DNA from: Synergistaceae bacterium
GTDB lineage: Bacteria; Synergistota; Synergistia; Synergistales; Aminobacteriaceae
Reading direction: 5' to 3'
Length of the DNA stretch: 43,801 bases
Assembly: GCA_012521675.1 (NCBI GenBank)
Contig: JAAYLU010000118.1
Span: 1 to 43,801 of the forward strand
Positions 1 to 43,801 of this stretch are shown piece by piece. The notes below the pieces were generated by a model. It had not been told where the DNA came from. It saw only the letters and a program-made list of their open reading frames with translations, and made no database searches. The translations under genes were made by a program, and so were the position numbers. Every line of letters begins with the position of its first letter. Positions within the stretch are counted from its first letter, which is position 1.

Positions 1-90
1 AACCCGGCAGTCAAGCCCTCCATCGCCGATGGTACTGCGGAGGCTATCCGTGGGAGAGAAGGTCGACGCCGGAAATCCCTTGAAAGAGAG
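1..90. other. Unassigned window edge
   Basis: No start or convincing protein signature is visible here. One plus frame stays open across these bases and could be the tail of a gene lying outside the window, but I cannot identify it. The strong hairpin that follows is consistent with a transcription unit ending here. Confidence 0.3.
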
Positions 91-118
91 AAGCGGCCGC
101 CCAATTGGGCGGCCGCTT
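91..118. terminator. 28-nt perfect palindrome, probable terminator hairpin
   Basis: Both halves are exact reverse complements (AAGCGGCCGCCCAA and its complement), giving a very stable GC-rich stem. There is no long T tract behind it, so it may be a factor-assisted or bidirectional end for a gene outside the window rather than a textbook intrinsic terminator. Confidence 0.5.
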
Positions 119-121
119 GTC

Positions 122-200
122 GTCTGTCAGATCCCTCGTCGCGTTGCTCCTCGGGATAAGCGATCGACAAGGCTCGCTCCGCTTCGCCTGTCGCCTGCTT
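122..200. repeat. Dispersed repeat copy a (partial)
   Basis: Contains GATCCCTCGTCGCGTTGCTC then CTCGGGATAAGCGATCGACA and ends TCGCCTGCTT. The same order of blocks (AGATCCCTC, CTCGGGATA, GCGATCGACA, TCGCCTGCTT) recurs at about 34540-34596, so this is a truncated member of the family of elements bounded by TGTCATCCCGA. It stops a few bases before the promoter of the next gene. Confidence 0.6.
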
Positions 201-202
201 AG

Positions 203-231
203 TTGACAAAAACGGTATGGAGTAATAATAT
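203..231 (+). promoter_or_regulatory. Sigma70-type promoter of the winged-helix gene
   Basis: A perfect -35 hexamer TTGACA (203-208), a 17-base spacer and TAATAT (226-231) as -10 lie 32 bases upstream of the ATG at 263. The -10 is inside an inverted repeat (220-236), so access of RNA polymerase can be blocked by whatever binds there. Confidence 0.7.
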
Positions 232-236
232 TACTC
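220..236. promoter_or_regulatory. Operator-like inverted repeat GAGTAATA-A-TATTACTC
   Basis: An exact 8+1+8 palindrome, AT-rich in a GC-rich genome and covering the -10 box of the promoter for the next gene, which encodes a winged-helix protein. Position and symmetry fit an autoregulatory operator bound by a dimer. That the product itself binds here is inference. Confidence 0.55.
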
Positions 237-262
237 TATACTCTTCATGAAAAGGGAGCATT

Positions 263-808
263 ATGCTTGAATCTCTTATCACATCCAAGACAAGGGTCAA
301 ACTGCTGCTGAAGTTCTTTCTGAACCCGAGCACCAGCGCATACCTGCGGGCACTCGCCGACGAGTTCGGGGAGTCCACAAACGGCGTGCGAGTGGAGCTG
401 AACCGGCTGCTGGGGGCCGGGCTGCTGGAGTGCGCGGACGAGGGGAGGACCAAGGTCTACCGGGCTAATACGAAACACCCGCTCTTTCCGGAGCTGCAGG
501 CCATAGCCTCGAAGACGCTGGGCATCGACCAGGTGGTGGAGCACGTGATCTCGCGACTGGGGAACGTTGAGCTGGCGCTGGTCACGGGTGACTACGCGAG
601 CGGGATCGACTCCGGGCTTATAGACCTGGTGCTGGTCGGGAAGATCGACAGGACGTATTTCGAGAGTTTGGCGGGTAAGATAGAGGGCATGATACAGCGA
701 AAGATCCGGCCGCTGTTCCTGACGCGGGATGAGTTCGCCCGGCTGAGGGAGAGGATAACGTCCGAGAACACCCTCCTTCTGTGGGGGGACAAGTCGGAGC
801 TGGCATGA
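263..808 (+). CDS. Winged-helix regulator fused to a degenerate nucleotidyltransferase-like domain
   Basis: This 181-residue soluble protein is probably a transcriptional regulator. Residues 1 to about 75 read as an ArsR/MarR-like winged helix (YLRALADEFGESTNGVRVEL as recognition region, then LLGAGLLE and a beta-wing). Residues about 90-180 resemble the minimal nucleotidyltransferase fold, but the active motif GS...DxD is replaced by TGDYASGIDSGLIDLVLVG: no Ser after the first Gly and only one of the paired Asp. Catalysis is therefore unlikely and the domain may sense a ligand or dimerise. AAGGGAGC precedes the ATG. The gene has its own promoter with an overlapping palindrome and is closed by a terminator at 811, so it is monocistronic. 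Target genes are not evident from the neighbours. Confidence 0.75.
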   Translation: MLESLITSKTRVKLLLKFFLNPSTSAYLRALADEFGESTNGVRVELNRLLGAGLLECADEGRTKVYRANTKHPLFPELQAIASKTLGIDQVVEHVISRLGNVELALVTGDYASGIDSGLIDLVLVGKIDRTYFESLAGKIEGMIQRKIRPLFLTRDEFARLRERITSENTLLLWGDKSELA

Positions 809-810
809 CG

Positions 811-838
811 AAGCAGGGGCGGAAAGCCCCTGCTTTTT
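811..838 (+). terminator. Intrinsic terminator after the winged-helix gene
   Basis: AAGCAGGGGC (811-820), a GGAAA loop and GCCCCTGCTT (826-835) form a perfect 10-bp stem continuing into TTT, three bases after the stop codon. Confidence 0.85.
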
Positions 839-870
839 CACTTCCGAAGCCGCAATTTACTGGACGAACC

Positions 871-1512
871 CTAGAAGCCGAGGTCCTCTCCCACGATCAG
901 GACGTGAAAGTTGGTTCCTCCCGGCTTTCTCTTTATCACGGTCAGGACGTTGCAGATCCTGGTCGGCCCCTCGCAGTCCATGCAGACGCCGGTGCGAGTG
1001 CAGGGGTTGGGGCTGCCTATCCTCTTGTTGTTTATCGGGGCGGCCTTGGTGCGTATGCGCTCCTCGGCTGCGGCGACGTCCCTGACTATCTTGTTCGTTC
1101 CGGCGACGATTATCACCTTGTCAGGCCCGTAGATCATGGCGGAGACTCGGTTGCCGGTGCCGTCCATGTTGACCAGGCTGCCGTCCATCGTGACGGCGTT
1201 GGAGCCGGCCAGGAAGACGTCGCAGATCTGCTGCTGTTTTCGTATCTCGTTCTTCTGTTCGTTTGTGAGTCCGGGGGCACCGTGGTCGAGCATGGTGTTG
1301 CCTCGCTCCGCCAGCTTATCGGCGACCCCGAGCTGCTTGATGGTCCACGAGCCGCCGCAGCCGACGGACGCCGTCTCGGGGATCAGCTCCAGCAGGCGCG
1401 AGACAGCCTCCTCACGATCCGCGCAGTACTCGGCCTCGAAGCCGTTGTTCTTCAGGGCCTCCACCACCGAGCCGCCTATCATCTCGTTGTGCCAGGTTGT
1501 GAACTCGTTCAT
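871..1512 (-). CDS. LUD-domain protein (LutC/YkgG-like)
   Basis: 213 residues of the LUD fold (DUF162) shared with LutC and the N-terminal part of LutB of the L-lactate oxidation complex. Recognisable features are SVGCGGSWTIKQLG near residue 50, ICDVFLAGSNAVTMDGSLVN and VIIVAGTNKIV, plus a Cys-containing C-terminal part (GSPNPCTRTGVCMDCEGPTR) with three cysteines that could carry a metal or disulfide. The stand-alone form without a LutA or LutB partner is common in anaerobes and its substrate is unknown. The ATG at 1512 is chosen because AAAGGAG lies 8 bases upstream; a GTG nine bases further up lacks spacing for that site. It is followed on the same strand by no linked gene. Confidence 0.85.
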   Translation of the reverse strand: MNEFTTWHNEMIGGSVVEALKNNGFEAEYCADREEAVSRLLELIPETASVGCGGSWTIKQLGVADKLAERGNTMLDHGAPGLTNEQKNEIRKQQQICDVFLAGSNAVTMDGSLVNMDGTGNRVSAMIYGPDKVIIVAGTNKIVRDVAAAEERIRTKAAPINNKRIGSPNPCTRTGVCMDCEGPTRICNVLTVIKRKPGGTNFHVLIVGEDLGF

Positions 1513-1573
1513 CGAACACACTCCTTTTGTTTTTTAAGATGAGCCGAGGAAGACCGTACCTGCGGTCGTCCCA

Positions 1574-2269
1574 CTATCCGGGAATTTTGCCGAGAGATAT
1601 GATCTTCTCCGCATCGACGGCGAACGCTATTCCGCCCCCGGGGCGAGTCAGGCAGGGGTTTTGGCCGAGCGTCCGAAGCAGCGGGTCGGCCTGCTCCGGA
1701 CGGGCGAGGATGAGGACTATCTCCTTCTCCGGGAAGAGTGGTATCCCCAGGAACTCGACGTCCTTTTCACTGGCCGTGCCCCGGCCGTTCAGTATGACCC
1801 CCGGTCCCGAACCGGCCTCCCTGGCGGCGAAGATGATGTCGTCCGCGCACCCCCTGTTGACTATGACACATATCAGAACTCCACTGGCGTTTTCCATCTC
1901 CGGTATCCTCCGCAAAGCGCCGTCCGCCCGGGACATCGCTCCATTTTTCAGGATTCGCCGGACGTCCAGCTGGACGGCGAACCCCTGCCTGTGCCTTACC
2001 GTCCTCTCCTCGTGGGTGCCCAGGGCCTCCATTATCGACCGAGAGTCCTCGTCGGAGGCGAGGGTGAGAATGACGTCCTCCGGGGCGTCGTCGATCTCCA
2101 GAAATCTCTCCAGCCGTCCGTCGGATTTCGCCCTTCCGGGGACAACCGTCCCTCCCTTCGCACCGGCGGCTCTCGTCAGGGCCACGACCCGCTCCCCCAG
2201 GCTTCTTCTGACCACTGTCAGAATCAGCTTGCCGCCGGTTATGCCGTCTTCTCTCTTAATCGTCGTCAT
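1574..2269 (-). CDS. Tandem P-II-like regulatory protein paired with DUF1538
   Basis: 231 residues containing two P-II-like halves in a row: about 12-100 (KLILTVVRRSLGERVVALTRAAGAKGG ... EDVILTLAS, split here only for description) and about 128-231 (VLICVIVNRGCADDIIFAA, GVILNGRGT, EIVLILARPEQADPLL). Each half shows the beta-alpha-beta pattern and a Gly-rich T-loop base, as in GlnB proteins that signal by binding nucleotides and small effectors and then docking on membrane transporters. The start overlaps the end of the DUF1538 gene by 14 bases and is preceded by GGAGG, so the two are translationally coupled. By analogy with AmtB-GlnK and SbtA-SbtB I infer that it gates the DUF1538 protein. 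The ligand cannot be read from the sequence. Confidence 0.75.
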   Translation of the reverse strand: MTTIKREDGITGGKLILTVVRRSLGERVVALTRAAGAKGGTVVPGRAKSDGRLERFLEIDDAPEDVILTLASDEDSRSIMEALGTHEERTVRHRQGFAVQLDVRRILKNGAMSRADGALRRIPEMENASGVLICVIVNRGCADDIIFAAREAGSGPGVILNGRGTASEKDVEFLGIPLFPEKEIVLILARPEQADPLLRTLGQNPCLTRPGGGIAFAVDAEKIISLGKIPG

Positions 2270-3758
2270 GAAGGACCTCCATGGGCTGTTCAGCGGCCAT
2301 TCTCGCTTCCTCCTCCTTGCGTTTGAACAGTATTCCGAGTATCTGTATCGTGATCAGCGGGGTCATGGCGATCATTCCAACCACCCCGAAGGCGTCCATG
2401 ACCGGGTCGCCGCCGAAGGCCGACGAGGCCCCCAGTGTGAAGGATAGCACGAAGGTGGAGCCCATGGGGCCGGATGCGACTCCGCCCGAGTCGAAGGCGA
2501 TAGCGGTGAAGAGTGGTGGCGAGAAGAGGGTGAGCAGCATCGCGAGAAGGTAGCCCGGTATCAAGAACCACCATATGCTAAGGGAATAGAGAATACGCAG
2601 CATGGAGATTCCCACCGAGACGGAGACTCCGATGGAGAGGGCGATCAGGATGAGGCGCCTGGTTATGTGCCCCCCGGATACCTCCTCCACCAGCTCGTTG
2701 AGTATCCAGACGGCCGGCTCGGCCAGGACGACTATGGCACCGAGGGTGAGGCCCACGGGGAAGAGCAGCCAGCTCATAGGCGAGGCACCTATCTTCCCCC
2801 CTATCGCCGTTCCGGCCGGGAGGAAGCCTCCGTTTACGCCGATGAAAAAAAGGATGAGACCGATGAAGCTGAGCAGGATTCCCTTCACCATGCGAAGAAA
2901 GCGGCGGCGGCTCATCTTGAGCAGGGTGACCTGAAAGACGACCAAGATTGCGGCGAGCGGGCCCAGCACCATCGTGACTTCGATAATAGTCTCGGGCAGG
3001 ACGTTAAGGAACGCGGCAGCAACGCTGTCCGCCCCGACGGGCAACGGCGGCACAGTCACATGGATCGGGGCGCCCTTGGCGAAGAGCCCTAGGACGAGCA
3101 CGGCCATTATCGGGCCGATGGATGCCAGTCCGACGAAGCCGAAACTGCTCTCCTCCCTTTCGCTCGCCCCCTGGACCGAGGCTACTCCGACGCCCATGGC
3201 CATTATAACGGGGACGGCCATCGGGCCGGTGGTCGCGCCCCCGGCGTCGAACGCTATCCCCAGGTACTGAGGGGCGGAGAAGTATGCGATGGCGAAGAGG
3301 GGCAGATAGGACCCGAGCACAAGGTAGTAGTAGGGGGTTCGGCGCAGGACCCGCCCTATCCCCGCTGAGACGTAGAGGGCGAGCCCCGTGGCTATCATCA
3401 GGACCAGTCCGCTTCTGGATATGGACGGGGCGACCGCGGCGACCTGGTTTGCCAGGACGTGCACGTCCGGCTCCGCCACCGTGACCGAGAAGCCGATGAT
3501 GAAGCCGCTTAACAGAAGCAGCCACACGTTTCTTCTCTGCATGAGCTCGGCCCCGACGAGGTGCCCCATGGGCAGGACGCCTATGTCCGACCCTATCAGG
3601 AAGAAGGCGAGTCCGACAATTATCAGCGCGCCTCCAATGAAGCACTGGATCAGAAGGGTGGTCCCTATGGGAGCGATCGTGGGGTAGAGCAGCAGGACCA
3701 GCAAGAGCACCGGCACCACGGAGATGCTGATCTCCTTTATCTTTTCGATGAAATACAT
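2256..3758 (-). CDS. DUF1538 family polytopic membrane protein (putative transporter)
   Basis: 500 residues with about a dozen hydrophobic helices. It is an internal duplication: SDIGVLPMGHLVG...VTVAEPDVHVL in the first half matches KIGASPMSWLLFPVG...VVLAEPAVWIL in the second, and AFDAGGATTGPMAVP matches AFDSGGVASGPMGST. The repeated AEP and FD(A/S)GG..(T/S)GPM motifs in membrane surroundings suggest two pseudo-symmetric substrate or ion sites, as in inverted-repeat transporters. The family has no established substrate. The ATG at 3758 has GGAGG 6 bases upstream, better than an in-frame start 12 bases earlier. It heads an operon with the tandem P-II-like gene. Confidence 0.85.
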   Translation of the reverse strand: MYFIEKIKEISISVVPVLLLVLLLYPTIAPIGTTLLIQCFIGGALIIVGLAFFLIGSDIGVLPMGHLVGAELMQRRNVWLLLLSGFIIGFSVTVAEPDVHVLANQVAAVAPSISRSGLVLMIATGLALYVSAGIGRVLRRTPYYYLVLGSYLPLFAIAYFSAPQYLGIAFDAGGATTGPMAVPVIMAMGVGVASVQGASEREESSFGFVGLASIGPIMAVLVLGLFAKGAPIHVTVPPLPVGADSVAAAFLNVLPETIIEVTMVLGPLAAILVVFQVTLLKMSRRRFLRMVKGILLSFIGLILFFIGVNGGFLPAGTAIGGKIGASPMSWLLFPVGLTLGAIVVLAEPAVWILNELVEEVSGGHITRRLILIALSIGVSVSVGISMLRILYSLSIWWFLIPGYLLAMLLTLFSPPLFTAIAFDSGGVASGPMGSTFVLSFTLGASSAFGGDPVMDAFGVVGMIAMTPLITIQILGILFKRKEEEARMAAEQPMEVLHDDD

Positions 3759-3907
3759 ATCAACCTCCAACTCGTCTTATCCATATTGTACAGCATGAAG
3801 GGCTGGAGAAGAAGAAAAATGCTCGGTCCCGCTGTTCTCTTTAGACAAATGTCCGCCTTTTGATGTACCATATCAGAGGCACGATGCATTTAAGGGGGAG
3901 ATCGAAG

Positions 3908-4813
3908 ATGAGATGTGTGAGGGGCATATTCGCGCCGATCGCCACTGCTTTCGACGAGTCCGGCGAGGTGGACCTGGAAGTATTCTCGCAGAACGTCCGC
4001 GACCTCGGGGCGACCAAACTGGCGGGGCTGGTGGTTCTAGGTAGCAACGGGGAGTTCGCGATGCTGTCGCTGGAGGAGAAGGTAAGGCTGGTCGCGACCG
4101 CGGAAGAGCACCTGCCTTCGGGGAAGATGCTGATCGCCGGGACGGGATGCGAGTCGCTTGCGGAGACGGCGGAGCTCACCAAGCGATGCGCGGATGCCGG
4201 GGCGGAGGCGGCCCTGGTGGTGACGCCCCACTACTACAAGAGGGATTTGAGCGAGGGGGCGCTGGAGCGGTTCTACACATCGTTGGCGGACTCCGCTCCG
4301 ATTCCGGTCATGCTCTACAACATGCCCGGGAACACGGGGGTGAATATCCCCTCGTCGCTGACCCTGAGGCTTGCGGATCATCCTAATATCATAGGGATCA
4401 AGGACAGCGGCGGCAGCATCGTGCAGATCTCGGAGGTGCTTGCGAAGGCGCCTGCGGACTTCTCGGTGTTCGCCGGGTCGGGGAGCTTCCTGCTGCCGGT
4501 GCTGGCCATGGGCGGCGTAGGGGGGACGATGGCTGTGGCGAACGTGGTGCCGGACTACTGCGTCGAGATAATGGAGAGGTTCGAGGGGGGCGACCTGGAG
4601 GGGGCGCGCAGGATGCAGCTGGCGCTTCTGCCGCTGAACGCCGCCGTCACGACCCGTTTCGGCATAGGGGGGATGAAGGCGGCGATGGAGCTGGTCGGCC
4701 GCGGGGCGGGGATGCCTCGGCCTCCCATCCCGCCGGCGAACGAGGAGACCAGGCGCGAGATAGCCGCCATGCTCGGGGAGCTGGGGGTGGACGTGGCGGA
4801 ATCGGCGGACTAA
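3908..4813 (+). CDS. DapA-family lyase/aldolase (DHDPS / N-acetylneuraminate lyase superfamily)
   Basis: 301 residues, a class I aldolase TIM barrel. The Schiff-base Lys is K165 in IIGIKDSGGS; the catalytic Tyr is Y137 in MLYNMPGNTG; the carboxylate-binding loop is GSNGE (45-49) where true dihydrodipicolinate synthase has GTTGE. The GSNGE variant and the lone location suggest a paralogue acting on another 2-keto acid (for example a 4-hydroxy-2-oxo or 2-keto-3-deoxy acid) rather than the lysine enzyme. The ATG at 3908 is taken because AGGGGGAG stands 7 bases before it and the usual MxxxGIFAPIATAF start aligns; upstream in-frame ATGs would add 16 atypical residues. A weak promoter TAGACA-18-TACCAT may lie at 3842-3871. 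Confidence 0.85.
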   Translation: MRCVRGIFAPIATAFDESGEVDLEVFSQNVRDLGATKLAGLVVLGSNGEFAMLSLEEKVRLVATAEEHLPSGKMLIAGTGCESLAETAELTKRCADAGAEAALVVTPHYYKRDLSEGALERFYTSLADSAPIPVMLYNMPGNTGVNIPSSLTLRLADHPNIIGIKDSGGSIVQISEVLAKAPADFSVFAGSGSFLLPVLAMGGVGGTMAVANVVPDYCVEIMERFEGGDLEGARRMQLALLPLNAAVTTRFGIGGMKAAMELVGRGAGMPRPPIPPANEETRREIAAMLGELGVDVAESAD

Positions 4814-4919
4814 GCGATGAAATGACCATTTTCTTTCTCCGCTCGGCAAAAATCCCGGTCTGCGTGTACAATATGATAGGAGGTTTTGCTCTCGAGACTG
4901 CCCGAAGGGAAGAGATAGA

Positions 4920-5984
4920 GTGGAGAAGAAGTTTCAGGTCCTGATAGGCCTCGTGGGGGTGATAGCCCTTGTGGCGGTGGGCTTTGTGCTGCGCTTCGCC
5001 CAGTCGGTCTTCATTCCCCTGATCATCGCGTGGCTTCTTTCCTACGTATTCGGCCCCATCGTCCGCTACCTGGCCAGGCGACGCATACCGGCGGGTGTTG
5101 CGGTGGTGTTCGTCATGGGGATTTTCTTTGGCCTCTGCTTCCTGGGCGCTCTCTTCCTGAACACGCGCATAACCACCTTCGCCGCCGCGATACCCAAGTA
5201 CTACGCCCGGCTGATGGAGATCGGAAAGACGCTGACCGCCAACATAGACCTGCCGCCGGCCTTCTGGTCGTCAATCGACTGGGGCTTCACCATACGCGGA
5301 TACCTGCTGAACCTCTCCAGCTCGTTCTTCACGATAATCTCAAAGCTCGTGATGGTGATAGTATTCCTGGTCTTCATGCTGCTTGGCTCCCCCTACTTCG
5401 AGTACAAGATCAGAAAGGCATTCGTCACCCCGCACGGGGCGGAGAGGGCCCGCAAGATACTGAACACGATCTCGACGCAGATAGGCAGCTACCTGAGCAC
5501 CCTGGCGATGATCAGCGCCGTCACCGGCTTTTTCGTGTGGCTGGCCTTGGAGTACCTCGGGGTCGACTTCGCCGTCACATGGGGAGTGCTGGCCTTCCTG
5601 CTGAACTTCGTCCCGACCATCGGCTCCATCGTTGCATCCATCCCCCCGATCCTGGTGGCCCTGGTGCAGTTCTATCCGGGGGTGTACATCGCCCTGCTGA
5701 CGGCCCTGTCGCTTCTGACCATCCAGATGACCATAGGCAACTTCATCACGCCAAAGGTCATGGGGGACAGGCTGAACCTGAGCCCCGTGGTGGTGCTGAT
5801 CTCGCTGCTCTTCTGGGGCCTCATCTGGGGAGTGGTGGGGGCGCTGATCTCGGTGCTCATAGCGGCGATCATAAAGATAGTCTGCGAGAACTTCCCAGCC
5901 CTGAACGTGATCAGCGTGATGATGGGCTCCGGCAAGTCATACCAGAAGGATTTCGAGGAGAAGCCCCAGCCCCCTGCGGCGTGA
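4920..5984 (+). CDS. AI-2E / PerM family permease
   Basis: 354 residues with the family layout: two N-terminal membrane segments (about 8-55), one at about 60-80, a soluble stretch (residues 85-135) and a C-terminal membrane bundle containing GVLAFLLNFVPTIGSIVASI and the family-typical GNFITPKVMGDRLNLSPVVVL. Members such as TqsA export autoinducer-2 while others move ions; the sequence does not separate these. The GTG at 4920 follows GAAGGGAAGAG; a stronger AGGAGG at 4878 sits too far away for it and fronts a frame that stops at once. The end of the protein is Pro-rich. It is convergent with nothing and is followed 44 bases later by an AbrB/PIN pair that looks acquired. Confidence 0.85.
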   Translation: MEKKFQVLIGLVGVIALVAVGFVLRFAQSVFIPLIIAWLLSYVFGPIVRYLARRRIPAGVAVVFVMGIFFGLCFLGALFLNTRITTFAAAIPKYYARLMEIGKTLTANIDLPPAFWSSIDWGFTIRGYLLNLSSSFFTIISKLVMVIVFLVFMLLGSPYFEYKIRKAFVTPHGAERARKILNTISTQIGSYLSTLAMISAVTGFFVWLALEYLGVDFAVTWGVLAFLLNFVPTIGSIVASIPPILVALVQFYPGVYIALLTALSLLTIQMTIGNFITPKVMGDRLNLSPVVVLISLLFWGLIWGVVGALISVLIAAIIKIVCENFPALNVISVMMGSGKSYQKDFEEKPQPPAA

Positions 5985-6028
5985 GGCTTCCCAAGCCTCT
6001 CGGAAGGAAACGGCGAGGAGGTTTTGAA

Positions 6029-6268
6029 ATGATAATTACATCCTCTGAAAAGGGGCAAATTGTGATACCAGCCACTATTCGCAGGCAGCTCAATATTGAG
6101 GCGAAAACGAGGTTGTTTGTCAGGGTGAGGAACGGAGAGATAGTGCTGACGCCGGCCAGTGATGTCAGGAGACTGTACGGAGTGCTCGCCGATTACGCTG
6201 TTCCCGGAAGCACCGAAGAGGACGAGCGCGAGGCTATGTATCGCGCAGTGGCGGAAGCGAATGAGTGA
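6029..6268 (+). CDS. AbrB/SpoVT-domain antitoxin (VapB-like)
   Basis: 79 residues. The first 45 form the swapped-hairpin AbrB DNA-binding fold (SSEKGQIVIPATIRRQLNI, then FVRVRNGEIVL); the C-terminal part (YGVLADYAVPGSTEEDERE) is the acidic tail that would occlude the toxin active site. AGGAGG is 7 bases before the ATG. The end overlaps the PIN toxin start by 8 bases, the usual coupling. It should neutralise the following PIN RNase and repress its own promoter. A much longer open frame runs into this gene from inside the preceding permease, but only this terminal part is protein-like. Confidence 0.85.
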   Translation: MIITSSEKGQIVIPATIRRQLNIEAKTRLFVRVRNGEIVLTPASDVRRLYGVLADYAVPGSTEEDEREAMYRAVAEANE

Positions 6269-6710
6269 TTTGTATTGCATTGATGCGAATGTAATTCTCC
6301 GATTTCTTCTCGGGGACAACGAAGAACTTGGCCCGGCCGCAGAGGCCGTTATGCTGGCCGTAGAGAGGGGAGATTTGTCCGTCTGGTGCGACTCGGTGAT
6401 TCTTGCCGAGGTTGTGTGGGTTCTTTCCTCTTTTTATAAGGTTGAACGCGCAAAGATAACAGAGTGTCTGCTTCCTCTCTTAAAAATGAAACATTTCGTA
6501 ATGGCGGAAAAAGACCGCATGATAAGTGCCTTGGAATTGTTCAGCGGCCCCGTTCCTCACTTTGGAGATGCATGCCTATGCGCGGTTGCACGGGATGTAT
6601 CCGAAGGACGTATTATATCGTTCGACAAAAAGTTAAAAAACGCGCCAGGGATTGTTTGTCTGGGACGGACCAAGTGCATCGATATGGGAAGAGGATCAGG
6701 CGACGCTTGA
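6261..6710 (+). CDS. PIN-domain ribonuclease toxin (VapC-like)
   Basis: 149 residues. The four acidic positions of the PIN active site are present: D9 in CIDANVILRFLLGDN, E in VILAEVVWVLSSFY, D in HFGDACLCAVARD and D in IISFDKKLK. Such toxins are Mg-dependent endoribonucleases that cut tRNA or rRNA and stop growth when the partner antitoxin decays. The ATG lies inside the last codons of the AbrB gene (8-base overlap), so translation is coupled. A dispersed-repeat copy follows directly after the stop codon. Confidence 0.85.
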   Translation: MSDLYCIDANVILRFLLGDNEELGPAAEAVMLAVERGDLSVWCDSVILAEVVWVLSSFYKVERAKITECLLPLLKMKHFVMAEKDRMISALELFSGPVPHFGDACLCAVARDVSEGRIISFDKKLKNAPGIVCLGRTKCIDMGRGSGDA

Positions 6711-7331
6711 TCATGCCTCCAGTGGAGCGCACGTTATTGTCACCCTGAGCGAATGCAAGAGATCTCAAGAGAACAGCCAAGCCCGGAGATCCCTCCCCTC
6801 GGCCATTTGGCCTCGGGATAACGGCGAGCCCCGGGACCGTCGCACGGCTTTTCCCCGGGTACGAGCTTCCTTAGCTTTTCGAGAAGTTTTTCCAACCGAG
6901 ATCCCCTCCTTGATCTCTTGAAGGCCTCTTGCTCGCTTCTCGGCTTATCGGTTCACCCCTTGACCGAGGACCGTCGGCAGGCGTGCTTCGCGGCGCAAGG
7001 CACCTGTCAACGAAATTACACCCTTCCCTCGTGCGAGCATCGCCTGACCAGGTACATCCCGACGACGAATTTCAACGCTGCCGGCAGCATTATACGCTAC
7101 GTAGGCCAGAGGATTGATCATGTGCTCCCGGAGTACCCGCACCGGGCGCGGAGGATGCGCCCATGAGCGCGGCCTATGCCCTGCCACACTATCTCGGCCG
7201 TGCGGTCCTTCCGTCTTTATAGCATAATGGAAATCCCCGAAGTGGGGTGCGGACGTTTTTTTGGACTTTACGCCGCCAGCCCTATCTTCGAAATGGAGAG
7301 GCAGCCTTCATCGCCCACAGGAGAACGCAGT
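6711..7331. other. Gene-free stretch with degenerate repeat
   Basis: About 620 bases between the AbrB/PIN pair and the RelE toxin. The first 150 bases are a dispersed-repeat copy. The rest has no frame with a ribosome-binding site or a recognisable domain and no tRNA-like cloverleaf that I can see. A minus frame of about 80 codons near 6945-7187 does not resemble any family I know. The stretch probably holds decayed remnants. Confidence 0.4.
6719..6825. repeat. Dispersed repeat copy b (diverged)
   Basis: Begins CCAGTGGAGCGCACGTTATT followed by GTCACCCTGAGCG, then AGAGATCTC, a facing AGATCCCTCC and CTCGGGATAAC. The opening block reappears nearly unchanged at 8681 (CCAGTGGAACGCACGATATT then GTCATCCCGAGCG), so copies b and c share flanking sequence beyond the TGTCATCCCGA end. 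Confidence 0.6.
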
Positions 7332-7610
7332 CTATCTCCTTCGGGAATAGATCGCCGAACGATGTCCTATATCCACGGCGACGATGATGAGTTCGTCATC
7401 CCGTATCTCGGCCAGCAGACGGTAGTCTCCGATCCTGTAGCGCCATAGTCCGCGCAGCGGACCCGTGAGAGCTTTCCCGGAAGCGCGCGGATCGGGGCTG
7501 TTCCGAAGATGTCGGTTGATATAGCTCAAAATAAGGTGTTGCGTCTCCCGATCGAGTTTTTGTATCTTCTTCGCCGCTCCGGCATCTATTTCTACCGACC
7601 AGCCGCTCAT
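7332..7610 (-). CDS. RelE-family mRNA interferase toxin
   Basis: 92 residues with the complete RelE/ParE fold: VEIDAGAAKKIQKLDRETQHLI as first strand and helix, ASGKALTGPLRGLWRYRIGDYRL (LxG.L.G.wRyRiGdYR block, described in parts) and DELIIVAVDIGHRSAIY at the end. RelE toxins enter the ribosomal A site and cleave mRNA. The start ATG overlaps the antitoxin stop as ATGA (7607-7610), so it is second in the operon and translationally coupled. Confidence 0.9.
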   Translation of the reverse strand: MSGWSVEIDAGAAKKIQKLDRETQHLILSYINRHLRNSPDPRASGKALTGPLRGLWRYRIGDYRLLAEIRDDELIIVAVDIGHRSAIYSRRR

Positions 7611-7846
7611 AAATCCCCCTCGGAAAATCCGCACTCCTTCACTAAATCCTCGAAGCTCACCGTCTCTCGCTTGCTCTTCAACCATGCCGTATACACTTCG
7701 AGATCGTAGGCATCCTCGATTTTTTCGAGAAGAGACGCTCGGGCAAGCTGGGCGATGGTCATATTGTTCTCTTTCGCGTACTCCTCGACCGCCATGCGCT
7801 CTTCGGGGGTGAGCCGCACCGTTAGTGTCTTTTCCAAAGTCGCCAT
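7607..7846 (-). CDS. Ribbon-helix-helix antitoxin paired with RelE
   Basis: 79 residues. Residues 4-45 (KTLTVRLTPEERMAVEEYAK, then NNMTIAQLARASLLEKIED) form a ribbon-helix-helix DNA-binding domain; the Tyr/Glu-rich remainder (YTAWLKSKRETVSFEDLVKE) would wrap the RelE toxin. GGAGG stands 9 bases before the ATG at 7846, which is favoured over an in-frame start 36 bases upstream. Expected to repress its own operon together with the toxin. Confidence 0.9.
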   Translation of the reverse strand: MATLEKTLTVRLTPEERMAVEEYAKENNMTIAQLARASLLEKIEDAYDLEVYTAWLKSKRETVSFEDLVKECGFSEGDL

Positions 7847-7917
7847 TTTCAGCCGCCTCCTTTGTATTGCATCGTAACACAAAGGTGTGCGGTGTCAACT
7901 CCGAACCGTTGTTCGAA

Positions 7918-8097
7918 GGCGAGCATTCCAGAGTTCATACCGACAGAGGCGCTCACTACCGCTGGTTTGGCTGGCTTTTCCGAAATAAGAGCCAGCAGGC
8001 CTTGAGCATAGATGAGTTCATGACAATAGCAGACAATTATCTGCACTGGTATAATGAAAAGAGAACAAAGATGTCTTTAGGTGCAAAGATCCCGTGA
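7918..8097 (+). pseudogene. IS3-family (IS150-like) transposase remnant
   Basis: The frame gives RVHTDRGAHYRW, typical of the DDE integrase core around the second Asp (HSDRGxxY), then jumps to SIDEFMTIADNYLHWYNEKR and TKMSLGAKIP, the C-terminal end of IS3/IS150 OrfB proteins. Roughly 50 residues that normally lie between these blocks, including the catalytic Glu, are missing, and nothing of OrfA or the terminal repeats is seen. It is a dead fragment with an internal deletion, between the RelE pair and the DJ-1-like gene. Confidence 0.8.
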
Positions 8098-8114
8098 GAA
8101 AAGGAGGAATCGCC

Positions 8115-8672
8115 ATGGCGAAATACGTGCTTACAGTGCTTGCCGAGGGGTTCGAGGAGATAGAGGCTATAACGCCGGTCGACGTGCTGCGGCGGCTCGA
8201 CGTGGATGTGACCGTCGCGTCGCTCGACGGGCCGGTGGTCAGGGGGGCGCGCGGGATCGCGGTACAGGCCGACGCGACCCTCGCCGAGGTCGCGGACCGG
8301 GTCTTTGACCTGATCGTGCTGCCGGGCGGGATGCCTGGCGCGGCCAACCTGGCGGCCTCCGCCCGGCTCGCCGACATGCTGAGAAGGCAGCATTCCGAGA
8401 GGCGGATGATCGCGGCCATCTGCGCTGCACCCGCGGTCGTGCTGCAGCCGCTGGGGCTGCTCGGCGACGAGAGGGTCGCCTGCTACCCGGCCTTCCAGCG
8501 TCGGCTTGGCGAGGCGAACAGGACGGACGAGCGCCTATGCGTCGGCGAGAAGCTGATCACTGCCGCCGGGCCGGGCGTCGCGATGGATTTCGTCCTGGCC
8601 CTGGCGGAGCGACTGAAGGGCAAGGAGAAGGCCGACGAGCTGGCGAAGGCCATGCTGGTGGAGCGGTGCTAG
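8115..8672 (+). CDS. DJ-1/PfpI family protein (YajL/ThiJ-like)
   Basis: 185 residues, the length of YajL and human DJ-1. The nucleophile is Cys103 in AAICAAPAVVL, with the facing acidic residue Glu17 in EGFEEIEAITPVDVLRR; PGGMPGAANL matches the DJ-1 PGG loop, and AAGPGVAMDFVLALAERL the C-terminal helix. Members act as glyoxalase-like or protein-repair/chaperone enzymes, while the historic thiamin label is not supported. AAAGGAGG lies 7 bases before the ATG, so the start 21 bases upstream is rejected. It follows the IS remnant and is on its own. Confidence 0.9.
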   Translation: MAKYVLTVLAEGFEEIEAITPVDVLRRLDVDVTVASLDGPVVRGARGIAVQADATLAEVADRVFDLIVLPGGMPGAANLAASARLADMLRRQHSERRMIAAICAAPAVVLQPLGLLGDERVACYPAFQRRLGEANRTDERLCVGEKLITAAGPGVAMDFVLALAERLKGKEKADELAKAMLVERC

Positions 8673-8680
8673 GGTTTAAC

Positions 8681-8752
8681 CCAGTGGAACGCACGATATT
8701 GTCATCCCGAGCGCAGCGAGGGATCCCGCCACGCGCTCACGCGGGGCGCAGG
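8681..8752. repeat. Dispersed repeat copy c
   Basis: CCAGTGGAACGCACGATATT, then GTCATCCCGAGCGCAGCGAG, GGATCC and a short GC-rich hairpin (CACGCGCTCACGCGGGGCGC). Shares its first 33 positions with the copy at 6719 apart from a few substitutions. Its right end overlaps the 3' end of the PIN gene on the other strand. Confidence 0.6.
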
Positions 8753-9180
8753 GCGTCGCTGAAAGGGTTTACAATCGTAGTCTGATCCTCTACTCTCAAT
8801 CCTGTCTGCATGTCCTCCGAATACAACACGGTGCATTCGGCCAGTAGAGCGCAGGCCACGACCAGGCTGTCCCAGTAGGAAAACCCGTATCGTTTACGAA
8901 GATTCGACCCCTTTTGCATTGCGAATCGTTCTGTAGGAACCACTTTGTATTTCGCGTAAAATGAAGCGATCAACCGCTGGATTTCGGTCTCGGACGAATT
9001 TGCTTTTTTCAACAAGTTGAAGCATGTTTCGTTGACGACTTGTGTGCTGAGGACCACTCCAGTCCTTTGAACCACGGCTTTCGCCAAGGAGTGCTTCAAA
9101 CGGTCTTGCGCCTCCACAAAGGCGTAAAGCCAGATGTTGGTATCTACAAAACAACGCTCATTGATCTCTGCATCGAGCAT
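8737..9180 (-). CDS. PIN-domain toxin, VapC-type
   Basis: 147 residues from the ATG at 9180. PIN acidic residues are visible in CFVDTNIWLYAFVE (first Asp), STQVVNETCFNLLKKAN (Glu) and YGFSYWDSLVVACALLAECT (Asp of the third motif), then VLYSEDMQTGL. An in-frame GTG 12 bases upstream is possible, but neither start has a strong ribosome-binding site, as expected for translation coupled to the overlapping antitoxin gene. The last residues (FSDALRPA) are encoded inside a dispersed repeat, so the natural C-terminus may have been altered. Confidence 0.85.
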   Translation of the reverse strand: MLDAEINERCFVDTNIWLYAFVEAQDRLKHSLAKAVVQRTGVVLSTQVVNETCFNLLKKANSSETEIQRLIASFYAKYKVVPTERFAMQKGSNLRKRYGFSYWDSLVVACALLAECTVLYSEDMQTGLRVEDQTTIVNPFSDALRPA

Positions 9181-9379
9181 GGGTCTCTTCACGGCGCAGC
9201 GGTGCGAAATCCGGTATCCGGAGCGGTTCGGCGAGGAGGCGGTCGATGTAGTTGTCCTCTGTCTCCGGCCTTTCTATAAGTACGATGACTCGCACCATAT
9301 CGTTGATCTGGTTGCGGTACGGATCGGGAATACGAATCATCCCGTCCGATACCTTTGCCTCGAACTCCACGGCCAGCAT
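9158..9379 (-). CDS. Antitoxin of the PIN pair
   Basis: 73 residues beginning LAVEFEAKVSDGMIRIPDPY, a small beta-rich N-terminus typical of short antitoxins next to PIN genes, then RVIVLIERPETEDN and a charged tail. AAGGGGGAG stands 7 bases before the ATG at 9379. The 3' end overlaps the toxin gene by about 23 bases. The family is recognised by shape and context rather than by a strong motif. Confidence 0.75.
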   Translation of the reverse strand: MLAVEFEAKVSDGMIRIPDPYRNQINDMVRVIVLIERPETEDNYIDRLLAEPLRIPDFAPLRREETHARCRDQ

Positions 9380-9444
9380 AGTGTACTCCCCCTTTCGCCG
9401 CGATTGCCTCGTGATTATACCACGGGAAGGTACCGGAAAGTATT

Positions 9445-9477
9445 GCGCTGCTCTTCGCGTCTTGAGAAGAGCAGCGC
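9445..9477 (-). terminator. Stem-loop at the end of the cobalamin operon
   Basis: A perfect 12-bp stem (GCGCTGCTCTTC and its complement) with a 9-base loop, 14 bases after the stop codon of the last gene. The bases that follow on the minus strand (AATACTTTCC) are a poor T tract, so termination may be partial or the hairpin may protect the mRNA 3' end. Confidence 0.6.
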
Positions 9478-9490
9478 ACTGTGTCAAGCC

Positions 9491-10735
9491 CTACCTGCGT
9501 CGTCCGGAGGCCTTTCCGAGGATCGGCAGCAGGCCTATCAACAGGACTGCCGGGAAGCCCGCGCTGTTGCATCCGCCGCCGTCACCGTCGCCGGGGGTCG
9601 GGTTGGCCGGGGCGTCCACCACCGCGAACGAGTAGAAGTTGCCGCCCAGCGCCTCGGCGTCGAACTCCCAGGAATCCCCTTCGTCGAACGCCCTCAGCCT
9701 GTCGCCCGCGGCGCACCAGAGTATGCTGTCAACAGTGTCGTACTCGATGCTCCATACGAACCCCGGCCCGCTCACGTCCCTGTACTCAGATCCTATCGAG
9801 CCGTCCGCCAGCTCCTGGAGGGTCGTGCTGAAGATCCTGGCGTTGAAGCGCGACCAGTCCTCGCTGTAGGCCCCTGCCAGGATGTAGACGTCGCCGTTCG
9901 GAGCGAAGGTTATGTCGCGGAGGTCGTAGTTCCAGCCGTCCGTCTCTATGTCACCTGCCCTCAGCAGGGTCTCGACCTCGAGTGTGTCCGGGTCCACTCT
10001 CTGAATGACGGAGTTGCGGTTGAAGTCGCCGCCCCTCTGCGCGCCGCCCGTGCAGGCGACGTAGATCATGCCGCCGTGGACCTTCGCCGAGAAGGGATTC
10101 CTTCCTACCGTCGCCCTTCCCGCCTCCTGAAGATCAGCTGTCAGCTTGACGAGCCTGCCGCCGTTGTAGTCGTAGTTCGGGTAGTCGCCCTTCTCCTCGT
10201 TGAAGAGGGCGAACACGTGGTCGCCCGCGCGCGCCGTTCCCTGCCCGTGGGCGTTGTAGCCGTTCGTCGCTCTGTAGACGAACGATCCCGCGGGCGAATA
10301 GTCGCTTTCCGTGTTGAACGCGGAGACCTCTGAATTGTCGTAGCCGACGACGTAGAGACTCTCCCCCAGTGACGCCGCGCCGCGGCAGTTGACCAGCCCC
10401 TGCCACTGGGCCTCCTTGAGCGGCCTCCTGTAGCCCCCGCGCGCGTCGTAGATCCAGACCGTGTCCGGGCGGCCGAATGTGTACTGGGAGAGCAGCACCC
10501 GCAGGTCCCCCGCGCCGTCTCGGAACGTGTGCAGGGAGTGGTCGCCTCCCAGGTTGGTCACAATCCTCGGCGCGGCCGGCCCCGGGATCCCGGAGGGGGA
10601 GACTATCACCCTGCCCAGGCTTCCCGAGGTGTAGGTGTCGTCGACCACCGTGTAGACCACGCCCGCATGGGCGACGGACGCCGCCAGCAGGGCTGCTGCT
10701 AGGATGAAGATTCGCATGAAACGCCTTGTCAACAT
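9491..10735 (-). CDS. Secreted beta-propeller-like protein with Synerg-CTERM tail, last gene of the BtuB operon
   Basis: 414 residues: signal peptide about 1-24 (ILAAALLAASVAHA), a body of repeated beta-strand blocks, and a Gly-rich linker leading to GGGCNSAGFPAVLLIGLLP and a basic end (GKASGRRR), the Synerg-CTERM pattern of Gly/Cys motif, membrane helix and positive tail. Repeats such as SLYVVGYDNSEVSAFNTES, GGMIYVACTGG, VIQRVDPDTLEVETLL and ITFAPNGDVYILAGAY resemble blades of a YncE-like propeller. It starts 22 bases after btuB with AAAGGAGG ahead of the ATG, so it is made with the cobalamin receptor under riboswitch control. I infer an envelope-anchored cobalamin-binding or receptor-capping role; the analogy is Bacteroides BtuG, which is a lipoprotein and not shown to be homologous. 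Confidence 0.75.
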   Translation of the reverse strand: MLTRRFMRIFILAAALLAASVAHAGVVYTVVDDTYTSGSLGRVIVSPSGIPGPAAPRIVTNLGGDHSLHTFRDGAGDLRVLLSQYTFGRPDTVWIYDARGGYRRPLKEAQWQGLVNCRGAASLGESLYVVGYDNSEVSAFNTESDYSPAGSFVYRATNGYNAHGQGTARAGDHVFALFNEEKGDYPNYDYNGGRLVKLTADLQEAGRATVGRNPFSAKVHGGMIYVACTGGAQRGGDFNRNSVIQRVDPDTLEVETLLRAGDIETDGWNYDLRDITFAPNGDVYILAGAYSEDWSRFNARIFSTTLQELADGSIGSEYRDVSGPGFVWSIEYDTVDSILWCAAGDRLRAFDEGDSWEFDAEALGGNFYSFAVVDAPANPTPGDGDGGGCNSAGFPAVLLIGLLPILGKASGRRR

Positions 10736-10757
10736 GTATGCTGCCTCCTTTGTGTAT

Positions 10758-12740
10758 TTAGAAAAACCAGTCTAGAGTAAGGTAGAAGCTCCTGCCCTGG
10801 AAGGGGTAGTACATGGTCCTGTCCGGCCCGGTACCACCTCCTTCGCGCAGCACCTCCGGCCCCCTGTTGAACAGGTCGTCCACCCCCGCCGACACTCGCA
10901 GCGAGTCCGACAGGTCGTACTTTCCGCCCGCTCCCACCGTGAGAAGGTTCCCCGATCGGACTGTCTCCGCACTGTCGAAGTACATGTCCCCTGTGTAGTG
11001 GAGCTCGGTAAAGAGAGAGCCTCTGCCGCCCGCGATGCTCCTCGCGACGCGCAGCAGTCCCTCCAGCTCCGGTCTGTTGGGAAGGCGCATTCCGTGCCTG
11101 TAGTCGCCCGGCGTCTCGTTCACCGCGTCCATCCAGGTGAAGGACGTGAACACCTCCCACGGGTCGCGCCGCATGGTTGACTCGACCTCCAGCCCGTACA
11201 CCCTGGACTCCCCGATGTTCTGGTAAATTCCGAAGCGGGGGCTGGTCATGACGAACTCAATGAGGTTCTTCGAGCGCCCCGCGAAGAGCGTTGCCTCCGC
11301 GTCGATCAGGAATCCCAACGCCTCGCCGCTCCACATCACGCCAAGGTCGGCTCGCGTGCCCTCCTCCCACTTCAGATCAGGCGCCGGGCGGATGCTTGCC
11401 CCGTCCCCGTAGCGCTCGTACAGATTGGGATAACGGTTGTAGGAGCCGAACGAGGCTCGCCACGACAGTCCGTTTCCGAACTCCTGGACGAGCCCCGCAC
11501 TCCAGGAGAATCGTCCTTCGCCGTCCTGAGCGCTCCATCGCAGCAGGGGCGTGAAGAGCAGATTCCCCTCCCGCCCCAGGGAGATCGTGTCCTGCAGGTG
11601 GACGTTCAGGCTGTCCTGGGAGAAGGAGTCGCGCCCCCCGAGGCGCTGAACCACGTCCCCGCGCACGTCCAGATTCTCGCTAGACCAGTCGATCAGGAGC
11701 TCCGCGAGGTGCGAGTCGCCTATCGGCAGTGAGGCATCGACCGCGAAACCGACGCGCCGCGACCGGTACTCGTTGTGCCTCTCGCCAAGCCCGCCGATCA
11801 CGTCGTCCGGGTCGTTGTACTCCTTGAACCGGTCAAGCCAGTCGGCCCTCCACCCCCAATCGAACTCGCCCGAGACATACCTTCGGCCGACCGAGACGCT
11901 CCACTGGTCGGTCCCGAGCCATGCGCCGCGCGGCCTCGGTTCGTCCGGCCTGTCGAATCCCGGCGCCGGAGGCGGCAGACCCCGCTCGTCCTCCCGCCAC
12001 GATAAACGCGCGTGCCAGTCGTCGTCCTCCCACTTCAGCAGCAGGTTCTTCCGATCGAAGTGATTGTGCCTGCGCCTGGCGTCGTAGTCGTCCTCCGGGG
12101 TGTAGGGGGTGTCGTTGTCGTTCCTGTACTCGAAGTCGCCGTCGCTTCTCTCCGCGGACGCGCCAAGGTAGAATCGCCCGTCGCCCAGCGGCGTGCTCCA
12201 CGACAGTGCTCCGCTCTTACCGCCCCATGAGGACGCTCCCAGCGACGCGCTGCCTCCCGCACTGGTCGGCCTCTTCGTTACGATGTTGATGACTCCGCCC
12301 ATCGAGGCACGGTTGAAGCGCGACGGGACGTACCCTCGGTAGACCTCGATGGCCTCGACATCGCTCACGGGGATGGTGGACAGATCCACCGCCGACTCGC
12401 TGCCGAGGTTGGCCAGCACTCCGTCCACGTACACCGCCACCTGCGCCGACGTGCTTCCCCTGACGGACGCGACTGTATAGGCCCCCCGTCCCCTCGCCTC
12501 GATCACGTGCAGTCCGGGGACCCGCTTCAGCAGGTCGGGGAGGCTCTTCTGTTCGCCCTCCATCTCCTCCGGGCGAACGACAGTGACCGCTCCGGGAGAG
12601 AAGGGCTCCTCGTCGCCGATAACGTCGGCGGTCACGATCTGCTCGGGCAGCTCCGCCTCGAAAGCCGCCAGTTGTGTCGAGCAGCAGAGAACTATAAAAA
12701 GGGCGACCGCGTTCGCCCTGGAAAAACCGAATACTCTCAC
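10758..12740 (-). CDS. btuB: TonB-dependent outer-membrane receptor, probable cobalamin receptor BtuB
   Basis: 660 residues: signal peptide (about 1-25), TonB box near EQIVTADV (33-40), plug domain about 45-165 (SLPDLLKRVPGLHVIEARG; VYVDGVLANLG; IEVYRGYVPSRFNRASMGGV, then INIVTKRP) and a 22-strand barrel ending in aromatic residues LDWFF, the outer-membrane assembly signal. Length and plug match BtuB-type receptors. The substrate is inferred from the operon: cobalamin riboswitch, BtuFCD-like ABC importer and dedicated TonB/ExbBD. The GTG at 12740 follows GAGGAG by 11 bases; the tonB stop lies 28 bases upstream. Without the riboswitch, an iron-siderophore or haem substrate would be an equal alternative. 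Confidence 0.85.
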   Translation of the reverse strand: MRVFGFSRANAVALFIVLCCSTQLAAFEAELPEQIVTADVIGDEEPFSPGAVTVVRPEEMEGEQKSLPDLLKRVPGLHVIEARGRGAYTVASVRGSTSAQVAVYVDGVLANLGSESAVDLSTIPVSDVEAIEVYRGYVPSRFNRASMGGVINIVTKRPTSAGGSASLGASSWGGKSGALSWSTPLGDGRFYLGASAERSDGDFEYRNDNDTPYTPEDDYDARRRHNHFDRKNLLLKWEDDDWHARLSWREDERGLPPPAPGFDRPDEPRPRGAWLGTDQWSVSVGRRYVSGEFDWGWRADWLDRFKEYNDPDDVIGGLGERHNEYRSRRVGFAVDASLPIGDSHLAELLIDWSSENLDVRGDVVQRLGGRDSFSQDSLNVHLQDTISLGREGNLLFTPLLRWSAQDGEGRFSWSAGLVQEFGNGLSWRASFGSYNRYPNLYERYGDGASIRPAPDLKWEEGTRADLGVMWSGEALGFLIDAEATLFAGRSKNLIEFVMTSPRFGIYQNIGESRVYGLEVESTMRRDPWEVFTSFTWMDAVNETPGDYRHGMRLPNRPELEGLLRVARSIAGGRGSLFTELHYTGDMYFDSAETVRSGNLLTVGAGGKYDLSDSLRVSAGVDDLFNRGPEVLREGGGTGPDRTMYYPFQGRSFYLTLDWFF

Positions 12741-12768
12741 CAGGAATCCACTCCTCGAAGATATAGCA

Positions 12769-13449
12769 TCAGTTCAGCCGAAAGACGATGGAAGCAGTCG
12801 CCCGCACCTCTCCCGGATGGTCGAACCTCCACTGTTTAACCGCCTTCAGGGCCGCCTCGTCAAGCCTGGACGAGCCGCTGCCGACGGCGACCGACGCGTC
12901 CGCGACCCGGCCGGAGCGTATCGTGAGCAGCAGCCGGACGACCCCCTCCTCCTTGCGCCTGCGCGAGAAGAGAGGGTATTCAGGAGGCGGCTGCGACAGA
13001 ATGCGCAGCGTCTTAACATCCACAGGGCCCGCCTTCGCTTCGGTCGATCCCGTAGCGCCCGCGGGCCTGCCCGCGTCCGGTGATTTCGCGACCTGCGCGG
13101 GGGCACCAATGCCGTCATTGCGCCCGTCCTCAGGCGGATCGACAGCGGCCGCCGGGGGCTTTGCCTGCGGAGCCGGGAGCTCCTTCGGCCTTGGCTGCGG
13201 TTTGGGCTTCGGCTGGGACTTCGGGGCCGCTTTACTGGCCGGTTCAGGCCTCTTCTCCGGCGGCTTGGGCGCGGGCCTCTCGGGCTCGGGAGCCGATACG
13301 GCCGGCTTGGGCGATTCGGCCTTCACCGCTCGCAGCACCAGGCGAAACTCCCCCGGCCCCTCCCTCCTGGTCTCGCTCGCCCCCGGCGCGAGAAGCAGCA
13401 GGGAGTGAAGGGCCAAACTCGCGCACAGGGCGGGCGCCCACCTCCTCAC
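12769..13449 (-). CDS. tonB: TonB energy-transducing protein
   Basis: 226 residues: N-terminal membrane anchor (about 5-25, ALCASLALHSLLLLAPG), a long Pro/Lys/Ala-rich periplasmic spacer (about 50-125, many PKP and PAP steps) and a C-terminal TonB domain (about 145-226: EYPLFSRRRKEEGVVRLLLT, SGRVADASVAVGSGSSRLD, AALKAVKQWRF). It couples the ExbB/ExbD proton channel to the receptor TonB box. GTG start overlapping the exbD stop as GTGA. The anchor lacks an obvious SHLS-type motif but has a His (H15) in the helix. Confidence 0.9.
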   Translation of the reverse strand: MRRWAPALCASLALHSLLLLAPGASETRREGPGEFRLVLRAVKAESPKPAVSAPEPERPAPKPPEKRPEPASKAAPKSQPKPKPQPRPKELPAPQAKPPAAAVDPPEDGRNDGIGAPAQVAKSPDAGRPAGATGSTEAKAGPVDVKTLRILSQPPPEYPLFSRRRKEEGVVRLLLTIRSGRVADASVAVGSGSSRLDEAALKAVKQWRFDHPGEVRATASIVFRLN

Positions 13450-13832
13450 GGCGAATCCTCCCCCTGCAGCGCCAGCCCCGCCGAGGTCAGCCCCTCGCGC
13501 CGCAGGATCTCCAGCACGCGGGCGACAGAGCCGTAGGGGGCCTCTTTGTCGCCCGCCAGCAGCACCTCCCGCTTATCGGCCACGGCATCGGCGGCCAGAG
13601 ATGCAAGCTCTTCCGAAGCCGCCTCCTCTCCGTCCCAAAGGACGACGCCGTCCTTGCGGACTGTAAGCAGCAGAGGGCTCTCGCCTATCTCGGAAGCGGT
13701 CTCCCCCTGAGGCAGATCGACCTCTATCTTCCCCTGCAGGAAGTTCGCCGTCAGCACGAAGAAGATTATCAGGATGAACAGCACGTCGATGAGGGGCGTG
13801 ATGTCCAGCTCGGCCCTCGCGCGCCTGCTCAT
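13446..13832 (-). CDS. exbD: ExbD/TolR family protein
   Basis: 128 residues: short cytoplasmic N-terminus (SRRARAELDITPLIDVLF), one membrane helix (about 12-32) with the essential Asp16 of the DxxPLID-like motif, and a periplasmic domain (EVDLPQGETASEIGESPLLL ... LAGDKEAPYGSVARVLEIL). Part of the proton-driven ExbB5D2 motor powering TonB. Start overlaps the exbB stop as ATGA with GGGAGGGGG ahead; the tonB start overlaps its stop. Confidence 0.93.
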   Translation of the reverse strand: MSRRARAELDITPLIDVLFILIIFFVLTANFLQGKIEVDLPQGETASEIGESPLLLTVRKDGVVLWDGEEAASEELASLAADAVADKREVLLAGDKEAPYGSVARVLEILRREGLTSAGLALQGEDSP

Positions 13833-14458
13833 TCGTCCCCCTCCCGCCTGAATCTCTTCCTGGTGAGGAAGTCCGCCCCTCGCCTCAGACACTCCTCCTG
13901 CGAGTCGATGCGGCCTGCCAGCATCGAATGGACGAAGAGCGTCGGTATCGCCACCGTCAGCCCGGCCACGGTGGTGTAGAGGGCCTTCCATATTCCGCCA
14001 GTGACCGCCGAGGCGGTTATCTGCCCGCCATCGTGCAGAGAGGCGAACATCTCGACCATGCCGAGCACCGTGCCCAGGAGCCCCAGCAGAGGAGCGGCCC
14101 GGGCGGTCATCTCGAGAAAGGGGAGGCGCTTCTCCCATCGGAATATCTCCCGGCGAATCTCCTGGTCCAGCAGCAGCGCCATGTCCTCCCTGTCTATGCG
14201 CCAGTGGGCCAGAGCGGCCTGGAAAACCCGGTGCAGCGAGCTGCGGGACGAAGAGGCGATCTCGCGCGCGTCGTCCAGCCTGCCTTCGCTAAGAGCGGGG
14301 CCAAGCCGCGCCTCAAGTCCCGCGGCGTCCGTCGAAGACGCGAAGAAGAAGATAAGCCTCTCCACCGCCACAGTCGCGGCGGCAACGGACAGAGCCAGCA
14401 GCGCCCACATCAGAGCGCCCCCCGCCTGCATATAGGAAAGTATCGCGTTCACCTCCAT
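13829..14458 (-). CDS. exbB: ExbB/TolQ family proton channel
   Basis: 209 residues: first helix about 14-38 (ALMWALLALSVAAATVAVER), a cytoplasmic loop, then two helices with the family signature AAPLLGLLGTVLGMVEMFA and GIWKALYTTVAGLTVAIPTL. The Thr-rich helices line the proton path. GGAGGAACGATCG precedes the ATG; the start overlaps the end of the permease gene by 10 bases. Having ExbB/ExbD/TonB inside the transporter operon implies energisation dedicated to this receptor. Confidence 0.93.
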   Translation of the reverse strand: MEVNAILSYMQAGGALMWALLALSVAAATVAVERLIFFFASSTDAAGLEARLGPALSEGRLDDAREIASSSRSSLHRVFQAALAHWRIDREDMALLLDQEIRREIFRWEKRLPFLEMTARAAPLLGLLGTVLGMVEMFASLHDGGQITASAVTGGIWKALYTTVAGLTVAIPTLFVHSMLAGRIDSQEECLRRGADFLTRKRFRREGDE

Positions 14459-15441
14459 CGATCGTTCCTCCTCCCTCGCCCTATGAGCAGCCACAGAAAG
14501 AACGCCGAGCCTATGCAGGAGGTCAGCACTCCCACCGGAATCTCGGCGGGCGCCCAGAGGGTCCGAGCGGCCGTGTCGCACAGGACCAGGAAGCCGCCGC
14601 CGAAGAAGAGGCTGGCGACGCACAGGCGCGAATGCTCCGCCCCGACCAGCGAGCGGCAGATGTGGGGGGCGACCAGCCCCACGAAGCCGATGGGGCCGCA
14701 CACGGCGACGTTCATCCCCACCGAAAGGGAGACCGCCAGGAAGAGCAGCCATCTCACCCTCTCGACCTGGACCCCGCGGCTCATGGCTATCTCCTCGCCG
14801 CAGACCATCAGGTCAAGCTCGCGCGAGAAGGCCGAGGCCATGAAGAGGATCAGCAGCATAGCCGGGACCGCCGCGCCGAGGGAGGAGAAGCCGACCGTCT
14901 GGATCCCGCCCATCGACCATCTCATCACCCTGAACGTGTCCACGTAACCGCCGCCGTACTGCAGAATCATGTTCAGGCTGCTGAAGAGGAAGCTCACCGC
15001 GACCCCCGACAACAGCAGCGTCCCCTCGGAGATCCCCCCGCCGCGGAGCCGCCACGCCGCGCAGATCGTGGCTACCGCCGCCATCGCGCCCAGAAAGGAG
15101 CATACCGACAGGGACGAGAGGAGCCCGAAAAGGGTGAACGACAGACCGTATCTTATCGAGACCACGGCGCCGAACGCAGCTCCCGTCGAGACGCCCAGCA
15201 TGTCCGGGGAGGCGAGCGAGTTTCGGAAGAGGGCCTGGAAGACCATCCCGCACAGCGAGAGTGTCGCCCCGGTCGTCCACCCCAGAAGGGCGCGCGGGAT
15301 GCGCAGCTCTCTCAGGATGCGCCCCCCCGAGCCCTCGTCCGCGATGTCCGCGAGGGAGAGGCTCTGCATCCCTATGAAGGGGGCGGTCGCCAGGCAGACG
15401 AGCGACAGTACTATGATCGAGGGCATGACCAGCCGCCTCAT
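14449..15441 (-). CDS. btuC: FecCD/BtuC-type ABC permease
   Basis: 330 residues with about ten hydrophobic helices. Family landmarks are LRIPRALLGWTTGATLSLCG (IPR..lGWxxGA), GMVFQALFRNSLASPDMLG, GVSTGAAFGAV, and CGPIGFVGLVAPHICRSLVG near residue 260. Type II importer permeases of this kind move cobalamin, haem or siderophores; cobalamin is inferred from the riboswitch. The start overlaps the ATPase stop as ATGA. Confidence 0.88.
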   Translation of the reverse strand: MRRLVMPSIIVLSLVCLATAPFIGMQSLSLADIADEGSGGRILRELRIPRALLGWTTGATLSLCGMVFQALFRNSLASPDMLGVSTGAAFGAVVSIRYGLSFTLFGLLSSLSVCSFLGAMAAVATICAAWRLRGGGISEGTLLLSGVAVSFLFSSLNMILQYGGGYVDTFRVMRWSMGGIQTVGFSSLGAAVPAMLLILFMASAFSRELDLMVCGEEIAMSRGVQVERVRWLLFLAVSLSVGMNVAVCGPIGFVGLVAPHICRSLVGAEHSRLCVASLFFGGGFLVLCDTAARTLWAPAEIPVGVLTSCIGSAFFLWLLIGRGRRNDRWR

Positions 15442-16226
15442 CCGACCATGCTCCGGGGCGCTATGTAGGGGGCCCTCGCCCCCTCGCCGTCGAGGGCCAG
15501 GAATTCCGTGCCGAATATCTCGCGCAACAGGCTTGTGTCGGCGAAGAGGCGCGCCTCTCCGCTGTGCGCCAGCCTGCCCTCCTTGAGCGCGATCACCCTG
15601 TGCGCGCTGCGCAGGGCGGGGTTGACGTCGTGAGTGACCATGACCACCGAGATGCCGCGCTCCCTGTTGACCCGGTCGACCAGGGCAGCTGCCTCGGCCT
15701 GGCTTCGGTAGTCGAGCGAGGTCGCGGGCTCATCCAGGAAGAGCATCTCCGACGTCTGGGCCAGAGCCGCCGCCAGCAGCGCCCTCTGCCTCTCGCCGCC
15801 GCTGAGGCTGAACATGCGCCGCTCCGCCAGCCCCGATATCTCCGTCAGGTGAAGCGCTTCGTCGACTATCTCCCGGTCGCGCGGGCTCTCTCCGCCGAAC
15901 GGCTGTATCCAGGCGTAACGGGAGAGGGAGACGAAGTCCCTCACCGAGAAGGGAAGCATGTCCGTGCCGGTCTGCGGAATCCACGCGATCTTGCGGGCGA
16001 TCTCGCGACCCGACAGTTTGCCGAGCGGCCTGCCCTCCAGCAGCACCTCCCCCGAGGTCGGCCTGATCAGTCCGCCGAGGCACTTCAGAAGGCTGCTCTT
16101 CCCGGCGCCGTTCGGCCCGATCACGGCCACGAACTCCCCCCTGCCGACCGACAGGGAGATGCCCTCCAGGATGACGGAGCCGGACAGGGACAGTCCGACA
16201 GAGCGGGCCTCAAGCAGGGGCGTCAT
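15438..16226 (-). CDS. btuD: BtuD/FepC-type ABC ATPase
   Basis: 262 residues. Walker A GPNGAGKSS (37-45), Q-loop in WIPQTG, signature FSLSGGERQRALLAAALAQ, Walker B MLFLDEPATSLD and switch His in VVMVTHDVNPAL are all intact. It drives the type II importer formed with the preceding and following products. The ATG at 16226 has GGGAGG 8 bases upstream and overlaps the btuF stop as ATGA. Confidence 0.93.
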   Translation of the reverse strand: MTPLLEARSVGLSLSGSVILEGISLSVGRGEFVAVIGPNGAGKSSLLKCLGGLIRPTSGEVLLEGRPLGKLSGREIARKIAWIPQTGTDMLPFSVRDFVSLSRYAWIQPFGGESPRDREIVDEALHLTEISGLAERRMFSLSGGERQRALLAAALAQTSEMLFLDEPATSLDYRSQAEAAALVDRVNRERGISVVMVTHDVNPALRSAHRVIALKEGRLAHSGEARLFADTSLLREIFGTEFLALDGEGARAPYIAPRSMVG

Positions 16227-17134
16227 CGCGATACCTCCCGTTCGGGATGGACTATCTCCGCAAGTGCGCGCAGGATGCGCCACATCTCCGGCCCCGGTCG
16301 CAGGAAGACCGTCCCCTCCAGCACGTGCACCCGCCCATCCCTCGCCGCGCGAGTGTCCGCGCTGTCCACCCACTGGCGCTTCAGCCGCTCCGTGTCGAAG
16401 ACAAGGTCCTCGTCGACCGGCTCCATCGAGTGGTAGTAGCCTCGGTCGCCGACCAGGTCGATGATCACGTCCGGGTCGACCTTCGCCAGCCCCTCGGGGG
16501 AGAGCATCGGATAGGGGGATCCCCCCGGCGGAACAGCGTTGACCCCGCCCGCCAGCTCCAGCAGCTCGTCGTAGAAAGTGCCGCGCCCCGCCGCGTAGAA
16601 TGCCGATATGCTCGGCTCCGACAGCTCGCGCGACACGCACATCAGCACCCGTGTACGTTCGCTCCCCTCGGTCGTGCCCTCGGCAGCGCGCGAGATCTCC
16701 CGGCGCAGCTTTCCCATCATCTCCGATGCCTCCTGGGAGGCGTCGCAGACCAGGCCAAGCTCCTCGATGGAGGCCAGCACCTCCTCCAGAGTGGACTGCC
16801 GCAGCATCACGTACGGAATGCCCAGCTGTTCAAACTGCGGGGCGAACTGGGCGTGTATGTCCTGCATCACGACCAGGTCGGTCTCCATCGCCAGCAGCGA
16901 TTCCAGCCCGAATGCCGCGAACCCGCCGATCTGCGGCTTCAGGCGGGCCTCCTCCGGCGTGTCGCAGAACTCCGTCACCGCGGCGATTCTGTCGCCTTGT
17001 CCGAGCGCGAACAGAATCTCCGTGCCGACGGGCGTCAGCGACACTATCCTGTTCGGCGCCGCCGCGAGGGGCGAGGTGAAGAGGGTCGCCGCCAGGATCA
17101 GCGCACTTATCCGGACTTTGGTGCTGATTCGCAT
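16223..17134 (-). CDS. btuF: BtuF-type periplasmic substrate-binding protein
   Basis: 303 residues: signal peptide about 1-26 (ISALILAATLFTSPLAAA), then the class III binding fold: NRIVSLTPVGTEILFALGQG, VTEFCDTPEEA, LLAMETDLVVMQD, a long backbone helix, SPEGLAKVDPDVIIDLVGDRG and FLRPGPEMWRILRALAEIVHP. First gene of the riboswitch-controlled operon. The ATG at 17134 is chosen because GGAGGAAAG lies 9 bases upstream; that Shine-Dalgarno directly touches the T tract of the attenuator terminator. Confidence 0.88.
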   Translation of the reverse strand: MRISTKVRISALILAATLFTSPLAAAPNRIVSLTPVGTEILFALGQGDRIAAVTEFCDTPEEARLKPQIGGFAAFGLESLLAMETDLVVMQDIHAQFAPQFEQLGIPYVMLRQSTLEEVLASIEELGLVCDASQEASEMMGKLRREISRAAEGTTEGSERTRVLMCVSRELSEPSISAFYAAGRGTFYDELLELAGGVNAVPPGGSPYPMLSPEGLAKVDPDVIIDLVGDRGYYHSMEPVDEDLVFDTERLKRQWVDSADTRAARDGRVHVLEGTVFLRPGPEMWRILRALAEIVHPEREVSR

Positions 17135-17148
17135 CGACTCTTTCCTCC

Positions 17149-17178
17149 AAAAAATGAGGAGGCCCGCGGGCCTCCTCA
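17149..17178 (-). terminator. Riboswitch-linked attenuator terminator
   Basis: A perfect 24-base palindrome (17155-17178; halves TGAGGAGGCCCG and complement) followed on the minus strand by six Ts (17149-17154) and then immediately by the btuF GGAGG. It lies between the cobalamin riboswitch and the first gene, the position expected for ligand-controlled termination. Confidence 0.85.
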
Positions 17179-17204
17179 AGTGATAAAAAACAGGGTGATA
17201 CATG

Positions 17205-17330
17205 CCCGCGCACAACACCCAAATGCCCTCCGGCGATTTTCTGGCTCCCGGAATTCAGTCCGGTCACAGTGGCGGGGCCGCTCCGGTTTTTCACCGGATT
17301 GCTCGACGGAGAACGCATATTCTCTTTTTA
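17205..17330 (-). promoter_or_regulatory. Cobalamin riboswitch
   Basis: On the minus strand the leader carries the conserved core of the cobalamin aptamer: AATCCGGTGAAAAACCGGAG, then CGGCCCCGCCACTGTGACCG, then GGGAGCCAGAAAATCGCC matching the B12-box position, with paired segments around them. The known class represses downstream genes when adenosyl- or other cobalamins bind. Here it precedes a terminator and an ABC/TonB uptake operon, so uptake should be on when cobalamin is scarce. Exact limits are approximate. Confidence 0.9.
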
Positions 17331-17337
17331 CGGTCTA

Positions 17338-17366
17338 ATTCTAGGCCCTCGGGGGACTCGAGTCAA
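17338..17366 (-). promoter_or_regulatory. Promoter of the cobalamin operon
   Basis: TTGACT (17361-17366), a 17-base spacer and TAGAAT (17338-17343) on the minus strand. The -35 box contains the TGA stop codon of aroB (17363-17365). Transcription would begin near 17330, right at the start of the riboswitch. Confidence 0.75.
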
Positions 17367-18484
17367 TGGGGAAAAGGATGGATTCTTCCGTCTCCGAACT
17401 CCACCTCGTAGGCTTTGCGCAATTCGTCATGCGAGATCGAAAGGAGGGCGCATCTCTCGTTCGAGCGGGGCAGGACCATCAGGGGGGTGCCGGAGCGGAA
17501 CTTCTTGTCTCGTGCCAGGAAGGGGGCGATCTCCTCCCACGTCATGTCGGGGCGGTGAGGAATCCTCAGGGCAGTCAGGAGACTATCGAGCCGGGATAGA
17601 GTCTCCTCGTGCAACATTTCCTTCTTGACGGAGAGGCGGGCTGCTACCATCATACCGGCAGCTACAGCGTCCCCATGCCTCCAGCGGAAGCCCGAGGCGG
17701 CCTCGAGCGCGTGCCCGACAGTGTGTCCCAGGTTCAGCCGCGCGCGAACCCCCGTCGTCTCGTGCTCGTCCTCGTTCACGACGGCCAGCTTCATCCGCGA
17801 GCACTCTGCCACCAGAATTTTAAGCGCTGGCAACGCCCTGCGCAGCACGGGGCGCGCATTCTCCTCCAGCCAGCCGAAGAAGCTCCACTCCTCGCCGAGG
17901 CCGTACTTGACCGCCTCCGCAAGCCCCTGTCTGAAGTCCTCGTCCGTCTGGGAGCGCAGACAGCCAACGTCGGACACCACCCACTCGGCCGGGTGGAATG
18001 CGCCGACCAGGTTCTTGCCCTCCGGAAGGTTCACCGCCGTCTTGCCGCCTATTGCACTGTCTATCTGGGCCAGCAGGGTGGTAGGGCACTGTATCAGAGC
18101 GACTCCCCGCATCCACGTGGCCGCGGCGAAGCCGGCCGTGTCGCCCACAACACCGCCTCCCAGGGCTACGATGCTTCCGTACCGGTCCACGCCGGCTGCT
18201 GCCAGGGAGGAGTAGATCCTTGACAGGCTGTCCAAGCTCTTGGCATCCTCCCCTCGCGGCAGAGTGAAGAGCCCGCGCCGATCGCCCAGGAAGTCCGCGA
18301 ACAGCGGGCCTGTTATCTCGTCGGCGACCACGAACGGGAGGGATTTTAGCCCTACGATACGAGGCAGCTGCGACAGCAATCCCTCTCCGACAACAATTGT
18401 GGTGGCGGCGCCCTGTCGCAGCAGCACGCGATCTTCGGCCTCCTGCGCGCAGCGTCGAGTCACCTGGCAATCGGCATCTGCCAT
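17363..18484 (-). CDS. aroB: 3-dehydroquinate synthase
   Basis: 373 residues. Converts DAHP to 3-dehydroquinate, step two of the shikimate pathway, using NAD and a divalent metal. Visible are the NAD-binding GGGVVGDTAGFAAATWMRGV, TTLLAQIDSAIGGKTAVNL, the metal ligands Glu in LAEAVKYG, His in LNLGHTVGHALE and a later His in RHGDAVAAGM. The ATG at 18484 has AGGAGG 8 bases upstream; the start overlaps the end of the DAHP synthase gene by 25 bases, so the first two shikimate enzymes are co-translated and both governed by the aromatic leader upstream. Confidence 0.95.
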   Translation of the reverse strand: MADADCQVTRRCAQEAEDRVLLRQGAATTIVVGEGLLSQLPRIVGLKSLPFVVADEITGPLFADFLGDRRGLFTLPRGEDAKSLDSLSRIYSSLAAAGVDRYGSIVALGGGVVGDTAGFAAATWMRGVALIQCPTTLLAQIDSAIGGKTAVNLPEGKNLVGAFHPAEWVVSDVGCLRSQTDEDFRQGLAEAVKYGLGEEWSFFGWLEENARPVLRRALPALKILVAECSRMKLAVVNEDEHETTGVRARLNLGHTVGHALEAASGFRWRHGDAVAAGMMVAARLSVKKEMLHEETLSRLDSLLTALRIPHRPDMTWEEIAPFLARDKKFRSGTPLMVLPRSNERCALLSISHDELRKAYEVEFGDGRIHPFPH

Positions 18485-19506
18485 GATGGGGCCTCCTCTT
18501 GCAGCGCGTTTATAAGCCGGGACGTTCGCGACATCAGGTTGGCGAAGTCGTCGAGCGTCAGCGACTGCGGTCCGTCGCACAGCGCCGTCTCCGGGGAGCA
18601 GTGGACCTCGAGAATCAGTCCGTCGGCTCCGGCGGCGAGAGCGGCGAGGCTCATGGGCGCTACGAGCTCGCGCCTGCCGGTGGCGTGGCTTGGGTCCACG
18701 ACGATAGGCAGGTGGGTCAGCGATTTAACCAGCGGAACTATGCTAAGGTCGAGCGTGTTGCGCGTGCTCTTGTCGAAGCTGCGTATCCCCCTCTCGCAGA
18801 GTATCACCCGCTCGTTGCCACCGGCGAGGATGTACTCCGCCGCCTGCAGCCACTCGTCCACTGTGGCGGACATTCCGCGCTTCAGCAGCACCGGCCTGTC
18901 CAGCTCGCCCAGAGTCCGAAGAAGGGGGTAGTTCTGCATGTTGCGGGTCCCCACCTGGAGGATGTCGATGTGCGGAGCGATCCATTCAGCCTCCTCCGGA
19001 GACATGACCTCCGTGATCACCGGCAGCTCGGTTGCAGCGCGAGCCTCCTTCAACAGTGCTATTCCCTCGCTGCCGAGCCCCTGGAATGCGTAGGGGTGGG
19101 AGCGCGGCTTGAACGCCCCTCCGCGCAGCACGTGGGCCCCCTCGCGGCTCACTCCCCTGGCCGTGTCCATCAGCTGCGCCCTATTCTCCACCGCGCAGGG
19201 GCCGGCCATTATCACGGGTTCGCCATCGCCGATCCACAGCCCCGGTGCCAGCTCCATCGGGCGCGGGTCGCCCCCTATCTCCCTGCTGGCGAGGGGGTAG
19301 CAGCAGGACGTGACTCGTACGCTGCTCACGCCCGCAAGCCCCTCGAAGGCCTCCGAGTCCGCGGTCGCCGAGACGTCGGCCGACATCACGTACGACCGCC
19401 CGCCCCCCGGAGCGACCCTGTAACCGCGACCAGCCTCCGCGAGCGATTCGCACACTCTGTCCAGGTCCCTTCCAGTGCTGCCGTCCGCCATCTCGACCAC
19501 CATCAT
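18460..19506 (-). CDS. aroF: DAHP synthase (3-deoxy-7-phosphoheptulonate synthase), type I-beta
   Basis: 348 residues. Condenses PEP and erythrose 4-phosphate to DAHP, the first step of aromatic biosynthesis. An N-terminal ferredoxin-like domain (about 1-75, VVEMADGSTGRDLDRVCESL) as in the Thermotoga-type enzyme is where Tyr feedback inhibition occurs in relatives. The barrel shows GPCAVENRAQ (metal Cys), LRGGAFKPRSHPYAFQGLG, VGTRNMQNYPLLRTLG, PVLLKRGMSATVDEWL, ILCERGIRSF, VVDPSHATGRRE (metal His) and EVHCSPETALCDGPQSL (metal Glu and Asp). GGAGG lies ahead of the ATG at 19506; a second ATG follows directly. Preceded by a transcription attenuator with an aromatic leader peptide. Confidence 0.95.
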   Translation of the reverse strand: MMVVEMADGSTGRDLDRVCESLAEAGRGYRVAPGGGRSYVMSADVSATADSEAFEGLAGVSSVRVTSCCYPLASREIGGDPRPMELAPGLWIGDGEPVIMAGPCAVENRAQLMDTARGVSREGAHVLRGGAFKPRSHPYAFQGLGSEGIALLKEARAATELPVITEVMSPEEAEWIAPHIDILQVGTRNMQNYPLLRTLGELDRPVLLKRGMSATVDEWLQAAEYILAGGNERVILCERGIRSFDKSTRNTLDLSIVPLVKSLTHLPIVVDPSHATGRRELVAPMSLAALAAGADGLILEVHCSPETALCDGPQSLTLDDFANLMSRTSRLINALQEEAPSWQMPIAR

Positions 19507-19541
19507 GTCCTTCTCCTCCTTTTTTGATATGTCCATAAGAC

Positions 19542-19577
19542 AAAAAACCGGAACCGGGCGTAGAAACCCGGTTCCGG
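19542..19577 (-). terminator. Attenuator terminator in the aroF leader
   Basis: Minus strand CCGGAACCGGG (19577-19567), 8-base loop, exact complement (19558-19548) and six Ts (19547-19542). It ends 36 bases before the aroF start and would stop transcripts before the structural genes. Confidence 0.88.
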
Positions 19578-19584
19578 CCTATAT

Positions 19585-19645
19585 CTTCTTTTTGCTCCGC
19601 CTGGTCCTGTCCCTTGCTAGACAGGAGAGGGCGGATATAAAGAAG
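19585..19645 (-). promoter_or_regulatory. Candidate antiterminator/pause hairpin of the aroF leader
   Basis: Three successive complementary blocks on the minus strand pair in order: CTTCTTT (19645-19639) with AAAGAAG (19591-19585), TCCGCC (19635-19630) with GGCGGA (19601-19596), and TCCTGTC (19626-19620) with GACAGGA (19611-19605). The loop holds the leader stop codon TAG. Outer bases CGG/CCG could extend the stem into the 5' arm of the terminator, the required competition for attenuation. The pairing scheme is my reading, not a computed fold. Confidence 0.55.
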
Positions 19646-19772
19646 CCGAAGACGGATCTCTACGCGAACATTGGCCGGTGGCGTAATAATACAGCCACAG
19701 GCCGCCAGTAAACGCGAACGCAAAGAATCCGCCGTCTGCTGCGAAGTTCGTGTTCATGGCCCTGCTCGCCAT
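19617..19772 (-). CDS. Aromatic-rich leader peptide of the aroF-aroB attenuator
   Basis: A 51-codon frame from ATG at 19772 (AAGGGAG about 9 bases upstream; a second in-frame ATG at 19757) with the block FFAFAFTGGLWLYYY: Phe, Phe, Phe, Phe, Trp and three consecutive Tyr in fifteen codons, after an earlier Phe. It lies between a sigma70-type promoter and the attenuator terminator of the DAHP synthase operon. Leader peptides such as PheL, TrpL and the tyrosine equivalents use runs of the end-product codon to stall the ribosome; a block containing all three aromatic codons ahead of the first common enzyme fits a general aromatic sensor. Not expected to have a function as a protein. Confidence 0.75.
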   Translation of the reverse strand: MASRAMNTNFAADGGFFAFAFTGGLWLYYYATGQCSRRDPSSASLYPPSPV

Positions 19773-19824
19773 CGCGACCGTCTCCCTTCCTGAATAATCC
19801 CCCCTCGGGGGCTGTTGGGTGAAC

Positions 19825-19853
19825 ATGCTAGACCAGTAAACGCTATTTGTCAA
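19825..19853 (-). promoter_or_regulatory. Promoter of the aroF leader
   Basis: Perfect TTGACA (19853-19848), 17-base spacer, TAGCAT (19830-19825) on the minus strand. Transcription would start near 19818, about 45 bases before the leader-peptide ATG. Confidence 0.8.
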
Positions 19854-19888
19854 GTCCAAAATCGCGATTTATTACGGGAAAGTGATAA

Positions 19889-19930
19889 TGTCATCCCGAA
19901 CGCCCGACGGCACAGCTCCGCAAGACCCGG
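19889..19930. repeat. Dispersed repeat copy d (short fragment)
   Basis: TGTCATCCCGAACGCCCGAC, then GGCACAGCTCCGCAAGACCC. Only the left end of the element is recognisable. It abuts the stop codon of the glycosyltransferase gene at 19932. Confidence 0.45.
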
Positions 19931-19931
19931 A

Positions 19932-21188
19932 CTACAGCGATTGCAGGTAGCCGCAGAACTCCCCGTAGTTCGTGGCGGCGTTAAAACACTTATTCCATCT
20001 CCTGTATGCCGCCTCTCTCCTGTTCTTCCTGTCTTTTTTCGGCTCGTTCAGCATGAGGCTCAGACTCTCCGCGATTCCCGCGGACGTAACGTCCCTGGGC
20101 ATGAGAAGTCCGCCTCCGTCGCCGTCATGGACGAGCTCCGAGGTTCCTCCCACGTCGGTCGCGACTGTCGGAATCCCTCTGCTGGACGCCTCCATGATCG
20201 ACACCGGGATCCCCTCCGACGAGCTTGCGTTGAGAAAGACGTCCACCGGGTTCGTGTCGTAGTAGTTCAGCACCTCTCTGTTGGGAAGCTCCCCCTTGAA
20301 TTCGATGCGGATGTGGGGTTTCTCCTTCATGATGTCAGCCGCAAGTCTCCTGACTTCAGGAAGCTGTGGCCCGTCTCCGATGTGGGTCCAGAGGACAGGG
20401 TAGTCCAGTTGTCCGATGGCCTCCGCCATGAGCGGCAATCTCTTTATCGGCCTCGCGAAGGAGCAGGAAGCCACGCGAGCCACTCCGTCGGCAGAGGGCC
20501 GCGAGATCCCTCCACCGTGCACGCCGAGGAGGGAGGTCCTTATGTCGCCTCTGGCGATGCCGCCGTATTTTCCCTTGATGTAGCTGGTTCCGTGGTCGGA
20601 TACAGGAAGCACCGCGTCCAGTCTTGAGACCAGGTAGTTCTGGAAGGGACAGTAGTTCAGGTCGTTCTCCTCTTCGTACAGATCGAACCTGTGAGACCTG
20701 GCGGCAAGGGGCGCGGGACGCCCCAGTCGGTCGAGCGCGAGCTGAGCCGCCAGAGCGGAGGTGGAAAGCCAGTAGCTGTAGACAACCGAGGGCTTATGGC
20801 GAACGATCAATTCCTCTATCGCCGGAGCGATATAGCCGGCAACCGCGGCTTGCCGCAGCATCGCCGGAAGCGCCCTGCTCTTTCGCATGATCGCCTTCCT
20901 ACGGGAGAGGGCCTCCTCTCCAACGGCATGAATGCCTCTGGGCAGAGAGACAGCGCCTATTGCGATCTTCTCGAGGAGCCCCCGCCTGCCTCCGTTCAGC
21001 AGACGTCGCACGTCGTCCGCGACGATAACGTTTTCGGGAACGGCGCGAGGCGGTCTTGTGTCGTCCCCGCCCATCGGGACGACGCAGACAGTGTCGAAGG
21101 CCTCGGCCAGGTACGGTATCTCGTTCTCGATGAAAAACTCCGCGGGGTAGTACGGGTAGGAGCTGGTCAGAAAGAGAAGGGTTTTCAT
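19932..21188 (-). CDS. Glycosyltransferase, GT4 family
   Basis: 418 residues with the GT-B fold. The N-terminal half begins LLFLTSSYPYYPAEFFIENE as in family-4 sugar transferases of the WcaL/exopolysaccharide type; the C-terminal half has SFARPIKRLPLMAEAI, the nucleotide-sugar site with EGIPVSIMEA (E-x7-E motif, both Glu present) and GIPTVATDVGGTSELV. It probably adds a hexose to a cell-surface polysaccharide or lipid carrier. No other polysaccharide genes are adjacent. Weak AGAGG ahead of the ATG; lies 29 bases after the acetamidase gene on the same strand, so the two may share a transcript although no functional link is obvious. Confidence 0.85.
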   Translation of the reverse strand: MKTLLFLTSSYPYYPAEFFIENEIPYLAEAFDTVCVVPMGGDDTRPPRAVPENVIVADDVRRLLNGGRRGLLEKIAIGAVSLPRGIHAVGEEALSRRKAIMRKSRALPAMLRQAAVAGYIAPAIEELIVRHKPSVVYSYWLSTSALAAQLALDRLGRPAPLAARSHRFDLYEEENDLNYCPFQNYLVSRLDAVLPVSDHGTSYIKGKYGGIARGDIRTSLLGVHGGGISRPSADGVARVASCSFARPIKRLPLMAEAIGQLDYPVLWTHIGDGPQLPEVRRLAADIMKEKPHIRIEFKGELPNREVLNYYDTNPVDVFLNASSSEGIPVSIMEASSRGIPTVATDVGGTSELVHDGDGGGLLMPRDVTSAGIAESLSLMLNEPKKDRKNRREAAYRRWNKCFNAATNYGEFCGYLQSL

Positions 21189-21217
21189 ACTATGCCGTGC
21201 CTCTGTTCCTTAAGGGA

Positions 21218-22114
21218 TTACGGGAGGGGGGCCAGGCGCGGCATGCTCGGCTCCATCGGTGCGCCCACTCGCAGCACCATGTCGAAGTCGCTCGGCTTGC
21301 AGCTCTGGCAGATGGCGGAGTCCCCCCTGGCCGCGAGGTAGAGGGCGGCGTCCGTGTCGTCCCACCCCCATGCTGCGGTGATCAGACGCTGAATCTGGCG
21401 AGCGGCGTCGCGCTGAACAGAGACGAATTCGGGCCCGCTCGCCACGGCGTGCAGCATGCCGCGCGATTCCACCAGCGGCCAGTCGATCTGGAAGTCCTTG
21501 ACCAGCCCCAGGCGCACTATCACGCTTCCGGCTATCTCGACCCCCGAGCCGCCTATCTCCCCGTCGCCCATCGATGCATGCAGGTCGCCCAGCTGAAAGA
21601 GGGCGCCCTCTGTCCGCACGGGAAAGTAGGCTCTCGCTCCCGCCTCGATCAGCTTGCAGTCCATGTTTCCCCCGTGAGGTCCCGGGTCCTCGCACGCTAC
21701 CTCGCCGCTCGCCGGGGCGGTCCCCATTACCCCCACCATCGGCCGCGCGGGGAAGAGCAGGTCCTTGAAGCGCAGCACTCCGTCCAGGACCTCTACCTCC
21801 CTGGTGCGGAGCTCGCACCAGTCGCCCATCGGCCCATAGCCGGGCATGGTGCACAGATAGCCCCTGTCGGCGATGTCGATCGACAGGATCTCGGCGCATA
21901 GAGCGTCGCCCGGCTCCGCTCCCTCGACGTACACCGGTCCGGCGGTCGGGTTGAGCTTGCTGAAGTCTATCTCGGTCGTCAGGACCGACTCGTCCGTGAT
22001 CTGTCCGCAGAAGCAGTCCTGGACGACGAAGCGCACCGTGTCGCCGGGCCGAACCCTTGCGACGGGCGGGTGGTCCGGCGAGAACGAGAATACCGAGTCG
22101 GAGACTGTTATCAT
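21218..22114 (-). CDS. Acetamidase/formamidase family protein
   Basis: 298 residues of the FmdA/AmdA family. Landmarks are VRPGDTVRFVVQDCFCGQIT, NPTAGPVYVEGAEPGDAL, GYGPMGDW, ARPMVGVMGTAPASGE, GPHGGNMDCKLIEAGARAYF, LFQLGDLHASMGDGEIGGSG with the conserved His and acidic residues, and ESRGMLH. Hydrolyses short amides to ammonia and the acid, plausible for an amino-acid fermenter. GGGAGG lies 8 bases before the ATG. Confidence 0.9.
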   Translation of the reverse strand: MITVSDSVFSFSPDHPPVARVRPGDTVRFVVQDCFCGQITDESVLTTEIDFSKLNPTAGPVYVEGAEPGDALCAEILSIDIADRGYLCTMPGYGPMGDWCELRTREVEVLDGVLRFKDLLFPARPMVGVMGTAPASGEVACEDPGPHGGNMDCKLIEAGARAYFPVRTEGALFQLGDLHASMGDGEIGGSGVEIAGSVIVRLGLVKDFQIDWPLVESRGMLHAVASGPEFVSVQRDAARQIQRLITAAWGWDDTDAALYLAARGDSAICQSCKPSDFDMVLRVGAPMEPSMPRLAPLP

Positions 22115-22252
22115 TGCTGTACCTCCCGGTTGATTGCTTTCGGCTATTGTAGCAGAAAAGGGAGCGGATGCCGCGTTCTCTTCGGTGATATACTTGGGCG
22201 TGAAAGGGCGTTAAGTCAAGTTTTTTATCATTCTTCAGGGGAGGCGACAAGA

Positions 22253-22714
22253 ATGAAGAGAGTGGTTGTGCCCATCGACGGCAGCGATACCAGCAAGGGC
22301 GTGGTGGACTACGCGATCTACTACGCCAACAGGGAGGAGGCGGCGGAGATGCTCTTCCTGCACGTGATGACGATACTGGAGCACGAACCGGTCTTCTACG
22401 GGGAGGCCGAGGTGATACTGCCCCCGTCCGACGACACGGTGAAGGAGGAGTTCCGGAAGTTCATCGAAGAGCGAATGGAGGTCGCCGGCCAGAGGATTCC
22501 GAGGATGTCCATATCGGTGCGCAAGGGGAGGGTCTACGACCAGATAGTCCGATTCGCCGAGGAGGAGGACGCGGACATCATCATGATCGGTCACCGGGGC
22601 TTGAGCCCGATGCAGCGCTTCTTCCTGGGCAGCGTGGCGGCGAAGGTCGTCGCCCAGGCGCCGTGCAGCGTGTACGTGCACCGGCCGAAGGAGAAGAGGG
22701 AGGATTATCGGTAG
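22253..22714 (+). CDS. Universal stress protein, UspA family
   Basis: 153 residues. MKRVVVPIDGSD is the canonical first strand; the ATP-binding motif G-2x-G-9x-G-(S/T) is complete: GHRG at 113-116 and G126-S127 in FFLGSVAAKVV. It is therefore of the ATP-binding type. GGGGAGG lies ahead of the ATG at 22253. Single gene, divergent from the acetamidase. Confidence 0.92.
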   Translation: MKRVVVPIDGSDTSKGVVDYAIYYANREEAAEMLFLHVMTILEHEPVFYGEAEVILPPSDDTVKEEFRKFIEERMEVAGQRIPRMSISVRKGRVYDQIVRFAEEEDADIIMIGHRGLSPMQRFFLGSVAAKVVAQAPCSVYVHRPKEKREDYR

Positions 22715-22855
22715 AGCCGCGCCATTGCGTGTATGGTGCAAAATACATTTTGCGGCGCGGACATACGAGGGCGAAGGTGGTACAATAGGAATACAATTTG
22801 AAGGGGAGGGCGCTAGCGCTAGCCCTAATAATCCTGGAAGGGAAGTTGATGTCCG

Positions 22856-23152
22856 ATGAAGACGGAAAACGCTGTGACTGTGTCCGGGACGCTCCATCTG
22901 ATCAAGGTCGACGCATCGACCGCCGGCAAGCCCAAGAAGTACCTGTCCTTCTCCATACGCCAGGAGACGCCGGGGGCGGATGGAAGCGTCCGTAAAGATT
23001 TTCTGCTGGCCAGGGTGTACGATCCGAAGCTCCAGGAGTCCTTCAGAGGGCTGGAGGAGGGGACGCTGTTGCGGGTGCGCGGGGATGTGCGCTCCTCGCT
23101 GGGCAGCGGCGAACTCTACATCAACGCGCTCGAGATAGAGAAACTGGTGTAA
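22856..23152 (+). CDS. Small protein, probable OB-fold
   Basis: 98 residues, no family recognised with confidence. Alternating strands (VTVSGTLHLIKV, KYLSFSIRQET, KDFLLARVYD, LLRVRGDVRSS, LYINALEIEKLV) give a five-strand pattern like an OB-fold, reminiscent of single-strand-DNA-binding proteins although shorter and without the usual aromatic positions. AAGGGAAG precedes the ATG. An alternative out-of-frame ATG at 22848 opens a less protein-like frame. A TACAAT -10-like box lies near 22782. Confidence 0.6.
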   Translation: MKTENAVTVSGTLHLIKVDASTAGKPKKYLSFSIRQETPGADGSVRKDFLLARVYDPKLQESFRGLEEGTLLRVRGDVRSSLGSGELYINALEIEKLV

Positions 23153-23292
23153 TTCAAGCCTCGTTCTTTCAGTGCTGCCCGGGCCGACAGGAATCCGGCC
23201 CTTGGTGGTGGTCTTGTCTTTTTTTCAGCCGAATCAGACTGTCTTTAGGGGGAGATCTTACGAGATTCCGGGACTCTTTTCACCCTTACGCA

Positions 23293-24144
23293 ATGACCAC
23301 GATCCTCTTCTGGTCGCTGGCCTTCGTGACCACCCGGCTGGCGCTCCACCACTTTTCCGTGTACTCGCTGGGGTTTCTCAGGTACCTGGCGGCCTCCCTC
23401 ACCCTGCTCCCGGTCGCGCTCGCCACGGGGATCAAGCCGCCCCGGCGGGAGGACATCAAGTGGTTCGCCGCGGCCGGTGCACTCGGTTTTTTCTTCTACA
23501 TGATAGCCTTCAACAAGGGGTGCGAGACGGTGAACGTCTCCACCAGCAGCGTCATCATGGCCACGGTGCCGGTGATGACCGCTCTCTTCGCCCGCATGGT
23601 CTTGGGCGAGAGCCTCAGGGGAGTGCAGTGGCTGGCCATAGCCATTGAATTCGCAGGGATCGTCGTGCTCACGATGAAGGACGGCGTCTTCACCATAAAC
23701 AGCGGCATACTGTGGCTGCTTCTCGCCGCCGTCTCTCTGTGCGCCTACAACCTGCTGCAGCGCTTCCTCACCAGGAGCTACTCCGCGCTGCAGGTGACCA
23801 CCTACGGCATATTCGCCGGTACAATCATGCTGGCGGTCTTCCTTCCCGGTTCGATAGAAGAGGCGCGCACCGCCTCCGGAACGCTTCTATCCTACGTGGT
23901 CTTCCTGGGGGTATTCCCCAGTGCGATCGCGTACATAACGTGGGCCAAGGCCTTCATGAAGGCCGAGCGCACGTCCTACGTCACCAACTACATGTTCATA
24001 ACGCCCTTCCTTACTACGCTGCAGGGCTTCCTGATCGTAGGAGAACTTCCGGACTCAGCCACCGTCGTAGGGGGCGCTATCATCCTCTCGGGGGCGTTCC
24101 TGTTCGCCTTCGCCTCAGGCAGGCCCGCCGACGCGGTAGAGTAG
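23293..24144 (+). CDS. EamA/DMT-family transporter
   Basis: 283 residues, about ten membrane helices in two EamA repeats: first about 1-130 (LFWSLAFVTTRLAL, FLRYLAASLTLLPVAL, SVIMATVPVMTALFARMVLGE) and second about 140-275 (LLLAAVSLCAYNLLQRFLTR, YITWAKAFMKAERTSYV). Likely an exporter of amino acids or metabolites, substrate unknown. The start is uncertain: no ribosome-binding site stands before this ATG, GGGGGAG lies about 45 bases upstream, and in-frame codons there (LTRFRDSFHPYA) read like the missing first residues, but no ATG, GTG or TTG begins them. Confidence 0.85.
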   Translation: MTTILFWSLAFVTTRLALHHFSVYSLGFLRYLAASLTLLPVALATGIKPPRREDIKWFAAAGALGFFFYMIAFNKGCETVNVSTSSVIMATVPVMTALFARMVLGESLRGVQWLAIAIEFAGIVVLTMKDGVFTINSGILWLLLAAVSLCAYNLLQRFLTRSYSALQVTTYGIFAGTIMLAVFLPGSIEEARTASGTLLSYVVFLGVFPSAIAYITWAKAFMKAERTSYVTNYMFITPFLTTLQGFLIVGELPDSATVVGGAIILSGAFLFAFASGRPADAVE

Positions 24145-24186
24145 CGGGCTGCTCGGGACGACAAAACATAGGCCTTGCTCCTTTGC

Positions 24187-24624
24187 CTAGCGCACCAACA
24201 GCCAGCCTCCCGCGAGCAACAGCAGGATACCCGCCGCCCTGTACAGGTCGAGCGGGCGGACGGGCACGCCCAGCCAACCCTGCGTGTCGATCAGCACTCC
24301 CGTGAGAAGCTGCCCCACTATGATCAGTGCTATCATCGCCGCCGCGCCCAGGCGGGGCAGAGTGACGTTGATCGTCAGGAAGAGCACGACGCCCAGGGTA
24401 CCGGAGACCAGCATGTACCAAGGAGCGGAGGCCCACTCGCCTATCCTCTCTCCGCCCCTTTGCAGCACCAGCATGAGGGAGAGCAGCAGCCCCCCAAGGT
24501 GGACTATCGCGCTGCCGGCCGCCGGGCCGATCCTCTGTCCCAGCGCACCGGCGAGAGGCGACTGCAGACCGACCGCAACGCCCCCGGCCAGCCCGATCAG
24601 GATTACAAGTATTGTCTCAAGCAT
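24187..24624 (-). CDS. DMT-family transporter, DUF606/YdcZ type
   Basis: 145 residues with five hydrophobic helices, half the size of an EamA protein and therefore expected to dimerise. LVILIGLAGGVAVGLQSPLAGALGQ is split by a Gly-rich turn typical of the family, as are WYMLVSGTLGVVLFL and IIVGQLLTGVLIDTQGW. GAGGAG lies 7 bases before the ATG. It converges with the larger EamA gene. Confidence 0.85.
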   Translation of the reverse strand: MLETILVILIGLAGGVAVGLQSPLAGALGQRIGPAAGSAIVHLGGLLLSLMLVLQRGGERIGEWASAPWYMLVSGTLGVVLFLTINVTLPRLGAAAMIALIIVGQLLTGVLIDTQGWLGVPVRPLDLYRAAGILLLLAGGWLLVR

Positions 24625-24679
24625 GGACTATCTCCTCTCGTCGAGTCGAGGGTATCATACCACGCGCGCCGGGCTACGG

Positions 24680-25429
24680 TCAGTCAAGCCAGGTCAACAG
24701 CTTGATCTTCGTGACGCTCCTTCCATCGAGCGAGACGTAGAATTCCGTGTAACCCGAGAAATCCGTCCAAATAAGCGTCGATTCCTCGCAGAAGATGGGG
24801 GCTCCCGCTTCGAGAACCACATCCGACACGTCCGCCCCTATTTTCACTCGCTTGCCAAGCGTGAGGCCAGGTGCCGGAAGGTCGATTCCGAGCAGGCCGG
24901 AGCCGCCGTCCGACTCGAAGTAGATGAGCTCGAAGCCCGGATAGTTCAGAGTGTAGTAGTCGACAATGCTGCTGGGGTCGTGATCCGATGGAATGGGTAT
25001 GTGTTCCTCCGAGGCGGGCTTGCCGAAGCGCTCTTTCGCTCCCTCGTGGTTATGTGGCAGCTGGTCCAGGACCGCCATGTGAAAGGCCTCGAACTGTTCG
25101 TAGACATCCATGTCGTAGGACCTGTCCCTATCCTCCTCCGTCAGAAACCGAACGTGATGCCCGTACACCCATCCCTCCACCGCGCCTTCAGCCATCACTC
25201 CGTACCAGGGGTGCTTGTCCCCCCTTCTTTCCTCCATCACAAGCAGGAAGTCGCCGTTCGACAGGCCGGAGATCCTGCCGGCGGAGGTCGACGGCTCGCT
25301 TCTCATATTCACTCCGTTTCCAGTCACCCTCGCCACCCTCATCGCCGCATCCGCCGAAGCGCATGCCGCCATGAGCACGCATGCCGCCGTCAGCCCCAAG
25401 AACGCCCCTCTCATCGTAAATCTTTTCAC
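24680..25429 (-). CDS. Secreted or lipid-anchored SH3b-domain protein
   Basis: 249 residues from a GTG at 25429, which has AAGGAGG about 9 bases upstream; the ATG 15 bases later lacks one. Signal sequence 1-28 (LGLTAACVLMAACASADA) may be cut by signal peptidase I after ASADA; LMAAC is a poor lipobox. Residues about 31-95 are a bacterial SH3 domain (VTGNGVNMRSEPSTSAG, WYGVMAEGAVEGWVYG), usually binding cell-wall peptides. The remaining 150 residues (ELIYFESDGG, LPAPGLTLGKRVKIGADVSD, LIWTDFSGYTEFYVSLDGR) match nothing I know. Confidence 0.7.
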   Translation of the reverse strand: MKRFTMRGAFLGLTAACVLMAACASADAAMRVARVTGNGVNMRSEPSTSAGRISGLSNGDFLLVMEERRGDKHPWYGVMAEGAVEGWVYGHHVRFLTEEDRDRSYDMDVYEQFEAFHMAVLDQLPHNHEGAKERFGKPASEEHIPIPSDHDPSSIVDYYTLNYPGFELIYFESDGGSGLLGIDLPAPGLTLGKRVKIGADVSDVVLEAGAPIFCEESTLIWTDFSGYTEFYVSLDGRSVTKIKLLTWLD

Positions 25430-25564
25430 TATCGGATGCCTCCTTCGTCCTCTCTTTCCCCGCTGCTTTGCCAGCTTCGCAATGATAGTCCATGGAAGAA
25501 AGCCGCGCAACTGCACTCCGGGCGGGAAAAGGATATAATCTGCATGTGAGGGAGGGATGGCGGG

Positions 25565-26494
25565 ATGAGGGAGAGACCTCTTGTCGGTGGAATAGAGGCG
25601 GGGGGGACGAAGATAGTCTGCGCGGTCGGGAGAGGGCCGGACGATCTGACCAGGGCCGTCTTTCCCTCGGGGTCGGATCCGGAGACGGCGCTCGGAGAGG
25701 TTCTCGGATGGCTGCTCGCTGAACAGGCGAGACGCGGGCTGCTGCGAGCCGTCGGGATAGGGTCGTTCGGCCCTGTGGACCTGGACCGCGCCTCTCCGCG
25801 ATACGGCTTCATAACCTCCACGCCGAAGCAGGGATGGCGCGACACAGACGTGCTCGGCAGGGCGAGGCGCGCCTTTGCGAACGTCCCGGTCGCGTTCGAC
25901 ACGGACGTGAACGCCGCTGCGCTCGGCGAGAGGAGATGGGGGGCTGCGAAGGGGCTGGACGACTTCGTGTACATCACCATCGGCACCGGAATAGGAGCCG
26001 GGGTGGTGACTACAGGAAAGCCGGTACACGGACTGGTGCACCCGGAGGCGGGGCACATGCGCATCCCGCGCTTTCACGGGGACGGCTTCCCCGGAGTCTG
26101 CCCCTACCACGGAGACTGCTGGGAGGGGCTGTGCTCGGGGCCCGCGATGAAGGCACGCACGGGGATGGCGGCGACGGAGATCTCGCCGGACTCGGAGGCG
26201 TGGACGCTGGAGGCCCGCTACACGGCCCTCGCCCTCGGCAACATCGTCTGCACCCTGTCGCCCCGGCGCATAATCCTCGGCGGCAGCGTGCCGAAGGGCG
26301 GCCTGCTCGGCGCGGAGAGATTTTTCGCGATGGTGCGCGCCGATCTGCGCGACGTTCTAAACGGATACGTTGTGTCTCCCTCGCTGGAAGAGGGGATGGA
26401 CGAATACATCGTTCCCCCGGGCCTGGGCGACGACGCCGGTGTCTGCGGAGCTCTGGCCTTGGCCCTGGACGAGCTGGACCGAGCAGGGCGATAG
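25565..26494 (+). CDS. ROK-family sugar kinase, fructokinase type
   Basis: 309 residues. ATP site GGIEAGGTKIVCAVG (8-22), catalytic Asp in VAFDTDVNAAALGE, DDFVYITIGTGIGAGVV, and the ROK zinc site HMRIPRFHGDGFPGVCPYHG with following DCWEGLCSGPA (one His and three Cys). The zinc-site spacing with CPYHGDCWEG is typical of ScrK/Mak fructokinases. Phosphorylates a hexose with ATP in the cytosol. GGAGGG lies before the ATG; no sugar genes lie beside it. Confidence 0.88.
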   Translation: MRERPLVGGIEAGGTKIVCAVGRGPDDLTRAVFPSGSDPETALGEVLGWLLAEQARRGLLRAVGIGSFGPVDLDRASPRYGFITSTPKQGWRDTDVLGRARRAFANVPVAFDTDVNAAALGERRWGAAKGLDDFVYITIGTGIGAGVVTTGKPVHGLVHPEAGHMRIPRFHGDGFPGVCPYHGDCWEGLCSGPAMKARTGMAATEISPDSEAWTLEARYTALALGNIVCTLSPRRIILGGSVPKGGLLGAERFFAMVRADLRDVLNGYVVSPSLEEGMDEYIVPPGLGDDAGVCGALALALDELDRAGR

Positions 26495-26687
26495 AGGGGA
26501 TCCAGCGCCGGCGCCGCTCTGTGGCGGCCGCCCGTCGACTCCCCCGGAAAAAGACGGGGATGCTTCGCCCGAGAACCCGAAAGGAGTATAATAAGAAAAA
26601 TTATTCCGAAAGGGGGCCGAAGCCCTTGGCTGCCTACTGTTCTGTGGACCCTTCCAGGATCTTGCTTGCCATGATGAAAGGAGTTGC

Positions 26688-27887
26688 TTGACTGTGCGCA
26701 GGTGGTTTTTAGCGGAGGCCGAGCTCCCGCTGGAGACGGCGGTGCTCGTCGTCGTCGGGATGACCGCGCTGATCGCGGGAACGCTGCTCCTCCCCGCGAC
26801 GGCGGGTTTGACGCCCTACTACGAGAGCGGCCTGCATGGCCTTGTACTCTTCATATTTGCCCTGCAGACCATGCTGATGGGAAAAACCCCGTTCGGAGAG
26901 CTGCCGGCGTCCAGGGGGCTGCTGGCGGTCGGGCTACTCATCGCCTCGGCCGGCATAGTGACGTGCGTCATACCGTCCGTCCCGGACGGCGCGGTAAGGA
27001 TCGCGCTCTTCATCTGCCTTACGCCCGGCGGTATGCTGCTGATGGCCCAGATGATCCTCTCTCCGCAGAGGTTCCGCCTCTGGGTCAGGACCGGCGGGGT
27101 GCTCAAGCACCTGCCCTATTCGTGCGCCGCCGTATACCTCCTCTCGATGGTGATAGGGGCGCTTTTATATGCAGACCAGTCCGCCTCCGTGCATTACCTG
27201 ACCGCCTTCATGCTGATGCTGCAGGGTGGAGCGGTCATCCACCTTGCGCGACTGCTGGCCTCCGTCTACAGGGCCTACCCGCAGCCAGAGGAGGGGAGCG
27301 GGCTTCCGTTCGACAAAGGCATGCTTCTTCTGATGGGAGTCTTCCTCGTCCTGCTCGGAGCCCTGCTCGTCCCCGTGAACCTCGGCATCCTTCCATTCTC
27401 TCCAAGCGCCCAGCTCGGCCTGCTGATGGTGGTGAACTCGGTGCAGATGCTCGCCGCGGGCAGCACTCCCATAGGACCCTTCCCTCGTAGCAGGGCGATG
27501 CTGCTGCTTGGGCTGCTCTTTGCCGGCGCGGGCATAGTCTCGTGCGTGGTGCCCGACGTGCTTGTCCCGACCCTCACTATCCTGATAGGGGCCCTGAACG
27601 TGATCAACGGCCTTATGACTCTGCTGAAGGCCCTGCCGTCACTGAGCGCGACCAGGAAATCTCCGCCGCCGGAGCCGGTCGGGCGGGTCTTGCTCAGGCT
27701 CTTCGGCACGCAGGCGGTCATGGGCTGCGTCTCCATATTGTTCGGCGCGTCCATGCTACTGCCGGGCATCATACCGGGCCTCGTCATCAGCGTAGTGCTG
27801 ATCGCCAACGGCGGCGTGCTCATCTACCTGCTGCGGGTGCTCTTCCTCGTAGACGATATCAAGAGGCTCGCAGGGGAAAAACCATAA
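26688..27887 (+). CDS. Polytopic membrane protein with internal duplication
   Basis: 399 residues, about ten membrane helices; family not recognised. Two halves resemble each other: LHGLVLFIFALQTMLMGKTP, FGELPASRGLLAVGLLIASA, GIVTCVIP in the first correspond to LGLLMVVNSVQMLAAGSTP, IGPFPRSRAMLLLGLLFAGA, GIVSCVVP in the second. The repeated TP.G..P.SR motif at a membrane edge could be a functional loop. Start is TTG at 26688 or GTG at 26694 (AAAGGAG suits the GTG better). A TATAAT box is at 26587-26592. Followed 19 bases later by the DUF4139 gene, so probably co-transcribed. Confidence 0.65.
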   Translation: MTVRRWFLAEAELPLETAVLVVVGMTALIAGTLLLPATAGLTPYYESGLHGLVLFIFALQTMLMGKTPFGELPASRGLLAVGLLIASAGIVTCVIPSVPDGAVRIALFICLTPGGMLLMAQMILSPQRFRLWVRTGGVLKHLPYSCAAVYLLSMVIGALLYADQSASVHYLTAFMLMLQGGAVIHLARLLASVYRAYPQPEEGSGLPFDKGMLLLMGVFLVLLGALLVPVNLGILPFSPSAQLGLLMVVNSVQMLAAGSTPIGPFPRSRAMLLLGLLFAGAGIVSCVVPDVLVPTLTILIGALNVINGLMTLLKALPSLSATRKSPPPEPVGRVLLRLFGTQAVMGCVSILFGASMLLPGIIPGLVISVVLIANGGVLIYLLRVLFLVDDIKRLAGEKP

Positions 27888-27906
27888 CTCAAGGAGGCTC
27901 CAAGAC

Positions 27907-29328
27907 ATGAAAAGCTTACAGATAATCATCCTGCTCTTCCTGCTGCTGCCGGCCCTTCCAGCGCTCGCCGAGACGACCACAAGCACGGACTCCGAGCGGA
28001 CCGGGCTTGAGGTGACCGTCTACAACTCAGACCTCGCGCTGGTCAAGGACACCCGCAGCGTTTCGCTACCCGAGGGGGAGGGGGAGCTGCGCTTCATGGA
28101 CGTGGCCTCGGCGATCAAGCCGGAGACGGTCCACGTAAAGTCGAAGAACAGGCCGGATGGCCTCGCAATACTGGAGCAGAACTACGAGTACGACCTGATC
28201 AGCCCGGAGAAGTTGCTTGAGAAGTTCGTCGGCAGAGAGATCAAGATCGAGCTGCGCAACGACTATCACGACAAATCCAGGATGGTCGACGCGAAGCTGC
28301 TGAGCGTCAACAACGGCATGGTCTTCGAGATAGACGGACAGATCTACCTTAACTATCCGGGGATGAAGATCGTCCCCTCTATCCCGGACAACCTCTACGC
28401 CCGCCCGACACTCGCTTGGCTGTGCGCCAACTCCTCCAAGGAGCCGCACGAGATGGAGGTCTCCTACATGACCAGGGGAATGAACTGGAAGGCAGACTAC
28501 ATCCTGGTGCTGAGCGGCGACGACAGGACCGCGGACCTCACGGGCTGGGTCACGATCAACAACCAGAGCGGTGCTCGCTACAACGACGCCGTGCTCAAGC
28601 TGATCGCGGGCGAGGTCAAGGAGGTCCGAGACATCATGCCCCCAGCCATGTACATGGGCAGGGCGGCCATGCCCGCGCCCGCCGCGCCGCCCTCCTTTCA
28701 GGAGGAGGAGTTCTTCGAGTACCACATCTACAACCTCTCGCGCAGGACCACCATCGGCCAGAACCAGACCAAGCAGATCAGCCTGCTGGAGGCCTTTGAC
28801 TCGAAGCTGAAGAAGGAGCTCATCGCGGGCGGGTCGGTCGACTACTTCCGCTCCCAGTACAGGGGAGGGCGCATCAAGCAGAAGGTGAACGTGGTGATCT
28901 CGTTCAAGAACTCCGAGGAGAACAACCTCGGCATGCCGCTGCCCAAGGGGATAATCCGCCTGTACAAGAAGGACTCGAGCGGCAGCCTCCAGTTCATCGG
29001 CGAGGACAGAATAGACCACACTCCCCGCGACGAGGAGGTACGGCTGACCGTGGGCGAGGCCTTCGACGTGGTGGCCGAGCGACGCCAGACAAAGTACAAG
29101 AAGATAGCGGAGAACGTGATAGAGACATCCTGGGAGCTTGTCGTCAAAAACCGCAAGAAGGACGAGCCTGCGACCGTGTCGTTCATGGAGAGGGTCTACG
29201 GTACCTGGGAGGTGCTCTCATCCTCGCAGGAATACGAGAAGACGGACGCGTTCGGACTTCGCTTTGATATAACAGCGGAGCCGGGCGAGGAGAAGGTCGT
29301 CACTTACACCCTGCGCAACCGGTTTTAA
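27907..29328 (+). CDS. DUF4139 family secreted protein
   Basis: 473 residues. Signal peptide about 1-21 (IIILLFLLLPALPALAE), then a beta-rich N-terminal part (LEVTVYNSDLALVKDTRSVS) and the DUF4139 domain: SYMTRGMNWKADYILVLS, WVTINNQSGARYNDAVLKLI, a Pro/Met loop (about 240-262), FKNSEENNLGMPLPKGIIRL and ELVVKNRKKDEPATVSFMER. Known members are envelope proteins of unknown role. AAGGAGG lies before the ATG. Its 3' end (TYTLRNRF) is partly duplicated 3.7 kb downstream after recQ. Confidence 0.88.
   Translation: MKSLQIIILLFLLLPALPALAETTTSTDSERTGLEVTVYNSDLALVKDTRSVSLPEGEGELRFMDVASAIKPETVHVKSKNRPDGLAILEQNYEYDLISPEKLLEKFVGREIKIELRNDYHDKSRMVDAKLLSVNNGMVFEIDGQIYLNYPGMKIVPSIPDNLYARPTLAWLCANSSKEPHEMEVSYMTRGMNWKADYILVLSGDDRTADLTGWVTINNQSGARYNDAVLKLIAGEVKEVRDIMPPAMYMGRAAMPAPAAPPSFQEEEFFEYHIYNLSRRTTIGQNQTKQISLLEAFDSKLKKELIAGGSVDYFRSQYRGGRIKQKVNVVISFKNSEENNLGMPLPKGIIRLYKKDSSGSLQFIGEDRIDHTPRDEEVRLTVGEAFDVVAERRQTKYKKIAENVIETSWELVVKNRKKDEPATVSFMERVYGTWEVLSSSQEYEKTDAFGLRFDITAEPGEEKVVTYTLRNRF
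29307..29327 (+). repeat. Left copy of 21-bp direct repeat (DUF4139 3' end)
   Basis: CACCCTGCGCAACCGGTTTTA, written here as CACCCTGCGC plus AACCGGTTTTA, is identical at 32980-33000. This left copy encodes the last residues and stop of the intact DUF4139 gene. Confidence 0.9.
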
Positions 29329-29336
29329 ATAAACTC

Positions 29337-29714
29337 GTGCGAGGCTGTTGCACAACCCCTGTGCAGCAGCCTCTTGAACCATTCGTTGTAACTGTAAGGG
29401 AGGCTCTGATTCAGCGTTTTGAGTATCTGATAGAGTCCTCGTGGAAAACATGTAAGAGGCTTCTTGTGCAGACGGAGGGGTACGACAGAGAAGTAGGCCC
29501 AAAGAGTCTTTTCCGGCTTGCAGGAAGTCTCGGCATGCTTGATGCGGAAACCTGGATAACTTTCTGGGACGCCCGCCTCGGCACTTCACACGACTACAGC
29601 GAGGAGAAAAGCGCCATGTTGCTCTCCCATGCGGAAAATCTGGAGGAGCAGGCGACTCTTCTTCTTGACGCTATGCGTCTTAAAGGGGCGTCGAACTCAG
29701 GGGGCAGAGAATGA
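29337..29714 (+). CDS. HEPN/HI0074-type nucleotidyltransferase substrate-binding protein, probably 5'-truncated
   Basis: 125 residues as an open frame. The recognisable part starts at about residue 20: EALIQRFEYLIESSWKTCKR, SLFRLAGSLGML, WITFWDARLGTSHDYSEE, which is the HEPN helix bundle with the R-x-x-x-S/T-H-x-Y type motif (ARLGTSHDY). The first helix normally preceding IQRFE is missing; instead the frame begins within a 33-base hairpin next to the end of DUF4139, and no ribosome-binding site is seen. It overlaps the following MNT gene as ATGA. Likely an antitoxin/toxin partner of that nucleotidyltransferase, possibly damaged. Confidence 0.7.
   Translation: MRGCCTTPVQQPLEPFVVTVREALIQRFEYLIESSWKTCKRLLVQTEGYDREVGPKSLFRLAGSLGMLDAETWITFWDARLGTSHDYSEEKSAMLLSHAENLEEQATLLLDAMRLKGASNSGGRE
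29341..29373 (+). terminator. Stem-loop just after the DUF4139 gene
   Basis: GAGGCTGTTGCACA pairs with TGTGCAGCAGCCTC (one G-U pair) around an ACCCC loop. It stands 12 bases after the DUF4139 stop. There is no T tract, so termination is possible but not certain. It lies within the apparent N-terminus of the HEPN frame. Confidence 0.45.
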
Positions 29715-30022
29715 AGGATTGCCTGGACATTAAAGAAAAACACCTGGCGACGTTGCTGCAAATCCTGAATGAGCATGTGCCAGAGCGGGAGGTATGGGCC
29801 TTTGGCTCCCGGGTCTCGGGGCACGCCCATCGGGGCTCTGATCTTGATCTGGTTCTTGTTGGAGCGGAGCCTGTCCCGATAGAGAGGCTCGGCGCTCTCC
29901 TGGACGCTCTTGAGGAGTCCTCACTGCCCTTTTTTGTCGATGTGTTGGACTGGCGTGGGATTCCGGCCTCCTTCAGGGAGAATATTAAAAAAGAGAGGAT
30001 TCTTCTTAAGAAGCCAACCTGA
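29711..30022 (+). CDS. MNT-domain nucleotidyltransferase (minimal nucleotidyltransferase)
   Basis: 103 residues. The catalytic motif is intact: FGSRVSGHAHRGSDLDLVLV (GS-x10-DxD), followed by a third carboxylate in FFVDVLDW. Pairs with the HEPN protein through an ATGA overlap. MNT partners of HEPN proteins transfer nucleotides onto the toxin and so silence it. Confidence 0.88.
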   Translation: MKDCLDIKEKHLATLLQILNEHVPEREVWAFGSRVSGHAHRGSDLDLVLVGAEPVPIERLGALLDALEESSLPFFVDVLDWRGIPASFRENIKKERILLKKPT

Positions 30023-30059
30023 GAGAATGTCTCTTCCGTTGAGTCCTGCTGAGTCCTGC

Positions 30060-30476
30060 CTATTTCTCAAATCGCTTAAGCATGGCGCTGTAGAAGCCCT
30101 CTAAATCTTTAAGCCTGTGAACCAGGATGGATTTCAATATTTCGATGTCCAGCGCCTCGTAGTCATGCACGGCGATATTTCTGAAGCCCGTCATTTTTCT
30201 CATCTTCTCCGTTAGCTGATCATCAATAACTCCGGCCTGTTGCAGCAGGGTGAAGTTTCCGGCGGCGGTCTCGGGAATGCCCAGGTGCTCCGAGGCTGCC
30301 CCGTGAGCGGCCATGTCGATGGCGGCCTGAACCGCCCGCTGGAGGTTGAGGACAAAAATGTCCTGCTTGTCTATGTCCTCAAGGCTCTCAGGATCAAAGC
30401 CGGTGACCTCGGCTATCCGCGCCAGGCATCTCTGGATTGTCGCCGCTTTCAACAGAATCACATCCCGGTCAGCCAT
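30060..30476 (-). CDS. HepT-like HEPN toxin (type VII system)
   Basis: 138 residues, all helical. The HEPN ribonuclease motif R-x4-H-x-Y is complete as RNIAVHDY near residue 102-109; the Tyr is the residue that MntA-type enzymes AMPylate in the characterised system. Second gene of the pair; its start overlaps mntA by 8 bases. Converges with the other MNT gene, which ends 38 bases away, so two HEPN/MNT modules face each other. Confidence 0.88.
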   Translation of the reverse strand: MADRDVILLKAATIQRCLARIAEVTGFDPESLEDIDKQDIFVLNLQRAVQAAIDMAAHGAASEHLGIPETAAGNFTLLQQAGVIDDQLTEKMRKMTGFRNIAVHDYEALDIEILKSILVHRLKDLEGFYSAMLKRFEK

Positions 30477-30864
30477 AGATTCTCCTCCTCAGCACAGCCT
30501 CTTCCAGAGGGGCGATTATTCGCTTGAAATCATGGTATTCGTTGACGGTCCTGACGAAAAACTCCTCGTAATCTCTCTTTGTTCCAAGTATTTGAATTCC
30601 CGTTTTAAGAACCTGCATCTTTATTATGGAGCCCGCGCTGTTCAGGGAGATCAGGTCGGCATCCCGCCTCAGATGCTCTTCCAAGCTGGTGCGCAGGTCC
30701 ACTAGTTCTAGGGAAGAAGGGGGCGAAGCAAAAAGAACCGCCACGTCCGCATCGCTGTCGGGACGGGCAGTCCCACTGGCCATGGAGCCGAAGAGGAAGG
30801 CTAGGCGGACGTTATCGTCCCCCTCGAAGAAGGCTTTAATCGCCTCTTTCACAGCGTCTTGCAA
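30469..30864 (-). CDS. MntA-like nucleotidyltransferase antitoxin
   Basis: 131 residues. FLFGSMASGTARPDSDADVAV carries GS-x10-DxD, here described as GSMASGTARPDSDAD, and a third acidic residue lies in DADLISL. Expected to inactivate the HepT toxin by adding AMP to its active-site Tyr. TTG start at 30864 with GGAGGG 8 bases upstream. A TATAAT box lies on the minus strand at 30897-30902. Confidence 0.88.
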   Translation of the reverse strand: MQDAVKEAIKAFFEGDDNVRLAFLFGSMASGTARPDSDADVAVLFASPPSSLELVDLRTSLEEHLRRDADLISLNSAGSIIKMQVLKTGIQILGTKRDYEEFFVRTVNEYHDFKRIIAPLEEAVLRRRIYG

Positions 30865-30896
30865 AGTTCTCCCTCCTTTAACCTGTTATGTCCGTA

Positions 30897-30902
30897 ATTA
30901 TA
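30897..30902 (-). promoter_or_regulatory. -10 box of the mntA-hepT pair
   Basis: Perfect TATAAT on the minus strand 33 bases before the TTG start; no good -35 box is seen at 16-18 bases. An inverted repeat CGCAGGC-TGAAG-GCCTGCG (30920-30938) lies just upstream and could be a regulator site or a hairpin. Confidence 0.45.
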
Positions 30903-31155
30903 CACGAGCGGAAACGCCCCGCAGGCTGAAGGCCTGCGCACGTCACGAGCTTAATCCCCTATTCCCTGCCAGTTGCATGCTAGAATGTTGAATATGGAGC
31001 GGCGAGTAAAAGATAAACGCTTTAACGGCGCTGTCCGTTCTGTTGGAAGGAGGAGCTTGAAATGACAAAGAGCGCGCTTGTGCTGCTTGAGGAGGAGAGG
31101 CGTTGAGCGAAAGGGGCGGGAAGTCCCTGATCGCCTTGCCTTCAGGAGCGGCGGG

Positions 31156-32958
31156 GTGCTGACGGGCGGCAAGGAGGCGGCTCTGAAGGAGCTTTTCGGC
31201 TTCGACGGCTTCAGGACCGGGCAGGAGGAGGTAATCGACTCCCTTCTTGAAGGGCGCGACGCGGTGGGGATAATGCCCACCGGCGCGGGAAAGTCGCTCT
31301 GCTTTCAGCTCCCCTCCCTGATCTTCGAGGGAGTTTCTCTTGTCGTATCGCCGCTGATCTCTCTGATGAAGGATCAGGTGGGCGCCCTTCGCCAGTCCGG
31401 CGTGGCGGCGGCCTATCTGAACAGCGCCCTGACCTACCGGCAGATGAGGGCAGTGCTCAAAAATGCATCAGCCGGGGAGTATCCGCTGCTCTACGTCGCC
31501 CCGGAGCGGTTGGACACGGAGGATTTCGTGGATTTCGCCCGTGGTGCGTCAATACCGTTCGTCGCCGTGGACGAGGCTCACTGCGTCTCCCAGTGGGGTC
31601 AGGACTTCCGCCCGAGCTATCTGAAGATAGGCGACTTCGTCCGGTCTCTCCCTTGCCGCCCCGTGCTGGGAGCTTTCACCGCAACCGCCACGCCACAGGT
31701 CCGGGACGACATTGTCAGGCTTTTGGACCTGCGCAAACCTCGATTGGTCACCACCGGTTTCGACAGGAAAAACCTGTACTTCGAGGTGCGGACTCCAGAG
31801 AGCAAAGAGGCTTCTCTGATGGAGTTCCTCGGCAGCCGCAGGGGGAAGAGCGGCATAATCTACTGCCTGACCAGGAGGGGAGTTGACGATGTCTGGGGAA
31901 AGCTCCTCAAGGCGGGTTACCCGGCGACGCGCTACCACGCCGGGCTGTCGCAGGAGGAGCGGCGCGAAAACCAGGAGCGCTTCCAGACGGACAGTGCGCC
32001 GATAATAGTCGCCACCAACGCCTTCGGCATGGGGATAGACAAGTCGAATGTGGGCTACGTGCTCCACTACAACATGCCGAAGAACATGGAGAGCTACTAC
32101 CAGGAGGCCGGGCGCGCAGGGAGGGATGGTTCCCCCGCCGAGTGCGTGCTCTTTTTCGGCGGCCAGGACGTGATCACCAACCAGTTTTTCATAGAGAAGG
32201 ACCGTGAAAACGAGGAGCTGGACTTCGAAACCCTTCAGAAGGTTCGCGAGGCCGACCGGAAGCGTCTGCGCCAGATGGTGGAGTACTGCCGCACTACGAA
32301 CTGCCTGCGCTCGACCATCCTGGGGTACTTCAGCGATGACGCCCCGGACTCGTGCGACAATTGCTTCAACTGCACAAGGGAATTCAGGATGGAGGATATT
32401 ACCATCCCCGCCCAGAAGATTCTGTCCTGCGTGCTCAGAATGAAAGAGCGCTACGGAATAACCCTGCTGATAGACACGCTGCGGGGCAGCCGGAGCAAGC
32501 GCATTCTGCAGCTGGGGCTGGACGGGCTTTCCACCTATGGCATTATGAAGGACGAGAGCCGTGAGTCGCTTCGGGGAAAGATAAACTTTCTGGTTTCCAG
32601 GGGGTTTCTGGACGTAAGCGACGATACCTTCCCCGTGGTGAGGACCACCCCGCAGGCGAAGGGAGTCCTATTCCGGGGGGAAACGCTGGCGATGCCCGTG
32701 CCTGTTAAAGAGCCAGTGCCGGAGATGCCCGCAGCAGCTCCGAACCTTTTCGGAAAGCTACGCGCCCTGCGAAAGGAGATAGCGGCCGCCCAGGGAGTGC
32801 CCGCGTTCATGGTCTTCTCCGACGCAACTCTTCTCGACATGTGCGGAAAGAAGCCCCAAACGTCCGACGAAATGCTCAAGGTCAACGGAGTGGGGCTGGT
32901 GAAGCGGGATAAGTACGGAGAGGCCTTTCTCAGGCTGCTCCGAGAGCACGTCTCTTGA
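31156..32958 (+). CDS. recQ: ATP-dependent DNA helicase RecQ
   Basis: 600 residues from the GTG at 31156 (AGGAG 7 bases upstream), the normal RecQ length. Motif 0 GFRTGQEEVIDSLLEGRD, Walker A MPTGAGKS (40-47), DEAH box VAVDEAHCVSQWGQDFRP with the aromatic-rich loop, motif VI YYQEAGRAGRDG, zinc site CRTTNCLRS ... DSCDNCFNC, winged-helix region (about 380-490) and a C-terminal HRDC domain (about 520-600, LRALRKEIAAAQGVPAFMVF). Unwinds DNA 3' to 5' in recombination repair. A small frame of 14 codons with a strong ribosome-binding site precedes it at 31062-31106. Confidence 0.95.
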   Translation: MLTGGKEAALKELFGFDGFRTGQEEVIDSLLEGRDAVGIMPTGAGKSLCFQLPSLIFEGVSLVVSPLISLMKDQVGALRQSGVAAAYLNSALTYRQMRAVLKNASAGEYPLLYVAPERLDTEDFVDFARGASIPFVAVDEAHCVSQWGQDFRPSYLKIGDFVRSLPCRPVLGAFTATATPQVRDDIVRLLDLRKPRLVTTGFDRKNLYFEVRTPESKEASLMEFLGSRRGKSGIIYCLTRRGVDDVWGKLLKAGYPATRYHAGLSQEERRENQERFQTDSAPIIVATNAFGMGIDKSNVGYVLHYNMPKNMESYYQEAGRAGRDGSPAECVLFFGGQDVITNQFFIEKDRENEELDFETLQKVREADRKRLRQMVEYCRTTNCLRSTILGYFSDDAPDSCDNCFNCTREFRMEDITIPAQKILSCVLRMKERYGITLLIDTLRGSRSKRILQLGLDGLSTYGIMKDESRESLRGKINFLVSRGFLDVSDDTFPVVRTTPQAKGVLFRGETLAMPVPVKEPVPEMPAAAPNLFGKLRALRKEIAAAQGVPAFMVFSDATLLDMCGKKPQTSDEMLKVNGVGLVKRDKYGEAFLRLLREHVS

Positions 32959-33000
32959 CGAGTAGAAGGCGGCGGAGTTCACCCTGCGCAACCGGTTTTA
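32959..33000 (+). pseudogene. Remnant of a second DUF4139 gene 3' end
   Basis: Directly after the recQ stop, one frame reads D-E-stop-K-A-A-E-F-T-L-R-N-R-F-stop, aligned without gaps to G-E-E-K-V-V-T-Y-T-L-R-N-R-F-stop at the end of the intact DUF4139 gene. The last 21 bases are identical to 29307-29327 and the preceding 20 are diverged. Only this tail is left, so it is a scar of a paralogue or of a recombination junction. Confidence 0.7.
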
Positions 33001-33018
33001 ATAAATACACATAGAGGG

Positions 33019-33024
33019 TATAAT
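33019..33024 (+). promoter_or_regulatory. -10 box ahead of the oxidoreductase gene
   Basis: Perfect TATAAT 34 bases before the ATG at 33058; the -35 region is not close to consensus. Confidence 0.45.
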
Positions 33025-33057
33025 ATCCGCATCCGAGTGATAAAGGGAGGGTGATGG

Positions 33058-34461
33058 ATGGTGAAACAGTTCGACATCATAGTGATAGGAATGGGCCCGG
33101 CGGGCATGGCCGTCAGCGCGATGGGCGCCGCGATGGGGCTGGACGTGCTGTCCGTCGAGAAGCACAAGGTCGGCGGAGAGTGCCTCAACTGCGGCTGCAT
33201 CCCCAGCAAGGCCCTGCTGAAGGCCGGGTCGGCGCTTCACTCCGCGAGGGACCTGGCCAAGTTCGGCTTTGACGCTGATCTGACGGTGAAGTCCGCCGAC
33301 CCGATGGGGGTCGTCCGCGAAAAAATCCACAGGATAAACGACAAGAAGTTCCAGTCGGCCTTCGAGCGAGCCACTCTGATCCCCGGGACGGCGGAGTTCG
33401 TCGACGACCGGACAGTGCAGGTGAACGGCGAGTCGTACACTGCGAAGCACATATTCATAGCGACCGGGACGGAGCCGTTCGTGCCCCCCATTCCGGGGCT
33501 CGCCGACGTCCCGGATATACTGACGAACACGAACATGTTCGAGATAGAGAAGATACCCGAGTCGCTGACCATAATCGGCGGCGGCGCGATAGGCTCCGAG
33601 ATGGCGCAGGCCTTCACTCGCCTCGGCGCCAGGGTGACGATGGCCCACATGGACCCGCACCTCGTCCCCCCGGCCGACGAGGAGGCCGCGCGAGTGCTGG
33701 AGGAGGCCTTCGCGGCGGAGGGGATAAAAGTCCTCAACGGCGCGAAGATCACCGCCGTCGAGATGAAGGGCGGCAAGATAATCACCCGCACCGACAAGGG
33801 GGACATGACCTCGGACCGCATACTCGTCGCAGCCGGGCGCAAACCTGCGCTTGAGGCCCTGAAGCTCGGGAACGCCGGGATAGAGCACACCAGGCGCGGC
33901 ATCACCGTGGACGGCTACATGCGGACCAGCAAATCGCACATCTACGCGATAGGCGACTGCAACGGGCAAAGCCTGCTCTCTCATGCCGCCATGCACCAGG
34001 GGATGCTGGCCCTGATGCACGCTCTGTCGCCCCTGTCTCTGCCGATGCTCAAGCGCGAAAGGTACGCCGTGCCGTGGGCCGTCTTCACCGAGCCGGAGAT
34101 AGCGCAGGTCGGACTCACCGAGGCGCAGGCCCGCGAGCTGGACGTGGCCGAACAGGTCGTGAAGAAGGAGTTCCGCTCCTACGGCCGCACCGTTGCCGAC
34201 GGCCGCCCCGAGGGCTTTATCAAGGTCGTCATGGACGCCAGGGGCAGGATCAGGGGGGCAACCATAGTCGGAGAGGCCGCCAGCGAGCTGATCCACGAGT
34301 GGACGATGGCCATACAGTACAAGAAGAAGATGCACCACGTGATGCTGATGCAGCACGCCTTCCCGTCGATCTCCATGATAAACAAGATGCTCGCCGAGGA
34401 CTGGATGATGGGCAAGATGAAGGCCGGCTGGATCAGGAAGCTGGTGGGAATGCTGAAGTAG
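33058..34461 (+). CDS. FAD/NAD pyridine nucleotide-disulfide oxidoreductase (Lpd/MerA-like)
   Basis: 467 residues. FAD site VIGMGPAGMAVSAMGA (9-24), redox pair C42/C47 in GGECLNCGCIPSKALL, NAD site IIGGGAIGSEMAQAFTRLGA, and FAD site 2 HIYAIGDCNG. Two oddities: an extra Cys45 replaces the usual Val between the redox cysteines, and the dimerisation domain has QHAFPSISM where dihydrolipoamide dehydrogenase has the His-x4-Glu base pair (HAHPTxSE), so the catalytic His is Phe and the Glu is Met. It is therefore unlikely to be a standard dihydrolipoamide dehydrogenase and no 2-oxoacid dehydrogenase genes are nearby. Met/Lys-rich tail. GGGAGGG precedes the ATG. Confidence 0.85.
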   Translation: MVKQFDIIVIGMGPAGMAVSAMGAAMGLDVLSVEKHKVGGECLNCGCIPSKALLKAGSALHSARDLAKFGFDADLTVKSADPMGVVREKIHRINDKKFQSAFERATLIPGTAEFVDDRTVQVNGESYTAKHIFIATGTEPFVPPIPGLADVPDILTNTNMFEIEKIPESLTIIGGGAIGSEMAQAFTRLGARVTMAHMDPHLVPPADEEAARVLEEAFAAEGIKVLNGAKITAVEMKGGKIITRTDKGDMTSDRILVAAGRKPALEALKLGNAGIEHTRRGITVDGYMRTSKSHIYAIGDCNGQSLLSHAAMHQGMLALMHALSPLSLPMLKRERYAVPWAVFTEPEIAQVGLTEAQARELDVAEQVVKKEFRSYGRTVADGRPEGFIKVVMDARGRIRGATIVGEAASELIHEWTMAIQYKKKMHHVMLMQHAFPSISMINKMLAEDWMMGKMKAGWIRKLVGMLK

Positions 34462-34493
34462 CGGGACGGGCGCTGACATAGGGGGAGGGACCT

Positions 34494-34690
34494 CAAGAGC
34501 AAACTCGCTTCACGAGGAGATCCCTCCCCTCGTCGCTGCGCTCCTCGGGATAGCGATCGACACGAACGGAAAAACCGCTCGTTCGGTCGCCTGCTTATGT
34601 CATCCCGAACGGCGCGAAGCGCCGGAGGGATCTCTGTACGGACAATCTCCTTGGGATTACAAAGGCGGTCCCGAACGAGCGATCAAAGAG
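34494..34690. repeat. Dispersed repeat copies e (composite)
   Basis: Two element halves: AGATCCCTCCCCTCGTCGCT ... CTCGGGATAGCGATCGACAC ... TCGCCTGCTTA, then at 34598 TGTCATCCCGAACGGCGCGA, AGCGCCGGAGGGATCTC, and a facing CGGTCCCGAACGAGCGATCA. The part from 34598 is nearly identical to the left end of the element at 35523. This fills the gap between the oxidoreductase and the HigA gene. Confidence 0.7.
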
Positions 34691-34697
34691 CGTAGGT

Positions 34698-35054
34698 TTA
34701 CCTGTCGTTGTTACACCGGTTCTCGGTTTCGTTCCCGAGTCGAGCCTCTTTTTTTACCAGACGAATGTCGATTTCGCAGCCCACTGCTTTGGCATACTTT
34801 TTCAGCGTCTGAACCGAAGGAGAGTGTCTTCTCCCCGATTCAAGCCGAGAAATCGCGCTTTTGCTGGTCTTCATGGACTCAGCGACATCCTCTTGAGTGA
34901 GTCCGGCCTTGATTCTGGCCGCCAGGAGCTCGCGAGCAAGCTTATACTCATCCTCCAGAGCGTCATATGCGGAGTCGAATCCTTGCCTCTCCGACATCCT
35001 TGCCAGGAAACCCTCGTGATCGTGTGGCACCGGTCTATACTCGCTAACGGTCAT
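34698..35054 (-). CDS. XRE/HigA-type antitoxin
   Basis: 118 residues. Residues about 40-100 are a Cro/XRE helix-turn-helix (LAARIKAGLTQEDVAESMK, SKSAISRLESGRRHSPSVQT, LKKYAKAVGCEIDIRLVK). GGAGG stands 6 bases before the ATG. Its start overlaps the end of the toxin gene by 11 bases; toxin first, antitoxin second is the HigBA order. Confidence 0.9.
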   Translation of the reverse strand: MTVSEYRPVPHDHEGFLARMSERQGFDSAYDALEDEYKLARELLAARIKAGLTQEDVAESMKTSKSAISRLESGRRHSPSVQTLKKYAKAVGCEIDIRLVKKEARLGNETENRCNNDR

Positions 35055-35277
35055 GGCGCACCTCCTTCAATCTGCGGCGGGCGATGTTCAAGTCCTTGCG
35101 CGGCGTGGAACCGGTTTTCTTCACAAAGGTGTGGAGTATGACCAGCCGCCGACCCGTCATGTAACAGTACAAGGCTCGCCCGCTTCCCTCCCGCCCTCCG
35201 GGGCGCAATTCAAACAGCCCGTCTCCCATCGATCGCGAAAACGGCATGCCCAGCTCGGGGCCGAACTCCATAAGCAT
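35044..35277 (-). CDS. HigB-type (Gp49-like) toxin, N-terminus missing or frameshifted
   Basis: From the first in-frame ATG the product has only 77 residues: GDGLFELRPGGREGSGRALY, CYMTGRRLVILHTFVKKTGS, TPRKDLNIARRRL, the central and C-terminal part of the HigB/RelE fold. The same frame stays open to 35382 and reads IEYFNERVHAAIKAWPVG, ILADYARIVEML, which is the missing first strand and helix, but contains no ATG, GTG or TTG. An ATG at 35378 is out of frame by one base. Either a rare start is used or a one-base loss has inactivated the toxin. Confidence 0.65.
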   Translation of the reverse strand: MLMEFGPELGMPFSRSMGDGLFELRPGGREGSGRALYCYMTGRRLVILHTFVKKTGSTPRKDLNIARRRLKEVRHDR

Positions 35278-35406
35278 CTCGACAATCCGGGCATAATCGG
35301 CGAGAATGCCGACAGGCCAAGCTTTTATAGCGGCGTGAACCCGTTCATTAAAGTATTCGATGGAATAGCCAATGACCGCATGTTATCAAAATGAGAACGA
35401 ACGTCA

Positions 35407-35522
35407 ATGGACGATTGCGACTTGACTTGGACGATTGAGCTGTCGCCAAGAGCGGAGAAGGAACTCGAGTACTGGTCGGACGAGGATTGCAACCCTCTCT
35501 TCGTCCCGATGTCCATTCATTC
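35407..35522 (+). pseudogene. RelE-like toxin fragment cut by a repeat element
   Basis: The frame begins DDCDLTWTIELSPRAEKELE, YWSDEDCN, which resembles the first strand and helix of RelE/ParE toxins (W-x-I/V-x-x-S-x-x-A-x-K-x-L). Similarity ends where the dispersed element at 35523 begins. No antitoxin partner is left. Short match, moderate trust. Confidence 0.4.
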
Positions 35523-35615
35523 TGTCATCCCGAATGGCGCGAAGCGCCGGAGGGATCTCGGGGGCAAACTCGCTCCAAACCGAGATCCCTTCTCCCGCTG
35601 GTCGTCGGGATGACA
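35523..35615. repeat. Dispersed repeat copy f, complete element with terminal inverted repeats
   Basis: 93 bp from TGTCATCCCGA to TCGGGATGACA (exact 11-bp terminal inverted repeats). Inside are a hairpin GGCGCGAAGCGCC, GGAGGGATCTCGG and a facing CCGAGATCCCTTCTC, so almost the whole element can fold on itself. This is the best-defined copy of the family in the window. A further TCGGGATGACA end follows at about 35630. Confidence 0.75.
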
Positions 35616-35891
35616 AAGAGGCAGTTTCTCGGGATGACATAAAAGGCCACTCCACGGGACGACAGTCGCCCCGCGGACCAAGCGGAGCTCTGTGGTACAT
35701 GGCGCCCAAATCGTACTGGGCCCAGACGTCTCCTTAGCCGTTGTGGAAAAGCGAGACAAGCATGGCCTAGCCCTCGCATTGCCGTTTCCGGCGATTGCAA
35801 TATCGAGGAGGCGAAACGCGAGGAGGCTCTCTTCACCCCTCTCCGCACGTCAAATATATCAGACTGAAGTGCCTAGCCTGAAGAATTCCTC

Positions 35892-35919
35892 TTGATAAAT
35901 AACTATCATGTGATAGTAT
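35892..35919 (+). promoter_or_regulatory. Promoter with overlapping palindrome ahead of the beta-helix gene
   Basis: TTGATA (35892-35897), 16-base spacer and TAGTAT (35914-35919). An exact inverted repeat ACTATCA-TG-TGATAGT (35902-35917) fills the spacer and part of the -10 box, as an operator would. Roughly 60 bases upstream of the likely GTG start. Confidence 0.55.
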
Positions 35920-35977
35920 GGCGGCAATTCAACAGTCTGTTGTCAAGATGACGGGCTTAGGCAAGGAGGGGTTTCAC

Positions 35978-37434
35978 GTGAGCAAGGCGCGCGGATTTGG
36001 CGGGAGGTATTTTTTTCTGGCGGTTTTATTGATCGTCTTCTCTCTTGTGCTTCCGGCGCAAGGCGAGGGGGCTGTGAAGTATGTCGTGCCCGAGGGCAGC
36101 GGGGACGGAAGTTCCTGGACAAAAGCAATGGGCGAGGAGACGTTTAGAACGGCGATCAAGTCGGCCGCTCCCGGCACCGAATTCTGGCTTGCCGAGGGCG
36201 TGTACACCCCTGAAGCCGATGAATCCTTCGAGCCCGCCATTGGCGTATCCATCTACGGCGGATTTAAAGGAGACGAAAGCTCCCCGGACGAGCGGACCCC
36301 GGGGGCGAACGCCACCACCTTGAGAGGCAGCGGCGCGTCGGTGCTCAGGTTCGAATACTTGCCGGACGGGAATGCGCCGAATGCCCTTGACCGCATCGTC
36401 GTGGCGGACAACGGGGAAGACTATGACTTTGTCCTCGACTCGCTCACCATCACCCTTGGGAAATCAAAAAAAGGTTCCTATAAAGAATTTGGCGGGGGAG
36501 TCTCCTGTCGTGACAACAGTAAATTGCTGGCCAGGGACTGTATCTTCATTCGGAACGAATCAATTTACGGCGCTGCTGTTTGCTTGTACGAAAAGGCGAT
36601 GTTTGTCGCCGAGCGTTGCGTTTTTCAGAATAACACTGCTGAAGATTCCGGCGGCGCGGTTTTCGCGCAAAGCGATGCGACATTCAGCGCCAAAGATTGC
36701 ACCTTCAAGTCGAACAAGGCAAACGGCGTGTTGGGCGGCGGCGCGGTTTACTTGGCTCCAGACACGGCATTCAGCGCCGAGGGATGCACCTTCGCGGGCA
36801 ATACCGCGAAATTGTACGGAGGCGCTGTTCTAGGACTCAAGCACAGGCCGACCACCGTCGTGAACTGCACCTTTGCGGGAAATTCAGCGGGCGAGGGAGG
36901 GGCGCTGTTTAGTATCGACGACGTCAGGGTGATGAACTGCACCTTCATGGACAACAGCACTGTTGATGGAGTTGGAGGAGAGTCAATAAAGGCCTCTGCC
37001 GGCTTGACCGCCGTAAACAGCATCTTCTGGGGCGAGGCTCAGGGCGAGCAGATCGCCGGCCATGATCCGCTGGATGCTCCTGTGGTGAAGTGAAATACTG
37101 CATCATAAAGGGCGGATATGACGACGACGATGAAGAGAACCATATCATCGACGAAGACCCGAAGCTTGGCGAGCTTGCGGATAACATTGGCCCGACTAAG
37201 ACCATGGCCCTGCTGGCGGGAAGCCCGGCAATCGACGCCGGCACTTCCGAGGGCGCCCCCGCTACGGACCAGCGCGGAGTTAAAAGGCCTCAGGGCTCGG
37301 GGATCGATATCGGGGCCTACGAGTTCATGCACTTCCCAGGCGGCGGCGGTGGCGGATGTTCGGCCGGGGGAGGGGGCGCTTCGACCCTGCTGCTGCTTCT
37401 GCCCTTCGCCGTCTTGCTATTCAAGCAGAGGTGA
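35978..37434 (+). pseudogene. Secreted beta-helix protein with Synerg-CTERM tail, frameshifted
   Basis: Start GTG at 35978 with AAGGAGGGG upstream; signal peptide about 1-31 (FFLAVLLIVFSLVLPAQGEG). The body has right-handed beta-helix repeats (LLARDCIFIRNESIYGAAVC, FVAERCVFQNNTAEDSGGAV, FSAKDCTFKSNKANG, CTFAGNTAKLYGGAV, CTFAGNSAGEGGALF), as in chlamydial-type polymorphic outer-membrane/pectin-lyase-like adhesins. The frame stops at 37093 (VVK) and resumes from 37090 as [20 protein letters not shown] to [22 protein letters not shown] and the tail GGGGGGCSAGGGGAS, LLLLLPFAVLLFKQR. The break is a duplicated GTGAA (37085-37094); with one copy the frame is continuous. Without the tail the protein would be secreted but not sorted. 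Confidence 0.8.
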
Positions 37435-37448
37435 CGCGGTCCGGATCG

Positions 37449-37525
37449 CGTGAGGCGCTGGAGGGATCTCTGGCCTGGTGAAACAAAACAAGATCCCTCG
37501 GCGATGAAACCGCCTCGGGATGACA
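37449..37525. repeat. Dispersed repeat copy g
   Basis: GTGAGGCGCTGGAGGGATCTC, shortened here to GGAGGGATCTC, then a facing AGATCCCTCGGCGATG and the right end TCGGGATGACA (37515-37525). The left TGTCATCCCGA end is degenerate. It lies between the beta-helix gene and the hsp20 gene. Confidence 0.6.
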
Positions 37526-37682
37526 GAGAGAAAACGCTCGGGACAGGGAGTATTCTTTTATCCTGAGGAACAACGCTACTAGCAGAACTCCGGTCGTCCT
37601 GAAAGACGGCGGGAGGATGGGCTGGCCTGGAAGCCTTTCCGTCCTCCTGCTGTCTTTTGCTTTTGATACTGGGAGCCGCTTG

Positions 37683-38162
37683 CTACGACTCGATCGCGAC
37701 CTTCTTCATCTTCTCGGCCTGCACCTGCTCCGCGACCTCGACCGTCAGCACGCCGTTCTTGAAGCTTGCCTTGGCGCTGTCCGGGTCGACTTCGACCGGG
37801 AACTGGATGGAGCGCGACACCGATCCGAAGTAGCGCTCGCAGCGCAGCACGTCGCCCTGCTCGACCGACTTCTCGTCGCACTTTTCCGCCTTGAGCTCGA
37901 GCCTGTCCTCGAAGACGTTCAGCTCCACCTTGGACGGGTCCACGCCGGGAAGCTCGAACTCTGCGAAGACCTTCCCGTCCTTGCGGTAGAAGTCTCCCCT
38001 CGGGACGGCGGGCATCCTCTCGGCATCGGCCGCATATCCCACGTCGGACGTGAAATCCCCGAAGACCCTCATCATATCCCGCATCATCCTGTCCATAGAG
38101 GGAAAAACGTTCAGTGGCAATCCGTTGTCGCTTGGCCTTATTGCAAGAAATCTACGTGACAT
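37683..38162 (-). CDS. Hsp20 / alpha-crystallin small heat-shock protein
   Basis: 159 residues. N-terminal arm about 1-50 (RMMRDMMRVFGDF), alpha-crystallin domain about 52-145 (VFAEFELPGVDPSKVELNVF, LRCERYFGSVSRSIQFPVEV, ASFKNGVLTVEV with the A-x-x-x-n-GVL signature), short C-terminal tail. The C-terminal I-x-I/V motif is not obvious. Binds unfolding proteins without ATP. The ATG at 38162 has GGAGG 8 bases upstream. Its promoter and a tandem 10-bp repeat lie just ahead. Confidence 0.93.
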   Translation of the reverse strand: MSRRFLAIRPSDNGLPLNVFPSMDRMMRDMMRVFGDFTSDVGYAADAERMPAVPRGDFYRKDGKVFAEFELPGVDPSKVELNVFEDRLELKAEKCDEKSVEQGDVLRCERYFGSVSRSIQFPVEVDPDSAKASFKNGVLTVEVAEQVQAEKMKKVAIES

Positions 38163-38180
38163 AGTCAACACCTCCGTCTA

Positions 38181-38200
38181 TTATTGACCTTTATTGACCT
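38181..38200. repeat. Exact tandem 10-bp repeat in the hsp20 leader
   Basis: TTATTGACCT occurs twice without a gap between the hsp20 promoter and its ribosome-binding site. Possibly a regulator site or an RNA element of the 5' leader. Confidence 0.6.
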
Positions 38201-38208
38201 ACGATACT

Positions 38209-38236
38209 ATTATATACGTCAGTATTGGTCAGGCAA
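38209..38236 (-). promoter_or_regulatory. Promoter of hsp20
   Basis: Minus strand TTGCCT (38236-38231), 16-base spacer and perfect TATAAT (38214-38209), 47 bases ahead of the start codon. A housekeeping-type promoter; no CIRCE-type inverted repeat is seen. Confidence 0.65.
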
Positions 38237-38417
38237 GTGTAGATAATCGGTGTCAGGCGTATTTAGTGGCAAATATCAAGAAATATCAGGGTGTATCTCT
38301 TGTTTTCGTACAATATCATTCCGAGGGAACTGGTTCTAGCCGTCCTCAGGATACTCCGGATGGGATAGAATGAGAGTTGGCTGCGCTGTTGAGAAATCAG
38401 ATAAGGAGCTGATCAAG

Positions 38418-38996
38418 GTGAAAGTAGTCGTTGCAAAACCCCTTCCCGTTTATCCCGCCCCCGTCTTTCTGGTGGGCGTGTACGACGAAGAGTCTCGCCC
38501 CAGCGGCATGATCGCCGCATGGGGCGGAGTGTGTTGCTCGGAGCCGCCGTGTATCTCCATCGCTGTGCAGAGGTCGCGGCACAGCTTCGGCGGCATTGAG
38601 GCGCGGAAGGCCTTCACGGTAAACATTCCCTCCGAGGCGCAGGCCGCACAGGCGGACTACTTCGGGATATTCTCCGGGCGAGACCGGGACAAGTTCGCCG
38701 CCGCGGGGTTGACCCCCAAGCGCGGAGAGCTGGTCGACGCCCCGCTGGTGGAGGAGTTTCCCATATCGTTCGAGTGCGAGGTCGTTCACTCGGCGGAGCT
38801 CGGCTCGCACGTGCTCTTCGTCGGAAAGGTCGTCAGGACCTGGGCGCTGGAGGAGTGTCTGAACGACAAGGGGCAGCCGGATCCGCTCAAGGTCCGTCCG
38901 CTTGTATTCGCGCCTCAGTACGGCCTGTACTACGGCCTGGGGGACAAACCGGTGGCCGACGCGTTCTCCGTCGGAAAGAGCATCGAAAAAGACTGA
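38418..38996 (+). CDS. Flavin reductase / flavoredoxin family protein
   Basis: 192 residues from the GTG at 38418, which has AAGGAG 9 bases upstream and starts just before the conserved PVYPAPVFLVGVYDEE; an ATG at 38370 would add 16 residues. FMN-binding split barrel: GMIAAWGGVCCSEPPCISIA, AVQRSRHSFGGIEARKAFTVNIPS read in parts, ADYFGIFSGRDRDKFAAAGL and VLFVGKVVRTW. Flavoredoxin-like proteins of anaerobes bind FMN and reduce or transfer electrons to partner proteins. Contains an unusual CC pair near residue 52. Confidence 0.88.
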   Translation: MKVVVAKPLPVYPAPVFLVGVYDEESRPSGMIAAWGGVCCSEPPCISIAVQRSRHSFGGIEARKAFTVNIPSEAQAAQADYFGIFSGRDRDKFAAAGLTPKRGELVDAPLVEEFPISFECEVVHSAELGSHVLFVGKVVRTWALEECLNDKGQPDPLKVRPLVFAPQYGLYYGLGDKPVADAFSVGKSIEKD

Positions 38997-39011
38997 TAAA
39001 CAGAGGAGAGG

Positions 39012-39102
39012 GGAGGGATCCGGTGTAAGAGTGCCTTAAAGGCAGATCCCTCGTCGCAAGCTCCTCGGGATGACAACAAGAGAGTAGCTCCTCGGGATGA
39101 CA
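39012..39102. repeat. 91-bp direct repeat, copy 1
   Basis: Starts GGAGGGATCCGGTGTAAG, contains GTGCCTTAAAGGCAGATCCC and ends CTCGGGATGACA. It matches 39161-39251 with a single difference (A at 39030, G at 39179). Built from the dispersed-element sequence. Confidence 0.85.
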
Positions 39103-39160
39103 TAATTGGGGCGGCTTGCTTGGTACTACGGGGGGTTGTCATCCCGAACGACCAGCGGGA

Positions 39161-39251
39161 GGAGGGATCCGGTGTAAGGGTGCCTTAAAGGCAGATCCCT
39201 CGTCGCAAGCTCCTCGGGATGACAACAAGAGAGTAGCTCCTCGGGATGACA
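39161..39251. repeat. 91-bp direct repeat, copy 2
   Basis: Second copy, 149 bases downstream of the first, preceded by TGTCATCCCGAACG at 39137 so that this copy forms a nearly complete element. Its 3' end runs into a 27-bp tandem array. Confidence 0.85.
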
Positions 39252-39290
39252 ACAAGAGAGTAGCTCCTCGGGATGACAACAAGTGAGTCG
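39210..39290. repeat. Three tandem 27-bp units
   Basis: Units start at 39210, 39237 and 39264, each beginning CTCCTCGGGATGACAACAAG; the first two are identical and the third differs near its end. The 27-bp period keeps a reading frame open (nine residues per unit) but there is no sign of a gene. Copy-number change by slippage is likely. Confidence 0.85.
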
Positions 39291-39430
39291 CTCGTTCGGG
39301 ACGACATTATCGACCCTCATGCCGGCCGTTTGCGTTATGGAGTAACCGTAGCGTCTCGGGGTATTCCGGGTCGATTACGATTCGATGAAGTAGCTTCCTG
39401 CGGTCTTCCGTCCAGGGAAGGGATCGGTTT

Positions 39431-40321
39431 TTAATCCACGAACTCGGGAAGATAGCCCCTTTCCAGCTCCCTGAACTTTTCGAAGCCCACCAGCTCTTTG
39501 AACTCCGAGAATGGCGCCACCAGTTCTGTCCTCCCTTCTGCTATCTTGTCGTCTTTTATTGCCTCCAGGTAGGTCGTCATGCCCCTCACCGCGGCAAACA
39601 ACGGGCCCACCGGGATGCTCACTCTTCCCACGCCGATCTCGCGCAGCCTGTCGATGGAGACCAGGGGGGTCTTGCCTCCAGTGACCGCATCCATGAGGTT
39701 GATGCTTACGGGCGCCTTGATCTCCCGGACCGCTTTCTCTATCTGCTCCACCGACCGCGGCGCCTCCACGAAGACGAGGTCCGCCCCGGCGTCTGCATAG
39801 GCGTTCGCCCGCCGGATGGCCTCGTCGATCCCGGTGACGGCTATGGCGTCTGTCCGGGCGTTTATTACAAAGTCCGGATCCAGCTGGTTCCTGGCATCGC
39901 GGCACGCTTTTATCTTAAGGACCATCTCCTCGATGGGGATGATCTGCTTTCCCTCGAGGTGCCCGCACCTTTTGGGAAACACCTGGTCCTCTATGTTCAT
40001 CCCGGCCGCGCCCGCTTTGATGAACTCCCTGGTCACGTGCATGGCGTTGATGCTGTTCCCGTAGCCGGTGTCCGCATCGGCCATTACCGGGATGCTCACC
40101 GCGTCTACGATGTTTTTTGTGAAGTGGACTACGTCGCTGAAGCCGATGAAGGCCATGTCGGGTAGTCCCAAGTATGTGGCCGAGAGTCCGAAGCCGCTCA
40201 CCTGCAGGGCTTTGAAGCCGGCTCTTTCGATCAGCATGGCCGAGATGGCGTCGTGCGCCCCCGGACAGACGAGGGCCTTTCTCTCGAGGATCATGTTTTT
40301 TAGCATTGTGGTCTTTTTCAA
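39431..40321 (-). CDS. Isocitrate lyase/PEP mutase superfamily lyase (methylisocitrate or 2,3-dimethylmalate lyase type)
   Basis: 296 residues from a TTG at 40321 with GAGGAG 8 bases upstream; an ATG 30 bases further up has no such site. The lyase signature is complete: catalytic Cys119 in FPKRCGHLEGKQ, metal ligands in MADADTGYGN (D82, D84) and MNIEDQ (E111, D112), plus INARTDA and VFVEAPRS. KRCGH marks true C-C lyases that release pyruvate or a related keto acid, unlike PEP mutase. It follows a TAXI-TRAP importer and an aconitase-type small subunit, the combination expected for hydration and cleavage of a branched dicarboxylate such as dimethylmalate or methylisocitrate. Confidence 0.85.
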   Translation of the reverse strand: MKKTTMLKNMILERKALVCPGAHDAISAMLIERAGFKALQVSGFGLSATYLGLPDMAFIGFSDVVHFTKNIVDAVSIPVMADADTGYGNSINAMHVTREFIKAGAAGMNIEDQVFPKRCGHLEGKQIIPIEEMVLKIKACRDARNQLDPDFVINARTDAIAVTGIDEAIRRANAYADAGADLVFVEAPRSVEQIEKAVREIKAPVSINLMDAVTGGKTPLVSIDRLREIGVGRVSIPVGPLFAAVRGMTTYLEAIKDDKIAEGRTELVAPFSEFKELVGFEKFRELERGYLPEFVD

Positions 40322-40347
40322 GTTACAGTCTCCTCTCTGTTTGTCGT

Positions 40348-42261
40348 TCATACAGCGGGATTGCCGCTTGCAGCGCCGTTGGAGCGCACTTTTCTGTCAA
40401 CGAGGAACGCTGTCCCGAGCATCGCGAGCCCGATCACGGAGAGCATCGTCTCCGGGAAGAGCAGAAGCAGTCCCGCTACCGCGAAGGCGCCGCAGATCAA
40501 CGGGTTGATCGCGCATTCCCTGTAGCTGAACAGTCCGTAGGCGATCGATATCGACCCTATGAACGCCGTGCTGCCGTGGATCAGTATCTCCGACCAGGGC
40601 GCCCTTGCGACCAGCGCCGGGTTTACGGCGAAGAAGTAGGGCAGTATGAAGGCCACTATCCCCAGCCGGACGGAGAAAAACCCCGTCTTGACCCAATTCG
40701 CCTTGGCGATTCCCGCCGCCGCCACGGCCGCGGTGCATGTGGGTGGCGTCACGCCGCCCAGGATCGCCCAGTAGATGAAGAAGAAGTGGGCTGCTACCGG
40801 GTCTATGCCAAGCTTGAGAAGAGGGGGTACAAGTATCGACACCGAGAGGACGTAGGTGGGAACCGTGGGCAGGGAGGTTCCAAGCAGGAAGGGCACGATG
40901 GTGGCGATCAGTAGGGAGAAGTAGATGTTCGTCCCTCCGATGTCCAGGATCACGCCGCTCACCTTGGGGGCTATCCCTGTGAGACCTATCAGGTTGACCA
41001 GCATGCTCACCGAGACGAGGATGGGCACGAGCTGCGCCACGTCGCGGCCTCCCTCGGAGAGAGCGGAGACTATGAGCTTCAGTGTCTGCTTCATATCCCT
41101 CTTGAGCATGCCTAGGATGAGGAAGACTAGCAGAGCCGAGAGACACGCATAGAAGCCCGCCAGCTGCAGGGGCTGTCCGACGGCGATGAGGTAGAGCAGC
41201 ACTCCCGTGGGGATTATCAGGCCGGCGAGCCTCTCCAGGGTGAGGATGTCCCTCCACTTGGGTATCTCCTCCGGCGGCAGCCTGTCGATTCCCATGCGCA
41301 GGGTCCTGAAGTGGACGCCGCTGAAGACGCCCGTGTAGTACAGCAGGCAGGGGAGCAATGCGTAGCCAATGATGTGGAAGTACGAGATGTTCAGAAACTC
41401 GGCCATCATGAAGGCGGTGATGCTCATGATGGGAGGCGTGATGCCGCCCCCCGAGGAGGCTATGGCCTCCACCGCCCCTGCGAACTCGGGCTTGTAACCA
41501 AGGCGTTTCATAAGAGGTATGGTATAGCTTCCCGTGACCATGACGTTGGCCACGGAGCTCCCGGAGATGCTCCCGAAGAGGGCGCTTGCCACGACCGCGG
41601 CCTTGGCCGGGCCGCCTGTGTACTTGCCCGTGATGGCCAGTGCCATGTCGATGAAGGTCCTGCCTCCGCCGGTCGCGGAGAGGAGAGAGCCAAAGATGAT
41701 GAACATTGAGATGAAGGTGGCCGACATCCCCGTGACGCTTCCGTATATCCCCAGGGGGGAGTAGTAGAGGGAGCTGAGGATGTACTCAAGGTTGAGGCCC
41801 CTGATCTTCCAAATACCCGGGAAGTGCTTGCCTGTGAAGATATATGCTAGGAGCAGGACGACCATTATCGGGATCGCGTATCCCACTGTTCTGCGGGCGG
41901 CCTCGAGAACCAGCAGCACCAGGATTCCCCCGAGGACGAGGTCGACCGTGCTCGGCTCGCGCATCCCCGTATACATGTTCAGCGCCTCCGCGAAGGCGTT
42001 TATATTGGCGACGAGAAGCGCGACCACCAGCAGGACGTCGAGAAGGGTTATGCCTTCATCCTGGTCGTCCCTGTCCGCTTTGCGCGAGAAAGGATAATAA
42101 AAAAAGGCTATTGAAAGACCGAACGCCACATGTATGGCCCTGAACTGGATGTCCAGAAAGCCGGTCAGGTAGATTGGCGCGAGAAGCTGGAAGAGCGCAA
42201 GGAGAAGGCCAAGAAAGAATATGACCTTGGTCTTGTATTCGCCGAATGATGAAAAGAGCAT
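40348..42261 (-). CDS. TRAP transporter fused permease (DctQM type, TAXI family)
   Basis: 637 residues. The small-subunit-like region (about 1-150, four helices) is fused to the 12-helix DctM-like part, as in TAXI systems. Typical blocks are SALFGSISGSSVANVMVTGS, IASSGGGITPPIMSITAFMM, LLGTSLPTVPTYVLSV and WAILGGVTPPTCTAAVAAAG. Moves a carboxylate with sodium or proton symport, fed by the binding protein encoded before it. GGGAGGG precedes the ATG; the lyase gene starts 26 bases after its stop. A 30-bp palindrome separates it from the binding-protein gene. Confidence 0.93.
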   Translation of the reverse strand: MLFSSFGEYKTKVIFFLGLLLALFQLLAPIYLTGFLDIQFRAIHVAFGLSIAFFYYPFSRKADRDDQDEGITLLDVLLVVALLVANINAFAEALNMYTGMREPSTVDLVLGGILVLLVLEAARRTVGYAIPIMVVLLLAYIFTGKHFPGIWKIRGLNLEYILSSLYYSPLGIYGSVTGMSATFISMFIIFGSLLSATGGGRTFIDMALAITGKYTGGPAKAAVVASALFGSISGSSVANVMVTGSYTIPLMKRLGYKPEFAGAVEAIASSGGGITPPIMSITAFMMAEFLNISYFHIIGYALLPCLLYYTGVFSGVHFRTLRMGIDRLPPEEIPKWRDILTLERLAGLIIPTGVLLYLIAVGQPLQLAGFYACLSALLVFLILGMLKRDMKQTLKLIVSALSEGGRDVAQLVPILVSVSMLVNLIGLTGIAPKVSGVILDIGGTNIYFSLLIATIVPFLLGTSLPTVPTYVLSVSILVPPLLKLGIDPVAAHFFFIYWAILGGVTPPTCTAAVAAAGIAKANWVKTGFFSVRLGIVAFILPYFFAVNPALVARAPWSEILIHGSTAFIGSISIAYGLFSYRECAINPLICGAFAVAGLLLLFPETMLSVIGLAMLGTAFLVDRKVRSNGAASGNPAV

Positions 42262-42280
42262 ATCGTTTCCCTCCCGGAAT

Positions 42281-42310
42281 CTCCCGGCCGCGCCGCGGCG
42301 CGGCCGGGAG
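42281..42310 (-). promoter_or_regulatory. 30-nt perfect palindrome between TRAP binding-protein and permease genes
   Basis: Halves CTCCCGGCCGCGCCG and its exact complement; no T tract. It lies 19 bases after the binding-protein stop and 19 before the permease start. Such intercistronic hairpins protect the upstream message or end part of the transcripts, giving more binding protein than permease. Confidence 0.65.
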
Positions 42311-42329
42311 AGAGTATTGCCTTATCGCG

Positions 42330-43343
42330 CTATTCCTTGTACTCCGGCGGAATGAAACGCTCGGGAACCTCTATTCCCTGTTCCTTGGCGTAGCGTATAA
42401 GCCCCGCATGGGCAGGAACCACGTCGTCGCCCGCGTTCTTGAAGTAGTCTCCCACAGGGTCGAAGCCCTTGACCGGGCCGTAGGCGGCGACCACCTCGTC
42501 GAATCCCTCGACATAGGCCTTGACTATCTGGTAGCCGATCTCCTCCGGCATGGACGCGGTCGCGACCGCTCCGGCTATCGGGCACTCCTCCCAGATGGGT
42601 CCGACGTCGGGGAAGTCCACTATGCTCCCCTTTTCACGCTCAAGGAAGGTCATGTAGGGGATCCTCTCCTGGATCTTCTTGACGTCCTCCTCGGAATACC
42701 CCACCACTGTCAGAGGGGTGGTGAGATTGACTTCGATGAGGGCCGCGTCGATGTTGTTGAGTCCGCTGGATTTCTGCATGCCGACTATCCTGTTCTCCTT
42801 GAGAGCCGTGATCGCGTCGCCTAGCGCGGACGGGACCAAGTCTATCTCGTGCCCCAGAATTTTGTCGTAATCCATGATGTAGGCGGCCGAGGCGGAGCCG
42901 GGGATGCCGGGGCAGAACCTCTTGCCCTTGAGGTCGCCAAAGGATGTGACGCCGGAATCCTTGCGGACGTAGAGCCTGTCCGCGAAGATGTTTCTAAGGA
43001 AGAGCCAGCGCACGTCCTTGAACTGCTTGCCCTCGAAGCCTTCGATGCCCTTGTAGAGCTGCAGTGATCCGGGAAGGTCGATGGCCATGGCGTAGTCGAA
43101 GACCCCGGCGCTGAGCTTTCTGAGGTTGTCCATGCCCGCGCCGCTTTCGACCACCGTCACCTGGATGCCGTTGTCGGCCTTGTTGACCAGGTTGGCCGCG
43201 GCGACGCACCAGGCGTAGACTCCCGATGTCGAGGAGGTGCTGCCCATATTCAGATGCACTTCCGCTCCTGCGGCGCCCGCGAAGAGCATACCTGCGAGTA
43301 CCGCGGCGAACACCGCTGTGAACATGATTTTTTTGCGCGTCAT
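42330..43343 (-). CDS. TAXI-family TRAP substrate-binding protein
   Basis: 337 residues: signal peptide about 1-26 (MFTAVFAAVLAGMLFAGAAG), then the TAXI pattern LNMGSTSSTSGVYAWCVAAA, VTVVESGAGMDNLRKLSAGV, DLKGKRFCPGIPGSASA, LKENRIVGMQ and GYQIVKAYVEGFDEV. Captures a carboxylate in the periplasm and delivers it to the fused permease. The ATG at 43343 is preceded by GGAGG 10 bases away; an in-frame ATG at 43364 lies before that site and is rejected. Confidence 0.92.
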   Translation of the reverse strand: MTRKKIMFTAVFAAVLAGMLFAGAAGAEVHLNMGSTSSTSGVYAWCVAAANLVNKADNGIQVTVVESGAGMDNLRKLSAGVFDYAMAIDLPGSLQLYKGIEGFEGKQFKDVRWLFLRNIFADRLYVRKDSGVTSFGDLKGKRFCPGIPGSASAAYIMDYDKILGHEIDLVPSALGDAITALKENRIVGMQKSSGLNNIDAALIEVNLTTPLTVVGYSEEDVKKIQERIPYMTFLEREKGSIVDFPDVGPIWEECPIAGAVATASMPEEIGYQIVKAYVEGFDEVVAAYGPVKGFDPVGDYFKNAGDDVVPAHAGLIRYAKEQGIEVPERFIPPEYKE

Positions 43344-43423
43344 ACTTTTCGTACCTCCTGTCATTATTTGATCCTAAAACGATGTGTTTTGTCCGACCTA
43401 CCACTCTCCTTTCGCTTTTCGCC

Positions 43424-43801
43424 TCATTCGGGGAGGATGAAGGTGCCGTTTTTCTTAAGGTATTCGACGAGACCTCCCTCTTCCAGAATGTCCAGCATCA
43501 CGGGGGAAAGAGGCGCAAGCGGAACTACGAGCCTCTTGCCAGGCAGCTCGGTGTGGTTTCTCTCGATATCTACCGTGACCTCGTCCCCCGCCTCCATGGC
43601 GTCAGTGTCGCAGATGAAGGCCGGGATGCCCTGGTTGATGGCGTTTCTGAAGAATATCCGGGAGTAAGACTTGGCGAGTATCGCCGCTATTCCCGCGTAT
43701 TTTATTGCGATGGGCGCCTGCTCCCTTGAGGAGCCGCATCCGAAGTTTTTGCCGGCGACCACGATGTCGCCTGGGCGGACACGTCCGGCGAACCCGGGGG
43801 C
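43424..43801 (-). CDS. Aconitase-superfamily small subunit (LeuD/dimethylmaleate hydratase-like), 5' end outside window
   Basis: The frame is open to the window edge; the last 125 residues are visible. [20 protein letters not shown] is the swivel-domain signature of 3-isopropylmalate dehydratase, homoaconitase and dimethylmaleate hydratase small subunits, followed by [20 protein letters not shown] and a short C-terminal region ([20 protein letters not shown]). REQAP, rather than REHAP, is the archaeal/anaerobe form. The large subunit is presumably upstream beyond the edge. It lies 60 bases before the TAXI gene on the same strand, so hydratase, importer and lyase look like one operon. Confidence 0.88.

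Follow-up and report, generated by a model that had tools for sequence, protein, structure and literature searches.

What controls the entry into aromatic amino acid biosynthesis in Synergistota, a phylum that has seen little regulatory work, and could a single cis-acting RNA integrate all three end products without a dedicated protein? All aromatic amino acids derive from the pathway that DAHP synthase opens, and in model bacteria control of this enzyme relies largely on repressors and feedback-sensitive isozymes. The question arises from a short ORF with clustered Phe, Trp and Tyr codons that precedes the DAHP synthase gene aroF in the stretch of Synergistaceae DNA analyzed here (contig JAAYLU010000118.1, 43,801 nucleotides; hereafter, the window). 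Comparative analysis strongly supports the attenuator proposed for this locus in the first-pass annotation: the leader is very probably a ribosome-mediated transcription attenuator of the trp/ilv type serving the shikimate-entry operon.

All elements of the locus lie on the minus strand. A sigma70-type promoter, TTGACA-17-TAGCAT (19853-19825), is followed by a leader ORF of 51 codons that runs from the ATG at 19772 to the TAG at 19619-19617 (19772-19617 in all), contains the run FFAFAFTGGLWLYYY and is preceded by a Shine-Dalgarno-like GGGAG; its full translation is MASRAMNTNFAADGGFFAFAFTGGLWLYYYATGQCSRRDPSSASLYPPSPV. The leader ends in a GC-rich intrinsic terminator (19580-19542), composed of a hairpin (19580-19545) and a U-run of six Ts (19547-19542), just before the regulated gene aroF (18460-19536), which encodes a type I DAHP synthase (NF006421, E=2.3e-129; TIGR01361, E=2.7e-111). 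Next after aroF comes aroB for 3-dehydroquinate synthase, whose true start is probably internal to the listed ORF (17363-18580). Promoter, leader with its ribosome-binding site and aromatic run, and terminator are thus all as first described. The aromatic cluster is exceptional in its surroundings: of the 63,311 stretches of 16 codons without a stop that the six frames of the window offer, just two, which overlap and both lie inside the leader, contain eight or more aromatic codons with Phe, Trp and Tyr all represented. The leader RNA also folds far more stably than its shuffled versions (z = -7.15). No Rfam leader (Trp_leader, Phe_leader, T-box) matched at its gathering score, none gave a meaningful match to the leader at E<=5, and the leader peptide matched no family in Pfam or NCBIfam. 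After aroB, a BtuF-like gene (17218-16223) has its own cobalamin riboswitch (window 17237-17300, minus strand, 37.2 bits).

The aromatic cluster turned out to be conserved upstream of aroF orthologs, with diverging flanks, as would be expected of an attenuator. A homologous leader with Phe, Trp and Tyr codons was found at all 35 AroF-I loci having enough upstream sequence, which span ten families in one order of Synergistota; 25 of these were aligned in detail, three are near-identical (L014, L016, L017) and seven more (L082, L113-L118) complete the set. The core of the peptide reads, with small variations, [F/Y]-x-F-[T/S]-x-G-[Q/L]-W-[R/L]-Y-Y-A-[S/T]-G. Relative to the Trp codon, which is TGG in 25/25 aligned leaders, position -5 is the Phe codon TTT in every one and at least one Tyr is present at +2/+3 in every one, while position -7 is Phe in 14 and Tyr in 11, so that F and Y can replace each other there. 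Synonymous changes of Phe and Tyr codons occur while the aromatic core residues are kept. Both termini of the peptide diverge, and changes in the 5' segment are mostly non-synonymous. TTGACA with a TATAAT-like -10 element and a Shine-Dalgarno sequence with a leader ORF are present at all 25 aligned loci. Each of the 23 genomes matched has a single copy of the core motif, and in a scan of 84,980 species the DNA pattern for FTxGQWRYYASG found only Synergistota, with one exception, a Methylophaga match (L032) that lies within a long unrelated ORF and was taken as chance. In two leaders (L019/L020), a one-base shift changes the reading frame after the Tyr codons, but the nucleotides of the antiterminator, UUGGAAAUCCG, stay the same, which argues that there the RNA rather than the peptide is under selection.

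An attenuator needs alternative structures, and the search for mutually exclusive hairpins yielded three helices formed by four elements. Element 1 (19774-19785), at the Shine-Dalgarno/start region of the leader, is the anti-antiterminator arm, seen in the fold without the terminator arm; element 2 (19645-19667), comprising the codons for S-R-R-D-P-S-S-A, is the 5' arm of the antiterminator; and element 3 (19559-19578), the 5' arm of the terminator plus its loop, is common to antiterminator and terminator. Since element 2 can pair with either 1 or 3, and element 3 with either 2 or 4, the helices 1:2, 2:3 and 3:4 are mutually exclusive. In the window, element 2 is UCGCGUAGAGAUCCGUCUUCGGC (19667-19645) and its partner in element 3 is GCCGGA..CGGGUUUCUACG (19578-19559). 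In most other families CGUGGAAAUCCG pairs with CGGAUUUCCAC in the 2:3 helix, in L030 GAGACCG pairs with CGGUCUC and in L028 GGGAAC pairs with GUUCCC. When partners were swapped among one representative from each of 16 groups, the native 2:3 duplexes (-362.3 kcal/mol) were clearly more stable than the swapped ones (-302.8 +/- 10.6 kcal/mol; permutation p<=1e-5). In the alignment, 86% of antiterminator cells are paired and two-sided changes are seen at six pairs; none of 500 shuffles attained the covariation score (0.214, against 0.146 +/- 0.011 in shuffles), which peaks at slide 0 and drops with a one-column displacement of the partner. The terminator helix 3:4 likewise covaries (0/500 shuffles). 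For the 1:2 pairing, the same swap among the 16 representatives gave z = -5.5 (p<=1e-5), compared with z = -1.95 for a neighboring 40-nt control segment, although the 1:2 helix is weak in some single leaders (L028, L030). The distance from the start of the last Tyr codon to element 2 is 18 nt in 20/25 leaders and 21 nt in three, so that the last Tyr codon just clears the ribosome footprint before element 2.

Outside the switch, a further hairpin (19673-19703) covers the Trp and Tyr codons, with arms GGCCUGUGGCU and CGCCACCGGCC enclosing a loop that holds the Tyr codons. It is paired in 87.5% of alignment cells and shows compensatory changes at two pairs; its arms hold the G-Q/L-W and A-S/T-G codons. 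It may be an RNA polymerase pause hairpin. Two other pairings were considered and set aside. The hairpin whose loop contains the stop codon of the leader (19585-19645), pointed out in the first-pass annotation, does form in the window sequence between elements 2 and 3; however, the alignment shows no conservation of it, and we regard it as an accessory structure rather than a switch or antiterminator. The CCGGCC that follows the Tyr codons could pair with GGCCGG of the terminator, but the alignment places CCGGCC in the Trp-Tyr hairpin and the next element is the antiterminator.

Folding in the presence of ribosomes was modeled with the transcript cut before the 3' arm of the terminator and an assumed footprint of 18 nt upstream and 14 nt downstream of the start of the A-site codon. 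Placing the ribosome on the last Phe, Trp or Tyr codon, with the RNA upstream of it kept from pairing, gives about 10-18 expected antiterminator pairs in 25/25 leaders. Moving it to the stop codon, with all upstream RNA masked, leaves no antiterminator pairs. When pairing around the stop-codon ribosome was allowed, the leader of the window and several close relatives still favored the antiterminator, and termination in these leaders would therefore need kinetics or masking by the ribosome. As modeled, this equilibrium fold is a real weakness of the mechanism for the window sequence.

The mechanism we propose would operate as follows. Transcription would start near 19818, and RNA polymerase probably pauses at the Trp-Tyr hairpin while a ribosome begins the leader peptide. 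With the tRNAs for Phe, Trp and Tyr all charged, the ribosome would reach the stop codon, element 2 would re-pair with the start region (1:2) or be masked, element 3 would pair with 4, and transcription would end before aroF. A shortage of charged tRNA for any one of the three would stall the ribosome on the aromatic cluster, between elements 1 and 2, allowing element 2 to capture the emerging element 3, with read-through into aroF as the predicted outcome. Sequence comparison shows the leader with its aromatic codons, promoter and terminator as well as the three exclusive helices and their spacing from the codons; stalling, pausing and the direction of control are what we infer. Phe and Tyr are each likely to be effective alone, and shortage of any one aromatic amino acid would probably switch the pathway on.

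Such an arrangement has well-known counterparts. In E. coli, the trpL and pheL leaders carry codons of the end product, three exclusive helices and an intrinsic terminator, and the leader of ilvGMEDA carries Ile, Val and Leu codons. The Synergistota leader resembles those of trpEDCBA and pheA in having a leader ORF with end-product codons, helices 1:2, 2:3 and 3:4 and a terminator before the first gene, but it has the codons of three amino acids, precedes an enzyme of the common pathway, has no Rfam match and belongs to a different phylum. With ilvGMEDA it shares the principle that one leader holds codons for more than one end product of a branched pathway; however, the ilv system serves the branched-chain rather than the aromatic family, and there is no sign of homology between the two. 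Attenuation directly before a DAHP synthase gene is also known: the aroR leader of C. glutamicum, with its Phe-Tyr-Phe run, attenuates aroF (PMC11802643, PMC4046766), although this actinobacterial run has no Trp and, despite its Tyr codon, the leader responds to limitation for Phe, not Tyr (PMC11802643). In Acholeplasma, the uORFC-13-1 motif places a terminator and a short ORF with one or more Phe codons upstream of aroF, but only Phe was noted, the text describes no antiterminator and the phylum is again another (PMC8632094). A survey by Stav et al. (2019) of five genomes including Thermovirga lienii reports two uORFs with F and Y upstream of shikimate genes (its Fig. 6b); its text mentions no Trp and names no genome for them, and the Synergistota element may already be cataloged there (PMC6429828). 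Thus, the earlier remark that no attenuator reading all three amino acids had been described needs qualification: multi-amino-acid leaders as such were already known, and attenuators or uORFs had been described at aroF or other shikimate genes (PMC11802643, PMC4046766, PMC8632094, PMC6429828), while no leader with all three aromatic amino acids was found in the literature searched, which covered few subscription journals.

Leaders of other kinds accompany the second clade of DAHP synthases in Synergistota (~48% identity). These have different aromatic runs, for example MMNVSFFAAEYYYFYFFG, FAGFYYFYCYTRNK, MKQFAAYQFYFGYFYFF and YFSNYFRFTYYWGK, and in most cases a terminator follows (loci L063, L069-L074, L076-L078, L081, L090, L091, L095, L119-L121, L123 and L124). 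A matching antiterminator is clear only in genus g36 among these other leader types, with a spacing of 16-17 nt. Overall, the other DAHP synthase leaders of the phylum have F and Y runs and are mostly without W; this includes genera g36 and g40, which have no trp genes and whose leaders have no W. The resulting series of leaders (F+W+Y, F+Y and Y-rich) lets codon content be set against pathway content and makes the gain or loss of a sensed amino acid by attenuators testable. Most genomes of the large genus g16 (family f1, e.g. G042-G058) have no DAHP synthase match, only weak hits of ~30% identity resembling KDO-8-phosphate synthase, and are therefore probably aromatic amino acid auxotrophs.

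Does the leader really sense Trp? Of all steps this is the one we are least sure of, particularly in the genus of the window. The effect of Trp is less sure than that of Phe or Tyr because there is a single Trp codon, and because this TGG sits in the conserved arm of the Trp-Tyr hairpin, its conservation could be partly structural. An attenuator sensing only Phe and Tyr, with the Trp codon as a passenger kept by the pause hairpin, is a rival that we rate less likely than not. It would be akin to C. glutamicum aroR, which responds to Phe alone (PMC11802643), and would fit the scarcity of W in the other DAHP synthase leaders of the phylum. Against it stands the invariance of TGG in all 25 aligned leaders even though its hairpin partners have changed in two lineages, L030 (U.U and G.U) and L019/L020 (G.U). 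Genera with W in the leader also tend to have trp genes: TrpC, tallied by hand, is present in 15/16 genera with W and 2/6 without (Fisher p=0.009), and TrpE is present in 13/16 and 1/6, respectively (p=0.011). This pattern follows the two DAHP synthase clades and thus is not independent evidence; exceptions are G143 and G157, with trp genes and a W-less leader, and G094 and G165, with the reverse. In the genus of the window and two related genera, TrpC and mostly TrpA are found but, apart from one contaminated assembly, no recognizable anthranilate synthase, which favors the passenger reading and makes the benefit of Trp sensing in the window's genus doubtful. Six genomes of family f1 (G000, G001, G006, G025, G034, G021) have TrpC and, in all but G000, TrpA, with no match to anthranilate synthase component I. 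This suggests that these genomes make tryptophan from salvaged anthranilate or via an unrecognized enzyme. Sensing of Trp may thus be important for the group at large, whereas in the lineage of the window it may be a vestige or depend on Trp supplied through salvaged anthranilate. The full form of the proposal, in which the leader acts as an OR gate, lack of just one of Phe, Tyr and Trp sufficing to induce the entire common shikimate operon, and leader codon content across Synergistota follows the end products made (W where trp genes are kept, none where they are lost), we consider evenly poised between right and wrong.

Two further explanations dispense with charged tRNA as the signal, or with regulation by the ORF altogether. 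The peptide might act as a TnaC-like arrest peptide, the nascent FTxGQWRYYASG binding an effector, such as a free aromatic amino acid, and stalling the ribosome. The conservation of non-aromatic residues (G-Q/L-W-R/L and A-S/T-G) could be read in this way, but it is accounted for at the RNA level, since the codons of such residues form the arms of the Trp-Tyr hairpin and element 2. The interchange of F and Y in the first block and the downstream frame shift in L019/L020 also speak against recognition of the peptide itself, and arrest at high amino acid would have the wrong sign for a biosynthetic operon; we therefore consider an arrest peptide very unlikely. Even more improbable, in our estimate, is that the product of the ORF is a small protein with a function of its own, the terminator doing no more than end the transcript. 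The good Shine-Dalgarno sequence and promoter would suit such a gene, and in T. lienii the leader is indeed annotated as a CDS, the hypothetical protein Tlie_1900. However, both ends of the peptide diverge fast, no Pfam or NCBIfam family matches it, and what is kept is mainly base-pairing nucleotides and aromatic codons. Attenuation by ribosome stalling thus remains the reading we prefer.

For such an attenuator, integrating all three end products makes sense because the leader precedes the common pathway. In genome G103, the genes after aroF are tyrA, aroA, aroC, aroK/B and one for a dehydroquinase, and the T. lienii leader stands at the head of a complete shikimate operon, aroF-tyrA-aroA-aroE-aroC-aroB. 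The latter, together with its attenuator (L130, CP003097.1, 16078-23129), resides on the 32-kb plasmid pTLIE01, which also carries several transposase genes.
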